From IMG/VR virus record IMGVR_UViG_3300043548_000233, positions 1 through 31,781 of that record: a DNA stretch of 31,781 nucleotides; one strand, written 5' to 3'. Under the pieces are notes generated by a model. It did not search any database and had not been told where the DNA came from. It worked only from the letters and a program-made list of their open reading frames with translations. Numbering within the stretch: the first letter of the stretch is position 1; the number at the start of each line of letters is the position of its first letter. The DNA comes from a virus. Made by a program: the position numbers and the translations under genes. Positions 1 through 31,781 of this stretch are shown here, in pieces.

Positions 1-407
1 ACAAGCGAATCGAAATCGGTAGAATCGCCACGATCGCCGAGTTTGGTGAACACATGATACCCGACAAAGTTGGCACCTTCGTCTTCATAGGTAACAGTGA
101 TGGAAGCATCTTCATCAAGAGCAATCACCTGCTCTGCCATCCATGCTACAAACTTGTCAGGCCAGTCCCACGCAGAGACCAGTGTGAAGTTGTTATCGTA
201 GATGTCATCGGAGTAGCACCACTTGCTGCCGAGGTTTTCAATCGACCATTGGTGGGTAACTTCTTCAGCAGTTACACCGAACAACTTCCAGACCATCTTG
301 TAGTCATCGTTGTCCATGCCTTCGATTGCTTCGCGCCACTGTTCGACAACAACCTGTGCTGTCTCATTACAATCAATCGTGACTCGAGTAGTAACATGAT
401 TCGCCAT
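1..407 (-). CDS. Api92/YubB ferredoxin-like domain protein (3' end outside window)
   Basis: The reading frame stays open for 135 residues to the window edge, so the C-terminus is missing. It starts at ATG 405-407, five bases after an AAAGGAAG ribosome site and just downstream of the promoter at 435-463. The central block (IENLGSKWCY, then FTLVSAWDWP and TYEDEGANFVGYH) resembles the DUF1281/Api92-type ferredoxin-like domain: NxGxKW, then a tryptophan/proline segment, then an acidic strand with GxxFxG. These domains occur in many phage and plasmid proteins of unknown function. No catalytic residues can be proposed. It is probably an early gene, because it is the first gene after a strong sigma70-like promoter. 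Confidence 0.75.
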   Translation of the reverse strand, partial: MANHVTTRVTIDCNETAQVVVEQWREAIEGMDNDDYKMVWKLFGVTAEEVTHQWSIENLGSKWCYSDDIYDNNFTLVSAWDWPDKFVAWMAEQVIALDEDASITVTYEDEGANFVGYHVFTKLGDRGDSTDFDSL

Positions 408-434
408 AACAACTTCCTTTCAAACTATAATATC

Positions 435-463
435 ACTCTACCTGATTATTCTGGAAAAGTCAA
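435..463 (-). promoter_or_regulatory. Strong early-type promoter (family copy 1)
   Basis: Reading the minus strand, -35 TTGACT (458-463) is followed by exactly 17 bp and then -10 TAGAGT (435-440). The flanks match the family: GGGC before TTGAC and G after TAGAGT. It overlaps the 3' end of the nucleotidyltransferase-like gene and would start transcription near 428, 20 nt before the start codon at 407. Confidence 0.85.
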
Positions 464-1032
464 GCCCCAATCTCCCATCCACGCTCTAAAAATTTATCTA
501 GTCGATGGAGCGAAGGTTGCTCTTTGTGATTGGGATTCTGAATAATTTTCTTGTTCTTGATAGCATCATACTGCCGACGAGAGATGAACAACTGCTGCGT
601 TGCCATGTCAAAGTATGGCATACAATGGATGAAATCGAATGTCTCGCGATGTGCCTTGCATGTGAGAGTGATAACCTGCAGTCCATTCTTAAACGTTACT
701 GCATTGGTAGTGATCACCTTACCACGCACCTTTACTTCTGCCATGTATCCAGGAGTTAAATCTTTGACTTCATTGAGACTCGGAGTATCGCTCATGATAA
801 ATGATTCGAACTTATCAGCAGTGTCAACATCCTTGAGATACACGTCCCAGTCGTTTGGAGTTTCACTGTTGAACAAAGATGCAAAACATCCACCAGTAAG
901 GATGGATTCCTTGAAATATACATACGTGTCAGTAGGCAGGTCAGACAAGAGTTCGCGTAACTTACTCTTTACCAAATCCTTTACCACAATAATGTGGGCA
1001 CGTTCTGCATCATTAAAAACATCAGTATTCAC
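460..1032 (-). CDS. Nucleotidyltransferase-fold protein
   Basis: A 190-residue protein. Residues 46-65 contain TGGCFASLF followed by NDWDVYL, which fits the nucleotidyltransferase signature (GG, then DxD: G47, G48, D61, D63). The C-terminal half ends in RLDKFLERGWEI, a pattern I associate with phage members of this fold. A third acidic residue cannot be placed with certainty, so enzymatic activity is unproven; a nucleic-acid or protein nucleotidylation role is possible. The start is GTG at 1030-1032, seven bases after GGAG; an upstream ATG is not available. The gene ends inside the promoter of the next unit. Confidence 0.6.
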   Translation of the reverse strand: MNTDVFNDAERAHIIVVKDLVKSKLRELLSDLPTDTYVYFKESILTGGCFASLFNSETPNDWDVYLKDVDTADKFESFIMSDTPSLNEVKDLTPGYMAEVKVRGKVITTNAVTFKNGLQVITLTCKAHRETFDFIHCMPYFDMATQQLFISRRQYDAIKNKKIIQNPNHKEQPSLHRLDKFLERGWEIGA

Positions 1033-1049
1033 AGTGAAACTCCAATTAG

Positions 1050-1250
1050 TTAAGCGAACCGACCGATTGCGTAGATCTCGGAACGGATTTCCTTGTAGTG
1101 ACGATCAAGAATATCCTGAATCGCTGCCTTCTCATTCGGCGTAGCACCACGTGCGTCTAGATAGATGTTAGACTGCAGAGTCATCTCACCTGCCTCTTTC
1201 TCCATGTCAGATGTCATGTCACTGTGGTGGATATGTGTATTAATTTCCAT
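1050..1250 (-). CDS. Small acidic phage protein, unknown
   Basis: A 66-residue protein with two histidines close to the N-terminus and a helical, charged C-terminus (EKAAIQDILDRHYKEIRSEIYAIGRF). I do not recognise the family. The ATG at 1248-1250 is preceded by AAAGGA at eight bases; a TTG two codons earlier sits too close to that site to be used. The start overlaps the end of the small membrane protein gene by 11 nt, which implies translational coupling in the unit that begins at the promoter near 1.75 kb. Confidence 0.65.
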   Translation of the reverse strand: MEINTHIHHSDMTSDMEKEAGEMTLQSNIYLDARGATPNEKAAIQDILDRHYKEIRSEIYAIGRFA

Positions 1251-1470
1251 TTTCAAGATCCTTTAATTTGTAATAGATTTCAACTGCCTCAAGAAATTTG
1301 AGCAATAGAGAAGAAATGAATCCGACGAACATCCAAGCGAAAAACAATGGTTCACCGATATGCACTCCATTAACAAAGAACATAGCAGCAGCAAAAGTCA
1401 ACGCGAGCATGAATCCGCGAATTACGTTTTGTAGTAGAAAGTTAAGTATTAGCACGGAGTCTCTCGTCAT
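1240..1470 (-). CDS. Small two-helix membrane protein
   Basis: A 76-residue protein with two hydrophobic stretches (about residues 17-34 and 39-57) separated by a short polar turn, and a charged C-terminal tail (YYKLKDLENGN). It is probably an inner-membrane protein; no family is recognised. Its ATG overlaps the TGA of the SWIM zinc-finger gene in an ATGA arrangement, so both are likely translated from the same early mRNA. Possible roles such as superinfection exclusion or lysis control cannot be told from the sequence. Confidence 0.65.
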   Translation of the reverse strand: MTRDSVLILNFLLQNVIRGFMLALTFAAAMFFVNGVHIGEPLFFAWMFVGFISSLLLKFLEAVEIYYKLKDLENGN

Positions 1471-1736
1471 ATGATTGCGTATTTCCGCCCATCGTATTCA
1501 CCTGTCAATTGTTTGTGAAACTTATGAACATGTTTGCACTTGCCATGGAATGAGAATCCAGGACAGTCGCATTTCCAACCACGGTCGGTCAGTTCACTGT
1601 GATAGTCCTTACCCTTACAGTTCGTGTAGGTCCAGACAAATCCAGTGTAAAAGGATTTCTTGTAGTTGTAACCAGGAATCTTGAGGACTTTGTCCCACTT
1701 AGATCGGCGGACTTTTGGATTTCTTCTATCGCTCAT
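1467..1736 (-). CDS. SWIM-type zinc-finger protein
   Basis: An 89-residue basic protein. Residues 54-69 (WKCDCPGF, then GKCKHV) give the CxC...CxH arrangement of a SWIM zinc finger (C56, C58, C67, H69). The N-terminus is rich in Arg and Lys. SWIM domains bind nucleic acid or protein in many contexts; this one carries no fused domain. The ATG at 1734-1736 lies only six bases downstream of the -10 hexamer of the promoter at 1743-1771, so an mRNA from that promoter would be leaderless or nearly so. No Shine-Dalgarno site is visible. It heads the unit of three coupled small genes. Confidence 0.75.
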   Translation of the reverse strand: MSDRRNPKVRRSKWDKVLKIPGYNYKKSFYTGFVWTYTNCKGKDYHSELTDRGWKCDCPGFSFHGKCKHVHKFHKQLTGEYDGRKYAII

Positions 1737-1742
1737 ATTGTC

Positions 1743-1771
1743 ATTCTACTCTAAGTTGAGTAAAATGTCAA
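1743..1771 (-). promoter_or_regulatory. Strong early-type promoter (family copy 2), leaderless geometry
   Basis: TTGACA (1766-1771), 17 bp, TAGAAT (1743-1748). The start codon of the SWIM gene begins six bases past the -10 box, at about the expected +1. The -35 overlaps the last codons of the methyltransferase gene upstream. Confidence 0.85.
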
Positions 1772-2385
1772 GCCTTTTTCCAACAAGTCCAGACTGCTTC
1801 TTGAAATTCATCAGTCATGTATGGTTCGAGATTGTTTTGCGACACCGACAGCGCGATGTCTTTATATTGTATTTCACACCAGCGCCAGACATGGTTTTTG
1901 ATGTATGCTTGGTAAAGAACATCATCATAGGAATAGTCATGCGCCATGATAATGTCACCAGACTTCAGAATACGAGAGAAAACCTCGAATTCCTTAATCT
2001 TATTACCACCGTCGCAAAGGACAAGAGTCTGCCCTTTTCGCGAGATATAATCTTCTACTGCGTCATAATCTTCAAATACGCTTTGAACGTTTACCGAAAT
2101 ATTATTCTCTTCGAGGGTCGCTTTATGCTTAGTTTCTATTACATCATACGTAATAATCTCTGCATTTGTTAAATCCCTCACTGCACGAATAAAACCACCA
2201 GTTGCGGTACCTATCTCTATCACGCGCACAATATTCTCTTCTGCAAAGAGTTTTTCGAAAGCAGGGTAAAAGTTCTTATTTTGCTGGGTAAAGATGCCTT
2301 TATATAGACCACCGCCCCACTGGTGATTCCAGTTGGGGAACTCATTTACGGGATCGAATGCTTCTCTTGGAATTTGAAATGCCAT
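1768..2385 (-). CDS. Class I SAM-dependent methyltransferase (CmcI-like)
   Basis: A 205-residue protein. Residues 54-64 (RVIEIGTATGG) are motif I of Rossmann-fold methyltransferases, and a later segment (LVLCDGGNKIKEFEVF, then GDIIMAHDY) fits motifs IV-VI. The DGG...HDY pattern is like the cephalosporin-hydroxylase/rhamnosyl O-methyltransferase group, which acts on small molecules or sugars and not on DNA. The start codon overlaps the preceding stop (TAATG). Together with the second small-molecule methyltransferase at 10.5-11.2 kb it may modify glycans, but the substrate cannot be read from the sequence. Confidence 0.75.
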   Translation of the reverse strand: MAFQIPREAFDPVNEFPNWNHQWGGGLYKGIFTQQNKNFYPAFEKLFAEENIVRVIEIGTATGGFIRAVRDLTNAEIITYDVIETKHKATLEENNISVNVQSVFEDYDAVEDYISRKGQTLVLCDGGNKIKEFEVFSRILKSGDIIMAHDYSYDDVLYQAYIKNHVWRWCEIQYKDIALSVSQNNLEPYMTDEFQEAVWTCWKKA

Positions 2386-2678
2386 TATAAAAAATCTTTA
2401 TATTGTTTCCTGATACTGCCGAAGTCTTTTTCTTTTTCGACATCGTCTATGAACGAACCAATAGCAGACTTCCAGTCTTTCTTGTCCATGACAGATGTCA
2501 GAATATCTTTGGAGAGGATTTGTAGGACAGAACCAAGTGCGATAATTTCTTCTTCATCATCGCAGTATAGGATGGTTTCTTTGATGTAGGAATCAACATC
2601 TTGCATGAGAGACATGCGCTTTTGCTGTCTCTCGGAGAATGTCAATCGACGTTGCGGATCATAAGATGGTTCAATCAT
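2385..2678 (-). CDS. Conserved small phage protein, unknown
   Basis: A 97-residue acidic, mostly helical protein (MIEPSYDPQRRL start; SYIKETILYCDDEEEIIALG in the middle). It resembles small uncharacterised proteins of T4-like phages that start with a conserved TFSERQQKRM-like segment, but I cannot name a family. The ATG at 2676-2678 was chosen because it leaves a 4 nt gap to the upstream stop; an ATG nine codons earlier (2705) would overlap the upstream gene by 23 nt. Neither has a strong ribosome site. The last codon overlaps the methyltransferase start (TAATG). Confidence 0.6.
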   Translation of the reverse strand: MIEPSYDPQRRLTFSERQQKRMSLMQDVDSYIKETILYCDDEEEIIALGSVLQILSKDILTSVMDKKDWKSAIGSFIDDVEKEKDFGSIRKQYKDFL

Positions 2679-2682
2679 ATTC

Positions 2683-2958
2683 CTATTTATTGTAGTCAAT
2701 GACATTCACCCAGTTGAGTTTCTGCTCTTCGTCCCATTCCTGCAGGTAATCATTGTCTTCATCAAACAACCGTAGATATTCAGCACGGTCGATCTCACGA
2801 GTGGATGTGATCATCTCATCAATGTGCAACTGAGAAAACTCATGGAGTTGTCCATCGTTGTTCATTGTGACCTCATCCTTGGCATCCGATGCATTGTTTG
2901 CTTCAACAACATAACGCATACGAAAGATGCTGACAGTTTCAACAAGATACTTAGGCAT
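2683..2958 (-). CDS. Conserved phage protein (possibly DpnD/PcfM-like)
   Basis: A 91-residue protein: an N-terminal beta-rich part (KYLVETVSIFRMRYVVEA) then an acidic helical part ending near LRLFDEDNDYLQEW. Proteins with this layout are common in marine T4-like phages. The first strand and the EANNASDAKDEV segment faintly recall DpnD/PcfM-like domains, a low-confidence link. It overlaps the upstream gene by 8 nt and lies in the string of small genes between the AAA+ ATPase and the methyltransferase. Confidence 0.65.
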   Translation of the reverse strand: MPKYLVETVSIFRMRYVVEANNASDAKDEVTMNNDGQLHEFSQLHIDEMITSTREIDRAEYLRLFDEDNDYLQEWDEEQKLNWVNVIDYNK

Positions 2959-3130
2959 CGACTCGTCCCAATCGATGCATAAGATTAGAAATTACTGCCA
3001 CATCAGGATGCGGATCTCGATCGCTGTATCCCTCTACTCGCATTAGATCGAGTAGATAGGAATGCAGTGCACGCTTGATCACAGGATAATCTGATGGTGC
3101 GAACACACCACCCTTTGCTTCTTTAACCAT
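2951..3130 (-). CDS. Small phage protein, unknown
   Basis: A 59-residue protein (MVKEAKGGVFAPSDYPVIKR...). No family recognised; a helical core (ALHSYLLDLMRVEG) and a histidine-proline stretch are visible. ATG at 3128-3130 overlaps the upstream stop (TAATG), favouring it over an ATG three codons earlier at 3139. The 3' end overlaps the next gene by 8 nt, so it is most likely translated by coupling. Confidence 0.6.
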   Translation of the reverse strand: MVKEAKGGVFAPSDYPVIKRALHSYLLDLMRVEGYSDRDPHPDVAVISNLMHRLGRVDA

Positions 3131-3696
3131 TAGTCCCATAGTCCTTGATAATATTTTCCGAATAACAATATGCCATTATCGATACGTTGCAGGTGTGCGC
3201 GATGTGCATCTCTGTCATACACAGAGTCTTTCATGAATCGATCATTAAAAACACCACCGCAGTTTTCATCAATGCTCTCTTCGAATGCCCAGATCATCTC
3301 ATCCATGACCCAATCCCAACGCTTATGGTGGTTGTCATCAACATCCCATTCATTCTCCTTTGCTGGAGCAGAGGTGGAACGAAGTTCTTCAGGTACATCT
3401 TCATCAGCAACGCAAGGAGAACCATGCTTTGTCGCCTTGAGTTGCTTTAGCATAGGCACAATGATCAAACCAAGAGTGTGGTCCATGCTCCATGTATCAT
3501 ATGGGTCGATACGAATCTTGACCTTCCTCTTCTTATTGAAAAAATATGAGGATATTTCGGTAATTGGTGTATGCTTATCCAACCATTCCCCTAATGCAAA
3601 AACTGCATCATCGTCCTTGTCCTTCCAGAACAGAATCTTTTCTGCGATCTGGTATGGCCCGAACCAACGAGGATATGGACCTATATTGACTTTCAC
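3130..3696 (-). CDS. Conserved T4-like phage protein, unknown
   Basis: A protein of about 188 residues beginning KVNIGPYPRWFGPYQIAEK. The middle (KIRIDPYDTWSMDHTLGLII, then PMLKQLKATKHGSP) and the DDNHHKRWDWVMDEMIWAFE segment match a protein family I remember as widespread in cyanophages and other T4-like phages, without known function. The start is most likely GTG at 3694-3696: it overlaps the TAG of the ATPase gene and has GGGGAG seven bases upstream, while the ATG at 3711 lacks a ribosome site. Confidence 0.75.
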   Translation of the reverse strand: MKVNIGPYPRWFGPYQIAEKILFWKDKDDDAVFALGEWLDKHTPITEISSYFFNKKRKVKIRIDPYDTWSMDHTLGLIIVPMLKQLKATKHGSPCVADEDVPEELRSTSAPAKENEWDVDDNHHKRWDWVMDEMIWAFEESIDENCGGVFNDRFMKDSVYDRDAHRAHLQRIDNGILLFGKYYQGLWD

Positions 3697-4832
3697 TACA
3701 GCGCTCCCCAATAAACTGGTGCCTTGGCAACCTTACGAGTCAGTTGCACCTGATCACCATCCTCGTTAACGAACACGAACGAACCTTCCTTGGCATTGAC
3801 ATGCTTCAGATCAGCAGGATTGAACCATGCATACTCATTCCCATCATCGCTACGACGAATACGAGGGGCATTACGAGCGAGCATCGCATCTTCCAGTTCA
3901 TCGAGTTCATCCTCATCTTCAACACCATCACCATACGAAATGTAGAATCGATCGCGGGAAGTAAGAGGATTGAAGTCGATAATCTTAGTGTGAATCAGTT
4001 CGCTTGGAACAACCTGTCCATCAACAACCAGTTTGGCAACATCGTAGTCAGGTTCATTGTTATCATACTCAGGTTTCGCATTGAGCAGACGCATCGCTTC
4101 GACAGGAGTTTCGTTGTAACGATTCATGTCTTCAACCATCGCCTTGAGCATGTCAAAGTTAAACTCACCAAACAGTGTGGCGATCTTACATACATCATCG
4201 ATGTGCGACTTATCATTCAGAGCATCTTCGCAGTATTCGATAATGAATTCCTGCGACAGACCCTTGAAGTCGATCGCATAGAAGATACGACCAGGACGGT
4301 TGCGCATATGCTGATCAACACGCCACTTGTCATTGCAAGTAAGGATGAACAGCGTCTTGCTGGGATATACACCATCCAGCAGAGTAAGCATCTTCTCCTG
4401 CTCGGTGCGATCATATACCTTTTCAAACTCGTCGAACATAACAATCAGAGGTTGCTCGATATCCTGGATCAACTTGTTGAACGAGTCGCCAGTCCACGCA
4501 GAGTTGATCACGATGGTCGGGATGCCCATATCATAACCCATAATGGACAGGTGCTTGGCAAGCAGAGTCTTGCCCGATCCCTTTTCACCAGTCAGCAGCA
4601 CACCAGTGGAGTTGCTGCGATCCATGAAGGTGCGCATGATGCGATCTGCATTACGAGTAGTGTCGCCGTAATACTTCTTGACTGGTGCGAACTTGTCGAT
4701 CATCTCCAGAAACAGATTACCAAACTGGTCTGCCTTGACCGTATAGTTTTCTGCTGGGAGTTTTTCAGAGATGTCTACCGACTTCTCATCAGTTACGCGA
4801 TAGGTATTTCCATTACGAATATAATATGTCAC
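3696..4832 (-). CDS. AAA+ family ATPase
   Basis: A 378-residue protein with Walker A GEKGSGKT (82-89), Walker B LIVMFDEFEK (D134, E135), sensor-1-like FILTCND (162-168) and an arginine-finger candidate NRPGR (178-182). The C-terminal third is acidic (DGVEDEDELDELEDA) and ends in beta-rich sequence. This is a single-domain AAA+ remodelling-type ATPase of the kind seen in T4-like phages; the client is unknown. The start is GTG at 4830-4832 with AAGGAAG seven bases upstream. It ends in TAG, and the next in-frame codon is TGA. Confidence 0.85.
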   Translation of the reverse strand: MTYYIRNGNTYRVTDEKSVDISEKLPAENYTVKADQFGNLFLEMIDKFAPVKKYYGDTTRNADRIMRTFMDRSNSTGVLLTGEKGSGKTLLAKHLSIMGYDMGIPTIVINSAWTGDSFNKLIQDIEQPLIVMFDEFEKVYDRTEQEKMLTLLDGVYPSKTLFILTCNDKWRVDQHMRNRPGRIFYAIDFKGLSQEFIIEYCEDALNDKSHIDDVCKIATLFGEFNFDMLKAMVEDMNRYNETPVEAMRLLNAKPEYDNNEPDYDVAKLVVDGQVVPSELIHTKIIDFNPLTSRDRFYISYGDGVEDEDELDELEDAMLARNAPRIRRSDDGNEYAWFNPADLKHVNAKEGSFVFVNEDGDQVQLTRKVAKAPVYWGAL

Positions 4833-4844
4833 TGTTACGCTTCC

Positions 4845-5021
4845 TTACTTGCCCAAAAATTCATTAAGACGTTCATCATTACCAAAGTCAAGAGGATAAT
4901 CCATATCATTGACTGCTTGCACAATCTTTGTGATACCATATACTGCCAGTGCTGCTACTCCGAACACTGCGACGTATGGAATCGCTTCAATTGCCTTATC
5001 CTTTAGATCTTCCCTATTCAT
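4845..5021 (-). CDS. Small single-helix membrane protein
   Basis: A 58-residue protein starting MNREDLKDKAIEAIPYVA. One hydrophobic helix (about residues 14-31) is followed by a soluble acidic tail ending NEFLGK. It fills the gap between the ATPase gene and the gene at 5.0-5.3 kb; its start overlaps the upstream stop by 8 nt. It is probably anchored in the inner membrane. No family is recognised. Confidence 0.65.
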   Translation of the reverse strand: MNREDLKDKAIEAIPYVAVFGVAALAVYGITKIVQAVNDMDYPLDFGNDERLNEFLGK

Positions 5022-5256
5022 CTTTCAGTCCCATATCTGCCAGTTGCGCAGGAGTGGAATACCACTTGAGAATCAGTTCGAGGGCATCGATGTGCTTCTG
5101 AATCTCTGCGTCGTCTGCCTCAGAATCACCCCAAACAAAGATATGGTTGTCTGCGCCGAGATCTGTCTTCAGCCGTTCCCACGTGTCACGTAGTTGTCCA
5201 ACAACAACATTATCAACGGTTTCCCAATCCAGTTCTACTGTAATCTTACTCATCAT
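5014..5256 (-). CDS. Small phage protein, unknown
   Basis: An 80-residue protein (or 79, from the second ATG). The pattern ITVELDWETVDNVVVGQL...IQKHIDALELILKWY resembles small uncharacterised proteins of cyanophages that have an N-terminal beta strand and two helices. AAGGTG precedes the tandem ATGs. It overlaps the genes on both sides and ends in TAG. Confidence 0.65.
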   Translation of the reverse strand: MMSKITVELDWETVDNVVVGQLRDTWERLKTDLGADNHIFVWGDSEADDAEIQKHIDALELILKWYSTPAQLADMGLKDE

Positions 5257-5653
5257 TAATCACCTTCTTATAACGGTTCACTGTTCCATCTGCTTCTTCA
5301 ACCATAATCTCATGAAGATCTTTGTTCTCAGCAAAGATACGAGGTTCATGGTCGGCAACAATACGATCTGCTTCGCGCAGAGTGCGCATCACGGCATTAG
5401 CAACGCCAATGTGATTGCGACCAGATGCCTCGGCATCGAGCACTGCTTGCGCGCATGCCTTATAGAGTTCTTCGGGTAGTTCCCATGAATGATCAACATA
5501 TGATCCTTTCTCTAAAGAACCAATGCGACGAAGGTAGGACTGTCCGCCATCTACTGAGATGGCGCCACAAGAGCATGTCACAAAATCGTGGCGATGCTTA
5601 GAGACAATAAAGTCCCCACAACCATTACACGTTACTGCATTCTGAATAATCAA
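5246..5653 (-). CDS. Zinc-ribbon phage protein (DUF7695-like)
   Basis: A 135-residue protein with an N-terminal zinc ribbon: CNGCGDFIVSKHRHDFVTCS followed by CGA, then DGGQSYLRR. This CxxC...CxC block with SKHRHDF is typical of a small phage family often labelled DUF7695. The C-terminal half is helical (VANAVMRTLREADRIVADH). The start is TTG at 5651-5653 with GGAAG five bases upstream; no in-frame ATG exists upstream of the zinc site. A nucleic-acid binding role is likely but unproven. Confidence 0.75.
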   Translation of the reverse strand: MIIQNAVTCNGCGDFIVSKHRHDFVTCSCGAISVDGGQSYLRRIGSLEKGSYVDHSWELPEELYKACAQAVLDAEASGRNHIGVANAVMRTLREADRIVADHEPRIFAENKDLHEIMVEEADGTVNRYKKVINDE

Positions 5654-5820
5654 TTCAACTTCCCATCATAAGTTCGCAACCATGGTTGCCCTGAAATAGT
5701 TTGCTCAAGTTCATCAGCAACCTTGTGCCAATATTCCTTCGCCCACTCACTCTTTGCATTGTACGCTGTTTCGCGACATTTGTCAATAGAATTTAAACGC
5801 CATGCCCAATTTTTTTCCAT
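5650..5820 (-). CDS. Small basic-helical phage protein, unknown
   Basis: A 56-residue protein (MEKNWAWRLNSIDKCRETAY...). The frame is open further upstream, but ATG 5818-5820 overlaps the stop of the oxygenase gene (TAATG), which fixes the start. It is Trp-rich and helical with no recognised family. The 3' end overlaps the next gene's TTG start by 4 nt. Confidence 0.65.
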   Translation of the reverse strand: MEKNWAWRLNSIDKCRETAYNAKSEWAKEYWHKVADELEQTISGQPWLRTYDGKLN

Positions 5821-6380
5821 TAAAATTCTCCATAAGACCAAGATACAAGGCTGTATCGAACACCAGATTCCACAGGATCGACCTTGTGTTGCACATAAGA
5901 GGGAAACATTATAACATCTCCCTTGTTGAAGGGGAAACTGTACCGTTGACCCATATACCACAGCGCCAATTTACCACCAGTAAACTCATCATTCAACAAT
6001 GTGATACATGTAATTTTACGAACTGGATTTTTGTCCAGATCGTTGACATCTGCTCTCCAGATAATGTCAGTATGCGCATCAAACTTACCATCTACATCAT
6101 ACTGCACAAAATGATTCTCGTGCGAATATTTCGAGATGTTTATCTTAAAGTAATCTTCATTTGCATATCTGATCAACTCGCGAATCTTCTCTACTACGGG
6201 ATTAGTAGGACTAACGGTTGTTTGCGAGGAATATCGAAAGTCTTTATTATAACCTCGTATATTTGATCGGACAATTCCACTATCAACAAGCGATTTTTCT
6301 TTTTGATTGTCCACAAACCATGTCAGATCGTCAAAAACGTTTCTGAAAACAATGGCATTTTGTAGAACCACATACTTCAT
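5820..6380 (-). CDS. 2-oxoglutarate/Fe(II)-dependent oxygenase
   Basis: A 186-residue protein with the prolyl-4-hydroxylase-like double-stranded beta helix: HTD (H103, D105), FPSYVQHKVDP (H165) and the 2-oxoglutarate-binding arginine in GVRYSLVSW (R175). An iron- and 2OG-dependent hydroxylation is therefore likely. Phages of this type carry several such enzymes, proposed to act on proteins, nucleotides or sugars; the substrate is unknown. It overlaps the dCMP deaminase stop by 4 nt (ATGA). It is one of three oxygenase candidates in this window. Confidence 0.85.
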   Translation of the reverse strand: MKYVVLQNAIVFRNVFDDLTWFVDNQKEKSLVDSGIVRSNIRGYNKDFRYSSQTTVSPTNPVVEKIRELIRYANEDYFKINISKYSHENHFVQYDVDGKFDAHTDIIWRADVNDLDKNPVRKITCITLLNDEFTGGKLALWYMGQRYSFPFNKGDVIMFPSYVQHKVDPVESGVRYSLVSWSYGEF

Positions 6381-6802
6381 TTTTTATGCACCAAATGCAA
6401 CACCACACCTGCTTCGTGGAACATCTGCTTGGTAATATCCCAGTTGAATGTATCCTCACGATCGGGATGGTAACTCACGACCTTAGTAATGCCACGCTGG
6501 ATAATGCTCTTAGCGCATTCGTTGCACGGGAGCAGCGGGACATACAGCGTGCATCCCTCAACGCTCATGGGTGAATTGTCCAGCGCATTACGTTCAGCGT
6601 GTGCTACAAACAGATGCTTGGTAGGACGGTCTTCATATCGTTCTACCTTGTCAGCAACACCACGAGGGAAACCGTTGTAACCAATGGAGATGATGCGATT
6701 ACGGTCATCTGCAATGACTGCGCCCAACTTGGTGCGAGGGTCATATGACCACGTGCCGATGTGTTCAGCAAGATCTAGGAATCGCTCAGTCCATTTAGTC
6801 AT
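6377..6802 (-). CDS. Deoxycytidylate (dCMP) deaminase
   Basis: A 141-residue zinc-dependent deaminase with HAE (H68, E70) and PCNEC (C93, C96), the two zinc-binding motifs. It converts dCMP to dUMP, feeding thymidylate synthesis during phage DNA replication. The N-terminus (RFLDLAEHIGTWSYDPRTKL) and GYNGFPRG are typical of phage dCMP deaminases. The protein is shorter than T4 Cd (about 193 residues) and lacks an obvious extra zinc insert. AAGG precedes the ATG; it overlaps both neighbours. Confidence 0.92.
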   Translation of the reverse strand: MTKWTERFLDLAEHIGTWSYDPRTKLGAVIADDRNRIISIGYNGFPRGVADKVERYEDRPTKHLFVAHAERNALDNSPMSVEGCTLYVPLLPCNECAKSIIQRGITKVVSYHPDREDTFNWDITKQMFHEAGVVLHLVHKK

Positions 6803-7007
6803 AGTCTACGCCTTCGTCCTGTTTGCGACCCATGTAGTGGTCGTCGCTTACGCAATGAAACTGTGCCTGTACCTTGGTGTTGATGATGCTCTTGGCATAG
6901 GTGCCAGCGAAACTCTCGCACTGCTCCTTGTTGGCAGTTTCGTAGACGTCCTTGGCAACGAACTCGCCTTCCTGTGTGAACAGAAATACAATCAACCAGA
7001 AACTCAT
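6795..7007 (-). CDS. Small secreted or membrane-anchored phage protein
   Basis: A 70-residue protein with a hydrophobic start (MSFWLIVFLFTQEG) that could be a short signal anchor, two cysteines (CESF and FHCV) and an acidic end. Similar small proteins with EQC..FAG occur in marine phages; function unknown. Start ATG overlaps the upstream TGA (ATGA). Confidence 0.65.
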   Translation of the reverse strand: MSFWLIVFLFTQEGEFVAKDVYETANKEQCESFAGTYAKSIINTKVQAQFHCVSDDHYMGRKQDEGVDYD

Positions 7008-7210
7008 TTCACAACTCCGTAAACAAGGATAGCGGTAATGAAACCATTGACAACCATTAGAGGTTTATCTTGCATCTTGTAGGCAGCATAACCCCAGAGA
7101 GCAGCACCGATGATGGAAAGGATTAGGTCTGCTGTGTGGAACTCAAACGCACGACACGTAGCAGCTACGATGACACAGGCAGTGCCGATCCACTTCAAAA
7201 TCTCAAGCAT
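7004..7210 (-). CDS. Small three-segment membrane protein
   Basis: A 68-residue, mostly hydrophobic protein beginning MLEILKWIGTACVIVAA. Segments at about 5-20, 24-40 and 50-66 could cross the membrane. ATG 7208-7210 with GGAGG upstream is preferred over an ATG ten codons earlier that has no ribosome site. It overlaps the next upstream gene by 8 nt. Confidence 0.65.
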   Translation of the reverse strand: MLEILKWIGTACVIVAATCRAFEFHTADLILSIIGAALWGYAAYKMQDKPLMVVNGFITAILVYGVVK

Positions 7211-7349
7211 GCTTTTCCTCCAGCGAAAGAGCAATACCAAGACCGAAGATGATCAGACCAGCAATACCCTGAACGGCAAAGCGCAAGAAACTTGCATCCT
7301 CAGGAACACACATCGTCAAAATTCCAACAATCATCAAACCGTAATTCAT
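7203..7349 (-). CDS. Very small membrane protein (48 aa)
   Basis: A 48-residue protein (MNYGLMIVGILTMCVPEDAS...) with two hydrophobic stretches. AAGGA lies six bases before the ATG at 7347-7349, and the promoter at 7376-7404 lies directly upstream. Its stop overlaps the start of the next membrane protein by 8 nt. It is the first gene of this early unit. Confidence 0.65.
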   Translation of the reverse strand: MNYGLMIVGILTMCVPEDASFLRFAVQGIAGLIIFGLGIALSLEEKHA

Positions 7350-7375
7350 AACAAATCCTTTTCAAACTATAACTC

Positions 7376-7404
7376 ATTCTACCCTAAAACGGAGATAAAG
7401 TCAA
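7376..7404 (-). promoter_or_regulatory. Strong early-type promoter (family copy 3)
   Basis: TTGACT (7399-7404), 17 bp, TAGAAT (7376-7381). The leader that follows (TATAGTTTGAAAAGGA) is nearly the same as the leader after the promoter at 435-463, so the two form a matching promoter-leader pair. Confidence 0.85.
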
Positions 7405-7408
7405 GCCC

Positions 7409-7726
7409 TTAAATTTCGTCAAAACCAAACGAAGCGCAACGGAACTTAGTGCCATCTTCCATTTCGAGGATGTCACCGACTGACATCGAAGAGCAACGGT
7501 CATAGCACGACACAGGAATATCCGACATGATATTCATAGCTTTGAAAGCCTCTTCCATATCGTTGGTATCAACCGTAGCAACGTGAGTATAATATTGGAA
7601 GTTTTCTGCCTTAAAGGTGCGATCAAACGAACGATCAAAGTATGCCTTAATGCGGTCAGAAGTTTCGCCGTTGTTTACGGCAGCGATTTCAGCGTCGGTC
7701 AGTTGGATTTGGTAAACCTTGATCAT
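7409..7726 (-). CDS. Conserved phage early protein, unknown
   Basis: A 105-residue protein beginning MIKVYQIQLTDAEI. The block YYTHVATVDTNDMEEAF and SVGDILEMEDGTKF, with a C-terminal SFGFDEI, matches a protein family common in cyanophages and T4-like marine phages whose role is unknown. The frame is open into the promoter, but AGAGGAA lies seven bases before ATG 7724-7726 and the predicted transcription start is near 7751, so the longer versions are excluded. Confidence 0.75.
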   Translation of the reverse strand: MIKVYQIQLTDAEIAAVNNGETSDRIKAYFDRSFDRTFKAENFQYYTHVATVDTNDMEEAFKAMNIMSDIPVSCYDRCSSMSVGDILEMEDGTKFRCASFGFDEI

Positions 7727-7757
7727 TTTCATTTCCTCTTTTCTCATCTTATATTTC

Positions 7758-7786
7758 ATTCTACCATATTTTTGAGAAAATGTCAA
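7758..7786 (-). promoter_or_regulatory. Strong early-type promoter (family copy 4)
   Basis: TTGACA (7781-7786), 17 bp, TAGAAT (7758-7763). The following leader (ATATAAGATGAGAAAAG) recurs almost unchanged after the promoter at 21989-22017. Confidence 0.85.
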
Positions 7787-7795
7787 GCCCCTAAA

Positions 7796-8431
7796 TCATC
7801 TAATTCGCATTTTTTGAATTAATTTTTTCATCGTCTCATGCTCTGCCTTGACATTCAGCACTAGCATGGTGCATCCATCGACATAAGAAAATAAGGAATG
7901 TGCCTTGGTGGTGTTCATAAAATATGTCACGCCCTCTCGCAGTTCTATGACCTTGCCATCTAAAATCCAAGACATATGCATCGGATGGAAATTATTGAAT
8001 GGTAAGATTATGCGGAAAACATCATTAGGTAAGTCCCAGTCGTGGTCTCGATGCGGCGGAAAGAACCCACCCTTGTCAAGTCTGAGGAAATGCGAGCGGC
8101 ATAGAGAATCACCGAAGAAGTCGCACAACTCAGAAACTTCTGGTATCTCATATGACAGTGGTGTTCTGACAGTGAAATCTTTGTCATAATAGATTTGCCC
8201 AGTTTCACGGTAATACTCAGACAAACTTTCTAGATCGGGTACGCCAGAATATCCGCCATCAAGACTTGTGATGGACAAACCATAACGATTGTATCCATTC
8301 TTGTATGTGTTATACTGCCGCCAACCATGGTGACCTGACAGTAGTTCTGTATACTTGTTTGTATCTATGTGTGGGAATCCTAGTTCTACCAAGTCACCAT
8401 AGGAAACAACAAATTCAGTTAATGGATTCAT
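7796..8431 (-). CDS. Aspartyl/asparaginyl beta-hydroxylase-like oxygenase
   Basis: A 211-residue protein. The segment LRLDKGGFFPPHRDHDWD carries the HxD iron ligands (H127, D129), followed by FRIILPFNNFHPMHMSWILD and a second histidine in NTTKAHSLFSY (H178). This is the layout of the Asp/Asn beta-hydroxylase-like 2OG-Fe(II) group. It ends the accessory cassette that includes the ANL enzyme, sulfotransferase-like and glycosyltransferase genes, so it may hydroxylate a product of that cassette; that is inference. The start overlaps the upstream gene by 17 nt. Confidence 0.8.
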   Translation of the reverse strand: MNPLTEFVVSYGDLVELGFPHIDTNKYTELLSGHHGWRQYNTYKNGYNRYGLSITSLDGGYSGVPDLESLSEYYRETGQIYYDKDFTVRTPLSYEIPEVSELCDFFGDSLCRSHFLRLDKGGFFPPHRDHDWDLPNDVFRIILPFNNFHPMHMSWILDGKVIELREGVTYFMNTTKAHSLFSYVDGCTMLVLNVKAEHETMKKLIQKMRIR

Positions 8432-8699
8432 ATACTCTAAACTTTATATCTAGTGGGGTGTCCCTTTGTGGTGCATCCTCGAAGATTTGCTGGTGTGTTT
8501 CTATTATATTCTGCAATCTTTCCTCTGTGGTTGCGCCGAATGTGATTACCATTTTTCCTGGAAATTCCTCGACCTGATAATATGTATCATGCCCATACAG
8601 GATCTCATTTATGAAATTATGATACTTTTCCTGTGTCTTTATGTCAGAAACCTCGGTATATCCACCTTGAATTGCGATTGTTATTTCCCATGCGTGCAT
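8415..8699 (-). CDS. Small protein of the accessory cassette, unknown
   Basis: A 94-residue protein with alternating strands and helices (MHAWEITIAIQGGY; FPGKMVITFGATTEERLQNI). The size and alpha/beta pattern suggest a ferredoxin-like fold, but no family is recognised. GGGAG lies eight bases before the ATG. It sits between the ANL ligase and the oxygenase with overlaps on both sides, so it is probably co-translated with them. Confidence 0.6.
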   Translation of the reverse strand: MHAWEITIAIQGGYTEVSDIKTQEKYHNFINEILYGHDTYYQVEEFPGKMVITFGATTEERLQNIIETHQQIFEDAPQRDTPLDIKFRVYESIN

Positions 8700-10000
8700 C
8701 GTAGATACTCCCGCAATTGATCCATGTTGATTTTCGTGTCAACTGTGAATGTTTCCTTGTCAAGATAATGTATGTCTGCGATTGCAAGATTTGCAAATTT
8801 GCTTGAGTCAACATCTTCCCATAAAACAAGGTGGCGGGTATCATCAAAGATTACAAACGAATACTCGGATGTGATAGATGCGACAAAATTCTCTATAGGA
8901 TCGCGTTCGAGGCGACCACCATAATACCAAACTCCACCTCGTTGTTCTAGATTGTCCTGTATAATACGTGGAGAACTCCACATCGAGCAGGAGATCTCGG
9001 TGAATCCATCGCGTGTTTCCATGCCATAAAAAGCATCTGGTTGAATGCCAAGTCTGGATGGTTCAAACTCATAGTCGGCAGTAATGTGGTTGAGTAACAG
9101 AGGAATACCCGTATCAATTGATCCGTAGTGTGACATAAACTCGATGTTATATTTCTTCACATAGTCAACAAGAACCTTTGTGACAGTGAATCCAGATATG
9201 TTTATCAGAATTTTATTTGGTATTGATCCTCCAACATTATTCAGACTCTCTATCAATTTTGCAACATCAAACATGTTACCGCAAAGTAGACGGTCGATCT
9301 TGTGCGGAATAATTTCCTCTTCGCATATACTCAGAAAAGAAGTCGGATTGGCAAACATATATGCGAAATGATGATTCTTCGATCCCATCAAAGCAGGTAA
9401 CAAGAACGTCAGCAGACTGCTAGCATGGTGCATGTTTCTAGTATGTAAGACACAAGACTCAGGTTCAAACTTGAAGACTTCTATGTTTCTTTTACTGATT
9501 TTATAGAGTTCCTCGTGAGTGAACCAGATTGGTTTTGATCTGTTGGTAGTTCCACTGGTCGATGCTAACAGGAAATGATCAGTTGTTTCACATTCGATAT
9601 CTGACTCGCTATCATCAGAGAAACTTTCATACTCGCTTTCATGTATGACTTGCTTGCTGTATGCCACAACCATCTCGTGATGTAGAGGACTATTCCTGGC
9701 AACATCACATTCCAACGCAAAATCTACAGGACCAAAGATCGCCATCTTAGTCATATGTAGAGTCTGTTCGGTAACAGGTTTGTCAATCACCAGCAGTTTC
9801 ATCCCCATCTCCGCAATGGCAAAGATGGCAGAGACGTGATTGACGTTCATTTCTAAGATAGCGAGGGCAACTAGATCGCCTTTCTTTGCTCCTCTAGATC
9901 TGAACAGATTCTTCCATCTGTTGACTTGTGCGCAAATGTCAGAGTAACTGCTGCCTTCGTACGTAATATCTTTACGAATTATATCTCGTGTGATGTGCAT
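8681..10000 (-). CDS. ANL-superfamily adenylating enzyme (acyl-CoA synthetase-like)
   Basis: A 439-residue protein with the ANL core motifs: A3 STSGTTNRSKP (148-157), A5 HYGSIDTG (291-298), an A7/A8-like YYGGRLERD (359-367) and an A10-like VDTKINMDQLREY whose K423 matches the catalytic lysine. The family activates a carboxylate with ATP to an acyl-AMP and usually transfers it to CoA or a carrier protein. At 439 residues it is compact compared with the usual 500-600, but both ends of the fold seem present. No carrier protein is visible nearby. A phage-borne ANL enzyme is unusual; the neighbours suggest a biosynthetic cassette. Confidence 0.85.
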   Translation of the reverse strand: MHITRDIIRKDITYEGSSYSDICAQVNRWKNLFRSRGAKKGDLVALAILEMNVNHVSAIFAIAEMGMKLLVIDKPVTEQTLHMTKMAIFGPVDFALECDVARNSPLHHEMVVAYSKQVIHESEYESFSDDSESDIECETTDHFLLASTSGTTNRSKPIWFTHEELYKISKRNIEVFKFEPESCVLHTRNMHHASSLLTFLLPALMGSKNHHFAYMFANPTSFLSICEEEIIPHKIDRLLCGNMFDVAKLIESLNNVGGSIPNKILINISGFTVTKVLVDYVKKYNIEFMSHYGSIDTGIPLLLNHITADYEFEPSRLGIQPDAFYGMETRDGFTEISCSMWSSPRIIQDNLEQRGGVWYYGGRLERDPIENFVASITSEYSFVIFDDTRHLVLWEDVDSSKFANLAIADIHYLDKETFTVDTKINMDQLREYLRCTHGK

Positions 10001-10527
10001 AATTCTTCAACCATTTTCTTCAGGTAACTGTTGTTATCGAGCAGTGGTGTTACGCATGGTTTGTCATTAAAATAGTGCTCATACCAAGTCACGTCACAAT
10101 CGTTCCTTCTTATGTATTCGTAAACCAACTTACCATGCAGAATTGTTGGTATTATTACCGTCTGTAGTAACACACCTGCTTCGATCGATGGCGATAATTT
10201 CAACCAATAGTTTGCCAGACTGCGGATACTGTTACCGAAGTTGATACGTAGAAAGAACTTATCTGCTTTCGGTAACATCAGGTGGTTGGAATTGTTACAC
10301 AGCACAACACAATTATCCATATTCTGGATTGCGAGCATATAATTCTTCATGGAGATGCTCTGGTCGTGATCAACCTCATGGTGCGCTTGCTTTAATTTTG
10401 CCCATGATGATCCGAATTCCTTGATATTCATAGGATTCATGTCACCGACATAAGGCAACCCCATCTTCTCGGATAAATCTAAACAATATTTTGTGCCACC
10501 AGATCGTGGCATGGAGATAACTAACAT
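9979..10527 (-). CDS. Sulfotransferase-like P-loop protein
   Basis: A 182-residue protein starting MLVISMPRSGGTKYCLDLSE. The N-terminal beta strand followed by PRSGGT is the 5'-phosphosulfate-binding loop of PAPS-dependent sulfotransferases. The 3'-phosphate site is less clear; FLRINFGNSIRSLANYW contains the expected Arg...Ser spacing. It is short (typical enzymes are 250 or more residues), so it may be a minimal viral form or may act on a different nucleotide donor. Overlaps of 7 and 22 nt tie it to the methyltransferase and ANL genes. Confidence 0.7.
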   Translation of the reverse strand: MLVISMPRSGGTKYCLDLSEKMGLPYVGDMNPMNIKEFGSSWAKLKQAHHEVDHDQSISMKNYMLAIQNMDNCVVLCNNSNHLMLPKADKFFLRINFGNSIRSLANYWLKLSPSIEAGVLLQTVIIPTILHGKLVYEYIRRNDCDVTWYEHYFNDKPCVTPLLDNNSYLKKMVEELCTSHEI

Positions 10528-11195
10528 AGTATTGCCATTGAAGATTTTGTAGGAACAATTATTTTCTTGTTGTGCGTTGCAGCAAATTCATCAACTGCTT
10601 TCATACAATCTGAATGTATGGGTTCATAATCGTGAACAACAAGGATACCATCTGGAAGCAAATACTCGTTCCAGAAACACAATGCTGCCAGCGTATCTAC
10701 ATAATTGTGGTCACCATCATAAAACACCATATTGACCTTGCGATCCCAGTGAGTAAAATATGGACTGAAGAATTCTTTGCGCACGTTTATGTTATCATAA
10801 CCTTCAGTATTTTCACAGAACTTTTGCCACTGCTCTTCTGCAGTTAAAGTGAAGTTATTGACCACATACTTCAGCAATTTAGGTTTGCACATATAATGTA
10901 AGACTTGATCAATGGTATATCCCAGTTCCTTCAGAGTCTGCTCTCGGTACTTATCGTTGACCAGCAGTTGCATCCTACCGAGCATTATGTTTAGACCCTC
11001 AAACTTATCAAAGGTCGTAATGTTCAAATTTTTGTTTTGGTGATGACACGCTTCAGCGATTGCCACAGTGCTTTTTCCAGTGAATGCGCCGATCTCAACG
11101 ATTTCGCCAGTTTCTGGTAACATTGATACTGCTTCGCGTAGTGCTTCCACGTCTCTGCGTGTTATCAATCCAATTATGTGTTTAGCAGGTTTCAT
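10521..11195 (-). CDS. Class I SAM-dependent methyltransferase (Methyltransf_24 type)
   Basis: A 224-residue protein with motif I EIVEIGAFTGKST (31-43), the acidic end of strand 2 (ITTFDKFEG) and FYDGDHNYVDT...LVVHDY, the DGDH pattern of the Methyltransf_24/macrocin-O-methyltransferase-like group, which methylates hydroxyls of small molecules or sugars. The start ATG 11193-11195 overlaps the upstream stop (TAATG); a TTG two codons earlier is the alternative. It lies in the accessory cassette beside sulfotransferase-like and acetyltransferase-like genes. Confidence 0.8.
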   Translation of the reverse strand: MKPAKHIIGLITRRDVEALREAVSMLPETGEIVEIGAFTGKSTVAIAEACHHQNKNLNITTFDKFEGLNIMLGRMQLLVNDKYREQTLKELGYTIDQVLHYMCKPKLLKYVVNNFTLTAEEQWQKFCENTEGYDNINVRKEFFSPYFTHWDRKVNMVFYDGDHNYVDTLAALCFWNEYLLPDGILVVHDYEPIHSDCMKAVDEFAATHNKKIIVPTKSSMAILC

Positions 11196-11818
11196 TAACA
11201 AGAAATCCTGTTTAGATTCATCAATAATTTATTTTCTTCTTCTGCATCAAACAAATGATAGATGATCCATTGCTTTGTTCCTTTGAGGTATATTGGACCA
11301 TATGATTTAAATGGGTATATTTTTCTTCCTGGTTTTGACCACCACTGCCCCATGTCATCTCTATACGAACTTGGGAAATTTTTCGGGTCATTAATTTTAA
11401 TATACCCATCAACAAATCTCAAGTTGTATTCATTCAACGAATAAAAACACCCATCAACTCTGACTGATCGGGCAATATCAAACACCACATCATTCATGTC
11501 CCCCTGAATGTGTGCGCAATGAGCACCAGGAATTGTATAACTGCGAACACCACAACACATCATATTTTCTATCTCAGACAGATAGAACCCTTGCCCGCAA
11601 ATAACATTGCCATCTTCTTTGCATATTACATATCCGTTTTCGGGTCCATCGAATCGTTTTTCATTATATAACAAATAAAGAAATGTGTGTGGTTTATTTT
11701 CCCAATCATCATAAACCATATTTTCCGCAGCAGGTCTGTTATCCTGCTCAGATTTCTTACAAAAATCTATAAGATCTTCTATTGGATAACTGCTGTCAAT
11801 TCTGTGTATTGTGCGCAT
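11195..11818 (-). CDS. Possible GNAT-type acyltransferase
   Basis: A 207-residue protein of unsure family. A central strand-turn-strand (GYVICKEDGNVICGQGFYLS) and CGVRSYTIPGAHCAHIQGDM, then a helix and SLNEYNLRF, recall the layout of GNAT acetyltransferases in some marine phages where RxYxxPxxR precedes the acyl-CoA loop; the usual RxxGxG/A loop is not clearly present. The C-terminal third (WWSKPGRKIYPFKSYGPIYL) looks like substrate-side beta structure. It overlaps the Coq4-like gene by 23 nt. Confidence 0.45.
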   Translation of the reverse strand: MRTIHRIDSSYPIEDLIDFCKKSEQDNRPAAENMVYDDWENKPHTFLYLLYNEKRFDGPENGYVICKEDGNVICGQGFYLSEIENMMCCGVRSYTIPGAHCAHIQGDMNDVVFDIARSVRVDGCFYSLNEYNLRFVDGYIKINDPKNFPSSYRDDMGQWWSKPGRKIYPFKSYGPIYLKGTKQWIIYHLFDAEEENKLLMNLNRISC

Positions 11819-12455
11819 TGATATTAAGTCTCACTCTTGCATCTGTCAAATTTTCACTCAATAATAAATTGTAATCTTCGGCGAGCAAATATTTTGCGCG
11901 TTTGCCAGCAACATATGATTTTAACATTAATTGGATATTATGAATATTTATACCATTTAGTTTCAAAAATCCAACTGCAATTAGTAACCATCCAATAAAT
12001 TTAGTTTGTGCAAAGGAAAATGCTGAAAGGCACATCTCGCCAACATCATCAGGAGGATAACCTGTTAGGGTGTGCCAAATATCATGGGTTTCTATATTTC
12101 TTCTTGCCATCCAACTATATGGATGCCTTGCCTCCATCCATTGTCTATTTTCTTGTTTTCGTTTACTAATCTTAATTAGATTATCATTTTTCGGAAATAA
12201 CTTGTAACATTCTCGCCCAACAGAACCTTCTGGTCTTTGTGATAGAGTGTCAGTGTAGTCAGATATTTCTTCTGAAATATAACAAGCCTCTCCTCCCAGA
12301 TCGCTTTTCAATAATTTAGCATAATTATGCTTCAATGAAGGAGAAACTAAATGACGAGTAAATTGAAAAATTAAGAATGTGTTGGATGGATTTTTCCATA
12401 ATCTCTTATACGAAGCATATGCTTGTTTATAATTAATTTTGTATTTCATTTGCAT
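11796..12455 (-). CDS. Coq4-family protein
   Basis: A 219-residue protein. ARHPYSWMARR is followed by ETHDIWHTLTGYPPDDVGE, which matches exactly the HDxxH-x11-E metal motif of Coq4 (H124, D125, H128, E140). The following FAQTKFIGWLLIAVGFLKL fits the conserved hydrophobic helix of the family. Coq4 acts in ubiquinone synthesis and has been linked to oxidative decarboxylation of the ring C1; bacterial homologues occur in alphaproteobacteria and cyanobacteria. No other ubiquinone gene is visible here, so a different ring or lipid substrate is possible. GGAG precedes the ATG at ten bases; overlaps on both sides. Confidence 0.85.
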   Translation of the reverse strand: MQMKYKINYKQAYASYKRLWKNPSNTFLIFQFTRHLVSPSLKHNYAKLLKSDLGGEACYISEEISDYTDTLSQRPEGSVGRECYKLFPKNDNLIKISKRKQENRQWMEARHPYSWMARRNIETHDIWHTLTGYPPDDVGEMCLSAFSFAQTKFIGWLLIAVGFLKLNGINIHNIQLMLKSYVAGKRAKYLLAEDYNLLLSENLTDARVRLNINAHNTQN

Positions 12456-13194
12456 GGATTATATTCTCCAACTCTAAACAAACTCGCATAACTTCATTTG
12501 GATTTGATAAGAATGCATGAAGATTGCCCGTCTGTTCAAGTTCATAAATATATATGTTATCATCGACACGAAGATAACAAATTTTTGGATCATAATACAA
12601 TTTATACGAAGCAACCAGATCCTCGGAACCCGATAAAGTCTCATCAAATTTGAAGTATTTTGCGCATTTACGGGAATAAAGAATCATACGATTACAATTC
12701 AATTTTTTACGCATGAAGACATTTATCTTAAAAAGATTTTTAGAATGGTCTTCATCCATTATATTTGCAAAAGAAGATGCAACTCTATTACTAAACAATG
12801 TTTTTTCGGTATATTTGTTTCCATTTAATAAAATGTTCATGTTGTTTAATCCAAGAACATCAATTTCCGGATTTGCTTCGATAATCGAATAGAGCGTATC
12901 TATTGCATCAAATTGTAAATAATCATCCGCATCAACTTGCGTTAGATAGTCATAGTTGGTAGTCAAAAAATAGTCCAAAACAGAATTCTTACCCCTCGCA
13001 GGAGTTCCATTGGATTCAGTAACAATGCATTGAATACCATACGATTCTGCTACCAGAGTTGCAATATTCTCATATGATGAGTCGAGAGTATTACATACCA
13101 CAACCACATCTTTGGTTTGGGGCAGAACACTCTCGATACAACGTTTTAATTTTTCAGCATCCCTGGAAGTAAGAATTGCAACCAGAAGTCTCAT
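12433..13194 (-). CDS. Family 2 glycosyltransferase (GT-A fold)
   Basis: A 253-residue protein with an N-terminal VAILTSRDAEKLKRCIESVL (typical GT2 start), DSSYENI, and the nucleotide-sugar/metal motif DADD at 88-91 (QVDADDYLQ). A later SGSEDLVASYKL carries the acidic ED catalytic-base pattern. It probably transfers a sugar from a nucleotide donor to a glycan or small molecule. The start overlaps the FmdB-like gene (ATGA). Base composition in 11.2-13.2 kb is visibly more AT-rich than neighbouring core genes, which hints at recent acquisition. Confidence 0.85.
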   Translation of the reverse strand: MRLLVAILTSRDAEKLKRCIESVLPQTKDVVVVCNTLDSSYENIATLVAESYGIQCIVTESNGTPARGKNSVLDYFLTTNYDYLTQVDADDYLQFDAIDTLYSIIEANPEIDVLGLNNMNILLNGNKYTEKTLFSNRVASSFANIMDEDHSKNLFKINVFMRKKLNCNRMILYSRKCAKYFKFDETLSGSEDLVASYKLYYDPKICYLRVDDNIYIYELEQTGNLHAFLSNPNEVMRVCLELENIIHANEIQN

Positions 13195-13508
13195 CCTATT
13201 AGCGATCCTCCTGCTTTCTTTCTTGCCTTGTCGACAGCATCACGAACCTTAATTGCTTTGTGGTCCTTCTTACCATATTCTTGCGCAAGAGGACTGTTCG
13301 GATTCGCATCTGCGATTTTTGACATAACTTCCTTGAAGTGATCAGGAATCTTACCACCACCATCAGATCCAGGAGCATGCAAAAAGTTTACCTTTTTATA
13401 CATAATCTGGATTTTACCATCGGCAGTGAGTTCCTTCATGTCTTCGTAAGACATTTTTTCTTCCCACTCTTCACCTGTCTCGGTGTTCATCAAATCATAA
13501 ACTGGCAT
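13191..13508 (-). CDS. FmdB-like phage protein lacking zinc cysteines
   Basis: A 105-residue protein starting MPVYDLMNTETGEEWEEKMS. The N-terminus matches phage proteins related to FmdB-type zinc ribbons (PxYDxxNxxTGE), but no cysteines are present, so no zinc is bound. The middle KIPDHFKEVMSKIADANP is the conserved C-terminal part of these proteins. The ATG overlaps the upstream TGA (TGATG). Function unknown; it lies between two sugar-metabolism genes but is probably a core phage gene. Confidence 0.65.
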   Translation of the reverse strand: MPVYDLMNTETGEEWEEKMSYEDMKELTADGKIQIMYKKVNFLHAPGSDGGGKIPDHFKEVMSKIADANPNSPLAQEYGKKDHKAIKVRDAVDKARKKAGGSLIG

Positions 13509-14275
13509 CAATCATCTTTCCGAATCTTATTATTGTATTCGATCGCAGCACGCAGGATCGTCATATCATACTTATAATCTTCTGCGGTCGACAAGAGAGC
13601 AGAGGTGTCCTTGGGAAAGCAATGCCCACCCCAACCACGCTCTGGTGTAATCTCAGTGTGGTTTCTGCCGATTTGCGGACGATAGGCAAGATTGCGACGG
13701 ATCTTCTCGTAATCAGCACCAACCAGATTGGCGAGATCGTAGATATGATTGAAGAAACCAACCTTGACAGCAAGGAATGCGTTCGACGCATACTTTGTCA
13801 GAATTGCTTCCTCTGCTGAACAGGTCAAAACATTGCTGGTAACAGTTTCTTCAAAGAATCGTTTCCAATGAGAAATAGATCTACCAGAAAGAACAACGAA
13901 GTCCTGGTTCTTGTAATCTTCGATCGCATTTTTCGCAGTCAGGAACTCTGGTGAAAATGCAACCATGTGCTCTGGATAATGTTCTTTGATCTGATGCCAT
14001 GCCTCTAGAGAGATCGTGCTCTTGATAAGAGTAGGCATAGTAGCAGGAACATGACTTAGAACCTCGAGAACATTACTGTAATCACATGATCCATCAGCAC
14101 CTTCTGGAGTTGCCACGCAAATGATAACCCCATCTAGTTTATCAAAGTTGACTTCATCCCAAGTGTTCATACCAATACGTGCAGGGTCTATCACTAGAGG
14201 AGTCGCCATTCCAGCAGTCAGAATAGAATTCTGCACTGCTTTCCCAACATAACCCATTCCTGCAATCAGAAACAT
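13508..14275 (-). CDS. UDP-glucose/GDP-mannose dehydrogenase-like protein, short form
   Basis: A 255-residue protein with a Rossmann GMGYVG (6-11), STISLEAW, FSPEFL (107-112), KYASNAFLAVKVGFFN (161-176) and the catalytic cysteine motif GGHCFPKD (C219). These match the NAD-binding and central domains of UDP-glucose/UDP-GlcNAc 6-dehydrogenases. The C-terminal UDP-binding domain of full-length enzymes (about 390-440 residues) is absent; the protein stops about 35 residues after the cysteine. It may be a compact active phage form or act on another substrate. It could supply a uronic sugar to the glycosyltransferase nearby. Confidence 0.8.
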   Translation of the reverse strand: MFLIAGMGYVGKAVQNSILTAGMATPLVIDPARIGMNTWDEVNFDKLDGVIICVATPEGADGSCDYSNVLEVLSHVPATMPTLIKSTISLEAWHQIKEHYPEHMVAFSPEFLTAKNAIEDYKNQDFVVLSGRSISHWKRFFEETVTSNVLTCSAEEAILTKYASNAFLAVKVGFFNHIYDLANLVGADYEKIRRNLAYRPQIGRNHTEITPERGWGGHCFPKDTSALLSTAEDYKYDMTILRAAIEYNNKIRKDD

Positions 14276-14276
14276 T

Positions 14277-14513
14277 TTAGAGACCTACTGCATTCTTGTA
14301 TGTATCGAGAAGTGCTTCTTCTTCCATGCGAACGTGGTCTTCCAACTTACGCAAACGAATAATCTGGCGAACAGTCTTAGGAACATAACCGACTGACTTC
14401 AGTTCGGAATATACTTCCCTGCGGTCAATCTTTTTCTCATCAATTTCTGCATCGATTGTTTCGATACGTGTAATATACTGCATCAACTCATCACTGATAA
14501 TAACGTCACTCAT
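14277..14513 (-). CDS. GapR/DUF2312 family nucleoid-associated protein
   Basis: A 78-residue protein. LMQYITRIETIDAEI...REVYSELKSVGYVPKTVRQIIRLRKL ends with EEALLDTYKNAVGL, which is the signature layout of DUF2312/GapR: a long helix, the VYxExKxxGfxxKxxRxIxRLRK block and a short C-terminal helix. GapR binds over-twisted DNA ahead of polymerases in Caulobacter and is essentially alphaproteobacterial; it also appears in phages of that class. GAGG precedes the ATG. It is the first gene after the tRNA array. Confidence 0.88.
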   Translation of the reverse strand: MSDVIISDELMQYITRIETIDAEIDEKKIDRREVYSELKSVGYVPKTVRQIIRLRKLEDHVRMEEEALLDTYKNAVGL

Positions 14514-14532
14514 AACATAATCCTCTATTATT

Positions 14533-14609
14533 TGGTGACCCCTACGGGATTCGAACCCGTGATCTTCGCCGTGAAAGGGCGATGTCCTGGACCGCTAGAC
14601 GAAGGGGCC
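14533..14609 (-). tRNA. tRNA-Glu(UUC)
   Basis: Full cloverleaf: 7 bp acceptor (GGCCCCT), anticodon loop CUUUCAC, canonical T loop UUCGAAU, encoded CCA. It is the most 3' tRNA of the array, 20 nt upstream of the GapR-like gene, so it may be cut out of an mRNA leader. Confidence 0.95.
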
Positions 14610-14614
14610 GTAAA

Positions 14615-14692
14615 TGGAGGGACGAGTGGGATTCGAACCCACGGCTTTCAGGTTTTGCAGACCTGTGCGATGGACCACTCCGCCATCGTCCC
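14615..14692 (-). tRNA. tRNA-Cys(GCA)
   Basis: Acceptor GGGACGA, anticodon loop CUGCAAA, T loop UUCGAAU, discriminator U73 as expected for cysteine, encoded CCA. Confidence 0.95.
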
Positions 14693-14697
14693 GAAAC

Positions 14698-14769
14698 TGG
14701 TACCAGCAGTAGGTAACGCTCCTACGAAACCAACCTTATGAGAGTCGGTTGTGCACTTGCACTGCTGGC
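14698..14769 (-). tRNA. Atypical tRNA with CAU anticodon (Met or Ile2 type)
   Basis: A 72 nt cloverleaf: acceptor GCCAGCA/UGCUGGU with G1-U72, a tiny D arm (GUGC-AAGU-GCAC), anticodon arm CGACU-CUCAUAA-GGUUG, T arm GUAGG-AGCGUUA-CCUAC, then ACCA. The T loop lacks the usual UUC and the D loop lacks GG, so the normal elbow contact cannot form. Stems and the CCA are intact, which argues against a simple pseudogene. Confidence 0.6.
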
Positions 14770-14771
14770 AT

Positions 14772-14847
14772 TGGTGCGGATAACAGGGATCGAACCTGTG
14801 ACCTAACGATTATCGGTCGTTTGCTCTACCAGCTGAGCTATACCCGC
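14772..14847 (-). tRNA. tRNA-Ile(GAU)
   Basis: Canonical cloverleaf: acceptor GCGGGUA with UAUCCGC, anticodon arm AACGA-CCGAUAA-UCGUU, T loop UUCGAUC, encoded CCA. Confidence 0.95.
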
Positions 14848-14852
14848 AAAAA

Positions 14853-14929
14853 TGGTAGGGATAGTGGGATTCGAACCCACACTGCGAGAATTTTAAGTCC
14901 TCTGTCTCTGCCTGTTGGACTATATCCCC
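14853..14929 (-). tRNA. tRNA-Leu(UAA), short variable loop
   Basis: Acceptor GGGGAUA, anticodon loop CUUAAAA (UAA), T loop UUCGAAU, encoded CCA. The variable region is only about five bases, unlike the long arm of normal leucine tRNAs. The D stem is weak (GUC/GAC). Leucine assignment rests on the anticodon. Confidence 0.85.
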
Positions 14930-14930
14930 A

Positions 14931-15006
14931 TGGGGTGGAAGACGGGGATCGAACCCGCGACATTCGGTACCACAAACCAACGCTCTACCACTGAGCTACA
15001 ACCACC
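14931..15006 (-). tRNA. tRNA-His(GUG)
   Basis: Anticodon loop UUGUGGU, an encoded extra G at position -1 opposite C73 (histidine identity), T loop UUCGAUC, encoded CCA. The acceptor has two U-U mismatches at 5-68 and 6-67. Confidence 0.9.
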
Positions 15007-15010
15007 ATAA

Positions 15011-15075
15011 TACCGATGATGGTTCAAACGATGTATGCATCCATCTCCCAACACGGCGTATCCTCCCACTCGGTA
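15011..15075 (-). ncRNA. Structured inter-tRNA element B
   Basis: Lies between tRNA-His and tRNA-Ser. A 6 bp closing stem (UACCGA/UCGGUA) encloses a 53 nt interior with a possible GAUGG/CCAUC helix. It has no anticodon arm or T loop that I can fit. It may be a processing or stability element of the tRNA precursor. Confidence 0.35.
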
Positions 15076-15094
15076 AAACATGGGCGCTAACTTC

Positions 15095-15181
15095 TGGCGG
15101 AAGGTGTGGGAGTCGAACCCACTCAACCATTTCTGGTTGACGCATTAGCAGTGCGTTGCATTACCGTCCTGCCCACCTTCC
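15095..15181 (-). tRNA. tRNA-Ser(GCU)
   Basis: Class II tRNA: acceptor GGAAGGU, anticodon loop CUGCUAA, long variable arm CAACCAGAAAUGGUUG, T loop UUCGACU, discriminator G, encoded CCA. Confidence 0.95.
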
Positions 15182-15189
15182 ATCCAAAC

Positions 15190-15987
15190 TTACTTGACGT
15201 TCACGATACCCTTGAAGTCGTAAGGGATAACAATCGTATTTACCTTACCTTCCTTGACTGCCTCAGCAATCGTAACGATAGCAGTTGCTTCCATATACTT
15301 GGTAGCACCAGCGTTGGCATTCAGAGCAGCAATTCGCTGTGCTTCCAACTTGGCAGTTCCAACTTCAACTTCCTTACGCTTGTTTTCATTCTGCGCCTGA
15401 ACAAGAAGGTTAGCGGAACGAACAATATTGTCAGCAGGAGTAATCTGGCGAACCAGAACCTGCGAGACAGTAATAGCACCATCCAACTTCTCAGCAGCAA
15501 GAGCATTCACGATTTCCTGGCGGACCAGATTTTCGATTTCAGCACGATTGTCTGCCATCTTGAGCGATTCATACTTACGCGAAACCTTGTAAGCAGCGTT
15601 ACGACCCAACTGACGAATGTAGTTATACATCAGCAGCGTATCACCTTCTTCGGTGTCAGCATGGAAACCACGGTTCTTATCGATATAAAGTTCGGCAACC
15701 GAACCTGGATTAATCGAATACACAACCGAAAGATCGAAATCCTTGATGGTCGAGTTGTCAGACGCCAGAGGAGTCATGTCAGTAATGTCAACCGAAACGT
15801 CCTTGGTTGGGAATGTCAGAACATCACCAAAGATAGTCTGGTTCACAGATCCAGGCAGGAGTTCAGTAGTTTCAATGGTCTTGTCGAACGAACGCCGAAC
15901 ACCAACTTCACCAGTTTCAATACGGGTACATGCCGAAGCAGTCGCCATGAGACCAACGAGAATACCAACCTTAGCAATACGATTCAT
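15190..15987 (-). CDS. SPFH/band-7 (prohibitin-like) lipoprotein
   Basis: A 265-residue protein. The N-terminus MNRIAKVGILVGLMATASAC is a lipoprotein signal with the acylated cysteine at residue 20. It is followed by ETGEVGVRRSF, a central beta-rich SPFH domain (FPTKDVSVDITDMTPLASDN) and a helical C-terminus rich in Glu/Ala (VQAQNENKRKEVEVGTAKLE), typical of stomatin/prohibitin assemblies that form membrane rings. It would be attached to a bacterial membrane by a lipid. AAGGA precedes ATG 15985-15987; upstream in-frame codons lie in the leader. It has its own promoter (16054-16082) and sits inside the tRNA array. Confidence 0.85.
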   Translation of the reverse strand: MNRIAKVGILVGLMATASACTRIETGEVGVRRSFDKTIETTELLPGSVNQTIFGDVLTFPTKDVSVDITDMTPLASDNSTIKDFDLSVVYSINPGSVAELYIDKNRGFHADTEEGDTLLMYNYIRQLGRNAAYKVSRKYESLKMADNRAEIENLVRQEIVNALAAEKLDGAITVSQVLVRQITPADNIVRSANLLVQAQNENKRKEVEVGTAKLEAQRIAALNANAGATKYMEATAIVTIAEAVKEGKVNTIVIPYDFKGIVNVK

Positions 15988-16001
15988 AATAACTTTATTC
16001 C

Positions 16002-16178
16002 TTAGAAAATCAAAACAATTGATGTAATCACGACCATCGTAATCACAGTACACACTATACCATATCCAAGCAGTTTTGTCAAGCCTAATTTTTCCTGCTT
16101 AGACATTTTTCTTACAATATCGATGCCAAATACAAAAAAAGCAAAGATAAGGAGAAACGCTAAAATCATTCTAATCAT
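16002..16178 (-). CDS. Small two-helix membrane protein
   Basis: A 58-residue protein (MIRMILAFLLIFAFFVFGID..., then LLGYGIVCTVITMVVITSIV). Two transmembrane helices are joined by a basic loop (RKMSKQEKLG). AAGGUG is placed before ATG 16176-16178; the frame further upstream runs into the tRNA-Lys gene. It lies directly downstream of that tRNA, and the promoter for the SPFH gene lies within its coding sequence. Possibly a partner of the SPFH lipoprotein. Confidence 0.65.
   Translation of the reverse strand: MIRMILAFLLIFAFFVFGIDIVRKMSKQEKLGLTKLLGYGIVCTVITMVVITSIVLIF
16054..16082 (-). promoter_or_regulatory. Strong early-type promoter (family copy 5), inside a small gene
   Basis: TTGACA (16077-16082), 17 bp, TATAGT (16054-16059). 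It lies within the 58-residue membrane protein gene and would transcribe the SPFH gene and then the last tRNAs. Confidence 0.8.
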
Positions 16179-16195
16179 TATATTCACCTTAAAAA

Positions 16196-16271
16196 TGGTG
16201 GACACTCTGGGGTTCGAACCCAGGACCTACAGGTTAAAAGCCCGTTGCTCTACCTACTGAGCTAAGTGTCC
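16196..16271 (-). tRNA. tRNA-Lys(UUU)
   Basis: Acceptor GGACACU, anticodon arm ACGGG-CUUUUAA-CCUGU, T loop UUCGAAC, encoded CCA. Canonical. Confidence 0.95.
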
Positions 16272-16276
16272 GAAAC

Positions 16277-16352
16277 TGGTAGACCCTGTTGGATTCGAAC
16301 CAACGACCTGCGGATTAAGAGTCCGATGCTCTACCGACTGAGCTAAGGGTCC
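16277..16352 (-). tRNA. tRNA-Lys(CUU)
   Basis: Acceptor GGACCCU, anticodon loop CUCUUAA, T loop UUCGAAU, encoded CCA. A second lysine acceptor close in sequence to the UUU gene next to it, so probably a tandem duplicate with a changed anticodon. Confidence 0.95.
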
Positions 16353-16365
16353 ATAAAACTGTTCG

Positions 16366-16417
16366 GTTTTCAGGTTTGGTTAACTGCAGCACCTCCCTGT
16401 TAGAGATTACCGAAAAC
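16366..16417 (-). ncRNA. Structured inter-tRNA element C
   Basis: An 8 bp closing stem (GUUUUCGG/CUGAAAAC, one G-U pair) encloses 36 nt with two small hairpins. Located between tRNA-Lys(CUU) and tRNA-Met. It is not a tRNA that I can fold. Confidence 0.35.
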
Positions 16418-16430
16418 TCTACTTGAAAAC

Positions 16431-16506
16431 TGGTAGACGAGGAGGGACTCGAACCCCCAACCAAACCGTTATGAGCGGTCGGCTCTAACCATTGAGCTAC
16501 TCGTCT
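16431..16506 (-). tRNA. tRNA with CAU anticodon (elongator Met, or Ile2)
   Basis: Acceptor AGACGAG/CUCGUCU, anticodon arm ACCG-CUCAUAA-CGGU, T loop UUCGAGU, encoded CCA. A1-U72 excludes initiator function. Whether it is methionine or lysidine-modified isoleucine cannot be told. The first 10 nt overlap the end of the 58-residue gene upstream, including its TAG stop. Confidence 0.92.
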
Positions 16507-16673
16507 AAACCGATATAAAACATATCACCACCAAAGAGGGAAACAGTCCCGTCCGAATATACTCGCACGTCATCCAACTCTCGGTTCTCAAACTCATGAA
16601 AATCATGAACCAAGACTTCTGCCTCAGGATCAAGACCAGAGAGTATCTCTAGCAATTCACGAACTAACATCAT
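16497..16673 (-). CDS. Small acidic phage protein overlapping a tRNA gene
   Basis: A 58-residue acidic protein (MMLVRELLEILSGLDPEAEV..., FGGDMFYIGLDE). AAGGGA lies five bases before ATG 16671-16673, which overlaps the upstream TGA. The first helix followed by DPEAEVLVHDF resembles small phage proteins of unknown role. The last codons and the TAG lie within the acceptor stem and position 9 of tRNA-Met, so cutting the tRNA out would destroy this message's stop codon. Confidence 0.65.
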   Translation of the reverse strand: MMLVRELLEILSGLDPEAEVLVHDFHEFENRELDDVRVYSDGTVSLFGGDMFYIGLDE

Positions 16674-17053
16674 ACCGTTCCCTTCACATAACCGAACGGA
16701 AGACCCAACTTCCATTCAAGCGATTCATAACCATAAAACTCATGTTCCTCGAGGATACCTTCAGCATCCATCAGGATACGGAGAGCATTGACGCGATCCG
16801 TATTCGAAACGAGAAACATAATCTCGTTGAGACGGATTTCGAACTGACCAATCGCTTGGCGCTGTTCTTCCTTCTCTTGTTCGAGTTGCTCGTTCAGGCG
16901 ACCGATGAGAAACTTAAAGTCCTCATCAAATTCCTGGATCGACTCGAACTTAGCATAACGAGGACGCGAACCATACACATCCTTGTAAAGATCCGAATAG
17001 ATGTCACCGTCCTTAGAGTTGGTGGCAGAATTAATATCAGCAAGAGTAAGCAT
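16670..17053 (-). CDS. Conserved phage protein (coiled-coil)
   Basis: A 127-residue protein starting MLTLADINSATNSKDGDIYS. The YKDVYGSRPRYAKFESIQEF block followed by a Gln/Glu-rich helix (LNEQLEQEKEEQRQAI) is seen in many phage proteins of unknown function, where DVYGxRPR is the hallmark. GAGGUG lies four to five bases before ATG 17051-17053; five extra upstream codons are unlikely to be translated. It is the first gene after the promoter at 17080-17108. Confidence 0.75.
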   Translation of the reverse strand: MLTLADINSATNSKDGDIYSDLYKDVYGSRPRYAKFESIQEFDEDFKFLIGRLNEQLEQEKEEQRQAIGQFEIRLNEIMFLVSNTDRVNALRILMDAEGILEEHEFYGYESLEWKLGLPFGYVKGTV

Positions 17054-17079
17054 CACACACCTCATCAATCAATATTACC

Positions 17080-17108
17080 ACTCTACCCTAGTTTCATGAA
17101 ATTGTCAA
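17080..17108 (-). promoter_or_regulatory. Strong early-type promoter (family copy 6)
   Basis: TTGACA (17103-17108), 17 bp, TAGAGT (17080-17085). It lies just downstream of the intrinsic terminator, so it restarts transcription of the lower half of the array. Confidence 0.85.
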
Positions 17109-17112
17109 GCCC

Positions 17113-17152
17113 TAAAATAAAAAAAGTGCCAAGTTTTTTTCCTTGGCACTTT
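17113..17152 (-). terminator. Rho-independent terminator
   Basis: On the minus strand a perfect 11 bp stem (AAAGUGCCAAG/CUUGGCACUUU) with an 8 nt A-rich loop is followed by a U-rich tract. It ends transcripts from the upper tRNA block (Val-Gln-Ser) before the next promoter. Confidence 0.9.
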
Positions 17153-17157
17153 GTGAC

Positions 17158-17226
17158 ATTCCCGATCGGGAATATTTGGGTCTTTTAACACACAAATAGA
17201 CGCAAACTTACCGATCGGGAATATTT
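17158..17226. repeat. Pair of CCGATCGGGAATATTT repeats, one a perfect palindrome
   Basis: The 16 bp unit occurs at 17162-17177 and 17211-17226. The first copy is part of the perfect palindrome ATTCCCGATCGGGAAT (17158-17173). Both lie between tRNA-Ser(UGA) and the terminator. They could be protein-binding sites or RNA hairpins. Confidence 0.7.
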
Positions 17227-17232
17227 TAATAA

Positions 17233-17322
<90 letters not shown>

Positions 17323-17332
17323 TATTTAAAAA

Positions 17333-17408
17333 TGGATGCCCCACCACGACTCGAACGTGGAACCTTCTGAATCAAAATCAGACGTGCTGCCAATTGCACC
17401 ATGGGGCA
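17333..17408 (-). tRNA. tRNA-Gln(UUG)
   Basis: U1-A72 acceptor (UGCCCCA) typical of glutamine tRNAs, anticodon loop UUUUGAU, T loop UUCGAGU, encoded CCA. Confidence 0.95.
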
Positions 17409-17409
17409 G

Positions 17410-17484
17410 TGGTACAGGATGACGGGATTGAACCGCCGACCGCCTCGGTGTAAACGAGATGCTCTACCGCTGAGCTAATCCTGC
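17410..17484 (-). tRNA. tRNA-Val(UAC)
   Basis: Acceptor GCAGGAU, anticodon arm CUCGU-UUACACC context with UAC at 34-36, T loop UUCAAUC, encoded CCA. One base separates it from tRNA-Gln. Confidence 0.95.
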
Positions 17485-17487
17485 AAA

Positions 17488-17928
17488 TTAATGTCTTACC
17501 ACGTGATCAGCAGCATGTGTTGCTGCGAATGACTCTGGTTTGATTTTCGCATCAATACCCGTAGTCCCCTTAACATACCCTAGTGCTTCTTTAACAGCAA
17601 TGCTAGATTTATGCTTAGGATCGGGATTGATGTCAAGATGGATTTCTAGATGCCGATCGCCAATTACGTCAACAATTTCAGTTGCTGCTTCGATGGCAAA
17701 TCCTGCTTCGGTGATCAGACGTTGCCGTAAGTTACCGAAGTCGCGCATCTCTACGTTTCTAGAGAATATTTTACCACCATGTTTTGAATCCATGTGAAGA
17801 ATAATAACAGTGGAATACTTAGCATACCACTCACCACCACGCTTCTTGAACCTTATTGAGTCGGCACCGATATAAACAGATGACGATTCACTCGAATTTA
17901 GAATTGCTTCTCTTGCTTCATCATACAT
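17488..17928 (-). CDS. YkuK/DUF458-like RNase H-fold protein
   Basis: A 146-residue protein. SVYIGADSIRFKKRGGEWY followed by a strand YSTVIILHMDSKHGGK, and later EIHLDINPDPKHKSS, fits DUF458 (YkuK), a predicted RNase H-like fold with acidic residues at the ends of strands (IGADS, HLDIN). The biochemical role of the family is not settled; nuclease activity is predicted only. It lies between tRNA-Trp and tRNA-Val inside the array, so a role in tRNA handling is possible but is inference. AGGUGAC precedes the ATG. Confidence 0.75.
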   Translation of the reverse strand: MYDEAREAILNSSESSSVYIGADSIRFKKRGGEWYAKYSTVIILHMDSKHGGKIFSRNVEMRDFGNLRQRLITEAGFAIEAATEIVDVIGDRHLEIHLDINPDPKHKSSIAVKEALGYVKGTTGIDAKIKPESFAATHAADHVVRH

Positions 17929-17945
17929 GTGTCACCTAATAGAAA

Positions 17946-18020
17946 TGGCGAAGGTGCGAGGATTCGAACCCCGATCGCAAGGTTTTGGAGACCTGCATGT
18001 TACCGTTACAACACACCGAC
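17946..18020 (-). tRNA. tRNA-Trp(CCA)
   Basis: Anticodon arm CAGGU-CUCCAAA-ACCUU, T loop UUCGAAU, discriminator G as in tryptophan tRNAs, encoded CCA. The acceptor has two mismatches (positions 2-71 and 3-70), so folding is weaker than in the neighbours. Confidence 0.88.
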
Positions 18021-18031
18021 ATTAAGTTTAT

Positions 18032-18397
18032 TTATGCGTTAATCCATGCTTGGATATCTGCAAGTTCAATCTTCCAAGAATGGTACTTCTTTACCATCGA
18101 AAGAACACGAGGAACGACATAGCAGTTTCGCTTGTCACGATCCTTCACCTTATGTTCCACAGTTTTATATGGAACACCTGCGATAAATGCTCTTGCTAGA
18201 AACGTTGCCCTATTCTCGTTACGCACTTCGTGCTTACGATGACTTGTGATAGATTGAAGTTTATATTCAAGTTTCTGCACAGACTCTTGATGTTTGCGCA
18301 TCCAACGAAGCTGCTGCTTCAACTTTGCTTCTTCAAACTTGATAACTTTTGCTTCTAGTCCGAGATGCTTTGACTTAATTTTTAATTCGATAGACAT
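18032..18397 (-). CDS. Phage protein with basic coiled-coil, unknown
   Basis: A 121-residue basic protein. A long heptad-like helix (residues 18-55, FEEAKLKQQLRWMRKHQESV) is followed by FLARAFIAGVPYKTVEHKVK and a short C-terminal helix ending WINA. I do not recognise the family; the composition suits a nucleic-acid-binding or structural role. AAAGGA precedes the ATG. It separates tRNA-Trp from element D. Confidence 0.65.
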   Translation of the reverse strand: MSIELKIKSKHLGLEAKVIKFEEAKLKQQLRWMRKHQESVQKLEYKLQSITSHRKHEVRNENRATFLARAFIAGVPYKTVEHKVKDRDKRNCYVVPRVLSMVKKYHSWKIELADIQAWINA

Positions 18398-18427
18398 AAT
18401 TTAATTCCTTTGATAATAGTTAAAATT

Positions 18428-18494
18428 GAATGAAACTATCATCTCGGGTGGATCACGAGATTTGGCAGTCTAACCGCCTACGTCTTGTTCATTC
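18428..18494 (-). ncRNA. tRNA-sized three-arm element D without a D arm
   Basis: 67 nt. A 7 bp closing stem (GAAUGAA/UUCAUUC) encloses a middle hairpin (GGCG-GUUAGAC-UGCC, a 7 nt loop with U33 and UAG in the anticodon place) and a 3' hairpin AUCUCG/CGAGAU with a 9 nt loop. No CCA and no T-loop consensus. It could be a degenerate or specialised tRNA-like RNA. Confidence 0.4.
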
Positions 18495-18517
18495 TTCATA
18501 ACACTTCTCCTTAAAAA

Positions 18518-18592
18518 TGGCGACTCTAGTGGGAATTGAACCCACATCAAACAGTTTAGAATTGCCTGCACTGACCATTGTGCTATAGAGTC
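18518..18592 (-). tRNA. Candidate amber-suppressor tRNA (anticodon CUA)
   Basis: Acceptor GACUCUA/UAGAGUC, D arm GCAC/GUGC with GG in the loop, T arm GUGGG-UUCAAUU-CCCAC, discriminator G, encoded CCA. The anticodon loop reads UUCUAAA, placing U33 then CUA. The anticodon stem is weak (two G-U pairs and an A-C mismatch next to the loop). Aligning the loop one base earlier (UCU, arginine) breaks two stem pairs, so CUA is the better reading. Confidence 0.75.
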
Positions 18593-18597
18593 AAAAA

Positions 18598-18674
<77 letters not shown>

Positions 18675-18684
18675 AAACTTTCAA

Positions 18685-18882
18685 TTACTTTGGTTCTGCT
18701 GCAGGTGCTGCTGCTTCAGCATCTAGAGGTGCTTCTGCTGCTGCTTCTGTTGCATTTGCTGTAGCAAGTGCTTCATCTGCTGCTGGACCAGCGACTTCTG
18801 TTACTGCTGGTGCGTCTGCCGCAGGAGTACATGCTGCTGTAAGTGCTACAACTGCTGCTGCCATAAAAGTCTTGATGTTCAT
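18685..18882 (-). CDS. Small Ala/Glu-rich lipoprotein
   Basis: A 65-residue protein: MNIKTFMAAAVVALTAACTP is a clear lipoprotein signal with lipobox LTAAC (cysteine 18). The mature part is about 45 residues of low-complexity Ala, Glu, Pro and Thr. AAAGGAAG precedes the ATG. It would be exported and lipid-anchored. With the SPFH lipoprotein it is the second lipoprotein gene inside the tRNA array; entry exclusion or envelope alteration are possible roles, not shown by sequence. Confidence 0.75.
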   Translation of the reverse strand: MNIKTFMAAAVVALTAACTPAADAPAVTEVAGPAADEALATANATEAAAEAPLDAEAAAPAAEPK

Positions 18883-18904
18883 AATTACTTCCTTTGTTAA
18901 AAAA

Positions 18905-18986
18905 TGGTACCCAAGATAGGATTCGAACCTACATCTTACTTCCAGTTACCTTTGGCTCCGTTCGTAGCGGAGAGGGATACTTGGGC
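18905..18986 (-). tRNA. D-arm-lacking tRNA-like gene with ACG (Arg) anticodon
   Basis: Acceptor GCCCAAG/CUUGGGU, a perfect anticodon arm CUCCG-CUACGAA-CGGAG, T arm GUAGG-UUCGAAU-CCUAU, then ACCA. Only seven bases (UAUCCCU) separate acceptor and anticodon stem, so there is no D arm, while a 23 nt segment follows the anticodon arm. All other tRNA marks are intact. Confidence 0.65.
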
Positions 18987-18987
18987 A

Positions 18988-19062
18988 TGGAGCGGCATGT
19001 GAGAATCGAACTCACCCCTTACGGCTTGGAAGGCCGACGCACCACCACTATGCTAATGCCGC
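18988..19062 (-). tRNA. tRNA-Gly(UCC)
   Basis: Acceptor GCGGCAU, anticodon arm UCGGC-CUUCCAA-GCCGU, T loop UUCGAUU, discriminator U, encoded CCA. Confidence 0.95.
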
Positions 19063-19071
19063 ATTAAAACT

Positions 19072-19079
19072 TATTTATA
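19072..19079 (-). promoter_or_regulatory. T4-type late promoter box TATAAATA
   Basis: An exact TATAAATA on the minus strand lies 10 nt upstream of tRNA-Gly. In T4-like phages this box directs late transcription. With 8 bases it could occur by chance, but three exact copies in this window lie in front of genes. Confidence 0.45.
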
Positions 19080-19097
19080 CCTAAACGGAACAGTCCC

Positions 19098-19177
19098 CAC
19101 TGCTCTGTATTACTGTTTGCTCAATGGGGTTTCACAGGGTCGACCCTGCCTCTATTCTATGCAAACAAACCGCAGTG
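19098..19177 (-). ncRNA. Structured inter-tRNA element E
   Basis: Two nested stems: outer CACUGC/GCAGUG and inner UGUUUGC/GCAAACA (7 bp perfect, 19114-19120 with 19161-19167). The interior contains the palindrome CAGGGTCGACCCTG. An alternative AACAGU/ACUGUU helix competes for the same bases. Located between tRNA-Asp and tRNA-Gly. Confidence 0.4.
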
Positions 19178-19180
19178 TAT

Positions 19181-19255
19181 TGGCGACCTTGAGGGATTAC
19201 GATACCCCGACCTTTCGCGTGACAGGCGAACGCTCTTCCTCTGAGCTACAAGGCC
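19181..19255 (-). tRNA. tRNA-Asp(GUC), unusual T loop
   Basis: Acceptor GGCCUUG/CAAGGUC, anticodon arm UUCGC-CUGUCAC-GCGAA, discriminator G and encoded CCA are normal. The T loop is eight bases (UAUCGUAA) and not the usual UUCGAAU type, so the elbow is altered. Confidence 0.88.
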
Positions 19256-19261
19256 TTAAAC

Positions 19262-19346
19262 TGGTGGGTCAGTGAGGTATCGATCCTCCCCCGAAAACGG
19301 ATCGGATTTACAGTCCGACTGCCAGAGCCACTGGCTTTACCGACCC
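19262..19346 (-). tRNA. tRNA-Tyr(GUA)
   Basis: Class II with a variable arm around UCCGUUUUCGGGG; anticodon arm UCGGA-CUGUAAA-UCCGA; encoded CCA. The T loop is AUCGAUA, lacking the normal first U. Confidence 0.92.
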
Positions 19347-19351
19347 AAAAA

Positions 19352-19427
19352 TGGTGCCTCCAGACGGGATCGAACCGCCGACACTCGGTTCTTCAGACCG
19401 ATGCTCTACCAACTGAGCTACAGAGGC
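19352..19427 (-). tRNA. tRNA-Phe(GAA)
   Basis: Acceptor GCCUCUG with UGGAGGC, anticodon arm UCGGU-CUGAAGA-ACCGA, T loop UUCGAUC, encoded CCA. Confidence 0.95.
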
Positions 19428-19428
19428 A

Positions 19429-19511
19429 TGGTGCGAGTAGAGGGACTCGAACCCCCACGGTTGCCCGCTGGTACCTAAAACCAGTGCGTCTACCAATTTC
19501 GCCATACTCGC
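19429..19511 (-). tRNA. tRNA-Leu(UAG)
   Basis: Class II with variable arm CGGGCAACCG, acceptor GCGAGUA/UACUCGC, anticodon arm CUGGU-UUUAGGU-ACCAG, T loop UUCGAGU, encoded CCA. Confidence 0.95.
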
Positions 19512-19522
19512 ATAAAGTAGCG

Positions 19523-19633
19523 ACCACCTGCAGTGTGCCTTGATCGAATTACGTCCGGACGCTTCGATCTTCCCAGATAAAGAATACAGTTGCAACTATA
19601 TCTTTACCCTTTCGCGGGTTCAGCAGAGGTGGT
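19523..19633 (-). ncRNA. Structured inter-tRNA element F, multi-hairpin
   Basis: A perfect 7 bp closing stem (ACCACCU/AGGUGGU) encloses three hairpins: ACCC/GGGU, a long near-palindromic arm centred on AGUUGCAACU, and GAUCGAA/UUCGAUC. The layout imitates a cloverleaf of 111 nt, but there is no anticodon or T-loop consensus. Located between tRNA-Ala and tRNA-Leu(UAG). Confidence 0.5.
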
Positions 19634-19640
19634 TCTATAT

Positions 19641-19716
19641 TGGTGGAGAATAACGGGATCGAACCGTTCACCTTCTGCGTGCAAGGCAGACGCTCTACCA
19701 AATGAGCTAATTCCCC
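19641..19716 (-). tRNA. tRNA-Ala(UGC)
   Basis: Acceptor GGGGAAU with AUUCUCC, anticodon arm UCUGC-CUUGCAC-GCAGA, T loop UUCGAUC, encoded CCA. The acceptor lacks the usual G3-U70 pair. Confidence 0.93.
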
Positions 19717-19726
19717 AATGAAAAAA

Positions 19727-19827
19727 ACTTATTAGAAGAACACACAACTATCATCCCGACTCGAACGGACTTCAGGTTTAAGGTCACCGGACCTGCCACT
19801 CTATAGTTATGTGTTCATCTAATAAGT
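19727..19827 (-). ncRNA. Element G: tRNA-like core on an extended stem
   Basis: An imperfect helix of about 22 bp (ACUUAUUAGA/UCUAAUAAGU continued by AACACAUAACUAU with AUAGUUGUGUGUU) carries a 3' hairpin with a canonical T loop (UCCG-UUCGAGU-CGGG) and a hairpin AGGUC-CGGU-GACCU. It looks like a tRNA whose D and anticodon arms are reduced and whose acceptor is extended. It directly follows the large GOLLD-like RNA. Confidence 0.5.
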
Positions 19828-20705
19828 CTTAGGACAGGATGAGATTACTCCTGAATTGATGAGTGCCTTTGGACCGTACCGACTTCCTTGCGAGAAGTGT
19901 TAATCCGTTATCCACTAAAGTCCTTTCGGATTCTCTAGTATCACTCAGCGCTGCCTTTTTTGAGGTCTGGCGTGTGACCTATCATGCTACGCTATTCGTC
20001 CTTCGTTCTTCCGTCTGCCTTGCGAGCAGTTCGGTTCCGCTAAGAACCTACGTCTTCACTCCGAACAACCACTTCATCCTTGCGAGAATCCGTGGACCCA
20101 ATTCACTTTCGTGTCAGGTATTAAGCACCTTTCACGTAGCACTGGAGCAGTCTTTCGCTTTTTGCTATGCAAAGTTGGAATTGAACCAACTACCTACATT
20201 TTAGAAGAATGTTGCTCTACCAAATGAGCTATTTGCGAACCTACCAAGAAGTGCTGCTCCAGTTGCTTCGTATCTTGTTAGATACAAAATACAACACTCC
20301 TCATGTCTTTCGTCTTGCGGACTAATCAACCATGCTTCAAGTCTCCCCTCATCGGTTCAACTTTTGCATTGCCATCTTGCCTTTTCACGCGAATGATCAG
20401 ACTCAATGACTATCCGTTAGTATTCAGCACTCATAGGTTTGGTTCGATACAGCTAGACCACCACAGTCTATTAGAACTCACCGACCGGCTCTGTTCGTAT
20501 CCTTTCGGACTTATATCGCCTACTTACTGCCTACTGCCATTCAACTGACAGGGGATGCTTTCGTCGCAGGTTTTACCCAAATACAACGAGTCATCCCTAA
20601 CTCGGACTTGTATAGATAGACCATCACTGGCGCAGTTACGTAGGAGTCCCTGCTTTGGCCACATTACTGTGGTTATCTTAACGACGCTATACCGCCAATC
20701 ACTAT
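19828..20705 (-). ncRNA. Large ornate structured RNA, GOLLD-like, with embedded tRNA
   Basis: About 880 nt with no credible protein gene. It begins at the expected +1 of its own promoter (20712-20740). The minus strand is full of short hairpins with GNRA loops: three hairpins share UCGCAAG loops (near 19890, 20022 and 20082), and UCC-GAAA-GGA-type loops occur repeatedly. A tRNA-Arg(UCU)-like domain near the middle is clamped by a perfect 9 bp helix CUGGAGCAG/CUGCUCCAG. Size, GNRA density, position in a phage tRNA array and the internal tRNA fit the GOLLD class (ROOL is the alternative). A group II intron is less likely: no GUGYG start or domain V is seen. Class assignment is from memory, not a covariance search. 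Confidence 0.65.
20167..20238 (-). tRNA. tRNA-Arg(UCU)-like domain inside the large RNA
   Basis: D arm GCUC/GAGC with GG, anticodon arm ACAUU-CUUCUAA-AAUGU, T arm GUUGG-UUCAAUU-CCAAC. The acceptor is only about 5 bp (GCAAA/UUUGC) and there is no encoded CCA; a further 9 bp helix outside it belongs to the host RNA. It may be released as a tRNA or act as a structural domain. Confidence 0.7.
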
Positions 20706-20711
20706 TTTTCA

Positions 20712-20740
20712 ACTATACCCTAATCTAAGGGAAAAGTAAA
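20712..20740 (-). promoter_or_regulatory. Early-type promoter of the large RNA (family copy 7)
   Basis: TTTACT (20735-20740), 17 bp, TATAGT (20712-20717). The -35 differs from the family by one more base, but spacing and -10 match. No protein start follows, so it serves the structured RNA and the tRNAs after it. Confidence 0.75.
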
Positions 20741-20741
20741 T

Positions 20742-20770
20742 ACTTTTTTGAATTTTTTTTCAAAAAAGTT
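20742..20770 (-). terminator. AT-rich inverted repeat, possible weak terminator
   Basis: ACUUUUUUGAA/UUCAAAAAAGU, 11 bp with an A6 loop, lies between initiator tRNA and the promoter of the large RNA. It may end the upper tRNA transcript, but it lacks G/C pairs and a clear U tract after the stem. Confidence 0.3.
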
Positions 20771-20774
20771 TATT

Positions 20775-20853
20775 TGGTTGCAGAGGTTGGATTTGAACCA
20801 ACGATTTCCGGCTTATGAGACCAGCGAGGACGACCAGACTCCTCTACTCCGCG
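20775..20853 (-). tRNA. Initiator tRNA-fMet(CAU)
   Basis: Acceptor CGCGGAG/CUCUGCA keeps the C1-A72 mismatch that marks bacterial initiator tRNAs. Anticodon loop CUCAUAA, T loop UUCAAAU, encoded CCA, and the D loop (AGUCUGGUCGUC) resembles host initiators. The three G-C pairs of the usual anticodon stem are reduced (GGUCUCAUAAGCC context). Confidence 0.9.
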
Positions 20854-20864
20854 ATAAACTTAAA

Positions 20865-20965
20865 TTGGTTTCCTGTGGGATCCACCCCCACGTACCCCTG
20901 AATGCAGGGGATCTTGTCTAAATGCACGACTTAGGTATATGCGTGTCCCAGATCAAGGAAACCAA
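20865..20965 (-). ncRNA. Element J: class-II tRNA-like RNA
   Basis: A 10 bp perfect closing stem (UUGGUUUCCU/AGGAAACCAA). Inside are GAUCU/AGAUC enclosing an arm CUAAG-UCGUGCA-UUUAG, a hairpin CCCCUG-CAUU-CAGGGG in the place of a long variable arm, and GUGGG-GGUGGAU-CCCAC in the place of a T arm. The stem geometry follows a serine/leucine tRNA, but U33 and the T-loop bases are absent. Confidence 0.5.
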
Positions 20966-20976
20966 TGGGTCATAAT

Positions 20977-21050
20977 TGGTCGGCAGTTTCAGACTTACCG
21001 AGGTCTAGTGGGTTTACGGAGACCGCCATTACGCGTAAAGATATCCAACC
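20977..21050 (-). ncRNA. Element K: tRNA-sized structured RNA
   Basis: 74 nt with a 7 bp closing stem (UGGUUGG/CCGACCA). The interior has UUAC/GUAA, GGUCU/AGACC and a competing CGGUA/UGCCG helix. No anticodon arm or T loop of tRNA type. Confidence 0.4.
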
Positions 21051-21057
21051 ACTTTAA

Positions 21058-21132
21058 CTGGCTCCCTAAGATGGATTCGAACCACCGACCAATTGATTAA
21101 CAGTCAACTGCGCTACCGCTGCGCCATTAGGG
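21058..21132 (-). tRNA. tRNA-Asn(GUU)
   Basis: U1-A72 acceptor (UCCCUAA), anticodon arm UUGA-CUGUUAA-UCAA, T loop UUCGAAU, discriminator G, encoded CCA. Confidence 0.95.
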
Positions 21133-21135
21133 AAA

Positions 21136-21160
21136 ATGGATGTCTCACGTCTCGACATCC
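21136..21160 (-). ncRNA. Hairpin in front of tRNA-Asn
   Basis: A perfect 8 bp stem (UGGAUGUC/GACAUCCA) with a 9 nt loop ends three bases before the 5' end of tRNA-Asn. It might guide or block processing there; it lacks a U tract, so it is not a terminator. Confidence 0.5.
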
Positions 21161-21162
21161 AC

Positions 21163-21291
21163 ATCAAACATTCCCGACAGACTCCATACACCATACGGTA
21201 TGCGAGTAGTTTGACTATAAACTTGCCGTTTTGTTTTCAACGTATAATCCGAGGGTATATACGCTGGTTCAGCAGACGGTACTGCTTATAA
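21163..21291 (-). ncRNA. Element L: hairp-rich spacer between tRNA-Thr and tRNA-Asn
   Basis: Contains a 6 bp stem UCAAAC/GUUUGA (21163-21168 with 21209-21214) enclosing CAUACC/GGUGUAUG, then a stem CGUAUA/UAUACG (21241-21263) and AGCAG-UACCGU-CUGCU (21271-21286). No coding sequence. Role unknown. Confidence 0.4.
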
Positions 21292-21367
21292 TGGTGCCCC
21301 CACGACGACTCGAACGCCGGACCCCCTGCTTACAAGGCAGGTGCTCTACCAACTGAGCTATAAGGGC
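21292..21367 (-). tRNA. tRNA-Thr(UGU)
   Basis: Acceptor GCCCUUA with UGGGGGC, anticodon arm CCUGC-CUUGUAA-GCAGG, T loop UUCGAGU, encoded CCA. Confidence 0.94.
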
Positions 21368-21370
21368 GAA

Positions 21371-21528
21371 ACTTATTAAATCTGCTCTGCTCATGAGCGA
21401 ATTTCGGAGTCGGGTGCTTCCCGTCCTAAACCATTGCTAGAGTTATTTCAGACTAGGTCTGATGGTCCATCCTAATCATAGTGCATGCGTCCATACACGC
21501 TACCCCCAGCAGAGCAGATTTAATAAGT
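21371..21528 (-). ncRNA. Element N: structured RNA on a perfect 21 bp stem
   Basis: Positions 21371-21391 and 21508-21528 are exact inverted complements (21 bp, no mismatch), starting ACUUAUUAAA. The 116 nt interior folds into smaller helices, including ACCAU/AUGGU around UCAGAC-CUA-GUCUGA, and CGGG/CCCG. A perfect helix this long is a likely RNase III substrate. It precedes tRNA-Thr. Confidence 0.6.
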
Positions 21529-21531
21529 TTC

Positions 21532-21649
21532 AGGCGAGTCGAGAGGCTGTTGTCCACTCATCTTCCTTTCGGACAGACTTCACGAGTTGCGATTCAACGC
21601 TAGGCAGCAATTCTCTCTAAGCACGATGGCGCCAGCGGCACTCTCGCCT
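21532..21649 (-). ncRNA. Element O: first structured RNA of the array
   Basis: A perfect 7 bp stem AGGCGAG/CUCGCCU, extendable by GUUU/GAAAC pairs, encloses GAGAG/CUCUC plus GCUG/CAGC (one bulge), GUUG-AAUCG-CAAC and a UCC-GAAA-GGA GNRA hairpin. It is the first RNA made from the array promoter; about 35 nt of leader precede it. Confidence 0.5.
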
Positions 21650-21689
21650 AAACTTAGAAACTTCCAACAATGTCAAAGAGCAGAAACTT

Positions 21690-21697
21690 TATTTATA
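21690..21697 (-). promoter_or_regulatory. T4-type late promoter box TATAAATA at the array start
   Basis: An exact TATAAATA begins two bases after the -10 hexamer of the early promoter, so the same spot could serve early and late transcription of the RNA array. Confidence 0.5.
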
Positions 21698-21698
21698 C

Positions 21699-21727
21699 AC
21701 TCTACTATACTTTTTAGAGAAAGTCAA
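21699..21727 (-). promoter_or_regulatory. Strong early-type promoter of the tRNA array (family copy 8)
   Basis: TTGACT (21722-21727), 17 bp, TAGAGT (21699-21704). It drives the upper part of the RNA array (elements O and N, tRNA-Thr and on). Confidence 0.85.
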
Positions 21728-21741
21728 GTGTTTTTTTAAAA

Positions 21742-21960
21742 TTAATTTTCACTATGCATCTGAATCCCTTCGATGCGAGGAGAGATCGTTTTGGCAGAAT
21801 ACTGCACACCGTTGATCTCAAAGAAATGCCGACCACCGATCGCGCCAACCTTTTCCCAACGAAGGTTCAAAGTTTCGCGCTCACGAAAGGGAGAAATCCC
21901 ATGAGTCCACTTGCGACCCGACCGAAGTTCGAAAGCACCGCCAGAAAGATTCGTAATCAT
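21742..21960 (-). CDS. Small phage protein, unknown
   Basis: A 72-residue protein (MITNLSGGAFELRSGRKWTH...) with strands around LNLRWEKVGAIGGRHFFEIN. No family recognised. The frame is open upstream into the promoter, but the predicted transcription start near 21982 and the AAAAGGA next to the ATG favour 21958-21960. An alternative ATG at 21978 lies six codons earlier. Last protein gene before the RNA array. Confidence 0.6.
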   Translation of the reverse strand: MITNLSGGAFELRSGRKWTHGISPFRERETLNLRWEKVGAIGGRHFFEINGVQYSAKTISPRIEGIQMHSEN

Positions 21961-21988
21961 TTCATTTCCTTTTCTCATCTTATATTCC

Positions 21989-22017
21989 ACTCTACCTTAA
22001 AAATGAGAAAATGTCAA
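21989..22017 (-). promoter_or_regulatory. Strong early-type promoter (family copy 9)
   Basis: TTGACA (22012-22017), 17 bp, TAGAGT (21989-21994), followed by the same AATATAAGATGAGAAAAG leader as the promoter at 7758-7786. Confidence 0.85.
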
Positions 22018-22027
22018 GCCCTTTTTT

Positions 22028-22525
22028 TTAATTTTTATACGGATCGTAGGTTCTACCCCATAACCAACCAGATGGTAACACAAAAGTTCTTGTATCAACC
22101 AGATGCGTTTTTCCCGAGGGTTCAACACACCACTTCCTGGTTCGCATTTTTTGCATGACACTCATCTTACGGCGAGTTTCGTAGGAATGTCTCCGATTAT
22201 ACATCGGATTGTTTTCTCCTCGTCGAGTTCCTCGCATCTTCCTGCTTATTTTAGCACGATGTTCTGGGGATAGTCCACCAGCATTAGGATTATTATCTCC
22301 CAATTTTGCTTCAGCGATTTTTCTGCGACCTTCATCCGTATGCCACTTAGTTCTTTTTCGCGAAACCTTGTCATGAACCTTAGTAATACGTTGTTGCTTT
22401 TCTGCAGTAGAACGTAGCAACTCAATATTGGTTGTTTGTAGGATCAATTCACGTGGTTTGGGAACCACGTTTGGGTCTTTAACAATCCACAATTCTGTCC
22501 TGTTTAGAAACAGAAAGTATTTCAA
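22028..22525 (-). CDS. NUMOD3-motif DNA-binding protein (homing-endonuclease-related)
   Basis: A 165-residue basic protein with two NUMOD3-type repeats: GDNNPNAGGLSPEHRAKIS and GENNPMYNRRHSYETRRKMS (about residues 76-120). These modules bind DNA in GIY-YIG and HNH homing endonucleases, but neither nuclease domain is visible. It may be a remnant or a stand-alone binding protein. The start is TTG at 22523-22525, overlapping the speD stop (TTGA), with GGGGUG upstream; no ATG is available before the repeats. Confidence 0.75.
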   Translation of the reverse strand: MKYFLFLNRTELWIVKDPNVVPKPRELILQTTNIELLRSTAEKQQRITKVHDKVSRKRTKWHTDEGRRKIAEAKLGDNNPNAGGLSPEHRAKISRKMRGTRRGENNPMYNRRHSYETRRKMSVMQKMRTRKWCVEPSGKTHLVDTRTFVLPSGWLWGRTYDPYKN

Positions 22526-22908
22526 GCAACACCCCTGTCAATCAGCGTAAGTTCATGTTCACGATCAATATACTTAAATTCAACATGATGCGGATCGAAT
22601 TCTCGAAGGGCAGCAAAGACATCATCAATGTTCAGAGTAGAACATGTGTAAACATCCAGTTGCATAAGAGCAGGTTCTACTTCATCCCATACATGCATTG
22701 CAATATGTGATGTTTCGATAATTGTAACTGCGGTCAATCCACGGTTACCGACCATGTCAGAGTAAACTGCATATGGTCCCATAAGAATCTTCATGCCAAT
22801 AGTGTCGACTAAAGTTTTCATCCAATCCTGAATTGCTTCTGCGCATTTCGGTGGATTGTTCAGTTCTGCTCTCACAATAAGATGCTTATGCTCTAAGATT
22901 TGCCCCAT
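22522..22908 (-). CDS. speD: S-adenosylmethionine decarboxylase proenzyme
   Basis: A 128-residue protein of the short bacterial SpeD type. IIETSHIAMHVWDE holds the self-cleavage serine (S67) that becomes the pyruvoyl group, with H68 and H72, and LDVYTCS supplies the proton-donor cysteine (C89). The enzyme makes decarboxylated SAM for spermidine synthesis; phage copies are known as auxiliary metabolic genes in marine viruses. AGGGA precedes the ATG at 22906-22908, and a TATAAATA box (22940-22947) lies 32 bp upstream. Confidence 0.92.
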   Translation of the reverse strand: MGQILEHKHLIVRAELNNPPKCAEAIQDWMKTLVDTIGMKILMGPYAVYSDMVGNRGLTAVTIIETSHIAMHVWDEVEPALMQLDVYTCSTLNIDDVFAALREFDPHHVEFKYIDREHELTLIDRGVA

Positions 22909-22939
22909 TTCTGTTCCCTGACTTCTGGTGGAAAGAATT

Positions 22940-22947
22940 TATTTATA
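22940..22947 (-). promoter_or_regulatory. T4-type late promoter box TATAAATA before speD
   Basis: An exact TATAAATA overlaps the stop codon of the DUF6433-like gene, placing a start near 22934, 26 nt before the speD ATG. Spacing fits a late promoter for speD. Confidence 0.55.
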
Positions 22948-23449
22948 AGGTCGTTGAGGACTTTTTTGGCGACTTCTTCTTCTTAACCTCGGGTGCCTGC
23001 CATCCAACTAGAAAATCGGGAAGAACTTCAGCGAGTTTAGGATATACAGAAAGAAGTTCTTGATCCTTGATCAAGTCAAGCAATTCATATTCCTTAGCAT
23101 GCACACCTTGACAAATCTGCATCCAGATTTCTTCTCTGCGCCACTGCCCAAGGTTCTTCGCACTTCCCTCTGGCAACAGAGTTAGGATACGACGAAACTC
23201 TTGCGTGATTGTGGTATCTGCCATGTTGGAAGGAATACCATCATCCTTATAGGGTGTCTTACCCTCAGGAAGATTGCATGGACCTTGCTCGTAACCTACA
23301 CCCCAAGCAACAAAACGCATGAGAATAGAGTTGCCAAGAGAAATTGCTCTGACACGCTCGCGTAGTTCGTCAGTAGTTTCTGCCTCGTGCGCCCAATCAA
23401 GCGCCTCGTTGAGTTGCCTAAATTTTTTTGGCGGTAGTCTTTGTGCCAT
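22943..23449 (-). CDS. DUF6433-like T4-type phage protein
   Basis: A 168-residue protein. LGNSILMRFVAWGVGYEQGPCNLPEGKTPYK, then LDLIKDQELLSVYPKLAEVLPDF fits a widespread T4-like phage family (DUF6433) recognised by LPEGxxPYxxxxxP and a late KDxxLxxxYPxLxxVxP segment. It ends with a Lys/Ser-rich tail. Function unknown, probably in DNA replication or host takeover. Its ATG at 23447-23449 overlaps the preceding gene by 32 nt; a TTG two codons earlier is possible. Confidence 0.75.
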   Translation of the reverse strand: MAQRLPPKKFRQLNEALDWAHEAETTDELRERVRAISLGNSILMRFVAWGVGYEQGPCNLPEGKTPYKDDGIPSNMADTTITQEFRRILTLLPEGSAKNLGQWRREEIWMQICQGVHAKEYELLDLIKDQELLSVYPKLAEVLPDFLVGWQAPEVKKKKSPKKSSTTL

Positions 23450-23846
23450 TTTCAATTTTCTTTCTTAGATTTGTGGTACTAAAATCGTGTCGGCGAGAGT
23501 TGTAGTAGATCTCCATTGGCAGATCACTACCCGTAAAGTTCTTGCCAAAATATTCCTGCCCGATGATACGAACATCCCAGTTATACGACCTTAAAATGTT
23601 AAGAAGATCTTCCTCGGTCGCGTATGGAATAATCTGATCAACATACTTACAACCCTCTACCTGAACCCACCGTTCAAAGATGGACTGAACAGGTTTGTTC
23701 TTCTCTGGTCGATCAATTGTCGGATCAGTTTGTAGTGCTACAACCAGACGGTCGCACTGCTCCTTTGCTTCTTGTAGCATAAGGACATGACCTGCATGGA
23801 ACAGGTCAAAACAACTTGCAGTAATACCAACTCTCTCAGAACTCAT
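23418..23846 (-). CDS. Cytidylyltransferase-family nucleotidyltransferase (TagD/RfaE type)
   Basis: A 142-residue protein with TASCFDLFHAGHVLML, the HxGH nucleotide-binding motif (H17, H20), and a C-terminal SRRHDFSTTNLRKKI matching the conserved RxxxxSTT.LR motif. The family makes CDP- or ADP-linked glycerol, heptose or similar compounds, or NAD-pathway intermediates. It lies in the replication gene block, away from the sugar cassette. ATG 23844-23846 (overlapping the exonuclease stop by 11 nt) is preferred over a TTG four codons earlier. It ends in TAG. Confidence 0.85.
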   Translation of the reverse strand: MSSERVGITASCFDLFHAGHVLMLQEAKEQCDRLVVALQTDPTIDRPEKNKPVQSIFERWVQVEGCKYVDQIIPYATEEDLLNILRSYNWDVRIIGQEYFGKNFTGSDLPMEIYYNSRRHDFSTTNLRKKIENGTKTTAKKI

Positions 23847-24717
23847 CGACCAACTCAATCATTTGCTTCATACGGTTTGCAATAAAATAATTCAACAGAC
23901 CAGAACGATCTCCACCCTTCTGTTTCTCATAACTATCTATAATGGCATCTTTGATGTCATCTGGGATACGAGACAGATCGACCAGTTCACGGTTGCGCTG
24001 GAAATTGCGCCACATCTCATCATTGGTGATGAAGTCTTCAGGTTTCTGCGTCTTCCACTCAGCAAGTTTATCCTTACGAATAGGACGTTGACGCTGACCA
24101 TTCACGAAGGTATCATCATCAGATAAGATGTTGGGAACACCGTCACCCTTATCGCCCATGATAATATGTTCCATCAGAACTGCCTCGGGAGTTTCAGTCA
24201 GTTTGATAAACTTCTTCTGCACAGGTGCATACTGCTTGACGTTCGACCACTTCTGCAACTGTTCGAAGTCATGGTCACCAGACAGAACAAGGAAAGGTTC
24301 GGCACCAGGCAACAGACCATCGGTGTTCGAAGTCTGCGAATACTCAGCAAGAGTTGCAATAACATCGTCCGCTTCTGCACCATCAACGTCGATGACAGGA
24401 TAAGGGAAGTGTTCCGAAAGTTCGTTGCGAATCTGGTGAAGTGCCTCGAAAATAGCAGACCAGTCGAACCCAGACTCCTGACGTGCCTTCTTACGATTCG
24501 CCTTATAGTTCGGGAAATACTGACGACGCCAGTAGTGACGGTTGTCACAAGCAATCACAATATCACCAAAGTCAGCACCAAACTTCTTCTTATACGAGCG
24601 AATGGCATTGATGATCATATGACGAATCAGTGGAAGATTAACTTCCACATCACGGCGACCACCTAGTTCTGCCATCATGCTACTAATAGCAGTCTGATTA
24701 AAATCTACAACAATCAT
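23836..24717 (-). CDS. rnh: T4 RNase H-like 5'-3' exonuclease (FEN family)
   Basis: A 293-residue protein with the acidic residues of FEN/5' nucleases: VVDFNQ (D4), CDNRHYWRR, DGAEADDV and SGDHDFEQL, plus GDKGDGVPN (helix-hairpin-helix lead-in). It matches T4 Rnh, which removes RNA primers from lagging-strand fragments. Length is close to T4 Rnh (305). It overlaps neighbours by 4 and 11 nt. A role in phage DNA replication is firm; activity is inferred from conserved acids. Confidence 0.9.
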   Translation of the reverse strand: MIVVDFNQTAISSMMAELGGRRDVEVNLPLIRHMIINAIRSYKKKFGADFGDIVIACDNRHYWRRQYFPNYKANRKKARQESGFDWSAIFEALHQIRNELSEHFPYPVIDVDGAEADDVIATLAEYSQTSNTDGLLPGAEPFLVLSGDHDFEQLQKWSNVKQYAPVQKKFIKLTETPEAVLMEHIIMGDKGDGVPNILSDDDTFVNGQRQRPIRKDKLAEWKTQKPEDFITNDEMWRNFQRNRELVDLSRIPDDIKDAIIDSYEKQKGGDRSGLLNYFIANRMKQMIELVDEF

Positions 24718-25052
24718 TCTTCTACACCTTCATTACTAACTGTAAGACCTTCTCGCACATTGTCAAGCAGATTAATCTCAGGGCATTCCACCCCTGCTTG
24801 TCTCATATACAATCCAGTAATCATAACAGCGATAACGGCAGCATCGGAATGAAACTTCTCATTCTTCAGACCAACCTTCTTTTCTGCTGCCATCAGAATA
24901 CCGCGAAGGCAAGCACCAGCAAATGCCTCCGCGTCTTGATATGCTGCATATTCAGTGGCACCTTCCAAGAAATAACTCAGAGATTCTTGATCGATATCTC
25001 TAGTAGTCGTCTTGGGTTTAAGGTATGTTACGTTATCGCTGTTATCGTTCAT
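24714..25052 (-). CDS. Conserved phage protein, unknown
   Basis: A 112-residue protein. The N-terminus NVTYLKPKTTTRD is followed by helical segments (YAAYQDAEAFAGACLRGILM; AAVIAVMITGLYMRQAGV). Small helical proteins in this position next to RNase H occur in other T4-like phages; I cannot name the family. Start overlaps the upstream stop (TAATG). Confidence 0.65.
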   Translation of the reverse strand: MNDNSDNVTYLKPKTTTRDIDQESLSYFLEGATEYAAYQDAEAFAGACLRGILMAAEKKVGLKNEKFHSDAAVIAVMITGLYMRQAGVECPEINLLDNVREGLTVSNEGVEE

Positions 25053-26173
25053 TAAAATACTTTCAAAATTAAGGTCGTTGCAGTAAGACGTGCACGAACT
25101 GGTGCAGGTTTACTCTTAATGGCAGAATACCATTTTGTCAAGTCTTTTTTCGCAGTAGCAGAAAATTCTTTTACCTGAACCTCAGGTTTACGGAGCAGAC
25201 GAGAAGTTGACATTGTCTCGTCAAACCCAACCAGTGCTGCACCCTTGACAGTGATGCTACCACTTACTGGACTGTAGAACCTCGAAATCTTACGAGTCTT
25301 GGTGTCATAGGTCCAGACTTCTCCGCAATTCAGCAGATTGATAGGATCAACGCTCGTGATATCCAGTTCGGTATCATTCGCGAGAAACTTCAGATTGCGA
25401 ACCAACTTGGTCTTATCCTTTGGTTTCTTCTTACGAACCTTAGCAACCTGCTTGCTGACATGAGACTTCTTGAGGTCATTGATGTAGGATTCGAGCAACT
25501 TGACGATATCCTTGACAATCTTCATACCAGACAGGTGCTCATAACTCTCGAGCAACTGCGACTGCATGTCAGTAAGTTGACCCTTCGGTAGTCGACGCAC
25601 CTCGACAAGTTCGGAAAATTCAGCAAGCATCGGTTCGATCTTTGCAATGCAGTCGAGATAGTGCTTGTCTGTCATGCGGTATGGCATAAGAATCTGACCC
25701 ATAGTCTTGGTATCTTCACCAATGATAAGATTCTCAATCTCGTCGTCAACATCCGAAACGATAAAGTTCGGTGCGAGCGGCAAGACTTTAGTAATCTTTA
25801 CTACGGGTTCAGCAGCAGCATCTTCTTCTTCGAGTTTGATGCGCTTGTTGGCAGTTTCCTCAACCTTTTCCCAGATACGCGACTTATGTTCGTCGGAAAC
25901 TGGGAAACCACGCATGGCAATACGAGCAGTATTGGCATAGGTGCGAGGGATGAGTTTGTCAGGAATCTTGCTGAGAGTCTTCAGTTTATCCTTATCGGTC
26001 TTGAACCAATCGGCGAGAAATGCACGGCAGTCCTTTGCCTCAACGATATAACTATACCAGTTGAGTGCATTACCAAATTCTGCCTGATAGTTAGTTGGTT
26101 CGTAACCATCTACCCAGACAGGTTCTGTGCCAAGATACTTGGATTCAGAAATCGGAACTTTAAACTTGTGCAT
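25052..26173 (-). CDS. Long unknown phage protein (373 aa)
   Basis: A 373-residue protein, MHKFKVPISESKYLGTEPVW at the start. An acidic middle (EDAAAEPVVKITK...) is followed by a helical KKPKDKTKLVRNLKFLAND-type basic segment, then a beta-rich C-terminus (VWTYDTKTRKISRFY, then SGSITVKGAALVG). I do not recognise it. The layout and length resemble nucleic-acid-associated early proteins of T4-like phages rather than virion proteins. AAAGGUG lies before ATG 26171-26173; six more upstream codons lack a site. It follows the promoter at 26201-26229. Confidence 0.7.
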   Translation of the reverse strand: MHKFKVPISESKYLGTEPVWVDGYEPTNYQAEFGNALNWYSYIVEAKDCRAFLADWFKTDKDKLKTLSKIPDKLIPRTYANTARIAMRGFPVSDEHKSRIWEKVEETANKRIKLEEEDAAAEPVVKITKVLPLAPNFIVSDVDDEIENLIIGEDTKTMGQILMPYRMTDKHYLDCIAKIEPMLAEFSELVEVRRLPKGQLTDMQSQLLESYEHLSGMKIVKDIVKLLESYINDLKKSHVSKQVAKVRKKKPKDKTKLVRNLKFLANDTELDITSVDPINLLNCGEVWTYDTKTRKISRFYSPVSGSITVKGAALVGFDETMSTSRLLRKPEVQVKEFSATAKKDLTKWYSAIKSKPAPVRARLTATTLILKVF

Positions 26174-26200
26174 ATTATCACCTTTCTTCATAATATATTC

Positions 26201-26229
26201 ACTCTACTATATTTTTACAGAAAAGTCAA
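26201..26229 (-). promoter_or_regulatory. Strong early-type promoter (family copy 10)
   Basis: TTGACT (26224-26229), 17 bp, TAGAGT (26201-26206). It drives the 373-residue gene and probably the replication genes behind it. Confidence 0.85.
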
Positions 26230-26489
26230 GCCCCAAAACGAACTGATGTAATTTTATCATATCGAAATGACCGCCACTCGCTGACATCGAGATCCCAGAC
26301 TGCAAGAGTTTCGCCACTGGGAACCTTGGTCGGCGTTCCCTTTTCACTATATGGGGGAACAACACTTTCTTGGAGAGTGCAACGCATCACACGATGCTGC
26401 CCGTTTGCCTTTGTAAATTCGACAATCGCTTCACCCTTCTTCAGTGTTGCCTTCAAATTATCACGCCATTCTTGATTCGCTGTATCCAT
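26226..26489 (-). CDS. WYL_2 (DUF2693)-like SH3-fold phage protein
   Basis: An 87-residue protein. AIVEFTKANGQHRVMRCTL, a proline-rich turn, then LAVWDLDVSEWRSFRYDKI matches the WYL_2/DUF2693 Sm-like SH3 barrel found in phages (Tx.dGxxRxMxCTL...VWdxxxxxWRsFR). These domains may bind nucleic acid or ligands; no enzyme site is expected. AGGA lies seven bases before ATG 26487-26489, which overlaps the upstream TGA. Confidence 0.8.
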   Translation of the reverse strand: MDTANQEWRDNLKATLKKGEAIVEFTKANGQHRVMRCTLQESVVPPYSEKGTPTKVPSGETLAVWDLDVSEWRSFRYDKITSVRFGA

Positions 26490-27475
26490 CACATTTTCCT
26501 TACATTGTTTTTGTCTATCATAATTTTATCATCGCGCCACGATCTTCTAGGAGGATCTGGTGCTGGTATGTCGTGTGTCGATATACCTTTATCTTCGTGC
26601 TTAGCAAACGAAAAGAAGTCAGGTGCCTCGACCACTGGTTTCTTTTTCGGTTTGCGTTTCTTGACAACCTTTTTCGGTGCCTCTGTTGGTGGTGTTGGTT
26701 CAACCTCATCAACAACGACATAGTCTACTATACTATTTTCTTCTTTGTTTGTCAAGCTTAAAAATGTCATATTCGCAGCAATAATTAATAAAATTGCTAG
26801 AGGGTCGAACACGAAGATGAGAACAATGATCATCATGCGCACTGCTTTATCGATAGTAGCATTATCACCACTACCGTAGAACAGTTCCGCGACGTATTTG
26901 ATTGGACCTACTTCTGCTTCGAGTTTGAGATTTTCAGTTTTGAGCGGTATGAGATCAGTCTCAATAGTCTCAATGTCTGCAGTCGCACTCTTAATTTCCG
27001 CATCCAAGGACGCACGTTCCCTTTTCTGTCGGGTTCTAATAAAATTAGCATCCAGCACATCTTCTGCAGTAGTGAGTCTGTCCAGAGTATCCAAAGATGT
27101 TTGCGCATTCTTTAGTCTCCTTTCTGCTGATTCTTTTTTGCTCTCGAGTTGCTCGATTTTTAGTTGTGCCGATCCACCGACAGTGGTATGTTCAATATGT
27201 GCTTTACTGAGATAACCGAATACGCCCATACTCGTGATAAACGAGAGAGTGCAAACTGCTATCGTGAAGTATGTTTTCAACAGTTTGTTGGCAGTTTTCC
27301 AGTTGCGATACACCCAACTCGCAGTAACGAGTTTAGCGACTTCAAGCACCCCACCCATAGCAGCGACTGCGATAGGTGATGCAGGGAAAATTGCCATCAA
27401 ACCCAATATCGAAAAGTAACCAGCGACACCAGTAATTGCTAGTGCCACTAGCATTAAGAGTGCTGCGAAAAACAT
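26489..27475 (-). CDS. Membrane protein with long coiled coil
   Basis: A 328-residue protein. Three N-terminal hydrophobic helices (about 2-20, 33-50, 66-88) are followed by a coiled coil of about 95 residues (starting around QLKIEQLESKKESAERRLKN), a fourth membrane helix (near MMIIVLIFVFDPLAILLIIA) and a proline/lysine-rich cytoplasmic tail with KKRKPKKKP. Similar proteins are seen in T4-like marine phages; role unknown, possibly in anchoring phage factories or superinfection exclusion. GGAG six bases before ATG 27473-27475 sets the start; a TTG four codons upstream is the alternative. An internal promoter lies in its 3' part. Confidence 0.8.
   Translation of the reverse strand: MFFAALLMLVALAITGVAGYFSILGLMAIFPASPIAVAAMGGVLEVAKLVTASWVYRNWKTANKLLKTYFTIAVCTLSFITSMGVFGYLSKAHIEHTTVGGSAQLKIEQLESKKESAERRLKNAQTSLDTLDRLTTAEDVLDANFIRTRQKRERASLDAEIKSATADIETIETDLIPLKTENLKLEAEVGPIKYVAELFYGSGDNATIDKAVRMMIIVLIFVFDPLAILLIIAANMTFLSLTNKEENSIVDYVVVDEVEPTPPTEAPKKVVKKRKPKKKPVVEAPDFFSFAKHEDKGISTHDIPAPDPPRRSWRDDKIMIDKNNVRKM
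26727..26755 (-). promoter_or_regulatory. Early-type promoter inside the coiled-coil membrane gene (family copy 11)
   Basis: TTGACA (26750-26755), 17 bp, TATAGT (26727-26732), flanked by GC as in the family. It lies in sense orientation within a coding sequence, and an ATG in another frame begins five bases after the -10. Confidence 0.7.
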
Positions 27476-27810
27476 CCAGGTCTCCAATCAGGTAATTTTA
27501 GATCTTTCAAATGGTCTAAGCGTAATCTTACATTCCACATCTGGTTTATGCAACGTTCATCAAGTCGATGCTCCCATTGTAATATATGTTCGACTGCTTT
27601 GGCATGCGATTTGCTGTCGTATTCAGCGACAACTTCCTTGCGCATCTCGCCTTCATAGTTAGTCACATAAGAGGAACTCCCGAAATACTTTTCGAAAAGT
27701 TTCTCTGTCTTACATGAATACCCAATATAAAATTTGCCGTCGTCAAAGTAAGTGCAGTATACACGATGCACTTTCTTCGGCGACGGCTTACGTTTTTTCT
27801 TAACTGTCAT
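27454..27810 (-). CDS. GIY-YIG endonuclease (free-standing homing type)
   Basis: A 118-residue protein. HRVYCTYFDDGKFYIGYS (residues 15-32) carries the GIY-YIG signature (VYCTY...FYIGYS); the basic helix and a conserved-type glutamate (EHILQWE) follow. After a lysine-rich start (KKKRKPSPKK) the protein ends soon after the domain, so any DNA-recognition part is small or missing. Such genes move by homing next to nrd genes in T4-like phages. The ribosome site GGAG (27817-27820) is locked in a hairpin directly before the start, a control known from T4 homing endonucleases. Confidence 0.82.
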   Translation of the reverse strand: MTVKKKRKPSPKKVHRVYCTYFDDGKFYIGYSCKTEKLFEKYFGSSSYVTNYEGEMRKEVVAEYDSKSHAKAVEHILQWEHRLDERCINQMWNVRLRLDHLKDLKLPDWRPGCFSQHS

Positions 27811-27812
27811 AA

Positions 27813-27837
27813 TCTACTCCGAAGTAGACTATTTATT
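27813..27837 (-). promoter_or_regulatory. Ribosome-site hairpin plus late-promoter-like box before the endonuclease gene
   Basis: On the minus strand UCUACU-UCGG-AGUAGA (27813-27828) forms a 6 bp stem with a UCGG loop that covers the GGAG site. Immediately upstream AATAAATA (27830-27837) differs from the T4 late box at one base. A start about six bases further (near 27824) would remove most of the 5' arm, so late mRNA could not fold the hairpin. Confidence 0.6.
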
Positions 27838-27991
27838 CCTCATCATAGTAGTCGTCAAAATCTAGATCTTCTTCTTCCTCAATCACGGTCGACCCGCAGA
27901 ACGGACAGTGTTTTACCTTGTAATAGTCAGTGTCTAGATCGTGATCAACTGTAAACACAGCATCACATGAATAGCATTCCATCTCTTCCAT
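27833..27991 (-). CDS. Small zinc-ribbon protein (52 aa)
   Basis: A 52-residue protein with CYSC (C6, C9) and CPFC (C29, C32), a four-cysteine zinc ribbon, followed by a very acidic tail (EEEEDLDFDDYYDEE). The ATG overlaps the upstream stop (TAATG). Probably a small protein- or nucleic-acid-binding module; role unknown. It directly precedes the endonuclease gene. Confidence 0.8.
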   Translation of the reverse strand: MEEMECYSCDAVFTVDHDLDTDYYKVKHCPFCGSTVIEEEEDLDFDDYYDEE

Positions 27992-28290
27992 TAGACGTCT
28001 TCAGTAACAACATTATAGGTGATATTGTGTTGATTGCAGTATGCAATAACATCACTCATTACTGACTGTGTCAGATTAGCAAACTCAGTATACGCAGTTT
28101 CATCAGGGAATGTGACAATTGACGTTAGAGTGGTATCTGTCTTGGATACCGAAGAAGTTATACTAGGATTAGAAATGATAAACTGTAGTCTATCGTTCCA
28201 TGCTTGGTTATTTGCTGCGGCAGATGTCTCAAAATACCATTGCGTATTTGAATCCGCCCTTGTTGAAGTATATGTTACTCTTTTGCCCAT
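27991..28290 (-). CDS. Small phage protein, unknown
   Basis: A 99-residue protein (MGKRVTYTSTRADSNTQWYF...). It is rich in Thr/Ser with the pattern of alternating strands and a C-terminal helix (SVMSDVIAYCNQHN), suggesting a small alpha/beta fold. No family recognised. AGGAAAC lies before the ATG. Confidence 0.6.
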   Translation of the reverse strand: MGKRVTYTSTRADSNTQWYFETSAAANNQAWNDRLQFIISNPSITSSVSKTDTTLTSIVTFPDETAYTEFANLTQSVMSDVIAYCNQHNITYNVVTEDV

Positions 28291-28291
28291 C

Positions 28292-28750
28292 TTAGTTTCC
28301 TATTCTGTGAATGGATATTGCATAACGATCAGAAGTTATATTCTCTGCATTATGTTTGACGTCAACTATAAGTTTATGCCAGCGTTTCTGTTCAATAATA
28401 TGCTGTTCAATTACTTGATTATTTTCGTCATACCATTTAGTAATGACGTTATCACCACCCAATTCTATTATATAGTTTATTGCAGTTTTTCGTCCAAAAT
28501 CAGTATGTATACCGAGATTCTTTCCGATATACTGATAAAAAATATGTCCAGTTATATCAAAATCAAAATATGGTTGCAACAAATTAATTATTCTAGTGTC
28601 AGTCAACTGCCGTAGGTAATATAAATTCATCTCTTCCAAAACAGGAGGAGAATATGGAGGAAGTTGTTTGATTTCTTCTAGACTTGGCAACCACTCATCA
28701 GGAATGGAAGGCAAGTCTAGATACTCAAGCAGCGACACCCCAGACGTCAT
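28292..28750 (-). CDS. 2OG-Fe(II) oxygenase-like protein
   Basis: A 152-residue protein. YIGKNLGIHTDFGRKTAINYII gives the HxD iron ligands (H82, D84); a later IVDVKHNAENITSDRYAISIH gives a distal histidine (H133) and a 2OG-type arginine followed by S (R142). It thus fits a double-stranded beta helix oxygenase. The start is uncertain: the frame runs back into nrdB, so ATG 28748-28750 (26 nt overlap) or GTG 28736-28738 are the candidates. Its position after nrdB is unusual. Confidence 0.65.
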   Translation of the reverse strand: MTSGVSLLEYLDLPSIPDEWLPSLEEIKQLPPYSPPVLEEMNLYYLRQLTDTRIINLLQPYFDFDITGHIFYQYIGKNLGIHTDFGRKTAINYIIELGGDNVITKWYDENNQVIEQHIIEQKRWHKLIVDVKHNAENITSDRYAISIHRIGN

Positions 28751-29699
28751 CCCATTTACCTGAGAGAGCACCCTTCGCATAGTCAGTGGCACGATTTTCG
28801 AAGAAGTTGGTATGCGTAGGAGCATTGATCATTTCTTCGACCCACGGCAGAGGATTCTTCTTTACCTTGAAGATACCCTTGAGTCCAAGACTGATAAGTC
28901 TACGATCGCAAATATAACGAATATACTTCTTTACATCTTCTTCAGTAAGATCTTCCATTCCGCCCATAGAGAACGAAAGTTCGATAAACTTGTCTTCGAG
29001 TTCAACCATGCGCTCAGCAATCGTATAGATCTGAGACTTCAGATCGTCATTCCACAATTCACGATTTTCTTCAACATACGCACGGAACAACTTGATCATC
29101 GACTCGGCATGTTGCGTTTCATCAACAATCGACCAAGTAACGATCTGCCCCATACCCTTCATTTTTCCGTGACGAGGGAAGTTGAGGAGCATGATGAAGG
29201 ACGAGAACAGTTGCATACCCTCAGTGAACGCACTAAATGCAGCGATATTGGTTGCGACCGATTCAGGTGTTCCATTTGCATTCGACAGATCTGTAAAGTA
29301 GTCGTGTTTTGCTCGCATTGAGTCGTATTCGAGGAATTCCTGATACGTTGCTTCTGGCATACCCAGAGTTTCAATGAGGTGAGAATACGCTGCAACATGG
29401 AGTGCCTCCCGTGCCGCAAAACCCATCAACATCATACGAATTTCAGGTTGAGGGAAATACGGTAGATAGTTCTTTACATATCCACCAGCAACATCGATGT
29501 CGCCCTGTGTAAAGAAGCGGAAAATGTTAGTAAGGAAATGCTTTTCACCATCGGTGAGTCGCTTCTTCCAATCGTTGACGTCTTCGAGCATTGGCACTTC
29601 GGTGTGTAACCAGTGCGACTGCTCATGCTTTAACCACGCATCATACGCCCATGGATAATTGAACGGTTTGAAATACGCTCTTTCTGTCATCAAACTCAT
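28725..29699 (-). CDS. nrdB: Class I ribonucleotide reductase, small (beta) subunit
   Basis: A 324-residue protein with the metal-ligand pattern REALHVAAY (E98, H101, and the radical tyrosine Y105 in the ExxHxxxY place), a first acidic ligand near GDIDV (D67), TEGMQLFSSF and DETQHAES. This is a class Ia-type subunit that supplies the tyrosyl radical to NrdA. The ATG at 29697-29699 overlaps the glutaredoxin stop (ATGA). The order nrdA-glutaredoxin-nrdB on one strand supports a working set. Confidence 0.95.
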   Translation of the reverse strand: MSLMTERAYFKPFNYPWAYDAWLKHEQSHWLHTEVPMLEDVNDWKKRLTDGEKHFLTNIFRFFTQGDIDVAGGYVKNYLPYFPQPEIRMMLMGFAAREALHVAAYSHLIETLGMPEATYQEFLEYDSMRAKHDYFTDLSNANGTPESVATNIAAFSAFTEGMQLFSSFIMLLNFPRHGKMKGMGQIVTWSIVDETQHAESMIKLFRAYVEENRELWNDDLKSQIYTIAERMVELEDKFIELSFSMGGMEDLTEEDVKKYIRYICDRRLISLGLKGIFKVKKNPLPWVEEMINAPTHTNFFENRATDYAKGALSGKWDDVWGVAA

Positions 29700-29926
29700 A
29701 CTGTTGCTGCCCACTTCACTAAATCATCATAACCACCAACATGTTCACCGTTGACCCAAATTTGCGGGACGGTCTTAACGTCAGGTAACTGTGCTGTAAT
29801 GTCTTCCCAAAGACAATCTTGACCAACTACCATCTCGGTATATTGGATATCCATACCCTGCATAAACTCTTTTGCTAGAGTGCAGTAGGGGCAATCAGGT
29901 TTTGATACTATTTGTGCAAAATACAT
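29696..29926 (-). CDS. Glutaredoxin
   Basis: A 76-residue glutaredoxin with CPYC (C12-C15), TVPQIWVNGEHVGGYDDL (cis-proline and glutathione-binding GG-D) and one domain only. It probably reduces the ribonucleotide reductase disulfide, as encoded between nrdA and nrdB. AAGGAG lies six bases before ATG 29924-29926; fourteen upstream codons lack a ribosome site. Confidence 0.93.
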   Translation of the reverse strand: MYFAQIVSKPDCPYCTLAKEFMQGMDIQYTEMVVGQDCLWEDITAQLPDVKTVPQIWVNGEHVGGYDDLVKWAATV

Positions 29927-29939
29927 TTTTGTCTCCTTA

Positions 29940-31739
29940 TTATCCCTCACATGCCACACAGGTGTCACCGTCGATCATTGCCTTAAAGTCGATTTCCTTA
30001 ATCGCTTCTCGCTCGATACGCTTAGAAACCTTGTCTGCCTTGCCGATCTTCTCAGAACGACAGTAGTATAGAGTCTTCAGACCTTGCTTCCATGCAAGAT
30101 AATGGACTGCGTGTAGATATTTAATATTTGCGTCGGGACGGAAGAATAGATTGAGGGACTGCGCCTGATCAATAAACTTCTGTCTGTCTGCTGCGTGCTC
30201 AATAACCCAACGTTGATCAATTTCCATGGAGGTCTTGAATACTTCCTTGGTAATTTGATCCATCCAAGTTAGATGCTGGACCGAACCATCATTGGCGATA
30301 ATCGAAGACCAAGTCTCGTCATACCAACCTTCTTTGTGATTCGCTGCTTCTATTTTGACGATAAAGTCAAGGTATTTATTCTTATTAAGAAATGAACCCG
30401 ACAATGTATCTTGGCGATACGCATTTGCTCGCCACGGTTCAATCGAAGGACTGGTATTGCCCATAATGATTGACGAAGATGCGTTTGGCGCGATTGCCTG
30501 CATATGAGAGAAACGTCGACCTGTTCCAGCAGCATCAGGTGCTTCGCCACGTTCTGCGCCAAGTTCTAGATTAGCAGCATCTAGACGAGTCTTGATATGC
30601 TTGAAGATACGCATATTAGTTCCCTTGGCAACTGCCGACTCCCAAGCAATATTCTTGCGTTGCAGATAGGCATGGAAACCTAGCGCGCCAATACCTATAG
30701 AACGTTCGCGCTTTGCCGAGTAGATCGCACGAGCAACCTGCTTTGGTGCATTGTCAATAAAATATTGCAACACATTGTCGAGCATTTCTGCCATGTCCTT
30801 GAGGAACAATGGATCCTTCGACCATGCATCATAATATTCTAGATTAACTGATGACAAGCAACAAACAGCAGTACGCTTCTTGTCAGTTGGGAGAATAATT
30901 TCCGAGCAGAGATTCGACTGATGAATCTTCAGACCGAGATCCTTCTGGAACTGTGGCATTGCGCGATTAGATGCATCGATGAAGTGAATATACGGTTCAC
31001 CTGTCATCATGCGCAATTCAAGAATCTTCTGCCATAGTTCCTTAGCGGAAACTGTGTCACGGATTTCACCCGACTTAGGATCGGTGAGATTCCAACTGTC
31101 GTCGGCATCCTTGTCAGTCATGCAACGTTCAATGATTTCCATGAAATCATCGGTGATGTTCACACCATGGTGCAGATTGAGTGCACGCATGTTGGGATCA
31201 CCCGTTGGTTTGCGCATTTCTAGAAATAACCCAACATCAGGATGACTGATATCAAGATAAGCAGCATAACTACCTCGTCTGGTTCTTCCTTGACGGTATG
31301 CCATAGAAGAAGCATCGTAAGTGCGAAGGTGAGGCATGACGCCAGTAGACTTGTCATCGGCAGCCCGAATACCAAACCCAATGCCAACGCCACCACCAAG
31401 CATAGATAACCAATTTGTTTCAGATAGATTGTCAACTAGTCCCTCCGCAGTGTCATCAATAAAATTTAGGAAGCATGAAATAGGCATACCACGCTTGGAT
31501 CGACCGAACGAGAGGATGGGAGTTGCGTACGACAACCAGTGCTTTGACGAGTATTCATACAAACGTTGCGCATGTTCAGGGTTTGACCCAAAGGTGCTTG
31601 AAACATAAGCGAAACGATGCTGAGGAGAAGTTTCTTCCTCGCGCATGTATGATTCTTCTAGTCTCTGGATACCAAGTTTGTCAAACAGGGAGTCGCGTGA
31701 TAAATCGATTTCAATACCCAGATAGTTTTCTTTTGCCAT
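29940..31739 (-). CDS. nrdA: Class I ribonucleotide reductase, large (alpha) subunit
   Basis: A 599-residue protein. Active-site features: C89 (ISCFLNF), NLCSEI with C278 and E280, C294 (CCLSSVNL), YY at 556-557 (LYYCRSEK) for radical transfer, and a C-terminal CVACEG pair that exchanges electrons with glutaredoxin. It reduces ribonucleotides to deoxyribonucleotides. The N-terminal ATP-cone domain of the 761-residue E. coli enzyme is absent, so overall activity control by dATP is probably lost. The ATG at 31737-31739 follows AGGGA. Confidence 0.95.
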   Translation of the reverse strand: MAKENYLGIEIDLSRDSLFDKLGIQRLEESYMREEETSPQHRFAYVSSTFGSNPEHAQRLYEYSSKHWLSYATPILSFGRSKRGMPISCFLNFIDDTAEGLVDNLSETNWLSMLGGGVGIGFGIRAADDKSTGVMPHLRTYDASSMAYRQGRTRRGSYAAYLDISHPDVGLFLEMRKPTGDPNMRALNLHHGVNITDDFMEIIERCMTDKDADDSWNLTDPKSGEIRDTVSAKELWQKILELRMMTGEPYIHFIDASNRAMPQFQKDLGLKIHQSNLCSEIILPTDKKRTAVCCLSSVNLEYYDAWSKDPLFLKDMAEMLDNVLQYFIDNAPKQVARAIYSAKRERSIGIGALGFHAYLQRKNIAWESAVAKGTNMRIFKHIKTRLDAANLELGAERGEAPDAAGTGRRFSHMQAIAPNASSSIIMGNTSPSIEPWRANAYRQDTLSGSFLNKNKYLDFIVKIEAANHKEGWYDETWSSIIANDGSVQHLTWMDQITKEVFKTSMEIDQRWVIEHAADRQKFIDQAQSLNLFFRPDANIKYLHAVHYLAWKQGLKTLYYCRSEKIGKADKVSKRIEREAIKEIDFKAMIDGDTCVACEG

Positions 31740-31781
31740 TTATAGTCCCTGTTCCTTCAATACTCGGTCAATGTCTGGTTT
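31740..31781 (-). CDS. C-terminus of an unknown upstream gene
   Basis: The last 13 codons (KPDIDRVLKEQGL) and TAA stop of an open frame that continues beyond the window. The stop is directly before the nrdA ATG and its AGGGAC serves as nrdA ribosome site. Too little is visible to identify it. Confidence 0.55.
   Translation of the reverse strand, partial: KPDIDRVLKEQGL

What the first reader, a model, noticed from the sequence alone, without database searches (positions are those of the whole stretch)
19828..20705. GOLLD-like giant RNA with its own promoter and an embedded tRNA-Arg
About 880 nt in a tRNA array contain no plausible gene but many GNRA-loop hairpins; the same UCGCAAG loop is used three times. 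A tRNA-Arg(UCU)-like cloverleaf lies inside, closed by a 9 bp helix. It starts at the +1 of a promoter of the phage's early family. Known giant RNAs in phages (GOLLD, ROOL) lie near tRNAs; one with this host range and an embedded tRNA under an early promoter would be a valuable new example.
Basis: partly seen in the sequence, partly recalled or inferred. Interest (0 to 1): 0.88.

Follow-up and report, generated by a model that had tools for sequence, protein, structure and literature searches.

The report
GOLLD RNA with hypervariable tRNA-like bait
This phage makes a giant "GOLLD" RNA, a family known to assemble into hollow RNA cages, and the tRNA buried in it cannot work as an ordinary tRNA, while in relatives its anticodon loop is swapped again and again as if it were bait for something in the host.

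Summary
Rfam RF02032 matches at 187.5 bits (cut-off 150), end to end, and 36 homologues covary across the whole 870 nt, including the 5' domain outside the Rfam model. An embedded tRNA in the GOLLD linker is already in the literature, so that alone is a new member of a known kind. What I did not find reported is how this tRNA behaves. It sits at the same place in 63 of 84 viral GOLLDs. Its cloverleaf covaries, so it is under selection, but it cannot be an ordinary tRNA: no encoded CCA (62 of 63), acceptor end mismatched (47 of 51), sometimes an 8-nt loop. Its anticodon loop is a hot spot: among pairs with near-identical bodies the anticodon differs in 24 of 45, against 3 of 190 for ordinary tRNAs of the same phages. 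One relative carries the tRNA circularly permuted. Five of seven tRNA-less linkers still keep an anticodon-type hairpin. I infer that the anticodon arm, probably facing the cage interior, is a ligand or bait for a host factor that reads anticodon loops, with anticodon nucleases first on the list. That mechanism is untested.

The parts
20712..20740 (-). sigma-70-type promoter TTTACT-17 nt-TATAGT upstream of GOLLD
   Evidence: consensus scan 9/12; close matches 13-15 nt before the GOLLD 5' end in several homologues; score >=10/12 in 8/46 vs 2.7% of shuffles, not universal
19836..20705 (-). GOLLD RNA, about 870 nt; 5' end inferred from promoter and alignment, 3' end from the Rfam model
   Evidence: RF02032 187.5 bits; 202 predicted pairs, 153 with double changes in 36 homologues
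20303..20705 (-). GOLLD 5' domain (outside the Rfam model)
   Evidence: alignment A1 and RNAalifold
19836..20302 (-). GOLLD 3' domain plus linker (the Rfam model region)
   Evidence: alignment, model positions 1-416
20253..20261 (-). 5' strand of the 9-bp helix that closes the tRNA-bearing loop (pairs with about 20143-20152)
   Evidence: columns 552-560 with 714-723 of A1, covarying
20164..20239 (-). embedded tRNA-like domain, Arg(UCU)-type cloverleaf without CCA; acceptor pairs 1-72 and 2-71 unpaired
   Evidence: ARAGORN, RF00005 58.3 bits, cloverleaf covariation 16 of 19 pairs in 29 relatives, acceptor statistics
20201..20207 (-). anticodon loop CTTCTAA, the hypervariable element (nearest relative L035 has CTCTTAA)
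20079..20085 (-). UCGCAAG GNRA hairpin loop, copy 1
20019..20025 (-). UCGCAAG GNRA hairpin loop, copy 2
19887..19893 (-). UCGCAAG GNRA hairpin loop, copy 3
19721..19828 (-). long terminator-like hairpin directly after GOLLD, followed by seven T; member of the GATGA/TCTTC hairpin family
   Evidence: dG -41.9 kcal/mol, z -6.3; family of 53 hairpins, 28 of them directly after GOLLD
20775..20853 (-). tRNA-Met(CAU) directly upstream of GOLLD
   Evidence: ARAGORN

Best explanation
Shown: the locus is a GOLLD RNA of a tailed phage, lying in a 20-plus tRNA array, with a tRNA-like domain in the GOLLD linker. Shown by comparison: the domain keeps the tRNA fold but has lost the acceptor end, and its anticodon loop is replaced far more often than the rest of the RNA or than real tRNA genes. 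Taken from the published structure of another GOLLD: monomers form a 14-mer cage whose linkers point inside. Inferred: each cage therefore holds about 14 copies of one anticodon stem-loop, a non-decoding ligand for a host factor that recognises anticodon stem-loops. The most likely such factors are the anticodon nucleases of phage defence and toxin-antitoxin systems, which would bind or cut this bait instead of the translating tRNA pool. The loop turns over because hosts differ in which anticodon loop their factor recognises. Likelihood: GOLLD identity about 0.97; non-decoding domain about 0.9; loop under diversifying selection about 0.75; bait or ligand for an anticodon-reading host factor about 0.4; a nuclease specifically about 0.3.
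For: GOLLD identity. Linker tRNA-like domain in 63 of 84 viral GOLLDs. Cloverleaf selected: 97.6% of cells paired, 16 of 19 pairs with double changes, 0 of 500 shuffles. Non-decoding: encoded CCA in 1 of 63 vs 726 of 747 array tRNAs; 1-72 or 2-71 unpaired in 47 of 51 vs 41 of 528; 8-nt loops in 6 of 46 vs 0 of 747. Hypervariable loop: among pairs with bodies >=90% identical the anticodon differs in 24 of 45 vs 3 of 190 for array tRNAs; 11 independent close pairs give 19 of 80 loop positions edited vs 292 of 8176 in the GOLLD outside the tRNA-like domain; L055/L046 and L004/L013 are 98-100% identical over the longest stretches around yet differ in the loop. At least 32 loop changes among 54 tips of a tree built without the linker, with the same loops regained. 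The U-turn base U33 is kept in 48 of 51, as a neutral loop would not be expected to do. Anticodon arm is the part retained: 5-bp/7-nt U33 hairpins in 5 of 7 tRNA-less linkers of this clade (8 of 19 overall vs 1.0 expected); circularly permuted tRNA in L081. No compensating change elsewhere in cis in L055/L046. Cage and interior linker: PMC12286853. Anticodon loops as a phage-host battleground: PMC10264068.
Against: No target is identified and nothing was measured. Embedded loops are not clearly closer to real tRNA loops than column-shuffled loops (p 0.26 exact, 0.06 within one mismatch), and anticodons such as AUG and AUU and 8-nt loops are poor mimics. The 3' tail of the tRNA-like domain is about as variable as the loop, so part of the variation may be relaxed constraint. 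GOLLD is dispensable in one Lactobacillus prophage (cited in PMC7567579). Some GOLLDs have no tRNA-like domain. The cage itself was not shown for this RNA.
Confidence: 0.42

Rival explanations
1. Escape rather than bait: the tRNA fold is kept for another reason (cage assembly, stability, RNase P or ribosome contact), and the exposed anticodon loop mutates only to avoid being cut by host anticodon nucleases that would nick GOLLD.
For: Phage tRNAs are reported to evade tRNases by anticodon-loop mutations (PMC10264068). Non-natural loops (AUG, AUU, 8-nt) look like departures from recognised sequences.
Against: Linkers that lost the rest of the tRNA still keep an anticodon-type hairpin, so the arm seems wanted rather than tolerated. 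Lys- and Arg-type loops are regained repeatedly.
Confidence: 0.2
2. Antisense or kissing partner in trans: the 7-8 nt U-turn loop pairs with a phage or host RNA (mRNA, tRNA, rRNA) and changes with that partner.
For: No compensating change in cis when the loop changes, so any pairing partner is in trans; the U-turn is conserved.
Against: No partner sequence identified; loops fall into a few recurring tRNA-like kinds; the domain keeps the whole tRNA fold, which a kissing loop would not need.
Confidence: 0.13
3. Ribosome or codon reader: the anticodon arm binds the decoding site of ribosomes, loading or blocking ribosomes at chosen codons.
For: Ribosomes are reported in GOLLD pull-downs (PMC12286853). 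Loops keep U33, and Lys(AAG/AAA) and Arg(AGA)-type anticodons are common (25 of 51 vs 30 of 546 array tRNAs, not phylogenetically corrected).
Against: 8-nt loops and unused anticodons; the linker points into the closed interior of the cage; no codon-specific data.
Confidence: 0.1
4. Ordinary decoding tRNA that happens to be transcribed inside GOLLD and is cut out by RNase P and given CCA by the host enzyme.
For: In the window it is the only Arg tRNA found in the array; the CCA end can be added after transcription; L129 has a full acceptor stem and ends in CCA.
Against: Acceptor pairs 1-72 or 2-71 unpaired in 47 of 51; 8-nt loops; anticodon also present in the array in 11 of 37 loci; the anticodon differs in 24 of 45 pairs of near-identical bodies. 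A pseudo-tRNA in a mycobacterial GOLLD was not expressed separately (PMC6582537).
Confidence: 0.07
5. Neutral drift: a decaying tRNA in an unconstrained linker.
For: The tail of the domain is equally variable; some relatives have lost the tRNA-like domain.
Against: Strong covariation of the cloverleaf; block-wise loop swaps in pairs 98-100% identical around; U33 kept; anticodon-type hairpins persist after loss.
Confidence: 0.08

Closest known systems
GOLLD RNA (Rfam RF02032)
   Same: Full-length model match above the gathering score, 5' plus 3' domains, about 870 nt, phage tRNA array, directly downstream of a tRNA-Met as described for env-38, tRNA in the linker
   Different: The published text I could read says only that tRNAs are sometimes present in the linker; the lost acceptor end, swapped anticodon loops, a permuted tRNA and anticodon-arm-only linkers are not described there
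ROOL RNA
   Same: Giant phage RNA near tRNAs that forms a cage
   Different: No match to the ROOL model here
Pseudo-tRNA inside the GOLLD of Mycobacterium aubagnense (PMC6582537)
   Same: Non-functional tRNA inside a GOLLD gene within a tRNA cluster
   Different: A single case; no report of anticodon turnover
Phage tRNAs that evade anticodon nucleases (PMC10264068) or counter retron Eco7 (PMC11555353)
   Same: Anticodon loop as the point of phage-host conflict
   Different: Those are free, functional replacement tRNAs; here the arm is part of a giant RNA and cannot be charged in the ordinary way
GOLLD of phages DSS3_MAL1 and Phaeobacter phage MD18
   Same: Same architecture with an embedded Arg(UCU)-type domain
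   Different: Loop CGTCTAA instead of CTTCTAA; followed by a tmRNA gene (permuted and alpha-tmRNA models both match)

Membership tests
GOLLD RNA (RF02032) | Covariance model score above the curated cut-off | tested here: met
   187.5 vs 150 bits, model 1-416
GOLLD RNA (RF02032) | Structured 5' domain in addition to the conserved 3' domain, about 800 nt in all | tested here: met
   Covarying pairs over the whole 870 nt in 36 homologues
GOLLD RNA (RF02032) | Encoded in phage or prophage, often near tRNAs | tested here: met
   24 tRNA calls including the embedded one; ribonucleotide reductase and other phage families; IMG/VR virus record
GOLLD RNA (RF02032) | Homo-oligomeric cage with interior linker | not testable with these tools
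   Known for env-38 (PMC12286853); needs cryo-EM
GOLLD RNA (RF02032) | Transcribed, rising during lysis | not testable with these tools
   Needs RNA-seq; promoter only predicted
ROOL RNA | Match to the ROOL covariance model | tested here: not met
   Absent from the Rfam results at gathering threshold and at E up to 1
functional tRNA-Arg gene | Cloverleaf with covarying stems | tested here: met
functional tRNA-Arg gene | Paired 7-bp acceptor stem and CCA end | tested here: not met
   Window: 1-72 and 2-71 unpaired, no CCA; group: 47 of 51 and 62 of 63
functional tRNA-Arg gene | Conserved anticodon among near-identical copies | tested here: not met
   24 of 45 near-identical pairs differ; nearest relative of the window has a Lys loop
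anticodon-nuclease decoy | Loop sequence matches real tRNA anticodon loops more than chance | tested here: inconclusive
   p 0.26 exact, 0.06 with one mismatch
anticodon-nuclease decoy | Binds or is cut by such a nuclease | not testable with these tools
   needs biochemistry

The most novel reading that the evidence does not exclude
GOLLD cages of this phage clade are exchangeable bait traps: each holds about 14 copies of a tRNA-shaped, uncharged domain whose anticodon stem-loop is swapped to match the anticodon-reading defence enzyme of the current host, which would give the first function for a GOLLD RNA.
Probability: 0.25. Interest if true: 0.93.

Novelty: new variant of a known kind. Interest (0 to 1): 0.72.

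Why it matters
GOLLD RNAs have been known since 2009 and their cage structure was published in 2025, yet what they do, and what the cage interior is for, is unknown. A conserved fold with one hypervariable 7-nt loop is the signature of a recognition site in conflict with something, and it points at a definite class of partners. Natural phage pairs that differ little apart from this loop (L055/L046, L004/L013) make the question directly testable.

Tried and rejected
ROOL: no match. Hidden gene: no Pfam match to the ORFs in the region. Cis-pairing partner of the loop: close pairs show loop changes without compensating changes elsewhere. Embedded anticodon filling a gap in the array: not a rule, 26 absent vs 11 present. 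Loops copied from array tRNAs: most distinct embedded loops do not occur in 747 array tRNAs, and resemblance is not significant against column shuffles. Lys/Arg(UCU) enrichment, p 2e-15, is not phylogenetically independent, so I give it little weight. The genome contigs pattern scan returned only chance matches. The broad GAAAGGTGNTTAAYNCC viral scan was largely chance too; only loci confirmed by the nhmmer profile were used. Two attempts to count the hairpin family used a wrong motif and were corrected. The last three collection scans gave few new loci. The original 2009 GOLLD paper and the 2020 mycobacterial GOLLD paper were not held, so priority on the linker tRNA details could not be fully checked.

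Full report
Observation. The minus strand of 19836-20302 matches Rfam GOLLD RF02032 over the whole model with 187.5 bits (cut-off 150); ROOL does not match. The window is an entire IMG/VR virus record of 31,781 bases with phage genes: ribonucleotide reductase large and small subunits, an exonuclease and a clamp-loader-like ATPase. It has 24 tRNA calls including the embedded one. In homologues a close promoter match is found in a minority only (score >=10 of 12 in 8 of 46 against 2.7% of shuffles), so GOLLD is probably often co-transcribed with the array (inference). The three UCGCAAG loops are conserved GNRA hairpins, and the 9-bp helix closing the tRNA-bearing loop covaries.

Homologues. Among cultured phages only DSS3_MAL1 and MD18 share the GOLLD sequence beyond tRNA-sized matches in the listed rows, and both carry an embedded Arg(UCU)-type tRNA. 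Pattern scans of IMG/VR filtered by an nhmmer profile gave 84, later 91, GOLLDs including the window. In the full-length alignment of 36 of them RNAalifold predicts 202 pairs, 153 with changes on both sides in at least one sequence. The whole 870 nt is thus a conserved structured RNA.

The embedded tRNA. It occupies the same linker site in 63 of 84 GOLLDs. Its cloverleaf is under selection: 97.6% of cells paired, 16 of 19 pairs with double changes, 0 of 500 shuffles as good. But it is not an ordinary tRNA. Encoded CCA is absent in 62 of 63, against 21 of 747 array tRNAs of the same loci. Pair 1-72 or 2-71 is open in 47 of 51 distinct copies, against 41 of 528. 8-nt anticodon loops occur in 6 of 46, against 0 of 747. 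In the window itself the 5' strand TCGCAAA faces TTTGCAT, so pairs 1-72 and 2-71 are open, and the next bases are AGCA, not CCA (sequence).

Hypervariable anticodon loop. Among pairs of embedded copies with bodies at least 90% identical the anticodon differs in 24 of 45; among array tRNAs in 3 of 190. Pairs are not independent, so I also took 11 non-overlapping close pairs: 19 of 80 loop positions are edited, against 292 of 8176 in the GOLLD outside the tRNA-like domain. In a scan of 874 seven-base windows the loop region is one of the top two hot spots; the other is the 3' tail of the tRNA-like domain, a caution that some variation may be relaxed constraint. The clearest cases are L055/L046 (1068 of 1073 aligned bases identical over 1.08 kb; loop ATTTTGA vs ATTGATAA) and L004/L013 (936 of 952; 5 of 16 substitutions inside the loop, CTCTTAA vs ATTGAAG). 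Aligned flanks of these loci are mostly 98-100% identical. On a tree built without the linker, 54 tips need at least 32 loop changes, and CTCTTAA and CTTCTAA arise or are lost at least 9 and 5 times on well-supported branches. The window's nearest relative, L035, has the Lys-type loop CTCTTAA where the window has CTTCTAA. Identical loops recur in contigs from different samples, which argues against assembly error.

What is kept. U33, the U-turn base, is present in 48 of 51. Five of seven GOLLDs of this clade without a recognisable tRNA still have a 5-bp, 7-nt-loop hairpin with U33 in the linker (TTTGGGT, TTTTGGT, TTTTGGA, CTGAAAC, CTCAAAC); over all 19 linkers without an ARAGORN one search have one, against 1.0 expected, though one of these is an ordinary T-arm in a truncated copy and two are an unrecognised and a permuted tRNA. 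In L081 the linker holds a circularly permuted tRNA: the 3' half ending in ACCA, nine bases, then the 5' half; rejoined in the usual order ARAGORN calls a complete tRNA with loop ATGATAA. I read this as selection for a tRNA-shaped, above all anticodon-arm-shaped, display.

Mechanism. The published GOLLD env-38 structure is a 14-mer cage with the linker inside, and its authors note that phage tRNAs are sometimes present in the linker and that ribosomes were found in pull-downs (PMC12286853). If this GOLLD assembles likewise, each cage holds about 14 copies of one anticodon arm. When the loop changes in the closest pair nothing complementary changes in the same RNA, so the partner is in trans. 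Host anticodon nucleases read this part of a tRNA, and phage tRNAs are reported to change there in response (PMC10264068). I therefore favour a bait or ligand for an anticodon-reading host factor. Against it, the loops are not significantly closer to real tRNA loops than column-shuffled ones, and some anticodons (AUG, AUU) and the 8-nt loops are poor mimics. Escape from such nucleases, antisense pairing in trans and codon-specific ribosome binding remain open. Decoding and neutral drift are unlikely.

Comparison and novelty. As a GOLLD this is a new member of a known family. The lost acceptor end, the anticodon-loop turnover, the anticodon-arm-only linkers and the permuted tRNA are not described in the papers I could read; 'anticodon' does not occur in the main text of the 2025 structure paper. 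Two primary GOLLD papers were not available, so a mention there cannot be excluded. I therefore call it a new variant of a known kind.

Noticed in passing
window 19728-19826 (-) and 35 loci (e.g. L081, L131, L135, L137, L139, L004): Family of long hairpins with base stem / GATGA-TCTTC (one T-T mismatch) / upper stem and a highly variable top; base stems differ but stay paired (CTATTTT/AAAATAG, CTTATTA/TAATAAG, CTGTTTA/TAAACAG, ATCGTTA/TAACGAT). 53 found, 28 directly after GOLLD, others elsewhere in the same loci.
   Followed up: partly
L081, linker just upstream of the GOLLD 3' domain (oriented position about 7600-7710): Circularly permuted tRNA inside the GOLLD linker; rejoined halves give a complete tRNA ending in ACCA with loop ATGATAA.
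   Followed up: partly
window 21375-21560 (-): About 165-nt structured spacer flanked by AACTTATTAAATCTGCTCTGC / GCAGAGCAGATTTAATAAGTT; homologues in five other loci, in L064 directly after GOLLD. No Rfam match.
   Followed up: partly
window 21140-21290, 20860-21052 and 19515-19640 (-): Conserved spacers between tRNAs (11, 6 and 6 other loci respectively), two of them holding the motif CTGCTGAACC; likely further small RNAs of the array.
   Followed up: partly
L002 7941-8375 and L003 8702-9117: tmRNA gene directly downstream of GOLLD in phages DSS3_MAL1 and MD18; both the permuted-tmRNA and alpha-tmRNA models match.
   Followed up: no
window 18518-18592 (-): tRNA with anticodon CUA (amber suppressor type, called Pyl by ARAGORN); CUA tRNAs also occur in arrays of several related loci.
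   Followed up: no
window 19264-19345 (-): A tRNA-Tyr(GUA)-like sequence not called by ARAGORN lies between the Asp and Phe tRNAs (read).
   Followed up: no
window 8681-14275 (-): AMP-binding enzyme, glycosyltransferase and a UDP-glucose/GDP-mannose dehydrogenase-like gene, suggesting surface-sugar synthesis genes next to the tRNA array.
   Followed up: no
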